Below are positions 1 through 39,226 of a stretch of 39,226 nucleotides of DNA, one piece after another; position 1 is the first letter of the stretch; the number at the start of each line of letters is the position of its first letter. The translations under genes were made by a program, and so were the position numbers. Below the pieces are notes generated by a model. It had not been told where the DNA came from and did not search any database. It worked only from the letters and a program-made list of their open reading frames with translations. Source of the stretch: Limisphaerales bacterium (GTDB taxonomy: Bacteria; Verrucomicrobiota; Verrucomicrobiia; Limisphaerales; UBA11358); NCBI GenBank assembly GCA_003139955.1, contig PLHK01000141.1, positions 12,854 to 52,079 on the forward strand, written 5' to 3'.

Positions 1-594
1 AGTAAATTGTGCCAGCACTGCGTGCTTTTGGACGGCGGCCGACTCAAGCTTTTTGGCCCGACCGCTGAAATCATCCCGCATTACCTCAAGAGCGGCAAAC
101 AGACCGATGGCATCCGCATTTGGGGCGAAGGAGAAAACACACAAGACCCAAGATTGAAATTGCGCGCGATGCGGATTTTGGCACCCGACGGAACCGTTGT
201 CGGCCACGTTGACATACGTAAGCCATTCACCATCGAAGTGGAGTATCAGATTCTGGAAACACTGCCACAATGTCGGATTAATTTGAGGGTTTTGACTTCG
301 GATGGCACGCTCGCCTTCTCGACGGCAGATAGCATTGATCCGAATTATAACGCTGGGGCGCGTGCCGCCGGATCTTATCGCACACGCTGTTTCATTCCCG
401 GCAACCTGCTGAATGAAGGTTATTACAGCTTGACGATGGGCGTCGACATACCATTCAAAAAAATTCTTTTTATGGAAGAAGCGGCTCTAGGATTCTCCGT
501 TGAACAAACCAGTGACTTAAACACGCGCTTCCCGGAAAAATGGCCCGGAGCCGTTTGTCCGCTTTTGGAATGGCAAACCAAGCCGCTTGATTAA
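1..594 (+). CDS. ABC transporter ATP-binding protein, C-terminal part (Wzt-like), 5' truncated
   Basis: The reading frame is open from base 1, so this is the 3' end (197 residues visible) of a gene that starts before the window. The first ~30 residues (SKLCQHCVLLDGGRLKLFG, then a GPTAEIIPHYL-like end) match the last strand and helix of a polysaccharide-export ABC ATPase. The next ~165 residues look like the Wzt C-terminal beta-sandwich, which in O-antigen transporters binds the finished glycan: strands such as PFTIEVEYQI, a GTLAFSTAD segment, and the G-YYSLTMGVDIP motif near the end. The family works with a Wzm permease to move lipid-linked polysaccharide across the inner membrane; the permease would be upstream, outside the window. 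Walker motifs are not visible because the gene is cut. The next gene starts 93 bp downstream. The family call is good; the substrate is unknown. Confidence 0.8.
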   Translation, partial: SKLCQHCVLLDGGRLKLFGPTAEIIPHYLKSGKQTDGIRIWGEGENTQDPRLKLRAMRILAPDGTVVGHVDIRKPFTIEVEYQILETLPQCRINLRVLTSDGTLAFSTADSIDPNYNAGARAAGSYRTRCFIPGNLLNEGYYSLTMGVDIPFKKILFMEEAALGFSVEQTSDLNTRFPEKWPGAVCPLLEWQTKPLD

Positions 595-687
595 CAATCA
601 TATGTCTTACTCTATGCGGAGTCAGTCATGAAAAATGGCTTGAACTTTTTGAAGCAATTTCACCTTGTTGGCTAAAAACTAGATGCA

Positions 688-2085
688 ATGAGCATATTTT
701 TTGCACCTAGACGCATTGCTGGAAAAATCCGCAATCAAGCCCGGCTGCTACTCAAGGCATCATCAACTCTAAAGGCAAAAAATGTGCTGTGGCAGCGTAG
801 GCTACTGCATGACCGGACATCCCGTTTTTTAGCGCAAAGTGATCAGTGGAAACCGGAGACAATGGTAGCATGGCAACTCTGCCAGTTAAACGGCTTGCTC
901 CAGTACGCGCTGAAAAATTGTCCTGGCCATATGCGGAAACTAACGGCAGCGGGTTTCGACGGAAAGCTAGAACGATTGGAAGATCTCGGCATGCTTCCTT
1001 TCTTTACAAAGAATGAACTGCGTGCGCAGGGTGACGAATTTACAGCCACTAATTTCCCGTCGAATTCCCTCCGGGCAATTACTTCAGGTGGCACCACTGG
1101 CACACCGACGCGCTTCATGGTAGAAGCAAAAACTTACGATGCGCTTTTCGATGCTTGGCGGCACACGATGTGGCGTCGGGCGGGCTATATTCCCGGCAAA
1201 CGTTGCCTGGATATCACCTGGGCATTTACCGACGGTAGGCCGCTTATTAATTCGGACAAAAAAAATCATGTTTATCTCTCTATCCATGACTTAGATTATG
1301 GAACGCTTAGCACATGGTGGCAGCGCGTCAAGGCTTTTCAACCGGAGTTTATAATCGGATTTCCATCAACGGCGACGGCGCTGGCCAAACTGCTGCCAGC
1401 GCTCGGGGCGTTAACTGAAGTGCGCGCACTGTTATTAGCCTCCGAAACATTGACGGCGGATCAGCGTGCGATTATAGCGGCGGCCTTTCCCCATGCGCGG
1501 ATCTTTCAATGGTATGGTATGTCGGAAATGGCGGGTTTTGCCTCAAACTGTGAATATTCCGATGCATTCCACCATTGGCCGCAATCTGGCATAATCGAAG
1601 TCATTGATGATGATGGTCGCCCAATTCAAACGGCAGGCCAATCTGGCGAGATTGTATTGACGGGATTTATCAATCAGGTGACGCCATTCATCCGTTATCG
1701 AACCGGCGACCGGGCAACTCTCGGAGACTATTGTGCAAAATGCGGTCGTATGCACAAATTGCTCACAAACATTGAGGGCCGAGTGGGAGATTTTCTGTTG
1801 GGCGAGCGAGGCCGAGTGGTGCCGATCTCGGCGCTTAATTTTCATGGCGACGAATTTCGCCATGTATTCGCGCATCAGTTTATCCAAGACGAACCGGGGC
1901 GTGTGTTGTTACGAATTGTGCCGAGACTAGGTTTCAATAACGGGGATCACTCTGCAATCAACCAACTGGTCAGTGGAATACTCGGTTCAGACATCACCTT
2001 CCGTATCGAACAAGTGGAGATGATTCCACGAACTCCGCGCGGCAAGCAGCCACTAATCATTCAGCGTTGTTCGCAAAACTCATGA
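688..2085 (+). CDS. CapK/PaaK-like adenylate-forming enzyme
   Basis: A 465-residue protein of the phenylacetate-CoA ligase (PaaK)/CapK superfamily of ATP-dependent adenylate-forming enzymes. The phosphate-binding loop ITSGGTTGTPTRF is at about residues 131-143, an A5-like YGMSE at 276-280, and the ribose-binding motif YRTGD at 337-341. It is followed by a CxxC pair (C349, C352) and a GRVGDFL hinge at about 364-370, all typical of this family. Members of this branch recur in capsule and exopolysaccharide clusters, where they are thought to activate a carboxylic acid, perhaps for acyl or amide decoration of sugars; the substrate is not known. The N-terminal ~60 residues are basic and partly hydrophobic, and no signal peptide is clear. 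The ATG at 688 has no obvious Shine-Dalgarno. The gene precedes a pyruvyl transferase, which supports a role in modifying the polysaccharide. Confidence 0.85.
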   Translation: MSIFFAPRRIAGKIRNQARLLLKASSTLKAKNVLWQRRLLHDRTSRFLAQSDQWKPETMVAWQLCQLNGLLQYALKNCPGHMRKLTAAGFDGKLERLEDLGMLPFFTKNELRAQGDEFTATNFPSNSLRAITSGGTTGTPTRFMVEAKTYDALFDAWRHTMWRRAGYIPGKRCLDITWAFTDGRPLINSDKKNHVYLSIHDLDYGTLSTWWQRVKAFQPEFIIGFPSTATALAKLLPALGALTEVRALLLASETLTADQRAIIAAAFPHARIFQWYGMSEMAGFASNCEYSDAFHHWPQSGIIEVIDDDGRPIQTAGQSGEIVLTGFINQVTPFIRYRTGDRATLGDYCAKCGRMHKLLTNIEGRVGDFLLGERGRVVPISALNFHGDEFRHVFAHQFIQDEPGRVLLRIVPRLGFNNGDHSAINQLVSGILGSDITFRIEQVEMIPRTPRGKQPLIIQRCSQNS

Positions 2086-2133
2086 ACTTGGTTTTTGGTG
2101 CCGCGCTTTTTTAGAAAATCCGACCGTGACTTT

Positions 2134-3261
2134 ATGAGAATAGGACTGCTTACAACATTGGATACAAATATCGGAGATGATTTTATTCGTGAGGGACTGA
2201 TGCACGTTATTAGTCATCTGAAGTCTGGCCGTTCATGCGAATATGTTGCCATCAATAAACACCAGCCGCACACGGTTTATCCACGCTGGCATCCGATAAG
2301 ATTTAGCTACGCAAAAGGATTCCGCCCAAGCCGCATGAAGGAACCGTTGCGAATAAAATCCGAACACTGGTTGCCGGTATTAGGGTTCAGCCGTTTCGAT
2401 GCTTGTGACATTATTCTGCAATGTGGAACTCCAATCATCTGGGATGGTTGTCGCCATAGTGAATGGGCGAAACCTATTTGGCGGGAAGTCATGGCGCGTC
2501 TGGCACGCAAAGGCAAGCCGGTGTTAAACCTAGGCGGCGGATCGAGCTATCCGTGTGAACGGCAGCCAGAAACTTTAGTTGGACATCCAGACCAAGAATT
2601 TATTGCTGTCATGCTTGAAGCTGCCCGCGTTACTACAGTCCGTGACCGGCTGGCAAAAAAACTTTTTGCATCACTCGGATATGAAACTCAACAGTTATGT
2701 TGCCCAGCCATGCTGGCGGGGCAGGCCTTCACTAAACCGGCCGAGCCTACGCGCAAGGTTCTCATTAATTATATGTCCGGCGGTGGACATTATGATTATG
2801 GACAGGGGATTGATGCGGGCGTTTGGGAAACTACAATGAGGCATTTGGTGTGTGAACTTTGCCAACAGAATTGGAAACCTGTCTTTATTGCGCATAATGA
2901 ACCGGAATTGAAACTTGCGCGGCAGATTTGGCCGGATCTTCCGTCGGTGCTCCCAACGAGTCCGCGTGATTATTTTGAAACCGTTCGCGATGCGGCCTTC
3001 GGTATTTTTAACCGCCTGCACGCCAGTGTTGCCGTTGCTGGCTTGGGCATTCCATCTATGGCTTTTGGAACCGACACGCGCAATCTCATGGTTGAAACAC
3101 TCGGCCAACCAGTTTTTTATATTAAAGAGGCCACCATTGACCGCGTCCTTCCGGCATTAAATGCACTTGTAAGCCAACGTGATTCGGAATCGCGCCGCTT
3201 GCTCGTTTTACGAGAAAACACTTTCAAGCTTTATAAAGACACTCTGCGATCTTTTTTCTGA
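2134..3261 (+). CDS. Polysaccharide pyruvyl transferase family protein
   Basis: About 375 residues. The N-terminus MRIGLLTTLDTNIGDDFIREG has the NxGDD/G signature of the polysaccharide pyruvyl transferase family (CsaB/ExoV/WcaK type). Later landmarks are the NLGGGSSYP segment, and RLHASVAVAGLGIPSMAFG in the C-terminal half, the usual R-H pair near the donor site. These enzymes move a pyruvyl group from phosphoenolpyruvate to a sugar hydroxyl pair to form a ketal, giving the polymer negative charge. I chose the ATG at 2134 because the protein begins there with the family's conserved first strand. A TTG at 2095 would add 13 non-conserved residues. The stop of the upstream CapK-like gene is about 50 bp away, so the two are probably co-transcribed. 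The acceptor sugar cannot be read from the sequence, and some members have other roles. Confidence 0.8.
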   Translation: MRIGLLTTLDTNIGDDFIREGLMHVISHLKSGRSCEYVAINKHQPHTVYPRWHPIRFSYAKGFRPSRMKEPLRIKSEHWLPVLGFSRFDACDIILQCGTPIIWDGCRHSEWAKPIWREVMARLARKGKPVLNLGGGSSYPCERQPETLVGHPDQEFIAVMLEAARVTTVRDRLAKKLFASLGYETQQLCCPAMLAGQAFTKPAEPTRKVLINYMSGGGHYDYGQGIDAGVWETTMRHLVCELCQQNWKPVFIAHNEPELKLARQIWPDLPSVLPTSPRDYFETVRDAAFGIFNRLHASVAVAGLGIPSMAFGTDTRNLMVETLGQPVFYIKEATIDRVLPALNALVSQRDSESRRLLVLRENTFKLYKDTLRSFF

Positions 3262-3377
3262 CTTGTTTTGGCCGTAGTTTCAACACACTTTTTTAACAAA
3301 GAGGAAACGACCGGGTTTAAAGCCTGTTGCGTGTGATTCAATCGAACCCCGGGTTTTTCTAGGGGGAATCATTAAAG

Positions 3378-4664
3378 GTGAAATCTGATGTTAAATTTAT
3401 TGCCCGCAAACTGCTTGACAGGGTTGACAATCCCCGGAAGCTCCGGCGGGTGGGGGAACTGTGCTTTTGGCTGGCTGGATTTCGCAGACGCGTTAACCGG
3501 AGTCTCCCGCCGGAAAATATTGTCGTAATCAAATTGGATCGGCTGGGTGATGTCGTGCTGAGTGCACAATTATTGGCCGGATTGCGACGCGCATGGCCGC
3601 AAACCCGCATCACACTTTTGGTGCGGGAATCGCTGCTGGATCTGGCGCGTCTTTGTCCAGACGTGGATGAAGCCATCGGTGTGCCGGTGGACGAGTGGCT
3701 CATGCTTTTTGATCCCAAGACAAAAGCTTATGGCTGCTGGCAACAGCAAGTGGCGAAGTGGCTTAGATATTGTCACCAAGCTAAACTCTGGCGAAAGCGT
3801 TTTGATGCCGTTTTAGTGCCACGTTGGGATACAGATTATTATGGAGCCGTTCCCCTAGCTTACCTGATCGGTGCTTCGCAGCGTTGGGGGGTAATTGAGA
3901 CGGCCACACCGGATAAGGCCATTGCCAATCAGGGATTTGACCAATTGCTTACCCATGTCATCGCAGGCCAAAGTGTGCGCCATGAATTTTTGTTGAACGA
4001 ATCCTTTCTACACGCGCTGGATATTCAGTCGGGCGAAAATCAAAAGCTCATTTCATGGGTAAAAGAACCCGACCGGAAAAATGCGATGGAGATGTTGCGC
4101 TCTGTGGGTGTTGATTTTTCAAGAAAAGTCATCGTGGTTTGTTTGGGCGCGGGGCTGGCAAGAAAAATGTGGCCCGTTGAAGCTTACGCTAGCTTGTGCC
4201 GGACGGTGTTCGATTTTGAAACGATTCAACTCGTAACGGTGGGAACCGCCGCCGAAAGCGACTTGGGACTCCAATTAAAAGAAAAAATTGGGAGTATCGT
4301 GATTAACTTGGAGGGCAGACTGCCATTGAATTTATTTCCGGCTGCCGTGTCGCTGGGCACTCTTTACATCGGCTCTGACACCGGCACCATGCATCTGGCG
4401 GCGGCGGCGGGATTGCCTGTATTTGAAATTTGTTGTCATCCATTGGATGGCGCACCTGATTGGCCGGAATCACCACAGCGGTTTGGTCCGTGGTCCGTTC
4501 CCAATCGGGTCGTCCAGCCGAAGCAAGCCAGTGCGCCTTGCAAAACGCATTGTGCCGCCGCCGAGGCGCATTGCATTCTTGGAGTTTCGGTTGAAAAAGC
4601 AACGGTTGCCTTGCGTTCGCTGCTAGAAGAAACTGGCATGAAAGGCATTTGCCGGGAGCCATGA
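3378..4664 (+). CDS. GT9 family glycosyltransferase (heptosyltransferase-like)
   Basis: A 428-residue GT-B enzyme of the GT9 family, which includes the ADP-heptose:LPS heptosyltransferases. Evidence is the N-terminal NIVVIKLDRLGDVVLSAQLL motif (about 47-66), in which the Asp after RLG is the usual catalytic base, followed by LRRAWPQTRITLLVRE. The donor-site motif is in the C-terminal half, YIGSDTGTMHLAAAAGLP. The C-terminus has a cluster of Cys residues (CKTHCAAAEAHC), common in GT9 proteins of uncertain role. The GTG at 3378 follows AGGGGGA by about 10 bases, and no ATG lies in frame nearby. The substrate may be a heptose, but GT9 members in polysaccharide clusters often use other donors, so no waa symbol is given. 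Confidence 0.85.
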   Translation: MKSDVKFIARKLLDRVDNPRKLRRVGELCFWLAGFRRRVNRSLPPENIVVIKLDRLGDVVLSAQLLAGLRRAWPQTRITLLVRESLLDLARLCPDVDEAIGVPVDEWLMLFDPKTKAYGCWQQQVAKWLRYCHQAKLWRKRFDAVLVPRWDTDYYGAVPLAYLIGASQRWGVIETATPDKAIANQGFDQLLTHVIAGQSVRHEFLLNESFLHALDIQSGENQKLISWVKEPDRKNAMEMLRSVGVDFSRKVIVVCLGAGLARKMWPVEAYASLCRTVFDFETIQLVTVGTAAESDLGLQLKEKIGSIVINLEGRLPLNLFPAAVSLGTLYIGSDTGTMHLAAAAGLPVFEICCHPLDGAPDWPESPQRFGPWSVPNRVVQPKQASAPCKTHCAAAEAHCILGVSVEKATVALRSLLEETGMKGICREP

Positions 4665-4709
4665 TGCCTGCAATTTCTTAAGTACCCGCGCAAAACAAAA
4701 AAGGAATTT

Positions 4710-5729
4710 ATGTCTGCCGCTCAATCTGAAAAATGGCCGCCAAAACTGTCCGGGAAAACAGGCTGGCCGTGGGAACCCGTGGCTGCGGCATCTTCAACTG
4801 GCGGTTCTTTGGAAAAATTGCCGACGATCAGCATAGTGGTGGTGTCATTCAATCAAGCGGCTTACTTGGAGGAAGCCATACGTTCGCTTTTGCTACAGGA
4901 CTACCCGCACCTCGAAATATTTGTGGCCGACGGCGGGAGCCGCGATGGCAGTGTCGAAATCATCCGGCGGTATGAACCGTGGCTGGCCGGCTGGTTTAGC
5001 GAGCCGGATCGCGGCCAGAGCGATGCCTTGAACAAGGGGTTCAAACGGGTCAAGGGTGAAATTTTAAACTGGCTTTGCAGCGACGACCTGCTTCAGCCCA
5101 GGGCGTTGCATCACGTTGGCGAATTTTTCCGGGATCATCCGAATGCGGACGTACTGGCGGGCGGCGGACGCTGGCAGTATGATGCCAGCCCGGAAAAATC
5201 CCACGATTGTCCGGTGAACGAAAGTGTTTTTGCCGCGCTGCCCATCCGCAATCTGGTGTTCCAACCCAGTTGTTTTTTCCGGGGCCAGGTGTTGCAAACG
5301 GCCGGTCCCATTCGTGAAGATTTGCACTACGCCATGGATTGGGAACTCTGGTGCCGCTTTTTGAAGAGCGGCGCGCGCTGGGCTTTCACGGAAAAAGTGT
5401 TGAGCGTGTATCGTGTCACCGGTGATAACAAAGCCTTTAGCGGCGGAAACAAGATGCTCCGGGAAATGGAAGGTCTCTACCGCAAATACAGCACCGGGGA
5501 TTTTTCCCTGATCTACTGGTTCCGCTATCTCTGGCTGCCGCTCATCCGTCGTTCACGCCGGAATCCTCACAGTCTGCCCAGCCGGGTCACCGGTTTTCTT
5601 GCCCGCATCTTATTAAGCGTATTGCGGCGCGCCTACCGACCTTCGCGGTGCGATGAGCTTCGCGGTCAGTATCTGGATTACGGCATCTATCAGGAAGAAA
5701 TCAATGCCAGCAAGCAGGTGCGAAGTTGA
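4710..5729 (+). CDS. Glycosyltransferase family 2
   Basis: A 339-residue GT-A enzyme. After a ~33-residue N-terminal extension the GT2 fold begins with LPTISIVVVSFNQAAYLEEA, then IFVADGGSRDGS, the QSDALNKGF motif typical of one GT2 subgroup, and the metal-binding LCSDD at about 125-129. The acceptor-side MDWELWCRFL motif follows near residue 210. The C-terminal ~80 residues are basic and amphipathic (SLIYWFRYLWLPLIRRSRR), suggesting membrane association at the cytoplasmic face. The ATG at 4710 has an AAGGAA site 6-8 bases upstream, one of the clearer ribosome binding sites in the window. The donor and acceptor cannot be predicted. Confidence 0.88.
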   Translation: MSAAQSEKWPPKLSGKTGWPWEPVAAASSTGGSLEKLPTISIVVVSFNQAAYLEEAIRSLLLQDYPHLEIFVADGGSRDGSVEIIRRYEPWLAGWFSEPDRGQSDALNKGFKRVKGEILNWLCSDDLLQPRALHHVGEFFRDHPNADVLAGGGRWQYDASPEKSHDCPVNESVFAALPIRNLVFQPSCFFRGQVLQTAGPIREDLHYAMDWELWCRFLKSGARWAFTEKVLSVYRVTGDNKAFSGGNKMLREMEGLYRKYSTGDFSLIYWFRYLWLPLIRRSRRNPHSLPSRVTGFLARILLSVLRRAYRPSRCDELRGQYLDYGIYQEEINASKQVRS

Positions 5730-5784
5730 AAGGCCGCCTCAGAAATCAAATGGTAACTTGGATTGCTGATACAAAATTTTGCAC

Positions 5785-6708
5785 ATGATTTCCGCTCAGA
5801 TCAGCGTAATCATCCCTTGTTACCAGATGGGGCGTTTTGTCGGCGAGGCGCTTGAATCGGTCGGGTCGCAAACGTATTCCGGCTGGGAAATCATTGTTGT
5901 GGATGATGCCGGGCCGGAGGATGGAACCCGTCAGATCGTCGCCGACTTTGCCAAGCGGTTTCCTGACCACCGGGTGGAATTTCTGCGTCACGAAACAAAC
6001 CGTGGAGTGGGCGCGACCCGAAACACAGCGATGTCTGCGGTGAAAGGCAGTCTGTTGGCTTTTCTGGATCCCGATGATTGCTGGTTTCCCAATCACTTGG
6101 AGCTGCATCTGCGAGTTCGCGACAATAAACCTGGAATCCTTGTTTCCGCCAGCGGCGTCAAAATGTTCACTCGAGACAAGCGTGAGACCGGTGGCGGTTT
6201 GTGGTTCACCTCGCCGTGGGAAGCGGAAATATTTCCGTTTGGTCTCGCGATGCGCAACAGCATCATTCCTTCCGCTTCGGTTGTAGCGGCCGAGGCGGCC
6301 AGCCAAATCGGCGGATTCGAGACCGCCCCGCAATTGCAGCGCGTCGAAGACTGGGATTTCTGGCTGCGGCTGGCGGAGATCGAAGCAACTTTTGCTTTCA
6401 TCCCGGAAATCACGGTCGCCTACCGGAAACATCCCGGAGGGGCGACGACGAATACCAAGTTGATGGAGGAACGGGTTCGTGCGCTGATGGTGAAACATCA
6501 TGACCGGTGGCCGGCCCTCGCCGCCGGGCTTTTGCTTCGACAGCATTATCGCATGGAAAATTTGGAAGGGCGTTTGTTGGAGTTTGAATCCGCCCCGTGG
6601 GCTCGCGTCTCCCGCAGGATTTATCGCAGTTGGAAAAAACTTCGGCGCGCCGTCGACTCAAACGCAAGTAAGTTCAGGTTGGTTTTAAATCCTAAAAAAG
6701 ATAGATGA
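5785..6708 (+). CDS. Glycosyltransferase family 2
   Basis: About 307 residues. The GT-A fold starts almost at the N-terminus with ISVIIPCYQMGRFVGEALES, followed by IIVVDDAGPEDGT. RGVGATRNTA and the FLDPDD metal-binding motif (about 92-97) are as expected for GT2. WDFWLRLAE near residue 195 corresponds to the ED/WD acceptor-site region. The ATG at 5785 was preferred over a TTG two codons upstream. The stop codon overlaps the ATG of glf (ATGA), so translation of the two is probably coupled. This makes it a candidate Galf transferase or its neighbour in the same sugar pathway, though that link is positional only. Confidence 0.88.
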   Translation: MISAQISVIIPCYQMGRFVGEALESVGSQTYSGWEIIVVDDAGPEDGTRQIVADFAKRFPDHRVEFLRHETNRGVGATRNTAMSAVKGSLLAFLDPDDCWFPNHLELHLRVRDNKPGILVSASGVKMFTRDKRETGGGLWFTSPWEAEIFPFGLAMRNSIIPSASVVAAEAASQIGGFETAPQLQRVEDWDFWLRLAEIEATFAFIPEITVAYRKHPGGATTNTKLMEERVRALMVKHHDRWPALAAGLLLRQHYRMENLEGRLLEFESAPWARVSRRIYRSWKKLRRAVDSNASKFRLVLNPKKDR

Positions 6709-7865
6709 ATTACGATGTGTTGATTGTGGGTGCGGGTTTTTCCGGGCTGGTGCTTGCGGAACGGCTGTCGTCACAGCTCGGCAAACGCTGCCTCGTGGTC
6801 GAGCAGCGCGACCACATCGGCGGCAACGCCTGGGACGAATATGATGACGCCGGCGTTTTGATCCACACTTACGGGCCGCACTATTTTCGCACCAACTCGC
6901 CGCGCATCCGCGAATACCTGTCGCAGTTCACCGGCTGGCATCCGGTGGACTATCGTATCTTGAGCCACACCGAGGGACGTTACTGGAGTTTTCCCATAAA
7001 TCTCCAAACCTTTGAGCAGATGCTCGGTCGCCCGTCCACGACGGAGGAATGGGAAAAGTATCTGGCCGCGCATCGCATCGCCATTTCTGCGCCGGCCAAT
7101 TCCGAGGAAGTCATCATCTCGCAAGTCGGCTGGGAACTTTACAACCGTTTTTTCAAAGGCTACACGCAGAAACAATGGGCTTGCCATCCCAAGGAACTCG
7201 ATGCCTCGGTTTGCGGGCGCATTCCCATCCGCACCAATCGTGACGACCGTTATCTTTCCGATTCGTTTCAGGCCTTGCCGAGCGGCGGTTATCATCGGAT
7301 GTTCCGCAAAATACTCGCGGCCTCGCCCGGTGTGCAGGTTTTGTTGCGGACAAATTACCGTGAAGTTCTGCCGCACGTCAGTTGGAAGCAAATGATCTAT
7401 ACCGGGCCGATTGATGAATACTTTGACTGCAAGCTGGGTGCGCTGCCGTATCGCTCGCTGCGTTTTGAGCGCGAATCTTTTTCGGCGGAACAACTGGAAA
7501 GCCGGATTCCGATTTCCGGCAAGCGCGGTTTCTGGCAGCCGGCCATGCAGGTGAATTATCCGAACGAAAATGATTTCACCCGCATCGTCGAAGTGAAACA
7601 CGCCACCGGCCAGAGCTGCGACAACACCACCATCGTGCGCGAGTATCCGCAGGCGTTTGGCCCCGGAAAAGAAGCCTACTATCCGATTCCCGCGCCCGCG
7701 CCGCGACAGCTTTACGCGCAGTATGCAGAGATGGCGGCGACTTTGCAGAATGTCAGTTTTGTCGGGCGGCTCGCGACCTACCAGTATTACAACATGGATC
7801 AGGTGGTCGGCATGGCGCTTGCGGAATTTGACCGGATCAAAAAACGGGAGACGGGAAACCAGTAG
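6705..7865 (+). CDS. glf: UDP-galactopyranose mutase
   Basis: A 386-residue flavoenzyme that interconverts UDP-galactopyranose and UDP-galactofuranose, supplying the donor for galactofuranose residues in surface glycans. The FAD-binding motif VGAGFSG is at residues 8-14, the second dinucleotide motif VVEQRDHIGGNAW at 31-43, and the family-specific HTYGPHYFRT at 54-63. Further landmarks are NRFFKGYTQKQW in the middle, YTGPIDEYFD around 232-241, and the C-terminal FVGRLATYQYYNMDQVVG, all near-invariant in bacterial Glf. The length is normal (about 370-390). It overlaps the preceding GT2 by four bases (ATGA). It implies that the polymer contains galactofuranose and that a nearby glycosyltransferase uses UDP-Galf. 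Confidence 0.97.
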   Translation: MNYDVLIVGAGFSGLVLAERLSSQLGKRCLVVEQRDHIGGNAWDEYDDAGVLIHTYGPHYFRTNSPRIREYLSQFTGWHPVDYRILSHTEGRYWSFPINLQTFEQMLGRPSTTEEWEKYLAAHRIAISAPANSEEVIISQVGWELYNRFFKGYTQKQWACHPKELDASVCGRIPIRTNRDDRYLSDSFQALPSGGYHRMFRKILAASPGVQVLLRTNYREVLPHVSWKQMIYTGPIDEYFDCKLGALPYRSLRFERESFSAEQLESRIPISGKRGFWQPAMQVNYPNENDFTRIVEVKHATGQSCDNTTIVREYPQAFGPGKEAYYPIPAPAPRQLYAQYAEMAATLQNVSFVGRLATYQYYNMDQVVGMALAEFDRIKKRETGNQ

Positions 7866-7882
7866 GAATTGGAAAGGTGACG

Positions 7883-9025
7883 ATGGCGCGTTTTTTATTC
7901 GTATCCACGATGGATGTTTTTCCTTGGGGCGGCAGCGAGGAATTGTGGAGCCAGGCCGCCGAACTGCTGTGCGACGGACATCAGGTCGCGTGCAGCATCC
8001 ACGACTGGCCGGAACTTCATTCGCGAGTGCTGGCAATTCAAAAACGCGGCGCAAAAATTTATCCGCGCCATTCTGCGCCGTCATCCGTCGCGCGGCTGGC
8101 GAACTGGTTTCTGCCGCAACGATTCAAGTTTCCGCCACCGAATCCATTCGATCAATGTTTCAACGAGTTTCGACCCGAGCTGGTCATCATTTCGCAAGGC
8201 GGCACGGCGGATGGGCTGCAAGCCATGCGTGCGTGTCAGGGGCACGGGGTGCCGTATGTGTTGATCGTCCACGCGGTGCCGGAAGCGGTTTTTTGGGCGG
8301 ACGACCGGCAGATCGCGGAACTCGCGCCGCTCTACCACGCGGCGCGGCGCGTTTATTTTATTTCCGAACGCAACCGGCATTCTCTTGAAATACAGTTCGC
8401 CGCGCGTTTCACCAATGCCGCCATCGTCCGCAATCCTTTCAACGTCAGCTATCAGGCCGATCCGCCGTGGCCGGAAGCAAGTGAACCCCTGCGGCTGGCT
8501 TGTGTTGCCCGCTTGGAATTTTACGCCAAAGGCCAAGACTTGCTGCTCGACGTTTTCGCGCAACCAAAATGGCGCGAACGCGCGGTGCAGCTCAATTTCT
8601 TCGGCAGCGGGCCGAATCAAAAAATCCTTCAGGCCCGCATCGCGGCGGAAAATTTGAACAACGTCGCCTTTCGCGGTTTCACTTCCGATATCGAATTCGT
8701 CTGGGCGGAACATCATGCGTTGGTGCTGCCTTCGCGACAAGAGGGCTTGCCGTTCGTTTTGGTCGAGGCGTTTCTCTGCCGGCGACCGGCGGTGGTTTCG
8801 CCAGTCGGTGGCAACGCGGAAATGGTTCGTGACGGCGAAAACGGTTTTGTGGCCAGGGCCGCCACGGCGGATTTATTTGACGAAGCCTTGGAACGTCTCT
8901 GGCAAAACCGTTCCTCATTGGCAGAACTCGGGAAAAACGCTCGCGCGACGGTGGAACGGCTGGTTCCGGCGGAACCATCGAAACGGTTCGCCGAGGAATT
9001 GGTTTCGCTGGCGGCAGACCGTTAA
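7883..9025 (+). CDS. GT4-family glycosyltransferase (tandem paralogue 1)
   Basis: About 380 residues, GT-B fold. The N-terminal motif MARFLFVSTMDVFPWGGSEE has the GGSE loop that contacts the acceptor or donor. The C-terminal domain holds LACVARLEFYAKGQDLLLD, GFTSDIEF, and the nucleotide-sugar motif EGLPFVLVEAFLCRRP (EX7E), followed by GGNAEMVRDGENGF. The ATG at 7883 follows GGAAAGG by 4-5 bases; a GTG two codons earlier is less likely. The next gene (9041) encodes a protein alike over its whole length, including the WGGSE-LW start and the AKGQDILL segment, so the pair looks like a tandem duplication with divergence. The donor is unknown. Confidence 0.87.
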   Translation: MARFLFVSTMDVFPWGGSEELWSQAAELLCDGHQVACSIHDWPELHSRVLAIQKRGAKIYPRHSAPSSVARLANWFLPQRFKFPPPNPFDQCFNEFRPELVIISQGGTADGLQAMRACQGHGVPYVLIVHAVPEAVFWADDRQIAELAPLYHAARRVYFISERNRHSLEIQFAARFTNAAIVRNPFNVSYQADPPWPEASEPLRLACVARLEFYAKGQDLLLDVFAQPKWRERAVQLNFFGSGPNQKILQARIAAENLNNVAFRGFTSDIEFVWAEHHALVLPSRQEGLPFVLVEAFLCRRPAVVSPVGGNAEMVRDGENGFVARAATADLFDEALERLWQNRSSLAELGKNARATVERLVPAEPSKRFAEELVSLAADR

Positions 9026-9040
9026 ATTTTTTACAAACGA

Positions 9041-10180
9041 ATGAGCCGAATCGCATTCATTTCAACCATGTATGGAGAGACATGGGGCGGCAGCGAGCAG
9101 CTCTGGGGCGCGGCGGCGCACGTTTTGCTCAAAGCCGAGCATCGGGTTGCGGCCGGTGTGAATCACTGGCCGGGACCGCGCCGCGAATGGGACGCGCTGC
9201 AAGCCGCCGGTTGCGAGCTGCATATCCGTGAATACTTCCCGCGCCTGCCCGGCCGTTTGCTGAATCGTTTTTTGTCCACCGCTCAAAAAATTCCCGCTCC
9301 CAATGCAACCCATGACTGGCTGAAAAACTTTCAGCCTGATCTTGTCGTGGTCTGTCAGGCGTGGACCGATGACGGTTTGGAAATCATGGAAATGTGTCGG
9401 TGCCATCAATGGAAATTTGCGAGTATCGTGCAAGCGGCGTCAGAATATCAGTGGCCCGATGACGCGCGCGCCTTGCGCTTGCGGGAAGTGTATCAAGCCG
9501 TCTGCGGTGCGTTTTTTGTCTCGCGGCATAATTGGCATTTGACCGAGAAACAGATTGCCGACCCGATCGCGCGCGGCGAAATCGCATGGAACCCCTTCAG
9601 CGTGGATCATCAAAAACCTTTGTCGTGGCCGGACGAAAACCAGAGTTTCAAGCTCGCCTGCGTCGGGCGCTTGCAGCCGGATGCGAAAGGCCAAGACATC
9701 TTATTACAAGTTCTCGCGCAGGATCGTTGGCGGCAACGCCCGCTCACCGTCACTTTTTTCGGCAAAGGCGTGAACCGCCAGCAGATTGAACGACTGGCCG
9801 CCATGCTCGGCGTCAAAAAAATCCAGTTCGGCGGTTTTGTTTCCGGCGTCAGTGGAATCTGGAAAGATCATCACGCGCTGGTTTTGCCTTCGCGCAAGGA
9901 GGGACTGCCAATCGTGTTGCTCGAAGCCAGCCTTTGCGGCCGGCCGGCCATCTGCAATCGCACGGCGGGCGTGCCGGAAGTTCTGGACGATGGCGTGACC
10001 GGATTTTTGTCCGCCGCGCCGGAAGTGGATTTGTTTGCCGAAGCAATGGAACGTGCATGGGAAAACCGAAGCCACTGGCGTGAAATGGGTTTGCGCGCGG
10101 CTGAAAAAGTGCGCGCGCTTGTCCCCGAAAAACCGGCGGAAACTTTTGCCGCGCGCTTGGCGCAACTAGCTTCGATGTAA
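9041..10180 (+). CDS. GT4-family glycosyltransferase (tandem paralogue 2)
   Basis: A 379-residue GT-B enzyme closely parallel to the gene just upstream: MSRIAFISTMYGETWGGSEQ at the start, then ACVGRLQPDAKGQDILLQVL, GGFVSGVSGIWKDHHALVLP, and EGLPIVLLEASLCGRP (EX7E) in the donor-binding domain. The 15-bp gap from the previous stop and shared gene length support a duplication followed by divergence, probably giving two enzymes that add similar sugars in different positions or linkages. The ATG at 9041 has no clear Shine-Dalgarno. Only the family call is firm. Confidence 0.87.
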   Translation: MSRIAFISTMYGETWGGSEQLWGAAAHVLLKAEHRVAAGVNHWPGPRREWDALQAAGCELHIREYFPRLPGRLLNRFLSTAQKIPAPNATHDWLKNFQPDLVVVCQAWTDDGLEIMEMCRCHQWKFASIVQAASEYQWPDDARALRLREVYQAVCGAFFVSRHNWHLTEKQIADPIARGEIAWNPFSVDHQKPLSWPDENQSFKLACVGRLQPDAKGQDILLQVLAQDRWRQRPLTVTFFGKGVNRQQIERLAAMLGVKKIQFGGFVSGVSGIWKDHHALVLPSRKEGLPIVLLEASLCGRPAICNRTAGVPEVLDDGVTGFLSAAPEVDLFAEAMERAWENRSHWREMGLRAAEKVRALVPEKPAETFAARLAQLASM

Positions 10181-10189
10181 AAAATTTAC

Positions 10190-11077
10190 GTGGAAAATTC
10201 ACTGTTAAAAAAATCAGCGCCGCCGCTCGTTTCGGTTTGCATCGTGACCTATAAGCGCGATGACACGCTGATTGATTCGGTGCGCCAGTTGTTGGATTCG
10301 ACTTTTCTGCCGTCAGAAATTCTTGTCGTGGACAACGCGCGCTCAGCGGCGCTCCCGGAACGCTTGCGCGAATTTGCCGTTCCCATCGAATTGCTTTATC
10401 CCGCCGACAATGTCGGCTGCGCCGGTTTGAATCTGGCGTTCGCAAAAGCGACCGGCAAATATATTTTCTGCTTTGACGATGACAGTTTTCCTGCGCCAGA
10501 CTGCATCGAAAAGGCCATTCGCGCCTTTGAGTCCGACCCGACGCTCGGCATGATTGGCTTCAAAATGCACGACCCGGAAACTTGTCTACCGTGGCACGAT
10601 CCGTGGTGGAATCCCGACTGCGCCGTCGCGTGTCCCACGGTTTTTTGTCCGGGCTGCGGCCTCGCCTTCAGGAATGATTCGCGGTTGCCGGTGGAATTAT
10701 GCGTGCCCGACATTGTTTCCCAGGCGCATGAATTGAGCATGGCCGCCGAAATTTTGCGCCTCGGCTACCGCATTGAATTTCGCCCGGACTGCGTGGCCTT
10801 TCATCCCGACACCACCAAAGGTTATTCCGGCGAGAAAGCCCGCAACGGCAACCGCAACCAGTTGCGGTTTTTGATTCGCTACGCCGACGGCGGCAATCTG
10901 ACGGTGCTTTTATTCTCCCAAATTTTTTTGGCCGCGACGCGGCGGCCTAATGAAATGCGTTTTGCGTTCGATTATTTTTTATCGGTGCGGCGTCGCGCGT
11001 TGCCCCGCCGGATCACACGGCAGTTCCGTGAAATTTTTTCATGGCACGCGCATCCTAAGCTGGGCCGATTGTTATGA
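10190..11077 (+). CDS. Glycosyltransferase family 2 (rhamnosyltransferase-like type)
   Basis: A 295-residue GT-A enzyme. Its motifs are PLVSVCIVTYKRDDTLIDSV, ILVVDNARS, the DNVGCAGLNLAF segment that fits the DN-G-AGGLNRG pattern of GT2 enzymes of the rhamnosyl/galactofuranosyl transferase type, and the metal-binding FCFDDDS at about 95-101. A pair of His residues (HDPWW, and HPDTTKGYSG) sits in the acceptor half. The resemblance to GlfT/WbbL-type GT2s and proximity to glf make it a candidate galactofuranosyltransferase; this is inference. The start is a GTG at 10190, nine bases after the previous stop. Its stop overlaps the next ATG by four bases (ATGA). Confidence 0.85.
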   Translation: MENSLLKKSAPPLVSVCIVTYKRDDTLIDSVRQLLDSTFLPSEILVVDNARSAALPERLREFAVPIELLYPADNVGCAGLNLAFAKATGKYIFCFDDDSFPAPDCIEKAIRAFESDPTLGMIGFKMHDPETCLPWHDPWWNPDCAVACPTVFCPGCGLAFRNDSRLPVELCVPDIVSQAHELSMAAEILRLGYRIEFRPDCVAFHPDTTKGYSGEKARNGNRNQLRFLIRYADGGNLTVLLFSQIFLAATRRPNEMRFAFDYFLSVRRRALPRRITRQFREIFSWHAHPKLGRLL

Positions 11078-12261
11078 GCCTGCGCGTGATCGCCAGTTCG
11101 CCATCGCTGGAATTAAGCGGTGCCAATATTTTGGTCGCCAACCTGCTGGATCAGCTTCAGCGCACTGGAATTGAAACCGAGTGGATCGTGACCGGCCACC
11201 ATCCGACCGACGATGCGGCGTGGCTTGGTGCGCGGCAGTTCAAAATTCATCGCTTGCGGCTGACGCGGATTGCCGACGTGCAGTTGCGGCAAAAATTGCT
11301 GTTGGAATTTTTGGAGGAACGCGCGCCATGCGTTTATCTTCCCAATTTCGATTTCGACATGGCCTGCGCGACCCCGGCGCTTTCGCCAGCCAACCAAGTC
11401 GTTTTGATCATGCATTGCGATGATCCGGTTTATTACAAGTTTGCGGCGCAGCACGGAAAACTTTTCAACGCCATCGTTTGTGTCAGCGAATTTCTGGCAA
11501 AAAAACTTGGCGCCGCGCAGCCAGAGTTGCGGGCGCGCATCGTCCACATTCCGTTTGGCGTGGAGCCGCCCGCCGGATTGCCCGCGCGGGAAAAATTGCC
11601 GGGACAACCGCTGGCAGTGGCTTATTGCGGGCGGATTGCTTTTCACCAGAAGCGGGTTCAGGATTTGGCGCAGATCATCAACCGCTGTCATGCGGAAAAT
11701 CTGCCGGTCAGATTTCAAATCGCCGGCACGGGGCCGGATGAAAAAGTTTTCTTCGAAAGCATCAAGGAGCCATTGGCCGCCGGAAAAGTTTTGCGACTAG
11801 GTTTTTTGCCCAACCCGGATGTGCTTAAATTGCTGGGTAAATCAGATGTGCTCGTGATGACTTCGGACTTTGAAGGCTTGCCGGTGGTTTTGCTGGAAGC
11901 GATGTCGCGCGGCTCCGTTCCGGTCGTCACCAAAATCGAGAGCGGCATGAGCGAACTCGTCCGGCATGGTGAAAACGGTTTTCTGCTGCCGGTGGGCGAT
12001 GTGAAAAGTTTTGTTGAAGTTCTGGCGAAGTTGTCCGCTGATTCAGCCTTGTTGCTGCGCCTGCGCCAAGCTGCCTTTGACCGGATAACTTCCGGCGGTT
12101 TCACGCTGGCGCGCGCGGCGGCGGATTACCGAAAACTTTTTGAATCGTTGGCCGATGCCAAATGGCAGGTGCAACGGAACGGCCCGGCCATCATCCCGGA
12201 ACACTACCGCATGCGCCGGAGGATTTTCAAACGGCTGAAAAATCTTGCGGGCGGGGCGTGA
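11074..12261 (+). CDS. GT4-family glycosyltransferase
   Basis: A 395-residue GT-B enzyme. The N-terminal domain starts MSLRVIASSPSLELSGANIL, then CVYLPNFDFDMACATPA and a VCVSEFLAKKLG helix leading to the domain hinge. The C-terminal domain has AVAYCGRIAFHQKRVQDLAQ, FQIAGTGPDEK, LGFLPNP, and EGLPVVLLEAMSRGSVP (EX7E), followed by SGMSELVRHGENGFLLP. It starts on the ATGA overlap with the GT2 upstream, so translation is probably coupled. The C-terminal tail is basic (RMRRRIFKRLKN), suggesting contact with the membrane. Family is clear; donor and acceptor are unknown. Confidence 0.88.
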   Translation: MSLRVIASSPSLELSGANILVANLLDQLQRTGIETEWIVTGHHPTDDAAWLGARQFKIHRLRLTRIADVQLRQKLLLEFLEERAPCVYLPNFDFDMACATPALSPANQVVLIMHCDDPVYYKFAAQHGKLFNAIVCVSEFLAKKLGAAQPELRARIVHIPFGVEPPAGLPAREKLPGQPLAVAYCGRIAFHQKRVQDLAQIINRCHAENLPVRFQIAGTGPDEKVFFESIKEPLAAGKVLRLGFLPNPDVLKLLGKSDVLVMTSDFEGLPVVLLEAMSRGSVPVVTKIESGMSELVRHGENGFLLPVGDVKSFVEVLAKLSADSALLLRLRQAAFDRITSGGFTLARAAADYRKLFESLADAKWQVQRNGPAIIPEHYRMRRRIFKRLKNLAGGA

Positions 12262-13486
12262 GGGATTCGCGATTAAACACGGCATTAATTTCACTGTGCT
12301 CCTAAAGAAATATTTCTCAAAAACGGTTCGTAAAACGCTCGGTTCAATCGCGCGAATAAGTCCGATCAAGACCAACCGGTTTGGCCGGCCCGACCGGATT
12401 CTTCAGGTTGCTCCATGGTTACAGACGCCGGCACAAGCGCCGGTTCCCCCGTATGTCGAATCGGTCAATGTGCTTTCCGAACGAAGCGTGCGAATCATTG
12501 CCCCGCCAAAAAAAGTCCGAGATTCCGACGTCAACCCTTGGGAATGGTCCCGCCAGTGGACGCCCCGCTCGCGCCGGGTGGTTATTTTGAAACGCGCCCG
12601 GGTGTGTCATCCGCACACGATAGTTGCGCCGGACCAGGCGATACTTTGGGAATTATCTCCGCTGTGGAACATAACTCCGGCGGAACATCCTCTGCTGCGC
12701 TGCCCGCTACTACCGGCGGAATTGTTTTTGAAGGGCCGGACGCTTTGCTTGAGTGTGGATTCCGGGGACAATTATTTCCACTGGCTTTTGGATTTGTTGC
12801 CCCGGCTAAAAGTGATCGAGGACGCCGGTCTGAAAATTTCCGGTTTCGATCATTATCTGGTGAACGCCGTGGACAAGGGGTTTCAGCGCGAATCCCTGTT
12901 GCGCTGGGGCATTCCCCTGGAAAAAGTGGTGGCCACCAATCATCACCGCCATCTGGTCACGGAAACATTGGTGGTTCCGTCAATGGCGGAACAAAGTGGG
13001 CTTTTCGACGCCGCAGACCTCACTCGCTTGCGGGAAATTCTTTTGCACCACAACCACAAAGGCCGCCAATCTTTTCCCAAACGTTTTTTCATAAGTCGGC
13101 AAAACACCAAAGGCCGGAATCTGGCGAACTTCGCAGAGGTGGCGGCGATTCTTAAAAAATATGGTTTCGAGACGGTTCAATTAGAGACGCTGGCTTTCCC
13201 GGATCAGATTGAATTGTTTTCCGGCGCACAGATGATTCTTGCCGCGCATGGTGCGGGCCTGACCAATTTTCTTTTTTGTCGGCCCGGGACAAAGGTTCTT
13301 GAACTGGTAAATCCCAACTATGCCCACCAAATGTATTACTATTTGGCGACGGTTTTGGGTCTGGATTATCACTACCTGATTGGCTCGGTTGACAACCAGC
13401 AAACAGAGCCGGTTTTTCAAGACATCAGCATTGACGTCAAGTTGGTGGACTGGCAATTGTCGAAGTGGGTGCAGGACAGCCAATGA
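12245..13486 (+). CDS. GT61-family glycosyltransferase (DUF563)
   Basis: Up to 413 residues with the signatures of the GT61/DUF563 family found in capsule and exopolysaccharide clusters: DSGDNYFHWLLDLLPRL at about 176-192, FDHYLVN, LLRWGIP, RFFISRQNTKGRNLAN, and the hallmark AAHGAGLTNFLFCRPGTKVL near residue 335. Several plant and fungal members are xylosyl- or GlcNAc-transferases; bacterial donors are mostly unknown. The start is uncertain: a TTG at 12245 would overlap the preceding gene by 17 bp, and a GTG at 12296 is an alternative. The first ~40 residues are not conserved, so they do not decide it. Confidence 0.85.
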   Translation: MRAGREGFAIKHGINFTVLLKKYFSKTVRKTLGSIARISPIKTNRFGRPDRILQVAPWLQTPAQAPVPPYVESVNVLSERSVRIIAPPKKVRDSDVNPWEWSRQWTPRSRRVVILKRARVCHPHTIVAPDQAILWELSPLWNITPAEHPLLRCPLLPAELFLKGRTLCLSVDSGDNYFHWLLDLLPRLKVIEDAGLKISGFDHYLVNAVDKGFQRESLLRWGIPLEKVVATNHHRHLVTETLVVPSMAEQSGLFDAADLTRLREILLHHNHKGRQSFPKRFFISRQNTKGRNLANFAEVAAILKKYGFETVQLETLAFPDQIELFSGAQMILAAHGAGLTNFLFCRPGTKVLELVNPNYAHQMYYYLATVLGLDYHYLIGSVDNQQTEPVFQDISIDVKLVDWQLSKWVQDSQ

Positions 13487-13523
13487 AGTTTTCAGCCGAT
13501 CGACACTTGGCCAACCCGGTTTC

Positions 13524-14507
13524 ATGATTAAGCTCGTAAAATTTTACCGCTCGCGCCGACTGGTGCTCATCGGTTACGACTTCCAAAGCGAGGGCGGCGC
13601 GTGGCGCTCGATCTACCGGTATTTCCGCGCGGTCGAGGCGCGCGGGCAAACCGTCATGCTCATTGACCGGCGCAAGCAGGGCACTTTCCGGCAATGGTTG
13701 TGCGCCGTGATCTTCAGCCCGAAAATTTTGTTCAACGGCATGGGGACGTTTTCCCGCTGGGAAGGAATTTTTTCGTGCCTGCTGCGTAAGGACATTCTGA
13801 TTTACCTTCACGACACGGCTTACATGGTTGAAGGCTACGCGCGGCAGCATCCGTGGAAATTTTATTTGTTCAAAAAAATTGTCCGGCGCAATCCTGTTCT
13901 GTGCGTGTCCGAACAGATGCAGGAATACTATCGCAGAGAATTTGGTGTCACCCGCAGCCATGTCGTTCGCGAAGCCGTGGCACTACCGACGCCGCCGAAT
14001 TTTGATCCCAATTTCCGCCACATCGTCATGGTCGGCTCGGTGGACGAACGCAAAGGCGTTAAAATATTTTCCGAGGTCGCGGCGTTGGCGGCGGCGAAAA
14101 ATTTGCCGTGGCAATTTCACTGGGTCGGCGCGCTGGCCAGCCAGTCGCTCGGCAAACTTTCAGAAAATGTTAAATGGTGGGGCTGGCAGGACACGCCGTT
14201 GGAATTCACCAGCCGCGCGGATTTGTTTTTTCTTTCTTCAATTGACGATCCTCTGCCGCTCGCGTGTCTTGAAGCGATGGCGCTGGGCAAACGCTGCGTC
14301 GTTTATCGTCAGACCGGCATCGCCGAGATGATTGAAAATATTCGCGGCTGCGCTGTGTTTGAAAATTATTCCGCCACTGAAGCTTTTGGCACGTTGGAAA
14401 AAGCTCATTCCGAGACGCCCGACAGCGCGCGGCTGGTTCAAATTACTTCGGACAGTGCGTCCGTGTCGGCGCTCGTTGGCAAGATTGAAAAAATCATCAG
14501 TCTCTGA
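13524..14507 (+). CDS. GT4-like glycosyltransferase
   Basis: About 327 residues. The protein begins MIKLVKFYRSRRLVLIGYDF and has the parts of a short GT-B enzyme: SEGGAWRSIYRY near the N-terminus, LIYLHDTAYM, VLCVSEQMQEYYRREFG before the hinge, then VMVGSVDERKGVKIFSEVAA, FHWVGAL, and PLPLACLEAMALGKRCVVY (donor-site Glu in LEAMA). The reading frame continues upstream into the previous gene, but the ATG at 13524 is the sensible start: it lies past the stop at 13486 and the upstream residues are out-of-frame translation of the GT61 gene. The N-terminal domain is shorter than in typical GT4 enzymes (about 360-400 residues). The substrate is unknown. Confidence 0.8.
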   Translation: MIKLVKFYRSRRLVLIGYDFQSEGGAWRSIYRYFRAVEARGQTVMLIDRRKQGTFRQWLCAVIFSPKILFNGMGTFSRWEGIFSCLLRKDILIYLHDTAYMVEGYARQHPWKFYLFKKIVRRNPVLCVSEQMQEYYRREFGVTRSHVVREAVALPTPPNFDPNFRHIVMVGSVDERKGVKIFSEVAALAAAKNLPWQFHWVGALASQSLGKLSENVKWWGWQDTPLEFTSRADLFFLSSIDDPLPLACLEAMALGKRCVVYRQTGIAEMIENIRGCAVFENYSATEAFGTLEKAHSETPDSARLVQITSDSASVSALVGKIEKIISL

Positions 14508-14522
14508 CGGGAAAATTTTGTC

Positions 14523-15749
14523 ATGAGAGTTTTAATCGTTGAGGAAGCGCTCAAGAATCTGCACGGCCACTGGTTTCAATATATCAGCGACATCGTGAAT
14601 GGCGGACGCGAGGCCGGCCACGAAATCGAGGTAGCCGTTCACAAAGACGCCTGCGCGGAAATTTTGCAGGCATTGCCGTGCCGCCCGATCCTCAACGCCA
14701 CGGTTTTTGAAAAGAACGCCGCGCCCGCCGGAAAACTGGGCGGCCTCAAACGCGTGTTCATCCACAACCGCTCGTTGTATCGCGACTTGGACAAATTTTT
14801 TTCAGCCGGAAATTTTTACGACATCGTGATCGCGACGACGCCGCGATTGGATCATCTGCTGGCCTACCGGCGTTTGTTTCGGCGTCACAAAGACCGGGGC
14901 TTCCGCAAGCTGGCACTGCTCTTCATTGAGTTGGTCGGGAGTTATAGCCCTGATTTTTCGCAGATCAAATTCTCGCCGGCCACCTTGCCCCTAAAATTCG
15001 CGCTGCTTTCCTTCCGGCCTTTGCTGAAAAGCGGGCAATTTGTTTTCATCACCGAGTCGGAAGGCCTGGCCTGGCAATACGAAAAATTTTGCGGGATTCA
15101 ATTTCCATTGGTCCCCCATGTGGTGAGCCTGCCGCCGCTGGAACCGTTCCGCACCGCTCGCGTTGAGGCGGACAGCAAGCAAGCGTTGTTTGGGTCTTAC
15201 GGAATCACTCGTTATGACAAAGGGCTGGATTTGCTTCAGGCGGCCATCAAATTGTTGAAGCAGCAAAATGGCTGGCAGGCTCCGCGTTTTGCCTTGCAAT
15301 GGATTCAGGACTATCAGATGCCCGACGGCACTTGGGCGCGCAAAGACCCAGCCCTGATGGAAGATAAGACGGTTGATTATTTGTCCGCCTTCTCGACTTC
15401 GAGCCAATACTATGAGTGGCTGGCGCGCACAGATGTCATGGTGTTGCCTTACCGCGTCAATTTTTACCGCGACAAACTCTCGCGGGTTTCGATTGACGCG
15501 GCTCTGGCGGGCATTCCATTCATTTATCCGAGAGGAACCTGGATGGAATCATTGGCTAAAAATCATGGCGCGGGTGTGCCGTTTGAACCTGAAAATGTGG
15601 CGTCGCTCGCCAGCGCGCTTGGCGAGGCCGTGGCAAATCTTTCCGAGCTTAAAGCCAAAGCTTCCGCCCGGCAGGCGTCTGCGCGCGCGGCGTTCTCGGC
15701 CAAGATTTTTTTGGATACCATTGCCGGGCTGCCGGGAAAATCTTCTTGA
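14523..15749 (+). CDS. Divergent GT-B glycosyltransferase
   Basis: A 408-residue protein that looks like a GT-B enzyme but with a weak donor motif. It starts MRVLIVEEALKNLHGHWFQY, has FVFITESEGLAWQYEKF at the end of the N-terminal domain, LFGSYGITRYDKGLDLLQAA opening the C-terminal domain, and MVLPYRVNFYRDKLSRVSID-AALAGIP where the EX7E motif would be. The first Glu of that motif is not obvious here and a Ser occupies the usual LEAMA position (SRVSIDAAL). That pattern is seen in some GT4-clan enzymes of polysaccharide clusters. The ATG at 14523 is 15 bp after the previous stop. Function beyond glycosyl transfer cannot be stated. Confidence 0.72.
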   Translation: MRVLIVEEALKNLHGHWFQYISDIVNGGREAGHEIEVAVHKDACAEILQALPCRPILNATVFEKNAAPAGKLGGLKRVFIHNRSLYRDLDKFFSAGNFYDIVIATTPRLDHLLAYRRLFRRHKDRGFRKLALLFIELVGSYSPDFSQIKFSPATLPLKFALLSFRPLLKSGQFVFITESEGLAWQYEKFCGIQFPLVPHVVSLPPLEPFRTARVEADSKQALFGSYGITRYDKGLDLLQAAIKLLKQQNGWQAPRFALQWIQDYQMPDGTWARKDPALMEDKTVDYLSAFSTSSQYYEWLARTDVMVLPYRVNFYRDKLSRVSIDAALAGIPFIYPRGTWMESLAKNHGAGVPFEPENVASLASALGEAVANLSELKAKASARQASARAAFSAKIFLDTIAGLPGKSS

Positions 15750-15756
15750 CCATAAA

Positions 15757-16674
15757 ATGAGCCAGCTTCTTCGCGGACCGATGCGGGATTTTTTGCGAAC
15801 TGCCAGAGATGGCGGCTTCCGCAGTGCTTGGGAATTTCTATTGAGCCCGCGAATCCGGTTTATCCTGCCCGGTTTGGCGCGGGCGTTCGAGCCTGCCGCC
15901 GTGGAAGTTCATGTGCTTACGGGACGTTCGCGGTTGACGATGGCGTTTTGGATGATGGCCAGCTGGATCGTTGCCACGCGGCGTTCTTGGCGGTTTGTCA
16001 TCCACGATGACGGAACGCTCCGGCACGAAGAGGTCGCCGGATTTAAAAAACTCCTGCCAGATTGCCGGGTGGTGCTCAATTCTGAATCCAACCCCGAAAT
16101 CAGCGCGCGCCTGGCATCACATCCTTTGAGTCTGAAATGCCGCAACCTGCATCCGTTTGGAAAAAGGTTGTTTGATTTCCCCATGTTTGCGACCGGCAAC
16201 CGTTTTATCTCCATTGACACCGATGTCCTGTTTTTCAGGACGCCCGAGCGTTTGATCCGATGGTGCGGCGAATCCGATCCGGGCTGTATTTTTTTTGAAG
16301 ACATCAAGGATGCGAGCCTGCTGGACACGGATGAAGTGCAAAGGTTGTTTGGAGTGCCGTTGGCGCAAAAAATCAATGCCGGTTTGTTTGCCATGCCGAA
16401 AGCCGCGCTGTCTGTGGAAATCATCGAAGCGTGCCTGGCCAGAACTTCCATCCTGACCGGCAACCCGTGGTTCATGGAACAAACGCTTCACGCCGTGGCG
16501 GCTTCGGTTCATGGCCGGGTCGAACTATTGCCGAAGGAATACGTCATGTCCTTGAGTCCGCAATGTCCACCGGGAGCGCTGGCTCGTCATTATGTTGGCG
16601 CCATCCGACATTTGTTTTATTCCGAGGGGATACCGCGCGTTTCGCAAAATCTCGGCGAGTGGCAACATTCTTGA
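15757..16674 (+). CDS. Putative GT-A glycosyltransferase of unassigned family
   Basis: About 305 residues starting MSQLLRGPMRDFLRTARDGG at the ATG at 15757, seven bases after the previous stop. I do not recognise a named family. A GT-A fold is supported by FISIDTDVLFFRTPE, where D154-T155-D156 is a DxD metal-binding motif, and by KINAGLFAMPKAAL, which matches the F-N-(S/A)-G acceptor motif of GT8-like enzymes. FRFVIHDDGTL-type and PWFMEQTLHAVAAS segments would line the active site. HYVG-AIRHLFY near the C-terminus resembles the HF-G--KPW ending of GT8 proteins. There is no signal peptide. Given the glycosyltransferase neighbours on both sides, cytoplasmic sugar transfer is the likely job. Confidence 0.6.
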   Translation: MSQLLRGPMRDFLRTARDGGFRSAWEFLLSPRIRFILPGLARAFEPAAVEVHVLTGRSRLTMAFWMMASWIVATRRSWRFVIHDDGTLRHEEVAGFKKLLPDCRVVLNSESNPEISARLASHPLSLKCRNLHPFGKRLFDFPMFATGNRFISIDTDVLFFRTPERLIRWCGESDPGCIFFEDIKDASLLDTDEVQRLFGVPLAQKINAGLFAMPKAALSVEIIEACLARTSILTGNPWFMEQTLHAVAASVHGRVELLPKEYVMSLSPQCPPGALARHYVGAIRHLFYSEGIPRVSQNLGEWQHS

Positions 16675-16732
16675 AGCTGCGGCCAAGATTATTACTGGCT
16701 GATCCGCAAAGAAAAAATGCACAGACATTATT

Positions 16733-17908
16733 GTGAGCCGCCTTCCAAAAATTCTAATTTTCGCGCCGAACGCCACCGGCGGACTGGCGGAATATACGTT
16801 TTATCAAGCCAGCGCGCTGGAGAAAGCCGGCGCCAAAGTCATCTGCCTGACTTCTGCCTCTTTTCTAGCCGGACGGCGGACATCATTTGAACAGATCATT
16901 TGTTTGAGCGATTCTCCGATGGCAAAAGGTTCTCGCCTGTTGCGTCGCGTCAAAATGGCGTGGCACATCATCCGCGACCAGTTTTTGCTTGCTGGAAAAA
17001 TTCTGGAACACCGACCCGATCTAGTGCTGCTGGACTCTTACATGGAATACCTCTCGCCATTCTGGGTCTGGCCGCATCTGATTTTGGCAAAACTCTGGCG
17101 TGTCCATTACGCCGCCAATTTGCACGACCCAGTGCGCAGTTATGCCATAGGCCCGATTTGGTGGCACAAATTATCCGTGCGGCTGGCGTATCTGCCGCTG
17201 GATTTTGTGCTGGTGCATGAAAACTTGGCGGAACCTTCGCCCGTGCCCGCCGGGGTTCGCGTCGTGCAAGTGCCGCATGGGTTATATGAAATCAGCGGCC
17301 CACCGGCCAGCGCATCGGAAATCCGCCAGAGCTGGGGCGTAAAGGCGGGGCAAAAAGTTTTTCTGGCGTTTGGCTTTGTGCGCGATGGCAAAAATTTGGA
17401 TCTCGTTTTACGCGCCCTTGTTAACGTGCCTGAAGTTTTTTTGGTGGTGGCCGGGGCTGTGGCTTCAAACAAGGACAAGTCATTTGCTTTTTACCGCGAA
17501 CTGGCCGTTGAACTCAAGGTGGCTGACCGTTGCCGGTTTTTTGAAGGATTCGTGGCGGATGATGATTTGGGAAGGTTTTTTGCGGGAACGGATTTTGTCC
17601 TGTTGACCTATGTTTCCACGTTTCACTCGCAGAGTGGCGTTTTGAATATCGCTGCGCGAGCGCGCAAACCAGTGCTGGCTTCGGCGGCACCAAGCGCTTT
17701 GATTAAATCAGTGGGAAAATTCGCGCTGGGACTTGTCGTTGCGCCGGATTCCACCGCGGCCATCGCCAGCGGTATGCGGAGCTTGATTGATACACCGCTT
17801 CAACCTCGCTGGGATGATTATGAGGCGGCAGCGGCGTGGGCGGTGAACGCGCGCGGCGTCTTGGAGGCGGCCGGCTTCGCGAGCCTGACCTCCATGGAGC
17901 CATCATAG
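16733..17908 (+). CDS. GT4-like glycosyltransferase
   Basis: A 391-residue GT-B protein. The N-terminal domain has LIFAPNATGGLAEYTFYQAS (glycine loop), LVLLDSYMEYLSPFWVWPHL, YAANLHDPVR, and LDFVLVHENLAEPSPVPAG before the hinge. The C-terminal domain has VFLAFGFVRDGKNLDLVLRA, FLVVAGAV, FFEGFVADDDLGRFF, and LTYVSTFHSQSGVLNIAARA. The position of the donor-site Glu is taken by a Q-S-G-V-L-N segment, so the EX7E motif is degenerate, as in some GT4 groups using polyprenyl or rare donors. The start is a GTG at 16733; an ATG at 16717 is out of frame. No substrate can be named. Confidence 0.75.
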   Translation: MSRLPKILIFAPNATGGLAEYTFYQASALEKAGAKVICLTSASFLAGRRTSFEQIICLSDSPMAKGSRLLRRVKMAWHIIRDQFLLAGKILEHRPDLVLLDSYMEYLSPFWVWPHLILAKLWRVHYAANLHDPVRSYAIGPIWWHKLSVRLAYLPLDFVLVHENLAEPSPVPAGVRVVQVPHGLYEISGPPASASEIRQSWGVKAGQKVFLAFGFVRDGKNLDLVLRALVNVPEVFLVVAGAVASNKDKSFAFYRELAVELKVADRCRFFEGFVADDDLGRFFAGTDFVLLTYVSTFHSQSGVLNIAARARKPVLASAAPSALIKSVGKFALGLVVAPDSTAAIASGMRSLIDTPLQPRWDDYEAAAAWAVNARGVLEAAGFASLTSMEPS

Positions 17909-17930
17909 CCATTCAAAATTTTCAAAGGTG

Positions 17931-19076
17931 ATGCTTCCACGATCATTTTACATCAGTCCGCTTCAATCCGACCTGCTCGACGTGTTCCGCTGGCTGGCGG
18001 CTTTTCTGGTGGTGATTGAACATCTGCGGAGCCTGATGTTTGCCGATTACGGCACGCAGGGCGGAATGGGAGTTGTCGGGAGGATTTTTTATTTTTTAAC
18101 CGGCTTTGGTCATTCCGCCGTGATGGTTTTTTTTGTGATGAGCGGATTTTTGGTGGGCGGCAAGGTGCTACAGCGCCTTGCGGAAGGAAATTTTTCGTGG
18201 CAAAAATACGGCGTGGATCGCTTCAGTCGGCTTTACGCAGTTTATTTGCTCGCGCTGCTGCTGGGCGGTGCGTTCGACTATTTTGGCTATCACCACTTCA
18301 ATCAATTCGGACTTTATGACCAAACTTTTCCCGGCCAGATCGCGGTCATCAACCACAACTTCCACCAGAATCTTTCCACGCCAGTTTTTGCGATCAACCT
18401 AGCCATGTGCCAGACCATCCTCGGTCCGGTGTTCGGCAGCAACGGGCCGTTATGGAGTCTGGCGAACGAGTTTTGGTATTATCTGGCCGCGCCAATTTTA
18501 TTCCTGCTCTTCTGCCAGAAAAAAATCGGCGTCCGCGCGCTTGGAGCCGCCGCGCTGGCGGGAATCGTCTGGTTTTTGCCGTCTTCAATTTTGATTTATT
18601 CCGTCGTCTGGCTGCTGGGCGCGGCACTTTATTTTTTTAACGAGCGGCGGTTGTTGCCGTTGTGGTTTTCATTGGGTTTGTTCGCCGCGTGCTTCAGCGC
18701 GGCGCGGATGCAATGCATTTCCGTGCCGTTCGTGGCGGATTTTTTGATTGCAATTTCTTTCGCGCTGGTCATCAATTCCGCCGCCGGATTTTCGCGGCAA
18801 CTGGTGGGGAAAAATTTGAGCCGGTCGCTGGCGGGTTTCTCGTATTCGGTTTATCTCTGCCATTTTCCGTTTTTAGCGCTGGCGCTTTCAATCTTATTTC
18901 AAACTGGTGTCATTGGCTTTCGCGGCCGGCCGACGTTGCCGCTGGCGGCGATTTTTTTGGCCGTTTTATTGGCCGTCTATCTGTGGTCTTATTTTATCTC
19001 ATTGGGGACAGAGCGTCAGACGCCGCGCATCCGGGCATGGCTGAACCGGTGTTTTACGCGTGCCGGACTTGATTAG
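17931..19076 (+). CDS. Membrane acyltransferase, acyltransferase-3 (OafA/YrhL) family
   Basis: About 381 residues with around ten hydrophobic segments. The family signature is at the N-terminus: LDVFRWLAAFLVVIEHLRSL, in which the R-x10-H arrangement contains the catalytic His. Next come FFVMSGFLVGG, DRFSRLYAVYLLALLLGG, and the typical GPLWSLANEFWYYLAAPILF. OafA-type proteins move an acyl group, often acetyl, onto sugar hydroxyls of O-antigen or exopolysaccharide at the inner membrane. No SGNH domain follows, so it is the membrane-only form. A GTG-ATG pair gives a choice of starts at 17928 or 17931; I chose the ATG, behind AAAGG. It is one of three such enzymes in the cluster. Confidence 0.87.
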   Translation: MLPRSFYISPLQSDLLDVFRWLAAFLVVIEHLRSLMFADYGTQGGMGVVGRIFYFLTGFGHSAVMVFFVMSGFLVGGKVLQRLAEGNFSWQKYGVDRFSRLYAVYLLALLLGGAFDYFGYHHFNQFGLYDQTFPGQIAVINHNFHQNLSTPVFAINLAMCQTILGPVFGSNGPLWSLANEFWYYLAAPILFLLFCQKKIGVRALGAAALAGIVWFLPSSILIYSVVWLLGAALYFFNERRLLPLWFSLGLFAACFSAARMQCISVPFVADFLIAISFALVINSAAGFSRQLVGKNLSRSLAGFSYSVYLCHFPFLALALSILFQTGVIGFRGRPTLPLAAIFLAVLLAVYLWSYFISLGTERQTPRIRAWLNRCFTRAGLD

Positions 19077-19143
19077 TGCGCAGCCCGATGGTATGAGAAG
19101 TGCTTGAGAGTAGCCGACGAGGACTCCTAAATAATTCGAGCCT

Positions 19144-21027
19144 ATGAATTTGAAAAATCTTTTAAGCCTGATGCGTTGCGCGATGCTGGCCGGAGGCTTG
19201 ATGATGGGGCTGGTTCATCCGGCGCACGCCGATGTTTATGTCACAAACTATGGCGCAAAGGGTGATTTGTTGACATTGATGAACGTGGCGTGTGTCAGCA
19301 ATTCCGCCACGATTTCCTGTCCTTCGGCAAATTTCAGCAATGCGGACGTCGGAAAAATGGTGGAGGTGTTCGGCGGCGGCTTGTATCAGAACCCCAGTAA
19401 TCAAACTCTGGTGGCGACCATCGTGTCAGTGCAGTCAGCCACCAGCGTCACGCTGGCCATTCCGGCGGGCATCACGGCTACGAATCTTAACGCCGTTTAC
19501 GGCACCGAAAATGGCGCGGCGGTGAGCGCCGCCGTAGCTGCGGCCGCCACGCCGACTGATACCATCATCTTTCCCGCCGGAAATTACCTGTTTGTTCCGC
19601 CCGCACAGGCGAATTACAATTATAAAAAATACGGCTCTAACCACGACGCCTTCAACTCGGTCCGGGTTGCTCGCGGCGGATTAACTTTTCTTGGACAAGG
19701 CAATGTCATCCTGATAGGCATGGGCGGCTGGACGACTTATTACGACACTAGTGCCGGCTACAATGCTTCTGTGCGCGCCACTTTGTTTCAATTCACCTCC
19801 CCGATGACTAATAATTACCCGGTAGTTTTCACTAATTTGACGTTTTACGGCGGCGATGTCGGCTATGTCGGGAATCTGGCCTACCCGCCGGCCGGTAGCA
19901 CTGGTCTCGGCTGGGATGGAACGCACCACGCCATCGCTATCATCAATGGCAACGGGGCGACCACGTTTCAGGTAGTTGATTCATTTCTGATTGAGAATTG
20001 TATCTTTCACGGTTGGCGTGGTGAAATGATCATCGGCACGGTCGCTCCTGCCAACGTATTCATGACCATCACCAATTGTGAGTTCTATGACGGCAACGCC
20101 ACGGCATTGAACATCCCGATGGCTCACAACTGGGTTTCAAACTATTTCCATGACACCTATGAGATTGAGGAATTTTATCGTTCTTACGCGACCATGCCCT
20201 CCTATTTTCAGGGCTGCACCTTTTCCAACATCATTGGCGCTGGATTCATCGCCCTGAACGGCGGTTACTACGGCAATCCGACCTACACGATCAAAAACAA
20301 TAATTTCATGCGCGGGCAATATCCCATCTTTACCGCACCCACCAGCGAACTGCTTTTCATCAGCAACAACCTTACCACCTCGCAGGGTATTGCGCTGGGT
20401 GTGATGGGCTATCAAGGCAGCACCATCAACAGCAATATTTTGGTGGCATGGAACACTTTCAACGGCGCGCAATATGCCTTGAGCATTTTGGGCAATGGAA
20501 ATAATTCCTCCGCCAGCATCTATTTCTGCTCCAACCAAGTCAATAATGCGTGGGGGATTGGCACGGGTTATGGTTGGTCCACCAACGTGTCCGTCTTCAA
20601 CAATGCGGGCGTGAACTGTGGCCTTTTCTACGAAAATCAGTTGCAAGGGCAGTGGCTGCTTGACACCAGCAACCAATATAACGGCCAGGCTTTGGGAGAC
20701 AGTTTCACGGCGACCAATATGTTCACCTACGCGCACGGTTCACTAGGCCAAATGCGCAACGGCTTGGCCACGGCCAAATACGGCTTGGACGACACGCAGC
20801 CCTTGAAGATTCCTGCAGGTGCGATGATGGTGATCAGCAACGCTTCGCCCAATACTTATCCCCTGTATCCCAACGCCGCCCTGTCGGGGACACCAGTGAC
20901 GCTGGCCAGCGGCCAGACCGCCACTTTCTATTGGAGCAACGGCAGTTGGGCCACCAATTCATTGTCGAACTTATCCGCACCGCCACCGCCTTCCCCGCCC
21001 ACCAACCTGCATCCGCTGCTGAACTGA
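19144..21027 (+). CDS. Secreted right-handed beta-helix (pectate-lyase-like) protein
   Basis: A 627-residue protein with a signal peptide: hydrophobic residues ~10-24 then HPAHA-D, with cleavage likely after A29. The mature protein starts with DVYVTNYGAKGD, matching the (D/N)-(F/Y)-GA-GD opening of the pectate-lyase superfamily domain (Pectate_lyase_3/GH28-like). The middle ~400 residues have short repeated turns rich in Asn, Thr and Gly (for example FVPPAQANYNYKKYG, ENCIFHGWRGE, ITNCEFYDGNA, ISNNLTTSQG, FCSNQVNNAWG), as expected for a right-handed beta-helix. Such proteins in exopolysaccharide loci usually are lyases, hydrolases or epimerases acting on the polymer. The C-terminus is a Pro-rich tail (SAPPPPSPPTNLHP) without a PEP-CTERM or other anchor. 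I see no conserved catalytic triad I can assign, so the reaction is unknown. Confidence 0.75.
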   Translation: MNLKNLLSLMRCAMLAGGLMMGLVHPAHADVYVTNYGAKGDLLTLMNVACVSNSATISCPSANFSNADVGKMVEVFGGGLYQNPSNQTLVATIVSVQSATSVTLAIPAGITATNLNAVYGTENGAAVSAAVAAAATPTDTIIFPAGNYLFVPPAQANYNYKKYGSNHDAFNSVRVARGGLTFLGQGNVILIGMGGWTTYYDTSAGYNASVRATLFQFTSPMTNNYPVVFTNLTFYGGDVGYVGNLAYPPAGSTGLGWDGTHHAIAIINGNGATTFQVVDSFLIENCIFHGWRGEMIIGTVAPANVFMTITNCEFYDGNATALNIPMAHNWVSNYFHDTYEIEEFYRSYATMPSYFQGCTFSNIIGAGFIALNGGYYGNPTYTIKNNNFMRGQYPIFTAPTSELLFISNNLTTSQGIALGVMGYQGSTINSNILVAWNTFNGAQYALSILGNGNNSSASIYFCSNQVNNAWGIGTGYGWSTNVSVFNNAGVNCGLFYENQLQGQWLLDTSNQYNGQALGDSFTATNMFTYAHGSLGQMRNGLATAKYGLDDTQPLKIPAGAMMVISNASPNTYPLYPNAALSGTPVTLASGQTATFYWSNGSWATNSLSNLSAPPPPSPPTNLHPLLN

Positions 21028-21187
21028 TCGAATGCTTTGGGCGCGGCCAGCCAGTTGCAATCTCTGGCCGGAATTTTACGGTGGAAAATCATGACGGCAA
21101 AAAGAACCGGGATTCCACCACGACGCACTCATTCAAGCCGTTTCGTTTTGGCTGCAACGCTCAATCATCTTGCATTTATCCTTTTCC

Positions 21188-22204
21188 ATGCGATCCGAAT
21201 CCAAGCCCGTCGAAAGAACCGTTTGGATAGATGTCTGCAAAGGCCTGTGCATCGTGCTTGTCGTCTATGGCCACATTTCCGGCGGACTTGCCGCAGCGGG
21301 GACATTGGCCGCCGACTCGATGTGGATGAAGCTGCGCGACTGGGTCTATCTTTTTCATATGCCGGCCTTTTTTGTCCTGTCCGGAATCTTTGCGCCCAGA
21401 CTGTCGCAGCTTTCCGTCCGTGGATTTCTGGCGGGCCGGCTGCGCACGATTTTTTATCCGTATGCGATTTGGACCGTCATCATCGTCGCATCACAATTTG
21501 CGATGATCCGGTTCGTGAACAATCCGCCGGAACTTTCGCGCGCCCTGTATTTCCTGGTCGAGCCCTACGGCTACGGACTCTGGTTTTTATACAGCCTGTT
21601 CCTCATCTCCGTGATTTTTTACAGCCTGGCGCGCTGGCGAGTTTCACCACTCATCATGGTTTTTCTGGCCGCAACCCTCTCGCTGCTCGCCAGCCGTGAT
21701 TTTTTTGGCGGTTGGCCGATTTTTAACACAGCCATGAACTTTTTTATTTTTTACGCCACGGCGGCCTGCGCGCGGGAAAAAATCTTTAAGCTCTTTTCAC
21801 AAAAAAACTGGCTGGTGCCGCTGCTGGCCGGCAGCGGCCTTTTGCTCGCGATGACTTTATTTTATCTGACGGGATTTGGCGCGACTTGGCTGTTCAACCT
21901 GTTGCTCGCCGGACTTGGCATCACCGGCGTTGTCTGTCTGGCCAAAGGTCTCGCGCAAACTTTCGTCAGCCGGTTCTGGGCGTTTCTCGGTGTTTTCTCA
22001 CTCGAAATCTATCTCGGCCATCCGCTTTGGGGAACCATCGCGCGCATGTTGCTAATCCATGCGCGGATTACTTCTCCGGTGGTTTTGGTGTTTGGCGGAG
22101 TTGTGGTTGGAATCGTCGGTTCTTTGCTGGTCGGCGTTTTGTGCCGGGCTTGGAATTTTCCGTATCTATTCAAATGGCCGGCCAACGCCGCCGCTAAATC
22201 CTGA
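21188..22204 (+). CDS. Membrane acyltransferase, acyltransferase-3 family
   Basis: About 338 residues and roughly ten transmembrane segments. The start ERTVWIDVCKGLCIVLVVYG followed by H has the D-KG-x-I-x-LVV-GH pattern of one acyltransferase-3 subgroup, close to proteins that acetylate or succinylate polysaccharides. FHMPAFFVLSGIFA and LVEPYGYGLWFLYSLFLISV follow as expected. I take the ATG at 21188; a TTG at 21170 would add six residues. The 160 bp upstream hold no recognisable gene. The second of three acyltransferases here, it probably modifies lipid-linked repeats or polymer at the inner membrane; the acyl group is unknown. Confidence 0.83.
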   Translation: MRSESKPVERTVWIDVCKGLCIVLVVYGHISGGLAAAGTLAADSMWMKLRDWVYLFHMPAFFVLSGIFAPRLSQLSVRGFLAGRLRTIFYPYAIWTVIIVASQFAMIRFVNNPPELSRALYFLVEPYGYGLWFLYSLFLISVIFYSLARWRVSPLIMVFLAATLSLLASRDFFGGWPIFNTAMNFFIFYATAACAREKIFKLFSQKNWLVPLLAGSGLLLAMTLFYLTGFGATWLFNLLLAGLGITGVVCLAKGLAQTFVSRFWAFLGVFSLEIYLGHPLWGTIARMLLIHARITSPVVLVFGGVVVGIVGSLLVGVLCRAWNFPYLFKWPANAAAKS

Positions 22205-22224
22205 ACTCGCGCAAAAATTTAATT

Positions 22225-23463
22225 GTGTCTGCCAGTTCCGAAAAAAATCCCGTCTGGATTTGCAGCCAGATTGGCGCGCGCGAACATTTCGCCGTTCCGC
22301 GTACCTTGCATCAAGACGGCAAGCTGGCGACGCTTTACACCGATTTTTGGGCCGGCGCGATTGTCCGGAATTTTTCATCCGGCAAACTGCGCCCGCTAGC
22401 GGCGCGGTTCCATTCTGATTTCATTAACCAGTCAGCCTTGGTGCGGTCATGGAATTTCCGCTCGGTCGCTTGGGAATTTCGCCTGCGCCGGAAATTCGCC
22501 CGGCGTCCATACCGCGGATTCATCGAAGTCGGCCAGCGTTTTGCGCGCTGTGTGCGCGACGATTTGAAACGCCGGACGGACTTGAACCCGAATTCAATTT
22601 TTTTTGCCTACGACACCGGCGCGCTGGAAACGCTGGCGTGGTGTCGCGAACAGAAAATAAAATGCGTGTTGAACCAGATGGATCCTAACCGCGTGGAAGT
22701 GGAGCTTGTGCGCGCGGAAGAAAAACAATGGCCCGGCTGGGCGGCGCAACCGATTCAGGTGCCGGAGGAATATTTTATCCGGCGCGAACAGGAATGGGCC
22801 TTGGCCGACCGCGTGGTGGTCAATTCAGAATTTTCCCGTCAAGCCTTGATTCAGCAAGGTGTGTCGCCGGAAAAACTGGCGATCATTCCGTTGTGCTACG
22901 AGCCAGAAGCCAGAAGCCAGAAGTCAGAAGCCAGAATTTTCAAATTGAATCAGCCGTTGCGCGTGCTGTTTCTCGGCCAGGTGATTTTACGCAAAGGCAT
23001 CCAGTATCTGCTTGCGGCGGCGCGGCAATTGGAACGCGAACCGATTCATTTTGACGTGGTCGGGCCGATCGGCATTTCGCGAGCAGTGATTTCGTCGGCG
23101 CCAAGCAATGTGACGTTTCATGGGCGCACCGGACGGGATGAGGCGGCGGCGTGGTATCGTCGGTCACACATTTTTGTGCTGCCGACTTTGTCCGACGGTT
23201 TCGCCATCACGCAACTGGAGGCGATGGCCCACGGCTTGCCGGTCATCGCCACGCCGAACTGCGGTGAAGTGGTCAGTGACGGGGTGGATGGTTTTGTCGT
23301 TCCCGCGCGCGAGGCCGGGGCTCTGGCCGAAACTTTCCAGCGGTATCTCGCGCAGCCGGAATTACTGCGTTCGCAGTCCGCTGCCGCCTTGGTGAAAGCC
23401 AGACAGTTTACGCTCGGTCGGTTGGCAACCAACTTGGCGCAGTTGGAAGCTAGTTTTAAATAA
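22225..23463 (+). CDS. GT4-family glycosyltransferase with internal heptamer repeat
   Basis: A 412-residue GT-B enzyme. The N-terminal domain contains WICSQIGAREHFAVPRTLHQ and ALADRVVVNSEFSRQALIQQ. The C-terminal domain begins LRVLFLGQVILRKGIQYLLA and includes VTFHGRTGRDEAAAWYRRS and DGFAITQLEAMAHGLPVIAT (EX7E). Between the domains, codons for EPEARSQKSEARIF (about residues 225-238) are made of five copies of a heptamer (bases 22902-22936), so the interdomain linker has been extended by a low-complexity insertion. The start is a GTG at 22225; no ATG fits better. The protein looks intact despite the insert. The donor is unknown. Confidence 0.85.
   Translation: MSASSEKNPVWICSQIGAREHFAVPRTLHQDGKLATLYTDFWAGAIVRNFSSGKLRPLAARFHSDFINQSALVRSWNFRSVAWEFRLRRKFARRPYRGFIEVGQRFARCVRDDLKRRTDLNPNSIFFAYDTGALETLAWCREQKIKCVLNQMDPNRVEVELVRAEEKQWPGWAAQPIQVPEEYFIRREQEWALADRVVVNSEFSRQALIQQGVSPEKLAIIPLCYEPEARSQKSEARIFKLNQPLRVLFLGQVILRKGIQYLLAAARQLEREPIHFDVVGPIGISRAVISSAPSNVTFHGRTGRDEAAAWYRRSHIFVLPTLSDGFAITQLEAMAHGLPVIATPNCGEVVSDGVDGFVVPAREAGALAETFQRYLAQPELLRSQSAAALVKARQFTLGRLATNLAQLEASFK
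22902..22936 (+). repeat. Five-unit heptamer array GYCAGAA inside a GT4 gene
   Basis: Five perfect-length heptamers lie in tandem: GCCAGAA three times, GTCAGAA, GCCAGAA. The array is within the coding sequence and encodes a charged linker between the two GT-B domains. It has the same unit length, copy number and strand as the arrays at 26621-26655 and 27990-28024. Confidence 0.9.
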
Positions 23464-23538
23464 GTGTTTTTGTTCTATGAATTTCAGTTGAATCTGTCTT
23501 TCACCGGCCATCTTTTGTAGAATTGCCATTGGTCATCT

Positions 23539-25023
23539 GTGTTTGAATTGTTATCCATATTGCCCATCGCCTTCTGGGTGGTAGTGGCACTGATCATCGG
23601 TGGCGGCATCTGGTCGCTGCGACGCATCAACGACGGCACGGGCCTGCCATTGCTGGCGGTGTTGGGCACGACGACGGCGTGGTATGTCGGCGACGCGTTC
23701 TACAATGATTACGCGAACCATCACGCCAAGATTTTTGATGCGGCCACGCTGGCGTCAGCGTGGTGGCAGGTGGCGTGGTTTCTCTTGTGTTTTCTGGTGC
23801 TGACGCCGCGGGTTCACGCATGGATGAACCGTCCTTACCTGAACCGCCGCAGCGGGGTTGTCGAGTTGTTCAAGCTCGGCGTGGATCAAGCGGAGATACA
23901 AAAGCAGCTGAACGCGATGTTTCAAGGCTGCGTGCTGGTTTGGACGCTGCTGGCGGTCATCGCCCTCATCATGCTCAAGGGGGATTTCGTCTATTATCTT
24001 TTTCCGTTTCTGGGTTTTAAGGCGAGTCCGTGGTCGCACGGGCGGATTGGTGCGGGCTTCGACGCCTTTTCCGTCATCGCCGTCTATCTGCAATTGCTGA
24101 CGTCCACGATGTTCGGCGTGGTGGCGGCGCTGGCCACGGATCGGCGCATTCGCAGTCAGGCGATAATTTTCTGCCTGCTGGCGTGGCCGTTTTTCATCTT
24201 CGACCGCGCCCGCAACGCGATGCTGGCCATGGTGATTCCCGCCATGTTGAGCTGGGTCTTTCTCCGGTTGCGCGGCGGCATGGTGAAAAAAATCCTCGTG
24301 CTGCTCGCCTGCTTCCTGATCGTGAACACCTGGATGAAATTTGTCATCGCCAACCGCTCCGGCGGGACCATCACCGAGGCCTTCAAACAAAAAGGCTTGA
24401 ACATCGCCGACCAAAAAAAAGTCCACAACGAGGGCTTGAATATGTATGAAGAATTATGCTGGATCAGCACCTTCATTGATAACGGCAAATACAAGGTCAA
24501 CTGGGGGGCGCGCTATTTTGCGGAAATTGTGAACCCGATTCCGCGCGGATTGTGGCACGGCAAGCCCATGATCGGGCTGGACTACGCCATCGCCCGCGGT
24601 TTTGGTCAGGCCGATGACACGCAAGGCGGAGTGAACACCACCATTTCCACCGGCTTCATCGGACAGGGCGTGGTCAACTTCGGTCGCGTTTTGGGGCCAA
24701 TGGCGGCGGCGTTGCTGATGAGCCTTTGGGTGGCGTGGCTGGCGCGGCTCGATTTGAACATACACGCGCTGGGGCGTCTGCCGTTGTATAGTCTGGGAGC
24801 CATTCTTACTTTCAATCTGGGCCGGGACATCACGTTGATGAATTTGTATCCCTTTGTGTTTGGTGCGCTGGCTGTCTGGTATCTTGAATCCCGCATCGTC
24901 CGGCCGGAGCGCGTTACAACGACAGTGCAACCGGCCAATCAGCCGCCGCCAACTGGCCGCCAAGCTCTGCCTTTTGCCCGCCGCACCAATGCGGGCGGAT
25001 TCGTAAAACGCAATGCCAAGTGA
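23539..25023 (+). CDS. O-antigen/exopolysaccharide polymerase, Wzy-like
   Basis: A 494-residue polytopic membrane protein with about ten to twelve hydrophobic segments, starting MFELLSILPIAFWVVVALII. A large hydrophilic loop from about residue 265 to 365 (RSGGTITEAFKQKGLN through NPIPRGLWHGKPMIGLDY) carries the P-R--W-GKP arrangement seen in Wzy-type oligosaccharide repeat-unit polymerases, where this periplasmic loop binds the growing chain. These proteins join lipid-linked repeat units into polymer at the periplasmic face. The sequence family is very variable, so assignment rests on topology, the loop and location among glycosyltransferases. The start is a GTG at 23539. The last residues overlap the start of the next acyltransferase by 11 bp. 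Confidence 0.72.
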   Translation: MFELLSILPIAFWVVVALIIGGGIWSLRRINDGTGLPLLAVLGTTTAWYVGDAFYNDYANHHAKIFDAATLASAWWQVAWFLLCFLVLTPRVHAWMNRPYLNRRSGVVELFKLGVDQAEIQKQLNAMFQGCVLVWTLLAVIALIMLKGDFVYYLFPFLGFKASPWSHGRIGAGFDAFSVIAVYLQLLTSTMFGVVAALATDRRIRSQAIIFCLLAWPFFIFDRARNAMLAMVIPAMLSWVFLRLRGGMVKKILVLLACFLIVNTWMKFVIANRSGGTITEAFKQKGLNIADQKKVHNEGLNMYEELCWISTFIDNGKYKVNWGARYFAEIVNPIPRGLWHGKPMIGLDYAIARGFGQADDTQGGVNTTISTGFIGQGVVNFGRVLGPMAAALLMSLWVAWLARLDLNIHALGRLPLYSLGAILTFNLGRDITLMNLYPFVFGALAVWYLESRIVRPERVTTTVQPANQPPPTGRQALPFARRTNAGGFVKRNAK

Positions 25024-25993
25024 CCGGCGCATATCCGAATTAGACGTTCTCCGCGCGGCGGCCATTTTTGGCGTCGTGGTGATTCATTCCAGTTTTGGCG
25101 GGCGCTTTGATCAAAAGACCATGGCCGTCCAAGCGGGGCTGGCGAGATTTTTTGACTGGGCGGTGCTCGCTTTTTTTTTCAGTTCCGGCTTCCTGCACGA
25201 CCGAAACGCGCCGTTCATCACCACCTTGAGGAAACGGGCGGCGGCGTTGCTCATCCCGTTCTTTTTGTATAACGCGTTTTACATCGTTTGTTTCTTGTTG
25301 CTGGAAGCCGCAGGCTGGTTGCCGGCGGGAACACTGAAGGTTCATCTTAATTCATTTGACGCGGCGATGTCTTGTTCGCCCGCTTTTCAACTCTATTTCC
25401 TGCCCTACTTGTTTGTGATTTCAACCGGCGTCGGCGGACTCGAAAAACTGATGCATCGCCACTGCCGCTGGAGTTATCTGGCGATGTTCAGCCTGATCGT
25501 GATGTTTTATCTCGAACACGGATATCCCCAAATGTCGCACGGCTCAAATTCTAGCAATCTGCCCATGTATCTTGCCGCTTTTTTAATCGGCATCGCCAGC
25601 CGGCCATTTCTGGAAAAACCGCTGGCCGGGCTGCAGACTTTCTGGACGGCAATCTTTTTGCTGGCAAGCATACTGGCGCTCTTCCGCTTTTGCGAAGCAT
25701 CATTGCTGGTGCCTCCGTTCTTGACCGCGATGGCGGGAGGAATCCAGTTTATCCGTAATTCCGGCCTGCTCCAATTTGTCGGTCGGATGGCTGGAAGCAT
25801 TTATCTGTGGCACACCCCGCTCATTTTGCCGGTCTTGGCGAGAATTCTGTCAGGTTGCGGGGTTCCGTCCTTGGTGAACTTTTTTGGCTCCATCGTTTTG
25901 ACTTTGACAATCTGCATCTTGTTACGGGTAGGTTTGGATGCCATCTTTCTGAAAATGATGAAACGCACCACGCCAAGGTTTTTAACGCTCTGA
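25013..25993 (+). CDS. Membrane acyltransferase, acyltransferase-3 family
   Basis: A 326-residue protein with about ten hydrophobic segments. ISELDVLRAAAIFGVVVIHS gives the family's R-x10-H signature, and LAFFFSSGFLHDR and LLIPFFLYNAFYIV follow. The C-terminal half has FVGRMAGSIYLWHTPLI, the usual H-P-pair region late in these proteins. The ATG at 25013 overlaps the polymerase gene by 11 bp, so the two are probably translated together. As the third acyltransferase of the locus, it may acylate a different sugar of the repeat unit. Confidence 0.83.
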   Translation: MPSDRRISELDVLRAAAIFGVVVIHSSFGGRFDQKTMAVQAGLARFFDWAVLAFFFSSGFLHDRNAPFITTLRKRAAALLIPFFLYNAFYIVCFLLLEAAGWLPAGTLKVHLNSFDAAMSCSPAFQLYFLPYLFVISTGVGGLEKLMHRHCRWSYLAMFSLIVMFYLEHGYPQMSHGSNSSNLPMYLAAFLIGIASRPFLEKPLAGLQTFWTAIFLLASILALFRFCEASLLVPPFLTAMAGGIQFIRNSGLLQFVGRMAGSIYLWHTPLILPVLARILSGCGVPSLVNFFGSIVLTLTICILLRVGLDAIFLKMMKRTTPRFLTL

Positions 25994-26051
25994 ACGAAAG
26001 CGCGTAGATTTCTAACCAGCAATTTTTTCCGCAGCAAAATTCTTTTATTCC

Positions 26052-27299
26052 ATGCTTCCCGCTTCCCGTCTTGATGATCTGCCCGGCACAACACGCGTTG
26101 CGGTTTTGTTCCAGCGCTTCGGCCCGTATCATCACGCGCGCCTGAATGCCGCCGGCAAGTTGCTGTCGGTTTGGGGCGTGGAAGCGTGCGCTATAGAGAA
26201 CACCTACGCTTGGGACAAAGTCGAAGGCGCGTCCGCCTTCACGCGCGTCACGCTGACCGAACGCGATGCCGGCGACCGGCAATGGCGGCACGAACTCCAT
26301 CGCAAAATGTGGAAAGCGCTCGACGAAATCAAACCGCAGGTTGTCGTCGTCCCCGGCTGGTCGTTCACCGACGCCTTGAGCGCGCTTTGGTGGTGTGCAA
26401 AAACGAACACGCCGTCCGTCGTCATGTCTGAAAGCACTGCGTGGGACGAGCCGCGCGTCGCGCGGAAGGAATGGGTCAAAAGCCGTTTGGTGAAATTAAA
26501 TTCCGCCGGACTCGCTGGCGGCACGCCGCATCGCGACTATCTTGTCCAACTTGGCCTCGCGCGCGAAAAAATTTTCCTCGGCTACGATGTCGTGGACAAT
26601 GATTATTTCCAGCGCAAATCTGCGGAAGCCAGAAGCCAGAGGTCGGAAGTCAGAAGCAAACTTGGCCTGCCGGAAAATTTTTTTCTGGCGAGCGCGCGCT
26701 TCGTGCAGAAAAAAAATCTTTTCGGGCTTATTCAGGCTTATGGCCGTTACCGCGCCTTGGCGGAAAAATCAGGAACTGAAAAAGCAAAAATCTGGCCATT
26801 AGTTTTGCTTGGCGACGGCCCGCTTAAAACCGAAATAAAAAAATCAATTTCCGAACTTGGGCTTGAAACTTTGATTCATCTGCCCGGCTTCAAACAATAT
26901 GACGAGTTGCCGGCATATTTCGGCCTCGCCAGCGCGTTTGTCCACGCCAGCACGACGGAACAATGGGGTCTCGTCGTCAACGAGGCGATGGCCTCCGGCC
27001 TGCCGGTTTTGGTTTCCAACCGCTGCGGTTGCGCAGCCGATCTGGTTTCGCCGGGCGTGAACGGTTTTCAATTTGACCCGAACAACGTGGATCAGCTCGC
27101 GCAACTGCTGCTGAAAATTTCTGCCGGCAATTTTCCGCTCACCGATTTTGGCGCAGCCAGCCAGCGCCTCATCGCTGACTGGGGAACCGAACGGTTTGCC
27201 AGCGGCCTGCGCGACGCCGTGGCCGTCGCGCTGAACAATCCGCGTCCGCGCGCCGGTCTTTTTGACCGGCTGCTGCTGCGCTTGCTGCTAATCCAGTGA
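26052..27299 (+). CDS. GT4-family glycosyltransferase with internal heptamer repeat
   Basis: A 415-residue GT-B enzyme. The N-terminal domain has RVAVLFQRFGPYHHARLNAA, VVVVPGWSFTDALSALWWC, and SAGLAGGTPHRDYLVQLGL. The C-terminal domain has FFLASARFVQKKNLFGLIQA, LVLLGDGPLKTEI, LIHLPGFKQYDELPAYFG, and the donor site EQWGLVVNEAMASGLPVLVS (EX7E). Residues about 191-202 (EARSQRSEVRSK) are encoded by a five-unit heptamer array at the junction of the two domains. That is the same structural place as in the gene at 22225. The ATG at 26052 is used; the gap from the previous gene is 58 bp. Confidence 0.86.
   Translation: MLPASRLDDLPGTTRVAVLFQRFGPYHHARLNAAGKLLSVWGVEACAIENTYAWDKVEGASAFTRVTLTERDAGDRQWRHELHRKMWKALDEIKPQVVVVPGWSFTDALSALWWCAKTNTPSVVMSESTAWDEPRVARKEWVKSRLVKLNSAGLAGGTPHRDYLVQLGLAREKIFLGYDVVDNDYFQRKSAEARSQRSEVRSKLGLPENFFLASARFVQKKNLFGLIQAYGRYRALAEKSGTEKAKIWPLVLLGDGPLKTEIKKSISELGLETLIHLPGFKQYDELPAYFGLASAFVHASTTEQWGLVVNEAMASGLPVLVSNRCGCAADLVSPGVNGFQFDPNNVDQLAQLLLKISAGNFPLTDFGAASQRLIADWGTERFASGLRDAVAVALNNPRPRAGLFDRLLLRLLLIQ
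26621..26655 (+). repeat. Five-unit heptamer array inside a GT4 gene
   Basis: Tandem heptamers TGCGGAA, GCCAGAA, GCCAGAG, GTCGGAA, GTCAGAA sit within the coding sequence of the GT4 at 26052-27299. They match the consensus of the 22902-22936 array with a few substitutions and encode the domain linker. Confidence 0.85.
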
Positions 27300-27332
27300 A
27301 CAAAAAAATTTCCACCGCCCGGTTTTTTTGAA

Positions 27333-28550
27333 ATGATCAAGTCGGCACATTTGACAGCCTCGGTTTCGCGCAAAGCCGGCGGCCTTTTTGAAGCAATCCT
27401 GCGGCTGGTGCAGTCGCAAACCGATTCGCAAATAAAAGTTTTCGGTTTGCGGGATGAATTTTCCGACGCCGATTTACCGGCGTGGAATCCGGTTTCGGTC
27501 GCCGCGTTCAAAACCACATGGCCACGGGCGATTGGCCGTGCACCGGAATTGCTCGAAGCGCTGAACAAGTTTGCGCCGGACATCTGTCACACGCACGGCT
27601 TATGGCTGTATCCGAGTATCGCCACGAAAAATTACAGCCGTAAAAATAACCGACCTTATCTGATTTCACCGCACGGGATGCTCGATCCGTGGGCGCTGAA
27701 AAATTCGCGCTGGAAGAAATTGATCGCCGACGCGTTGTTCGAGCGGGCGCATCTGCGCGGCGCGCGCTGTCTGCGCGCTTTGTGCGTGTCGGAAGCCGAT
27801 TCCATCCGGCGGCTGCAACTTCAAAATGACATCGCCGTGATTCCAAATGGAATTGATTTGTCAACCGCTGCCGTTCCGTCCGAGCCGCCGTGGAAAAATT
27901 TTGTTGAGCCGGGGAAAAAAGTGCTGCTTTTTTTGAGCCGGATTCATCCGAAGAAAGGCCTCGTCAATTTGCTGAAGGCGTGGGCGAAAAATCAGAAAAC
28001 GGAAATCAGAAATCGGAAATCGGAAGAATGGGTTTTGGCGATTGCGGGCTGGGATCAGGGCGGGCATGAATTGGAACTTAAACAACTGGCGACGGAACTG
28101 GAGCTAGTCTGGTCGGATGTCCGCACGCCGGGTCCGAAGGGAAAATTTCCGGGCGTGATTTTTTTAGGGCCGCAATTCAACGCGGCCAAGTCCGCGTGTT
28201 ATCAGCATTGCGACGCGTTTGTGCTGCCGTCGTTCAGCGAAGGTTTGCCGATGGTCGTGCTGGAGGCGTGGGTGAATGCCAAGCCGGTGCTGATGACGCC
28301 AGAATGTAATTTGCCGGAAGGATTTTCCGCCGGCGCGGCGCTGAAAATGGAAACGACCGAGGCAAGTTTGGTCGTCGGACTGAATGAGTTGCAACGCATG
28401 ACGGATGCGGAGCGGGTGGCGATGGGCAATCGCGCGCGGGAATTGGTGGTGGCGCGTTTCACCTGGTCGCAGGTTGCGCGGCAATTGAGCGCGGTCGAGC
28501 AATGGATTTTGGGCGGCGGCGAAAAACCGGATTGTATCCTGCGCGCTTGA
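27333..28550 (+). CDS. GT4-family glycosyltransferase with internal heptamer repeat
   Basis: A 405-residue GT-B enzyme. It starts MIKSAHLTASVSRKAGGLFE, with the glycine loop of the acceptor domain, then DICHTHGLWLYPSIATKNYS and YLISPHGMLDPWALKNSRWK, which is a signature of a common GT4 subgroup in polysaccharide clusters. The C-terminal domain has VLLFLSRIHPKKGLVNLLKA, VIFLGPQFNAAKSACYQHC, and EGLPMVVLEAWVNAKPVLMT (EX7E). A charged segment NQKTEIRNRKSEEW at about residues 220-233 comes from a heptamer array (bases 27990-28024) placed in a surface loop after the first helix of the C-terminal domain. Confidence 0.87.
   Translation: MIKSAHLTASVSRKAGGLFEAILRLVQSQTDSQIKVFGLRDEFSDADLPAWNPVSVAAFKTTWPRAIGRAPELLEALNKFAPDICHTHGLWLYPSIATKNYSRKNNRPYLISPHGMLDPWALKNSRWKKLIADALFERAHLRGARCLRALCVSEADSIRRLQLQNDIAVIPNGIDLSTAAVPSEPPWKNFVEPGKKVLLFLSRIHPKKGLVNLLKAWAKNQKTEIRNRKSEEWVLAIAGWDQGGHELELKQLATELELVWSDVRTPGPKGKFPGVIFLGPQFNAAKSACYQHCDAFVLPSFSEGLPMVVLEAWVNAKPVLMTPECNLPEGFSAGAALKMETTEASLVVGLNELQRMTDAERVAMGNRARELVVARFTWSQVARQLSAVEQWILGGGEKPDCILRA
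27990..28024 (+). repeat. Five-unit heptamer array AATCRGA inside a GT4 gene
   Basis: Tandem heptamers AATCAGA, AAACGGA, AATCAGA, AATCGGA, AATCGGA. Rotated, they fit GAARYCR, the same consensus as the other two arrays but with an AT rather than a GC variant. The array lies in frame inside the GT4 at 27333-28550. Confidence 0.85.
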
Positions 28551-28554
28551 AGGC

Positions 28555-29184
28555 ATGGGCGAAACTCTTACAATCTGCCACGACATGAGCGAGTCAAAAT
28601 CTCCCAACGACCACGGCGAGTCTGTCTTCGGCTCGCAAACGGTGGATTTGTCGCGTTACTCGCCCGGACAATTTAATCGCGGCGCGGGCGTGATGAAGGA
28701 AGGACTTTGGCTCGTCATTAGTTTAATTTTATTCCGGCTGTGTCCGTTCAGTTTTTCCGCGTTGAAATGTTCGGTGTTGCGCGCGTTCGGGGCGCGCATC
28801 GGCCGCAACGTCACCATCAAGCCGCAGGTAAAAATCACTTTTCCGTGGAAGCTCGCCGTTGGCGACCACGTCTGGCTGGGCGAGGAATGCTGGCTGCTGA
28901 ATCTGGAGCGCATCGTCATCGGCAGCCACGTCTGCATTTCGCAGCGCGCGTTTCTTTGCACCGGCAGCCACAATTTCAAACGGGCCACGTTTGATTTGAT
29001 CACGCAGCCGATCGCATTGGAAGACGGCGTTTGGATCGGCGCCAGCGGCTGGGTTGGTCCGGGCGTGACGCTCGGTTCCCACGCGGTTTTGACGGCGGGT
29101 TCCGTGGCCGCAAAAAATCTGGCTGCGAATGGGATTTATCGCGGCAACCCCGCAGAGTTGGTGCGGCAACGCGTCATTTCTTGA
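28555..29184 (+). CDS. WcaF-like hexapeptide-repeat acetyltransferase
   Basis: A 209-residue protein of the left-handed beta-helix acyltransferase group, closest in pattern to colanic-acid WcaF. VDLSRYSPGQFNRGAGVMKE is the typical N-terminal WcaF segment. Hexapeptide turns follow (IGRNVTIKPQVKITFPWKLA, VGDHVWLGEECWLLNLERIV, IGSHVCISQRAFLCTGSHNF), with the catalytic His in the TGSHNF motif. The C-terminal VWIGASGWVGPGVTLGSHAV and NGIYRGNPAELVRQR close the helix. It should acetylate a sugar hydroxyl using acetyl-CoA in the cytoplasm, unlike the three membrane acyltransferases of this locus. The ATG at 28555 is five bases after the previous stop; an ATG at 28585 is possible, since conservation starts only near residue 30. 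Confidence 0.9.
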   Translation: MGETLTICHDMSESKSPNDHGESVFGSQTVDLSRYSPGQFNRGAGVMKEGLWLVISLILFRLCPFSFSALKCSVLRAFGARIGRNVTIKPQVKITFPWKLAVGDHVWLGEECWLLNLERIVIGSHVCISQRAFLCTGSHNFKRATFDLITQPIALEDGVWIGASGWVGPGVTLGSHAVLTAGSVAAKNLAANGIYRGNPAELVRQRVIS

Positions 29185-29210
29185 ATTTCAATCCGGGAAA
29201 TAAATCAAAC

Positions 29211-30812
29211 ATGGACAAGCCTGAAACAATCTCCGCCGCGCCCGAAAGAAACCGCGTCATCTTGAAATGGGCGTTGCTGATTTTACCATTGGGCTATCTG
29301 TGGTTTCGCCTGATTGACGATCTGCGTTTGGAATGGGCGACGAATCCGCAGTATAGCTACGGCCTCGTGGTGCCATTGCTGGTGATCGGATTGCTGCTGC
29401 GGCGCTGGCAGCACGCCAAAAATCAAAATTGTTTTTCGGTGGCGGAAAATCCGTGGCTGGCCGTGTGGTTTTGCGGCGGCCTCGCGTTTCTTTATCTGCC
29501 GACGCGGCTGGTTGAAGAAGCCACGCCCGAGTGGCGACCGGTGCAATGGCTGCTGGCGGTTGAAATCGTCGGCCTGACCCTTTACGTTGTTTATCTCGCG
29601 GGCGGAAAAGGCTGGCTGCGGCAATTGGCGTTTCCAATTTTATTTTTCCTGGTGGCAGTTCCGTGGCCGACGCCCATCGAGGCGCCGATCATCCAGGGCT
29701 TGAGCCGCATGAACGCCGCGCTGGTCGTGGAAGTGCTCGGCTTTCTGGACGTGCCCGCGATCCAACACGGTAACGTAATCGAAGTCAGCACGGGCATGGT
29801 CGGCATCAACGACGCGTGCAGCGGCATCCGTTCGTTCCAGTCCAGCCTGATGATCTCGCTTTTCCTCGGCGAATTTTATCTGTTCAACTGGCGGCGGCGG
29901 CTGGCGCTGGTTCCCATCGGCTTCGCGCTGGCGATGTTTCTGAATCTGTGCCGCGCCTCGTTGCTCACCTGGATCGCGGCGAAAAAAGGCGTCGGTGCGA
30001 TTGCCGAATACCACGACGAGGCCGGGCTGACCATTTTGTTCGTTTGCACGACGTTGCTGTGGGGCGCGGCGTGGCTGCTGAACTGCCGAAAGGTTCCAGA
30101 TGGAATCCAAAAAATTGCGCCATCAGGCAATGTTCCGCCGTCCGTGGCCGACCGCAAAAAAATCCACCGCCGGCGGAATCGCCTTGGCCTCATTTTGATC
30201 GTATGGCTGGTGGTGGTCGAAAGCGGTGTGGAACTTTGGTATCAGATTCGGGAAGCGCATTTGCAACCCGGCCCAAGCTGGTCGGTGAATTTCCCCGAGG
30301 CCGATCCGACCTACAAAGATTTGCCGCTGACCACGGAAGAACACGAGCTGCTGCGTTTCGATCAAGGCCAGCAGGGACAATGGCAGGAAGCCGATGGCAC
30401 GACTTGGCAGGTTTATTATTTCAACTGGTTGCCCGGTCGCGTGGCCGGTTACCTGGCCAAACGCCACACGCCGGACATTTGCATCACGGCCAGCGGTTTC
30501 AAGATGACCGCCGGGCCGGAACTGACCGTGCTCGAGGTGAACGGCGTGGAATTGCCGATGCGCCACTACATTTTCGACAGCTCCAGCGGCCCGCTGCAAG
30601 TTTATCAATGTCATTGGGAAGCCGGCCTCGGAAAAGAGAATTACACGGCGGACGAATCGGCGCGCTACAATCTCATCCGCGGCATCTGGGCCGGACGCGG
30701 CAACAAGGGGCAAAAAGTTTTGGAGATCATCATCACCGGCTACAACGATTCCGCACTGGCGCAACAGGCGTTGGTGCGCGAGTTGCCCAAGTTGATCAAG
30801 GTGGAAAATTAG
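29211..30812 (+). CDS. xrt: Exosortase fused to an EpsI-like C-terminal domain
   Basis: About 533 residues. The N-terminal ~320 residues form the exosortase membrane domain with about eight hydrophobic segments and the catalytic set seen in the family: C203 in GINDACSGIRS, R248 in FLNLCRASLLTW, and H268 in EYHDEAGLT. Exosortases cut and probably transfer proteins carrying PEP-CTERM tails at the inner membrane. After a basic linker (DRKKIHRRRNR) and one more transmembrane segment, the last ~200 residues match the EpsI-type domain, including a KRHTPDICITASGF segment like the H-PE-C--A-G motif of EpsI. EpsI is often a separate gene in exopolysaccharide loci; here it is one polypeptide. The ATG at 29211 is the first sensible start; upstream in-frame codons overlap the previous gene. 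The exact subclass (XrtA-like or other) I cannot assign. Confidence 0.93.
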   Translation: MDKPETISAAPERNRVILKWALLILPLGYLWFRLIDDLRLEWATNPQYSYGLVVPLLVIGLLLRRWQHAKNQNCFSVAENPWLAVWFCGGLAFLYLPTRLVEEATPEWRPVQWLLAVEIVGLTLYVVYLAGGKGWLRQLAFPILFFLVAVPWPTPIEAPIIQGLSRMNAALVVEVLGFLDVPAIQHGNVIEVSTGMVGINDACSGIRSFQSSLMISLFLGEFYLFNWRRRLALVPIGFALAMFLNLCRASLLTWIAAKKGVGAIAEYHDEAGLTILFVCTTLLWGAAWLLNCRKVPDGIQKIAPSGNVPPSVADRKKIHRRRNRLGLILIVWLVVVESGVELWYQIREAHLQPGPSWSVNFPEADPTYKDLPLTTEEHELLRFDQGQQGQWQEADGTTWQVYYFNWLPGRVAGYLAKRHTPDICITASGFKMTAGPELTVLEVNGVELPMRHYIFDSSSGPLQVYQCHWEAGLGKENYTADESARYNLIRGIWAGRGNKGQKVLEIIITGYNDSALAQQALVRELPKLIKVEN

Positions 30813-30815
30813 GCC

Positions 30816-32045
30816 ATGCGCATCACGCTCATCAACCAGGCCTTTCATCCCGATGTGGTTTCCAGCGGTCAACACCTGACGGACGTGGCCGTGGGTTTGG
30901 CGGAACGCGGTCATGAAGTCACGGTCATCACCAGCCGCCGCGCCTATGACGATCCGGCCAAAAAATTTCCGGGCTTTGAAATCTGGCGCGGCATTAAAAT
31001 TCATCGCGTGTTCAATACTGGCTTCGGCAAAAAAGCCAAGTGGCGGCGCGCGGCGGATTTTTTATCATTCCTGATTTCCTGCGGCGGGCGGTTGCTGCTC
31101 TTGCCGAAACCGGACGTGGTGGTGGCGCTGACCTCGCCGCCGCTGGTCTCGGTGATCGCCGCCAGCTACGCACGTTGGCGCGGCGCAAAATTTTGCTACT
31201 GGATCATGGACTTGAATCCGGACGAAGCGATCGCCGCCGGTTGGTTGTCGTCCGATTCGTTCGCGGCCAAATGGCTGGAACGCCTTTCGCGTTTCAGTCT
31301 GCAAAATGCCGCCGCCATCGTAGTCCTCGACACCTTCATGCAGAAAAGAATTTTGGCGAAAGGCATCGCTGCGGAAAAAATCACCGTGATTCCACCGTGG
31401 TCGCACGATGCCGAAGTGCGGTTTGACGCAGCCGGGCGGGCGCAGTTTCGGAAGGCGCACGGCTTGGAAAATAAATTCGTGGTCATGTATGCCGGCAACC
31501 ACAGCCCGTGTCATCCGCTCGACACGGTTCTGGGCGCCGCCAAAGAACTTGCCGCGAATCAGACGGACATCTCATTTTGTTTTGTCGGCGGCGGCTCGGA
31601 GCATCGGCGGGTAAAGTTATTCGCGCAGGAAAACAAGTTGGCGAATGTTCACTGCCTGCCATATCAACCACTCGACCAACTGGCTGGCGTATTGTCGGCG
31701 GCGGATTTGCATCTCGTGGTGATGGGCGATCCGTTTGTGGGTCTGGTGCATCCGTGCAAGGCTTACAATTTGCTGCGGGTGAACGCCCCCATTTTATACA
31801 TGGGGCCAAGGCCTAGCCACATTTCTGAAATACTAGAACAGATTAACGGCCAGTTGCCGAGCGGCTGGTCGCCGCACCGAAATCCGGCGGCGGCGGTCAA
31901 AACAATTCTTGAATTGAAGCAGGTCGTGTCCCAAGCTCAACGCAAGGATGGTGAACATTTGGACGGATGTTTTTCCCAAGCCGCCCTGCTTCCGCGCATG
32001 GTGAAACTGATTGAATCCATCAACCAAAAAACTGAACCACGATGA
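30816..32045 (+). CDS. GT4-family glycosyltransferase, WcaI/WbuB-like
   Basis: A 409-residue GT-B enzyme. The start MRITLINQAFHPDVVSSGQH, then LAERGHEVTVITSRRAYDDP, VVVALTSPPLVSVIAA, and YWIMDLNPDEAIAAG follow the pattern of WbuB/WcaI-type glycosyltransferases. VMYAGNHSPCHPLDTVLGAA and VHCLPYQPLDQLAGVLSAAD are in the C-terminal domain. The donor site GDPFVGLVHPCKAYNLLRVN has the H-P-(C/S)-K-x-Y form of this group rather than a classical EX7E. The gene starts three bases after the exosortase stop, so it is translated with the exosortase operon. WbuB itself is a fucosyltransferase; I do not claim that donor here. Confidence 0.87.
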   Translation: MRITLINQAFHPDVVSSGQHLTDVAVGLAERGHEVTVITSRRAYDDPAKKFPGFEIWRGIKIHRVFNTGFGKKAKWRRAADFLSFLISCGGRLLLLPKPDVVVALTSPPLVSVIAASYARWRGAKFCYWIMDLNPDEAIAAGWLSSDSFAAKWLERLSRFSLQNAAAIVVLDTFMQKRILAKGIAAEKITVIPPWSHDAEVRFDAAGRAQFRKAHGLENKFVVMYAGNHSPCHPLDTVLGAAKELAANQTDISFCFVGGGSEHRRVKLFAQENKLANVHCLPYQPLDQLAGVLSAADLHLVVMGDPFVGLVHPCKAYNLLRVNAPILYMGPRPSHISEILEQINGQLPSGWSPHRNPAAAVKTILELKQVVSQAQRKDGEHLDGCFSQAALLPRMVKLIESINQKTEPR

Positions 32046-32078
32046 GACTGGCATCTAATTTGCATCCTTGCCTCCAAT

Positions 32079-33956
32079 ATGTTTGGTGATTTAGACAAGT
32101 ATATCCTCGTTTTTTTGGTTGGTTTGACCGTGACTTACCTGCTCACGCCGGTTGTGCGCAGCGTGGCCATCCGGTTTGGCGTCGTGGATTTGCCGGACGC
32201 CCGGCGTCCGCACAAACGCCCGACTGCGCGTGGCGGCGGCGTAGCAGTGGTCTTGGGCGTGCAGGTCGCGTGTCTGGTGGCGGTTTTGTTTCCGTGGCCT
32301 AAAGTGACCGGGGCGCTTGATTTCGGCTGGTGGGAAAAATTTGCCTTGGCCTCGCTGGTTTTGCTGGTGGTGGGCGTCGTTGATGACGTGCGCGGCATGA
32401 AGCCGTGGATCAAACTTGGTGGACAAGTTGCCGCCGCCTTGTTGATGTGGTTTTCAGGAACGCATTTCGGTCAGTTGCTGGGCCACGATTTGCCCGCACC
32501 GGTGGATTGCGCGCTGGTGGTGATCTGGCTGGTGGCCATCATCAATGCGTTCAATCTGATTGACGGGCTGGACGGACTGGCGTCGGGACTGGCGATCATT
32601 TCTGCCGTCGGCTTGTCCGGCATTTTGATCATGCAAAAGGCTCCCGGCGAAGTCTTGCTGCTGCTCGGTTTCATTGGCGCTTGCTTGGGATTTTTGCGCT
32701 ACAACTTTCATCCGGCGACGGTTTTTCTCGGCGATACGGGAAGCATGTTCATCGGTTTCACGCTGGGAGTGGTCTCGCTGCAAACCTTCAACAAAAATAC
32801 GTTCCTGATTTCCCTGACGATTCCCATCATGGTATTGGGTGTGCCGATTTATGATGCGCTGCTGGCCATCTGGCGGCGGACGGTGCGCTCGTGGATGAAC
32901 GACGGCAAAAGTCCCGGCGTGAAGCGCGGCATCATGCAGCCGGACGTGGAACATCTGCATCATCGCTTAAGTAAATCCGGCTTGAGCACGCAGCGGGTGG
33001 CGACGTTTCTTTACATCGTCAATGGCGGGCTGGTGACAGTGGGTTTGTTGATCATGCTTTTTCAGTCGCACGCGGCGGGAATTTTTTTGATCGCGCTGCT
33101 CGCCGGTGTGTATGTGTTGATGCGGCAGCTCGCCGTCATTGAACTGCGCGAAACGGGCCGGGCGCTGTTGATGGGATTGAAACGGCCAACGCACTCCACT
33201 TTCAAAGCCCTGGCCTATCCGGTCTGGGATATGACCTGGCTGGCCGGTTCGCTGGCCTTGATCATGTGGTTCATCGAGGAACAGCGGGTGGATTTCTGGC
33301 ACACTTGGTTCATGGATCTGCCGGTCTGGGTGACGCCGACTTTTTCGTTGCTCGCGCTCTCGCGCACTTATGTGACGCACTGGCAGCGGGCGCGGCTGCG
33401 CGATGTGCTGATGGTTTTGTTTTGGCTGCAGACGGGAATTATTTTCAGCCTTGGCCTCGCGCTCGTCATTGATCCGCTGGCTGCTGGTAAATGGGTGCTC
33501 CGCGCGGTTTTAGTTGCGGGCATCAGCCATCCCGTGATCATCAGTTCGCGCTTGGTTTATCGTTGCATTGAAGAACTGGTGTTTTGGCTCAAGCGTCATG
33601 GCGATGCGGCAGTGGAGACGGAACGAGTGCTGCTTTACGGGGCGGGCATCCGGGCGCAGTTGTTTTTGAAGGATCGCGCGATGAAAACTTCCCGCCATCC
33701 CGACACGCGGCAGATTTTGGGATTTATTGATGATGAAAAGGCTTTGTATTTTCAATGGGTCTACGGCTTTCCCGTGCTGGGCGGACTCAAGGAACTGCCG
33801 CGATTGATTGAACGCCGCAAGATCAACCGGGTCATCATTGTCTCGGAACTCGTGCCCGAAAGCCGCGTCGCCATTCAGGAAATCGCGGCGCAGAATAAAA
33901 TCAAATTGAGCGAGTGGGAGCCCGAAGAGCATGAGATTGTTTTGCCGGCGGCTTGA
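32079..33956 (+). CDS. WecA-like undecaprenyl-phosphate sugar-1-phosphate transferase with extra C-terminal nucleotide-binding module
   Basis: A 625-residue membrane protein. Residues 1 to ~340 are a MraY/WecA-family transferase: DLPDARRPHKRPTARGGG (38-54), the Mg-binding VDDVRG (101-106), NAFNLIDGLDGLASG (156-170), FLGDTGS (217-222) and EHLHHRL (291-297). This enzyme would start the repeat unit by placing a HexNAc-1-phosphate on undecaprenyl phosphate. About residues 380-510 hold more transmembrane segments, and residues 513-625 form a Rossmann-like domain (ERVLLYGAGIRAQLF, ILGFIDDE, FPVLGGLKELPRLI, RVIIVSE). That second half resembles the membrane-plus-CoA_binding_3 part of PglF/WbpM or WbaP, without a catalytic dehydratase or transferase after it. 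The ATG at 32079 lies 33 bp after the previous stop. The initiating role is strong; the purpose of the extra half is unknown. Confidence 0.9.
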   Translation: MFGDLDKYILVFLVGLTVTYLLTPVVRSVAIRFGVVDLPDARRPHKRPTARGGGVAVVLGVQVACLVAVLFPWPKVTGALDFGWWEKFALASLVLLVVGVVDDVRGMKPWIKLGGQVAAALLMWFSGTHFGQLLGHDLPAPVDCALVVIWLVAIINAFNLIDGLDGLASGLAIISAVGLSGILIMQKAPGEVLLLLGFIGACLGFLRYNFHPATVFLGDTGSMFIGFTLGVVSLQTFNKNTFLISLTIPIMVLGVPIYDALLAIWRRTVRSWMNDGKSPGVKRGIMQPDVEHLHHRLSKSGLSTQRVATFLYIVNGGLVTVGLLIMLFQSHAAGIFLIALLAGVYVLMRQLAVIELRETGRALLMGLKRPTHSTFKALAYPVWDMTWLAGSLALIMWFIEEQRVDFWHTWFMDLPVWVTPTFSLLALSRTYVTHWQRARLRDVLMVLFWLQTGIIFSLGLALVIDPLAAGKWVLRAVLVAGISHPVIISSRLVYRCIEELVFWLKRHGDAAVETERVLLYGAGIRAQLFLKDRAMKTSRHPDTRQILGFIDDEKALYFQWVYGFPVLGGLKELPRLIERRKINRVIIVSELVPESRVAIQEIAAQNKIKLSEWEPEEHEIVLPAA

Positions 33957-34003
33957 AGCTATTCAAACAAAGTTTTTTCCGATACCATCTCGATCAGATA
34001 ATT

Positions 34004-35671
34004 ATGCGCAAGCCAATCGTCATCATTTCCTGTTGCATCGCCGCCTTGTTGGTGGGTTACAGCGGCTATCGGAGCTATCAAGTCTGGAAGCAAAGCCACT
34101 TGCTCACCATGGCCAGGTCATTTGCCGCCCGGTCTGACGCGGCCAATGAAGCGCTCTGTTTGCAACAGGCTTTGCACTTGAACCCCCAAAATGTGGATGC
34201 CTGCCGCATTATGGCGGATCTGGCGGACACGACCCACTCTGATGGCGCGCTGTTTTGGCGGGAGCGGGTCTTAAAACTGAATCCGAAATCGCTGCCGGAT
34301 CGTTTGGCACTGACGCAGACCGCCCTGTCGGTGAGTGATTATCTCACGGCTTCCAATGCCTTGGCGGGCGTGGATGCCGACGGTCAGAAGACCGCTTTGT
34401 ATCAAAATGTCGCCGGCGTCGTCGCTGCGAGCGTCGGTCGGCTGGCGGAAGCGGAACTGCATTTTACCGAAGCCGTCCGGCTTGAGCCGGACAATCCCAC
34501 GCCACAATTAAATTTGGCGGTGTTGCTCCTGCACAGTTCCAACACGCTGGAAGTCGCCGAGGCACGCACCAGTTTGCGGCAGATCAGCCAGAGCTCGACC
34601 AATCTTGAAGTCCGCAGTCAGGCGCAACGCGAACTGGTCATGGATGCCTTGCACCGGGATGATATCCACACCGCCTTGGTGTTCGCCGAGGAATTGGCGC
34701 AGCCGACGAACGCGATTTTTTCCGACCGGCTTTTGCGCCTCGAAACCCTGCTGCAAGCCAAAAGTCCGGAATACCGGCCAGTGCTGGCCGCCTACGAACG
34801 TGAAGCGGCAATTTCTCCGACGAAATTATCGGACATGGCCGCCTGGCTGATGCGGAGAGCCACGCCGACCGAGGCATTGTCGTGGTTGCAAAGCCTGCCG
34901 CCGTCAGTTCAAACGAATCAGCCGGCCGCGTTTCTCGTCGCCCAATGTCTGTTGCAGTTGTGCGACTGGCATGGATTGCAGTCCACCATCCAGAATGAAA
35001 ACTGGAACGATCTTGAATTCGTCCGCCATATGTTTTTGGCCCGCACCCTGCGCGAACAGGGTTTGACGGAAGCCTCGGCGGACGAATGGGTCGTGGCGTT
35101 GAAATTCACCAGCGACCAGAAAGGCCCTTTGGTCTCGCTTTTTCAACTGGCCGCCGGTTGGAACTGGAACAGCGAGGCGGAACAGACACTTTGGATCGTG
35201 GTGAACAAATATCCGGAAGAGCAGTGGGCACCGCCGGCCTTGACGCACGCCTTGATTGCGGGCGGGCGGACGCGGCCATTGTTGGAATTATTCGGCATCA
35301 TGGCCAAGCGGTTTCCGTCTGACATTGAAATGAAAAATAATGTGGCCTTTGTCGCCCTGCTTCTGAATGCGCAGGAGCTTGACCCGTATGACCTGGCCAG
35401 CGAGGTGTATCAAAAAGCGCCGCAAAATCCTTCCTATGCCGCGACCTATGCCTTTTCGCTTTATTTACAGGGAAAATACTCGGAAGCGCTCAAAGTCATG
35501 CAGCAAATCGCCCCGAAAGAATTGCAGAACCCTTCGGTCGCCGGCTATTACGGTATCATTCTGAAAGCCAATGGCAATCCTGAAAGCGCCAGAGCTTATT
35601 TGAAACTCACGGCCAAGGCTCAATTGCTGCCTGAGGAACAAGCTCTTTTTCAGCAGGCCATGATGAATTGA
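34004..35671 (+). CDS. Membrane-anchored TPR-repeat protein of the exosortase locus
   Basis: About 555 residues. The N-terminus MRKPIVIISCCIAALLVGYS is a single hydrophobic anchor, followed by tetratricopeptide-like helices: AARSDAANEALCLQQALHLN, LAEAELHFTEAVRLEPDNPT, and near the C-terminus YLQGKYSEALKVMQQIAPKE and AKAQLLPEEQALFQQAM. Most of the protein should lie in the periplasm. TPR proteins are frequent in exosortase and exopolysaccharide clusters, where they are thought to scaffold secretion complexes. A TTG at 33953 that overlaps the previous stop (TTGA) would add 17 residues; I prefer the ATG because the anchor starts there, but the TTG is possible. It is the last gene before the operon terminator. 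An SCC pair at residues 9-11 recalls a lipobox, but the hydrophobic run before it is too short for a lipoprotein signal. Confidence 0.75.
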   Translation: MRKPIVIISCCIAALLVGYSGYRSYQVWKQSHLLTMARSFAARSDAANEALCLQQALHLNPQNVDACRIMADLADTTHSDGALFWRERVLKLNPKSLPDRLALTQTALSVSDYLTASNALAGVDADGQKTALYQNVAGVVAASVGRLAEAELHFTEAVRLEPDNPTPQLNLAVLLLHSSNTLEVAEARTSLRQISQSSTNLEVRSQAQRELVMDALHRDDIHTALVFAEELAQPTNAIFSDRLLRLETLLQAKSPEYRPVLAAYEREAAISPTKLSDMAAWLMRRATPTEALSWLQSLPPSVQTNQPAAFLVAQCLLQLCDWHGLQSTIQNENWNDLEFVRHMFLARTLREQGLTEASADEWVVALKFTSDQKGPLVSLFQLAAGWNWNSEAEQTLWIVVNKYPEEQWAPPALTHALIAGGRTRPLLELFGIMAKRFPSDIEMKNNVAFVALLLNAQELDPYDLASEVYQKAPQNPSYAATYAFSLYLQGKYSEALKVMQQIAPKELQNPSVAGYYGIILKANGNPESARAYLKLTAKAQLLPEEQALFQQAMMN

Positions 35672-35756
35672 GTTTGGGTTTGGCAGCCAAGCCAAACCTA
35701 AATTGAAACCATCGCACGGATCGCAGCATTTTTAATTGCGGTTCGTTGCGGTTTCC

Positions 35757-35795
35757 GAAAGCAGGCTGGTCAAACCGACCAGCCTGCTTTTTTAT
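35757..35795 (+). terminator. Intrinsic terminator of the polysaccharide operon
   Basis: A perfect 12-bp stem, AGCAGGCTGGTC (35760-35771) with GACCAGCCTGCT (35777-35788), and a five-base loop, followed by a T run (TTTTTTATT). It lies about 90 bp after the TPR gene stop, so it ends plus-strand transcription. Confidence 0.92.
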
Positions 35796-35880
35796 TGGCT
35801 GGATTGATTGAGAAATTATTGCTGGCTTTGAAAGGCAAGTTAACAGCGTTTGTGATTGAGGCTTCCTTTCCTATTCAAGT

Positions 35881-35915
35881 AAAAAAACAGGCCGGTCAAA
35901 TTAATGACCGGCCTG
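35881..35915 (-). terminator. Intrinsic terminator of the minus-strand PEP-CTERM gene
   Basis: A perfect 11-bp stem CAGGCCGGTCA (35888-35898) with TGACCGGCCTG (35905-35915), flanked on the left by seven A residues, which read as a T tract on the minus strand. It sits about 27 bp beyond the stop of the minus-strand gene. The stem shares the CAGGCYGGTCAAA core with the plus-strand terminator nearby. Confidence 0.9.
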
Positions 35916-35941
35916 CGTTGTGAATATTTATGAAATGCCGA

Positions 35942-36598
35942 TTAGGACATTTTGTTTTTGCGCAGGATGCGAACGGTGCTCACACCGAACGGCAACAGCA
36001 ACAACGCACCGGCAACCACCGTGCTGGGTTCGGGCACCGCAGCAGTGAAACCCAACTGGGGTTGGGCATAGCCGCCGGGACCGGTCAAGTTTATGGCGTA
36101 AACAACACCACCCGCAACACCCGTGTCAGCTCCTGTGATGGTTGAATCATTCAAACCGAGGGCAGTTTCAGCCAAGGTAACAAATGTGTTGTCCGCGCCA
36201 AAATTTTGCCCTTGCAACCACCAGATCGCCGCCTGAAGCGCATTGGCTGAAGCAGCACTGCCGTAGGTGTAGCCTGCCAGCGTGCCGAGTCTAAACTGGC
36301 TGTAAAGATAGGCCGTTCCGATGGCAATCGAAGTGCCGCTGGGCTCAATGGTGCTGCTCGTTGAGTAATTATATGTAGTTCCGGGATGAAACAAAACATT
36401 TTCGGCCAAGCAGAACGTATCAAACGTTCCAAGTCCGCCGGTTGTCACCGCCGTGAAGGCGCCACCGCTGTTGGCGTTGCCGTAATCTTCAGTGAGGGTG
36501 ATGGTGCCAATGGTTGCCAGCGCATTTGATGCAGTCAATACGGTTGCAACGCCAAGCAGCGCGCAACAGGTTTTTATAGCTTTTATTTTCATTTTCAT
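35942..36598 (-). CDS. PEP-CTERM surface protein with thioester-domain (TED)-like motifs
   Basis: A 218-residue secreted protein. The signal peptide (residues 1-28, cleavage after NALA) is followed by a ~155-residue domain and a complete PEP-CTERM tail: VPEPST at 188-193, a hydrophobic stretch VVAGALLLLPFGVSTV, and a basic end RILRKNK. The tail is the recognition signal for exosortase, and the exosortase gene lies 5 kb away in the same cluster. The domain has TFCLAEN with C63 and ALQAAIWWLQG with Q122, the two places where the streptococcal-type thioester domain has Cys and Gln (patterns FC-hydrophobic and hydrophobic-Q-x-x-hydrophobic-W), and AYLYSQFRLGTLAGY between them. If formed, a Cys63-Gln122 thioester would allow covalent binding to amines or other nucleophiles. 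The start is ATG at 36598 (MKMK), with AAAAGG about 12 bases upstream. The PEP-CTERM call is certain; the thioester is inferred from motifs. Confidence 0.93.
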   Translation of the reverse strand: MKMKIKAIKTCCALLGVATVLTASNALATIGTITLTEDYGNANSGGAFTAVTTGGLGTFDTFCLAENVLFHPGTTYNYSTSSTIEPSGTSIAIGTAYLYSQFRLGTLAGYTYGSAASANALQAAIWWLQGQNFGADNTFVTLAETALGLNDSTITGADTGVAGGVVYAINLTGPGGYAQPQLGFTAAVPEPSTVVAGALLLLPFGVSTVRILRKNKMS

Positions 36599-36686
36599 TT
36601 TTGTTTTTTACCTTTTGTTAAAGATTAATTCTGGCTCGACGTCCAAGCCACAATCCGTCATTCAAACATTTGGTTGGGTGTTGTTC

Positions 36687-36722
36687 CTTTACGTTTGTTT
36701 ATCTGTTGGAGTCAACCTCCAA
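36687..36722 (-). promoter_or_regulatory. Possible promoter with overlapping dyad for the PEP-CTERM gene
   Basis: On the minus strand TTGACT (36715-36710) could be a -35 box, with a weak -10 near 36692-36686 (TAAAGG-like). The -35 lies inside a perfect dyad TTGGAG-N5-CTCCAA (36706-36711 and 36717-36722), where a regulator could bind. Only the dyad is solid; the promoter match is poor. Confidence 0.25.
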
Positions 36723-36773
36723 TCAGAACTGTCGTAAGCTTGCCGATTGGCGCTTTTTCAATCTATCAAGTAA

Positions 36774-36801
36774 TGGGACATCTTTATCCGCTTTTGGGAC
36801 A
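36774..36801. promoter_or_regulatory. Direct repeats TGGGACA spaced 21 bp, candidate operator
   Basis: Two exact copies of TGGGACA (36774-36780 and 36795-36801) are 21 bp apart start to start, about two helical turns, so both would face the same side of the DNA. They lie about 180-200 bp upstream of the PEP-CTERM start and 220-250 bp upstream of the NRPS. The spacing fits an activator or repressor dimer, but no binding protein can be named. Confidence 0.35.
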
Positions 36802-37021
36802 CGAGCCGTCGCCGCTCGAAACTGTGGCTTAATTTGCTAAATTTGCGGACGGCTTATTGTTGTTGACGTCGTCTGGTGATTGCGGAAAAGTGAAATAAAT
36901 TACTGTTCGTATTTTTAATGGCTGACGGCATGAGGTTTGATGGCTATTCTAAAACTAGGAGACGAATGTAGTTCTTGACGCAAATTTTTTTATTACTCCA
37001 GTCGTTAAATCTGACGCAGCC

Positions 37022-39226
37022 ATGAAAGAAACCAACAAAATTGCCAGCGCATCATCGCCTGAATCTTTGAAGGGTGACTTGGTTTCATTGACAGAATCTG
37101 CGCGCCAACCCCGTTTCTCGAGTCAGGACGTGGCGGTTAAATTTTCCGATAGGGAATGTGTGCATGAGCTGATCGAGGCGCAGGTGGTGCGGAGCCCTTT
37201 GGCGATCGCGGTGGTTCATGGGGATGAGGAGTTGAGCTACCGGGAGTTGGAAGAGCGAGCGAATGCGGTGGCGGAACGATTGCGGCGAGTGGGGGTTGGG
37301 CCGGATAAATTGGTGGGGATATATGTGGAGCGGTCACTGGCGATGGTGGTGGGGATGCTGGGCGTGCTGAAGGCTGGCGGGGCGTATGTGCCGCTGGATC
37401 CGAAGTATCCGGCGGAGCGTCTGGGGTTCATGCTGGGGGACGCGCAGCCGGTGGCGGTGGTGACGCAGCGCAGCCTGCGGGAGCAGTTGCCGGCGCATGG
37501 GGCGCAGGTGGTGTGTGTGGATGATGAGGCAGAAGCGGATGCGGGTTCACCGCCGGTGGTCGGGCGGCGGGCAGAGGCGCATCATCTGGCGTATGTGATT
37601 TACACCTCGGGTTCAACAGGTAAGCCCAAGGGCGTGGGGATTGAGCACCGCAACGCGGTGAATTTCATTTATTGGGCGCGGAGTGTGTTCAGCGACGCGG
37701 AGCTGGCGGGGGTGCTGGCGGCGACCTCGATCTGTTTTGACCTGTCGGTGTTTGAGCTTTTCGTCACGTTGAGCTGGGGCGGCCAAGTGATTTTGGCGGA
37801 TAACGCCCTAGAGTTGCCGCGTCTGGCGGCCAGAGCGGAGGTTACGCTGATCAACACCGTGCCCTCGGCGATGGCCGAGCTGGTGCGGAGCGGGGGCGTG
37901 CCGGCGGGGGTGCAGGTGGTGAACTTGGCGGGGGAACCGCTGGCGACGGCGCTGGTGGACCAGATTTACGGGCTGAAACACATCCGGAAAGTGCATGACC
38001 TCTACGGGCCGACGGAGACGACGACGTATTCGACGTTCACGCTGCGCCAGCCGGGGGCGAAGGCGACGATCGGGCGACCCTTGGCCAACACGCAGGTGTA
38101 TGTGCTGGACGAACACCGGCAACCGGTGCCGGTGGGGGTGGCGGGGGAACTTTACATCGGCGGGGCGGGCGTGGCGCGGGGTTATCTGAACCGGCCGGAA
38201 CTGACAGCGGAAAAGTTTTTAGCCGACCCGTTTGGTAAGGAACCGGACGGGCGAATCTACAAGACGGGTGACTTGGTGCGTTACCAGCCGGACGGTCAAC
38301 TGGAATTTATCGGGCGGATCGACCAGCAGGTGAAGATCCGGGGCTACCGGATTGAGCTGGGGGAGATCGAGGCAGTGCTGCAGCGACACCCGGCACTGCG
38401 CGAAGCGGTGGTGGTGGCGCGGGCGAATGCGGCGGGCGAAAAAGAACTGGTGGCCTACCTGACCGGGTCGTCCGTGCCGGCGGTGGGAGAACTGCGGGCA
38501 CACCTGTTGAAAACCCTGCCCGACTACATGGTGCCGGTGGCGTTTGTCACCTTGAGCGCCTTGCCGCTGACACCCAACGGCAAGATTGACCGCCAGGCGC
38601 TGCCCGCGCCGGCGGGAGAGCGGTTTGCGCGGCTGACCGAAGCGCCGGCCACGGCGACGGAACAAAAGCTAGCGAAACTTTGGAGCGAACTGCTGGGGGT
38701 GGAAAAGATTGGGCGGCAGGACAACTATTTTGAACTGGGCGGGCATTCCCTGCTGGCGGTGCGGATGATCTTCCGGCTGCGGGACGAGTTCGGGGTGGAG
38801 CTGCCGGTCAAGGCGATTGCGGAACATCCGACCATCGCGGCGTTAAGTCTGGTGGTGGAGGCTGCCGGCCAGACGGCGGCGATTCGGCTGCGACCGGAAG
38901 CGGCAGGGGCGCGGCGCCAAGCCTCGTTCAGTCAGGAACAACTTTGGTTCCTAGATCAATTGGAACCGGGAAGCGCGGTGTATAACGTGCCGTTGAGCCT
39001 GCGGCTGCGCGGGCCGCTGGATCGGGGGGCTTTGGAGCAAAGTTTGAATCATCTGCTCCGGCGGCATGAAGTTTTGCGGACGACGTTTGTGGCGGAGCAG
39101 GGTGCACCGGTGCCGGTGGTGGCGGCGGAACTAAAACTGGAACTGCCGCCGGTTGATCTGACACACCTGCGGGAAACTGAACGGGAAAGTGAAGTGCAGC
39201 GGCGGATGCGGTCGGCCGCGGCGTTG
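37022..39226 (+). CDS. Nonribosomal peptide synthetase (A-PCP-C), 3' truncated
   Basis: The frame is open from ATG 37022 to the window edge (735 codons). An adenylation domain spans about residues 45-530: LKAGGAYVPLDP (A2), YTSGSTGKPKG at 194 (A3), FDLSVFEL with D240 (A4), DLYGPTETT at 326 (A5), YKTGDLVRY (A7), GRIDQQVKIRGYRIELGEIE (A8) and NGKIDR with K521 (A10). A peptidyl carrier domain follows, with LGGHSL and phosphopantetheine Ser576. A condensation domain starts about residue 634 (SFSQEQLWFLDQL, RHEVLRTTF) and is cut by the edge. A start with A-PCP and no leading C domain suggests an initiation module. The ten specificity residues I align (D240, L241, F244, N278, N301, A303, L327, T335, Y336, K521) give DLFNNALTYK, which I recall as an alanine code. 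Codon use leans on GTG and GGG more than the polysaccharide genes. The Shine-Dalgarno is weak. Confidence 0.96.
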   Translation, partial: MKETNKIASASSPESLKGDLVSLTESARQPRFSSQDVAVKFSDRECVHELIEAQVVRSPLAIAVVHGDEELSYRELEERANAVAERLRRVGVGPDKLVGIYVERSLAMVVGMLGVLKAGGAYVPLDPKYPAERLGFMLGDAQPVAVVTQRSLREQLPAHGAQVVCVDDEAEADAGSPPVVGRRAEAHHLAYVIYTSGSTGKPKGVGIEHRNAVNFIYWARSVFSDAELAGVLAATSICFDLSVFELFVTLSWGGQVILADNALELPRLAARAEVTLINTVPSAMAELVRSGGVPAGVQVVNLAGEPLATALVDQIYGLKHIRKVHDLYGPTETTTYSTFTLRQPGAKATIGRPLANTQVYVLDEHRQPVPVGVAGELYIGGAGVARGYLNRPELTAEKFLADPFGKEPDGRIYKTGDLVRYQPDGQLEFIGRIDQQVKIRGYRIELGEIEAVLQRHPALREAVVVARANAAGEKELVAYLTGSSVPAVGELRAHLLKTLPDYMVPVAFVTLSALPLTPNGKIDRQALPAPAGERFARLTEAPATATEQKLAKLWSELLGVEKIGRQDNYFELGGHSLLAVRMIFRLRDEFGVELPVKAIAEHPTIAALSLVVEAAGQTAAIRLRPEAAGARRQASFSQEQLWFLDQLEPGSAVYNVPLSLRLRGPLDRGALEQSLNHLLRRHEVLRTTFVAEQGAPVPVVAAELKLELPPVDLTHLRETERESEVQRRMRSAAAL

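Follow-up and report, generated by a model that had tools for sequence, protein, structure and literature searches.

The arrays described here have their nearest precedents in three sets of dispersed bacterial heptamer repeats: those of Geobacter (PMC2700814), those of Xanthomonas and Nostoc (PMC4692102), and the TAACTGA repeats (PMC4679880), as far as the accessible text of each source goes. In Geobacter metallireducens, four tandem GGGACCG heptamers are present at 49 places within and between genes, and a second class, made up of five MTYCTGA repeats and drawn as paired opposite strands, uses a word compatible with the complement of the GAAGTCA unit found in our arrays (PMC2700814). The Geobacter elements were interpreted as regulatory RNA elements or regulator-binding sites, and the accessible text of that account, unlike the present one, contains neither a frame analysis nor a swapping of heptamers at orthologous slots (PMC2700814). 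The GGGNATC repeats of Xanthomonas and Nostoc form dispersed heptamer arrays in which four units are preferred and inverted pairs are common (the two Xanthomonas species have 70 and 75 cases); they have been attributed to G-quadruplexes and are under-represented in coding regions, whereas most of the arrays considered here are genic (PMC4692102). TAACTGA repeats, reported from Beggiatoaceae, cyanobacteria and Bacteroidetes, differ from ours in being mostly intergenic, just upstream of start codons; stop codons confine their forward orientation to the ends of ORFs, and their genic copies mostly lie near protein ends, many of them in short proteins of unknown function (PMC4679880).

Our search of the literature returned no match to the exact repeat strings and no report on heptanucleotide tandem repeats in Verrucomicrobia. 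Related phenomena have been published, but fixed-length slots in housekeeping genes at which heptamers are swapped are not described in the literature found, to the extent that its text was accessible.

Results

Three heptamer arrays lie inside glycosyltransferase genes

A sequence-only reading of the window (the whole 39,226-nucleotide stretch of DNA analysed) had located three heptamer arrays inside three glycosyltransferase genes. Tandem Repeats Finder (for the arrays) and ORF and Pfam assignments (for the genes) place these features as follows:

22225 to 23463, + strand: GT1, a GT4-type (GT-B) glycosyltransferase gene, carrying array 1
22901 to 22936, + strand: array 1, 36 nt, AGCCA followed by GAAGCCA, GAAGCCA, GAAGTCA, GAAGCCA and then GAA (5.1 copies, period 7, 93% match)
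26052 to 27299, + strand: GT2, a GT4-type glycosyltransferase gene, carrying array 2
26625 to 26657, + strand: array 2, 33 nt, degenerate, GAAGCCA, GAAGCCA, GAGGTCG, GAAGTCA, GAAGC (4.7 copies, period 7, 76% match)
27333 to 28550, + strand: GT3, a GT4-type glycosyltransferase gene, carrying array 3
27989 to 28025, + strand: array 3, 37 nt, of the GAAATCR type with GAAAACG (5.3 copies, period 7, 83% match)

The arrays are present inside the three genes at the places first given, apart from the second, which begins at 26625, about 4 nt later than claimed. The description of each as five units of a GAARYCR heptamer holds only approximately: array 1 consists of a partial unit, four perfect units and GAA, and arrays 2 and 3 each include units that do not match (GAGGTCG and GAAAACG, respectively). 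As that reading had held, the purine-rich strand is the sense strand, and all three arrays lie on the coding strand of their ORFs. A two-unit pattern of the window arrays, GAARYCRGAARYCR, occurs 12 times in the window with at most one mismatch, as compared with 1.22 in shuffles, and a count of 12 was reached in none of 100 shuffles.

Array 1 codes for approximately residues 226-237 of GT1, in the stretch that separates the N-terminal GT-B domain from the C-terminal one (Pfam places Glyco_transf_4 up to residue 224 and Glycos_transf_1 from 242), and a structure model predicts a helix at 227-240 just ahead of C-domain strand 245, with low confidence in the N half. Array 2 codes for approximately residues 192-202 of GT2, where the C-terminal domain begins according to Pfam. 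Array 3 codes for approximately residues 219-231 of GT3, in the loop preceding the second strand of the C-terminal domain; the corresponding model predicts, with moderate confidence, a helix at 219-226 and a strand at 233-238, with the array between this helix and strand of the C-domain. The GT1 and GT3 models were built from window paralogs only (10 sequences each) and have mean pLDDT values of 55.7 and 55.9, so that they back the array placement mainly in the C-terminal half. The proposal that two of the arrays sit at the GT-B hinge and one in a loop is supported, at this modest model confidence.

Period-7 arrays form a genome-wide class of defined length

The window's own genome (G000; 2.79 Mb, 91.7% complete) contains 12 matches to an exact three-unit GAARYCR pattern and none to the reversed control pattern; four units with at most three mismatches yield about 17 distinct arrays (28 overlapping matches). 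Three of these 17 arrays lie within 5.1 kb, which by simple arithmetic is a local cluster beyond chance. Three-unit matches are found in 38 of the 59 genomes searched (G000 included) and in 28 of 35 among the same-genus relatives listed; across 36 same-genus genomes (again with G000) there are 271 matches versus 42 for the reversed pattern, counted with overlaps within arrays.

Tandem periods were surveyed in about 0.78 Mb, comprising 382,581 nt of G000, a biased sample of contigs picked for holding arrays, and 400,000 nt of a congener (G001), namely the first 200 kb of each of two long contigs. A simple codon-usage caller assigned coding fractions of 0.867 and 0.869 to the G000 and G001 samples. 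At a stricter threshold, period 7 accounts for 20 and 26 segments in the two samples, as opposed to at most 4 for each of the other periods from 4 to 21; a looser threshold gives 43 genic period-7 arrays versus 0.2 in codon-shuffled genes, with other tested periods reaching 5 at most. Period 7 is the sole over-represented tandem period in the genes of these two samples. The words that make up the arrays are diverse (GAAATCG, GAAGTCA, GAATTCA, AATCCGC, AATCCAG, AAATCCG, AAAATTC, AACTCTC, AACATCC and others), and we rejected the single GAARYCR family that had been proposed as a full account on the grounds of these many words. With head-to-tail 7-nt units at many loci, the arrays fit the dispersed heptanucleotide tandem repeats of bacteria (STRR, or long SSR).

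In-frame arrays are found in unrelated protein genes. The hosts in G000 encode proteins with matches to tRNA synthetases (PF00749 twice, GlnRS/GluRS; MetRS), YbeY, RibD (two arrays), QueG, a tRNA pseudouridine synthase (TruA), ArgJ, CbiX, a LuxE-type acyl-protein synthetase, a methyltransferase, a mannosyltransferase/PAP2 protein, a TPR protein and a VTT-domain protein. The suggestion that a dispersed repeat class is tolerated in genes is borne out by counts across the genome, and the arrays are neither unique to the three glycosyltransferase genes nor conserved as ordinary protein sequence. Their density is 63 per Mb in genes and 252 per Mb between genes, indicating that genes keep many arrays despite the filter of frame and orientation.

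The near-constant copy number noticed in the window extends to the class. Of 43 genic arrays in the G000 and G001 samples, 27 measure 28-33 nt and one exceeds 39 nt. In a less biased and larger set of 77 genic arrays, drawn from the sampled contigs and from loci anchored on five genes, with loci fetched by the GAARYCR search excluded, 39 measure 30-33 nt (4.3-4.7 units), and the lengths cluster in this range regardless of the heptamer word. The preference resembles that of the GGGNATC repeats for about four units (PMC4692102, in its accessible text). GGG is absent from the window arrays and from the common genic words AAATCGG, AAGTCAG, AATCCGC and AACTCTC, which do not supply four G runs; with common words of this kind, quadruplexes alone cannot explain the preference for four units.

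The length distribution also bears on plain replication slippage, by which heptamer microsatellites (long SSRs) would grow from chance seeds and be trimmed by selection. Units are alike within an array, mixed units such as those in the MetRS ortholog L380 resemble intermediates, and heptamers are reported to be the commonest class of long SSR in most genomes studied (PMC4679880, as far as its accessible text goes), all of which would suit slippage. Products of slippage, however, would be commonest near the 19-nt detection limit of our length scan, whereas the observed lengths peak at 28-33 nt rather than decaying from that limit, and changes of one unit would shift the frame in essential genes. 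Together with the reuse of the same heptamers at unrelated loci and the change of GT2 at constant length (both described below), these observations lead us to consider slippage an unlikely origin.

Arrays are read in frame and in a preferred orientation

Seven leaves a remainder of one on division by three. A pure heptamer array is therefore translated into one cyclic heptapeptide whichever of the three sense frames is read, as the sequence-only reading had correctly worked out, and any codon phase is tolerated. All three phases are in use, with 85, 51 and 48 array starts, respectively (n=184).

The sense word is stop-free in 73 of the 77 genic arrays and the antisense word in 42. Stop codons in the complement had been offered as the reason for this orientation, which is right for units of the TTCTGAC type; pure GAAGCCA and GAAATCG arrays, by contrast, have complements that are stop-free in any frame. 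Moreover, the AAATCGG family counts 34 sense arrays and 1 antisense, and the AAGCCAG family 10 and 0, with both strands stop-free in each (loci of these families were partly fetched by the GAARYCR search, which biases the family counts and not the orientation). Stop avoidance alone is accordingly insufficient to explain the orientation, since the sense bias persists where neither strand has a stop. For the 41 arrays in which both strands are stop-free, the sense peptide is the more hydrophilic in 34 and the less hydrophilic in 7. Stop avoidance combined with hydropathy is a sufficient orientation filter for most cases.

Coding heptamers in surface-polysaccharide genes raise the prospect of phase-variation switches, in which a 7-nt slip would turn an enzyme on or off as in neuO, whose coding sequence likewise holds a heptamer tract (AAGACTC; PMC13001214). 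The neuO tract, as described in the accessible part of that source, lies in the 5' region of one gene, ranges from 3 to 53 repeats and acts on/off by multiples of three (PMC13001214), whereas the arrays here are imperfect, lie mid-gene, comprise about 4-5 units and also occur in GlnRS/GluRS and MetRS. Among the GlnRS and MetRS matches listed (one genome per species) no frameshift was seen in the loop, and there is one internal TGA, which falls outside it. A switching function seems to us highly improbable.

Orthologous slots often carry different words, mostly at similar lengths

Orthologs of GT1, GT2, GT3, GlnRS and MetRS were taken from 49 genomes of the genus. Slots were scored in 10 of 15 rows for GT1, 14 of 19 for GT2, 16 of 23 for GT3, 24 of 29 for MetRS and 30 of 30 for GlnRS; rows were left out where anchors failed or slots were identical, and one further MetRS row is broken by an internal TGA. 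The GT1 slot is 7-periodic in 6 of the 10 orthologs, with the words GAAGCCA, AAATCGT, AAAATCG, AACCGCA and GAATCGG, and five of the six array-bearing slots are 20 aa long. MetRS carries arrays of differing words in 12 of its 24 scored slots, where loop-bearing slots with an array are mostly 21-22 aa (range 17-35), those without an array are 21, 21 and 33 aa, and the slot shrinks to 4 aa where the loop is absent. GlnRS has an array in 8 of 30. In MetRS, GlnRS and GT1 alike, different heptamer classes take one another's place at one slot.

GT2 has an array in 4 of its 14 scored slots, with array-bearing lengths of 19, 19, 19 and 30 aa, and 9 of the 10 array-free slots are also 19 aa. Alignment of GT2 with a solved array-free homolog, 4xso (Alr3699), runs ungapped through the second half of this 19-residue stretch, and the array occupies native sequence with no change in length. 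Plain insertion, as envisaged at the outset, does not account for this result, nor for the fact that most GT1 and MetRS slots hold their length while the heptamer changes. GT3 presents a different picture: arrays are found in 3 of 16 slots, the 13 array-free rows form the majority, lengths vary, and the array makes the GT3 loop 24 nt longer than in the array-free orthologs L132, L134, L135 and L136. In this position another GT3 ortholog, L152, carries AAAATTC units.

GT2 preserves the i,i+7 spacing of its native helix, and the array peptides are hydrophilic, as they would be if linker peptides had been selected at the protein level with the DNA repeat as a by-product. With a 7-nt period, however, the peptide recurs only once in 21 nt, and 31 nt therefore spans about 1.5 peptide periods; the identity of units at the level of bases is beyond the reach of peptide selection, and codon shuffles lose the signal. 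Convergence of this kind therefore strikes us as very improbable. Array-free loops of equal length could be partly decayed arrays, although the native helix argues against that in GT2.

For MetRS, heptamer words (labelled by eye) were placed on a quick tree built without the loop columns, in which 4 of 26 inner branches are strongly supported. On this tree the word label changes 14 times, as compared with a shuffled mean of 14.5 (96 of 200 shuffles as low), and heptamer type has no detectable phylogenetic signal at that level of branch support; L378 and L379, sisters at SH-aLRT 99, have different words. Absence of the loop, in contrast, clusters on the tree, with 6 changes (3 of 500 shuffles as low). 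We read this combination as old slots with renewed contents.

A fixed heptamer-repeat slot that has undergone repeated, independent replacement of its class, much as here, is known from the P6b element of the Nostoc trnL intron, where repeat number is inherited within lineages of one type; that element is the RNA stem-loop of one group I intron, whereas the present slots are protein-coding linkers found genome-wide (PMC4476775, in its accessible text). The slots in MetRS, GlnRS and GT1 belong to protein genes and not to a group I intron stem-loop.

Words are reused within genomes, and intergenic arrays often pair as hairpins

Among 66 arrays there are 46 pairs with identical words, whereas letter shuffles give 5.5, and no more than 16 in any of 2000. 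When neighbours are collapsed and GAARYCR is excluded, 17 such pairs remain, of which 16 fall within one genome and 1 between genomes, a distribution equalled in 73 of 10,000 permutations. The recurrence of the same words at unrelated loci, mostly within one genome, favours within-genome copying over independent seeds.

Arrays between genes differ from those inside them in having a nearby inverted partner (at most 110 bp away) in 14 of 26 cases versus 4 of 43; controls at random places gave 1 of 78 and 2 of 129, respectively. Paired inverted intergenic arrays form long hairpins. These inverted pairs, along with dispersed in-frame copies in unrelated genes, call to mind Rickettsia palindromic elements or MITEs, that is, in-frame mobile elements that a transposase or RAYT enzyme would insert in one piece. 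Rickettsia elements are likewise in-frame repeats in unrelated genes, but they are palindromic and about 150 bp long, whereas the arrays here are far shorter, direct, about 31 nt in size and length-neutral in GT2 (PMC10969869, as far as its text is accessible). An inverted partner is missing from 39 of the 43 genic copies, no target duplication was found and there is no net insertion in GT2. Within the genus genomes (one per species), no exact empty site could be paired with a filled site at strain level; congeners among the matches listed share at most 89% protein identity in GlnRS and MetRS.

Sequences beyond the genus add one point in favour of mobile elements. A 25-mer, AAATCGGAAATCGGAAATCGGAAAT, has at least 120 matching stretches in GTDB genomes, among them Verrucomicrobia, Planctomycetota, Chloroflexota, Myxococcota, Bacteroidetes, Proteobacteria, Acidobacteria and others. 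In 80 of these loci, with 81 arrays, 33 arrays are sense, 14 antisense, 12 ambiguous and 22 without an ORF, orientation being scored from ORF length only. Of the 33 sense arrays among the matches listed, 11 have a length of exactly 32 nt and 5 a length of 33 nt; the longest array without an ORF among those matches measures 210 nt. In one planctomycete assembly, six arrays with one unit repeated share a 5' TCTG end and differ in their flanks, a hint that the ends are defined in that assembly. On balance, we judge whole insertion by a mobile element to be quite unlikely for the arrays as a class.

A telomerase-like or retroelement reverse transcriptase that writes repeats from an RNA template would fit both the near-perfect repetition of one word and the fixed length of the tracts. 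An RVT_1 domain is present in 18 of 49 genus genomes and was detected in none of G000, G001, G028 and G029, all array-rich, although their assemblies are incomplete. It seems that no reverse transcriptase is needed, and we attach the least probability to this source.

Discussion

Our preferred account, which we hold with a little more confidence than doubt, is that permissive linker slots are occupied and renewed by dispersed heptamer cassettes, which come from a genome-specific pool and are filtered by selection. The cassettes would comprise about 4.5 units (30-33 nt), and the pool of repeat words would be spread over intergenic DNA, often in the form of hairpin arms, and over genes, where arrays may persist only at permissive linkers and loops. 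Selection would act as the filter, retaining orientations that are stop-free and hydrophilic and loop lengths that stay in frame. The slots themselves are probably old, with one heptamer swapped for another or homogenised while slot length stays mostly fixed. Words would be copied from the pool, and renewal may proceed by ectopic copying or by slip-and-realign copying in steps of 7 nt, either of which could homogenise units at unchanged length.

A bolder reading, which we entertain as a rather doubtful possibility, is that a DNA-writing process of unrecognised kind overwrites coding windows of about 31 nt with pool words at unchanged length. Linkers would then be continually rewritten, and many phyla may be involved.

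Heptamer repeats have been known piecemeal in several phyla, each with a local explanation such as a quadruplex, a regulator site or an intron stem. In the genus studied here they appear as a process that acts generally in essential enzymes; the arrays are sharply defined in size and compatible with the frame, and their words swap at fixed slots. Two questions thereby become testable: why the unit is seven, and what copies the words. The arrays also carry a warning for the interpretation of proteins, in that such stretches should not be taken for conserved protein features, their source being a repeat process at the DNA level.

Other repeats at the array positions

Judged by its ORF translations, the window as a whole is presumably an exopolysaccharide cluster, and we likewise take two of its products to be the following:

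29031-30812, apparent exosortase-like membrane protein
35942-36598, protein with a PEP-CTERM-like tail at its end

In one ortholog of GT2, a GT4-type glycosyltransferase of this cluster, the slot that holds the heptamer array is greatly expanded in frame (L165/L171, genome G010), and contains both heptamer pieces and a stretch of TSPRPSPQGGEGE. This stretch looks like another dispersed palindromic repeat, one that probably occurs beyond that locus. Inspection of the glutaminyl-tRNA synthetase (GlnRS) loop revealed a near-perfect palindrome in the G032 ortholog (L363), in frame and with arms of ~25 nt, whereas relatives carry heptamer arrays there; different kinds of repeat share one slot. The methionyl-tRNA synthetase (MetRS) gene of G064 (L393) has a single in-frame TGA, distant from the loop, which reflects either a sequencing error or a broken copy.

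Arrays elsewhere

Within the genome of the window itself, one gene, RibD (L217:3620-4675), holds two arrays whose heptamers differ:

within L217:3620-4675, array of type GAAGTCA
within L217:3620-4675, array of type AATTCAA/AATTAAA

Among Planctomycetota, the VGYV01 contigs carry TCTG-headed copies of an AAATCGG array, 36-37 nt in length (L236, L253, L262, L280, L282 and L291), in which the 5' end is constant and the flanks differ. This genome is well suited to a search for exact insertion ends.

Follow-up and report, generated by a model that had tools for sequence, protein, structure and literature searches.

Our analysis points to a new family of exosortase-sorted Gram-negative proteins that resemble thioester domains (TEDs) and probably contain a Cys63–Gln179 thioester that ties cell, protein or matrix covalently. 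The member studied here is encoded in a 39,226-nucleotide stretch of Limisphaerales (Verrucomicrobiota) DNA, hereafter the window. Some Gram-positive bacteria bond covalently to surfaces through "chemical harpoon" domains, and this small secreted protein is predicted to share their fold. Walden et al. placed TEDs exclusively in Gram-positives.

The coding sequence (35942..36598, reverse strand), assigned from its open reading frame and an 81-member family, specifies a PEP-CTERM protein of 218 residues. Residues 1–28 (36515..36598, reverse strand) form a signal peptide with a basic start, a hydrophobic core and a terminal ALA, after which we infer cleavage; in the homologue comparison, the Ala28 at its end is 84% conserved. 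The mature TED-like domain follows (residues 29–187, about 159 residues; 36038..36514, reverse strand), as delimited by an AlphaFold model and a fold search of the PDB, and then a C-terminal sorting tail, VPEPSTVVAGALLLLPFGVSTVRILRKNKMS (35945..36037, reverse strand). We found no other Pfam domain in the protein, which comprises a single domain and its VPEP tail, and neither an LPXTG anchor nor isopeptide or ester stalk domains are present in it. We confirmed the open reading frame, Cys63 (DTFCLAEN), Gln122 (ALQAAIWWLQG), the VPEP...RILRK tail and the AYLYSQFRLGTLAGY segment as given in the initial annotation.

The surroundings of the gene indicate how it may be expressed. A strong intrinsic terminator with a 12-pair stem and a T run lies 3' of it (35887..35916, reverse strand), so the gene is probably transcribed alone. 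The 19-bp near-palindrome TGGCTTGGACGTCGAGCCA (36632..36650, reverse strand), 33 nucleotides upstream of the ATG, is conserved in relatives: it is identical in L048 and has one mismatch in L049, a Limisphaerales genome with the isolate name "palsa". Elsewhere among the loci examined it was not found, bar one match with four mismatches, and its chance occurrence is 0.02 per window at three or fewer mismatches. This element is a putative operator or 5' UTR hairpin. No sigma-54 promoter site, such as PepA (see below) has, was found upstream of the TED-like gene.

The gene also has a conserved genomic setting. It converges with a gene for a PrsT-like TPR protein (33953..35671, forward strand), which matches TPR models of Pfam and, below the cut-off, TIGR02917 (E = 1.1e-17). 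That gene is preceded by genes for a WecA-type transferase, a WcaI-type glycosyltransferase and an exosortase (EpsH) with a C-terminal extension (29211..30812, forward strand; PF09721, E = 6.6e-39), whose nearest subtype model, XrtD (TIGR04152), scores 113.6 bits against a cut-off of 400. On the other side lies a divergent nonribosomal peptide synthetase (NRPS) gene of A-PCP-C organization that runs off the window (37022..39226, forward strand). The order NRPS–TED–prsT–wecA–glycosyltransferase–exosortase is retained in L049 at 45–82% protein identity, the TED protein there being 49% identical to that of the window. Because the whole order is retained, the TED-like gene belongs to the exopolysaccharide (EPS) and exosortase locus and is no stray insertion.

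Using the protein itself and alignments as queries, we detected relatives as follows: of the order, 24 of 245 genomes carry one or more; of a Phycisphaerae-centred class, 35 of 248; and of a Syntrophus-centred class, 4 of 46. A deltaproteobacterial MAG also has a member. The unnamed family is present in at least three Gram-negative phyla. In some genomes of the Phycisphaerae class, several TED-like paralogues lie side by side, a few kilobases apart at most (G820:C34, G829:C2, G885:C6 and C47, G665:C94).

Comparison of 81 distinct homologous proteins revealed a small set of nearly fixed residues. Position 63 (36410..36412, reverse strand), the predicted thioester Cys of a [YFL]C motif, is Cys in 80 of 81; Gln122 of the LQAAIW helix (36233..36235, reverse strand) is Gln in all 81; and Trp126 is Trp in 77. 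In a 60-row alignment with a mean column identity of only 17%, Cys63 and Gln122 are the sole invariant columns, so the two motifs singled out by the initial annotation are not chance matches. That annotation missed a third near-invariant residue, Gln179 of AQPQL (36062..36064, reverse strand), which matters more than Gln122. It lies just before the tail, in the position of a family motif QDxL, and is Gln in 79 of 81 homologues by column, with one more (L128) in which the Gln is shifted one residue earlier (AQNDML); the C-terminus of L119, counted as having Gln179, looks frameshifted and was left out as evidence. The C-terminal Gln is co-conserved with the Cys, as the ΦQζΦΦ motif of TEDs requires. 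Since exactly one Cys occurs in the mature region of 64 of the 81 members, the window protein included, an internal disulfide is impossible in these. The window copy departs somewhat from the family around both residues: the [YFL]C-hydrophobic-hydrophilic motif has the consensus FCLE in 50 of 81 members, whereas the window has FCLA, with a fourth residue that is not hydrophilic, and its AQPQL is a loose match to QDxL and ΦQζΦΦ. At the position of the TED motif TQxxΦW, which is not universal in TEDs, most members have Leu and not Thr before the Gln.

The only member without Cys63 is L008, from a Limisphaera MAG (1279–2016, forward strand), which has Ser at this position (FSLE) and Ala in place of Gln179 (KADML) and keeps LQEAIW and an intact open reading frame; L011, a sister protein encoded by that genome, has both Cys and Gln. 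This paired loss is a single case, and its probability would be about 1 in 81 if the two positions varied independently. The double variant is possibly a non-covalent derivative.

Structure prediction, which the initial annotation had proposed as a check, placed the domain among TEDs. An AlphaFold model built from a 16-sequence alignment (pLDDT 86.4, pTM 0.85) has four strands, three helices and two strands in that order. Searched with Foldseek against 350,542 PDB chains, it gave 152 matches, of which ranks 1–10 are all TEDs (CpTIE, 5A0G and 5A0D; Cpa, 4C0Z) with probabilities of 0.66–0.98, the others reaching at most 0.08. These ten matches represent two proteins in three entries, and their scores are moderate (for the best, E = 0.007, TM about 0.5 and rmsd 6 Å). 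For L057, the deltaproteobacterial member, a model (pLDDT 88.9, pTM 0.88) built from largely the same alignment likewise had the TED 5A0G as its top match (probability 0.96; next at most 0.07). The E-values of the fold matches are modest (0.007 and 0.012). The TED fold, a beta-barrel with an inserted three-helix bundle, is present in the predicted models with moderate scores, and TEDs alone stand above background, which supports assignment to the TED-type class at the level of modelled structure.

Sequence searches gave weaker signals, as expected since TEDs keep their fold at 12% identity (PMC4450167). The window protein matched nothing in Pfam, in NCBIfam or in direct searches of PDB sequences, and sequence-profile searches against the PDB returned chance matches only, for example insulin-degrading enzyme. 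The search against the Pfam TED profile suggested by the initial annotation thus came out negative, but it is a weak test: L022, a genuine Pfam TED used as a control, found no solved TED by sequence and nothing in plasmids, so such negatives are uninformative. A pLS20 stretch in which a class II TED was sought contained no TED-like frame. Sub-threshold matches to the Pfam TED model (PF08341) were obtained for 1 of 16 and 2 of 60 family members; with P0008 (see below) counted among the relatives, the E-values are 0.008–0.03, all short of the cut-off. We call the window protein TED-like on the grounds of its predicted fold and its residue pattern; by score it is no member of PF08341.

Further TED signals occur outside the family. 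P0008 (L016 1486–2280, reverse strand), likewise a PEP-CTERM protein from the genus, matches the Pfam TED model from the Cys to the helix motif (E = 0.008), has the motifs QSFCTDAG...LQLAIW...KSQGLIY and aligns with the family over FC...LQxAIW with a probability of 88.5%. Sub-threshold TED matches in 338 genomes of the phylum include L027, L034 and L036, which are exported and have FC, QxAxW and a late Gln, with PEP-CTERM tails on L027 and L036. Together with P0008, these form a second, divergent exported group, mostly with PEP-CTERM tails, that shares FC...QxA[IVL]W and the late Gln. TED-like substrates of exosortases are therefore likely to extend beyond the family described here.

The evidence for exosortase sorting lies in the tail. 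The VPEP...RILRK tail of the window protein falls below the cut-offs of the Pfam and NCBIfam PEP-CTERM models (TIGR02595/PF07589) and gave no match; it is a real sorting-type tail because many unrelated proteins from this genus have the same C-terminus. A signal peptide, a tail of motif, transmembrane segment and basic end that recurs on unrelated proteins, and an exosortase in the genome are all present. Only three copies of the tail were found in the genome of the window: those of the TED-like protein, of a Pro/Cys-rich 98-residue protein (L002) and of an ice-binding-domain protein (L003). A lineage-specific form, VPEPST..AGALLLLPFGVSTxRxLRK, occurs on unrelated proteins (L002, L006, L009, L010, L012, L013, L015–L019). 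The genome of the window contains three candidate exosortase/archaeosortase-type loci, one of them within the window itself. Across the family the tails differ (VPEP, VPDxG, VPxP) and the domain stays, as expected of an exosortase-sorted module; at E-values up to 1, 20 of 60 relatives match PEP-CTERM models and 18 of 60 match VPDSG-CTERM models. The TED-only fold matches, the near-invariant Cys63 and the relatives with sub-threshold TED matches support the proposal that a protein of exosortase type, encoded next to EPS genes, carries a TED-type domain.

The identity of the bond-forming glutamine separates our reading from the original one, in which the thioester joins Cys63 and Gln122. The complete invariance of Gln122 favours that pairing. 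In solved TEDs, however, the thioester joins the Cys of [YFL]CΦζ to the Gln of a C-terminal ΦQζΦΦ strand, and the Gln of TQxxΦW only hydrogen-bonds the Cys backbone, is not essential and is dispensable in Cpa (PMC4450167, PMC6194298). The known pairs are C109–Q261 in SfbI, C94–Q247 in PnTIE and C138–Q267 in CpTIE, with spacings of 152, 153 and 129 residues. The Cys63–Gln122 spacing is 59, far under this range, whereas that of Cys63–Gln179 is 116 and the family spans 111–151. By order and spacing, Gln122 is predicted to be the structural TQxxΦW Gln and Gln179 the equivalent of the bond-forming Gln. Moreover, Gln122 is still present in L008, where the Cys is lost. We rejected the Gln122 bond on the literature, the spacing and this natural double loss of Cys63 and Gln179, and regard it as very improbable.

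Other explanations accept the conserved residues and dispense with the bond. The most serious is a TED fold without a thioester, in which Cys63 and Gln179 are structural or binding residues of a non-covalent matrix or polysaccharide-binding protein. The bond is a prediction, the window copy departs from both flanking motifs, and the fold appears useful without the bond because L008 keeps an intact open reading frame and the fold residues after losing both Cys and Gln; a lone, near-invariant exported Cys that is kept and lost together with the bond Gln is hard to explain in this way, and we judge this alternative unlikely. It is less probable still that Cys63 forms an intermolecular disulfide, with a second copy or a partner, or is otherwise modified, the likeness to TEDs being one of shared fold only. 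Single-Cys exported proteins can dimerise, but the near-invariance of Gln179 and the paired loss would be left unexplained, and the Cys lies inside the domain at a strand end, with no lipobox. We give slightly less weight again to the idea that the protein is no TED at all and that an unrelated beta-helix-beta domain matched by chance; the best Foldseek E-value of 0.007, the TM of about 0.5 and the lack of a sequence-profile match to a solved TED would fit, yet in each of the two models nothing but TEDs stands out from background, and the same residues occur in the same order as the TED motifs. With moderate confidence, we favour an exported single-domain TED-like protein with a Cys63–Gln179 thioester that is sorted by an exosortase and fixed covalently to matrix or surface.

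If the Cys63–Gln179 reading is right, the protein would be exported by Sec, fold and form its internal thioester unaided; as in known TEDs, two residues of the central helix, Gln122 and Trp126, would brace the backbone of the Cys. The protein would stay anchored in the inner membrane by its VPEP tail until an exosortase, plausibly the one encoded 5 kb away, removed that tail and passed the protein on to the matrix or the outer surface. At this site the thioester could acylate a nearby nucleophile, either a protein lysine or an amino or hydroxyl group of the exopolysaccharide, and the resulting covalent fixing would tie the matrix to the cell or to other surfaces. The choice of exopolysaccharide as ligand, suggested by the initial annotation, is conjecture.

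Comparison with known systems places the family closest to Class I TEDs (PF08341; CpTIE 5A0G, Cpa 4C0Z, SfbI 5A0L), with which it shares the predicted strands–three-helix bundle–strands fold, the [YFL]C motif, the Q..ΦW helix, the C-terminal Gln strand, a Cys–Gln spacing in or near the range and an N-terminal secretion signal. Unlike these, the family is Gram-negative, falls below all Pfam cut-offs, has a PEP/VPDSG/VPxP-CTERM tail in place of LPXTG, lacks an isopeptide or ester stalk, has Leu for Thr in TQxxΦW and, in the window protein, has a domain of 159 residues compared with 172–209 in solved TED chains. PepA of Aquincola and Zoogloea also combines a signal peptide with a PEP-CTERM-type tail, and its gene adjoins prsT and EPS genes; in Aquincola, it moves EPS from the soluble to the cell-bound fraction, and the available part of that report describes no thioester or TED-like domain in PepA (PMC9850573). 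Complement and alpha-2-macroglobulin proteins, archaeal ones included (PMC8416519), share the internal Cys–Gln thioester chemistry proposed here, but their fold differs and their CxEQ motif sets Cys and Gln three residues apart rather than 116. NCBIfam exosortase-dependent surface families (for example, XDD4, NF045504) are likewise exosortase-sorted and occur in the same lineages, and none of the NCBIfam families matches the TED-like family. In the open-access literature, we found no thioester domains joined with PEP-CTERM or with Planctomycetes, although a description may exist elsewhere, and the accessible portions of open-access papers naming both thioester and exosortase do not describe the pairing, in line with the expectation of the initial annotation.

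Finally, our results have implications for what exosortase substrates do. Most PEP-CTERM/exosortase substrates lack a known biochemical activity, and a thioester would supply concrete chemistry, namely a 17-Da loss and amine capture. Covalent adhesion would also reach environmental diderms, given a large unnamed Gram-negative family that shares the predicted fold and the reactive pair. A broader and distinctly more tentative proposal is that internal thioesters are a common, unrecognised means by which Gram-negative exosortase-sorted proteins attach covalently to surfaces or to the exopolysaccharide of their own cells. If true, common thioester use would span Verrucomicrobiota, Planctomycetota and deltaproteobacterial lineages, and the family would be a diderm counterpart of Gram-positive TIE adhesins that explains what many PEP-CTERM proteins do.
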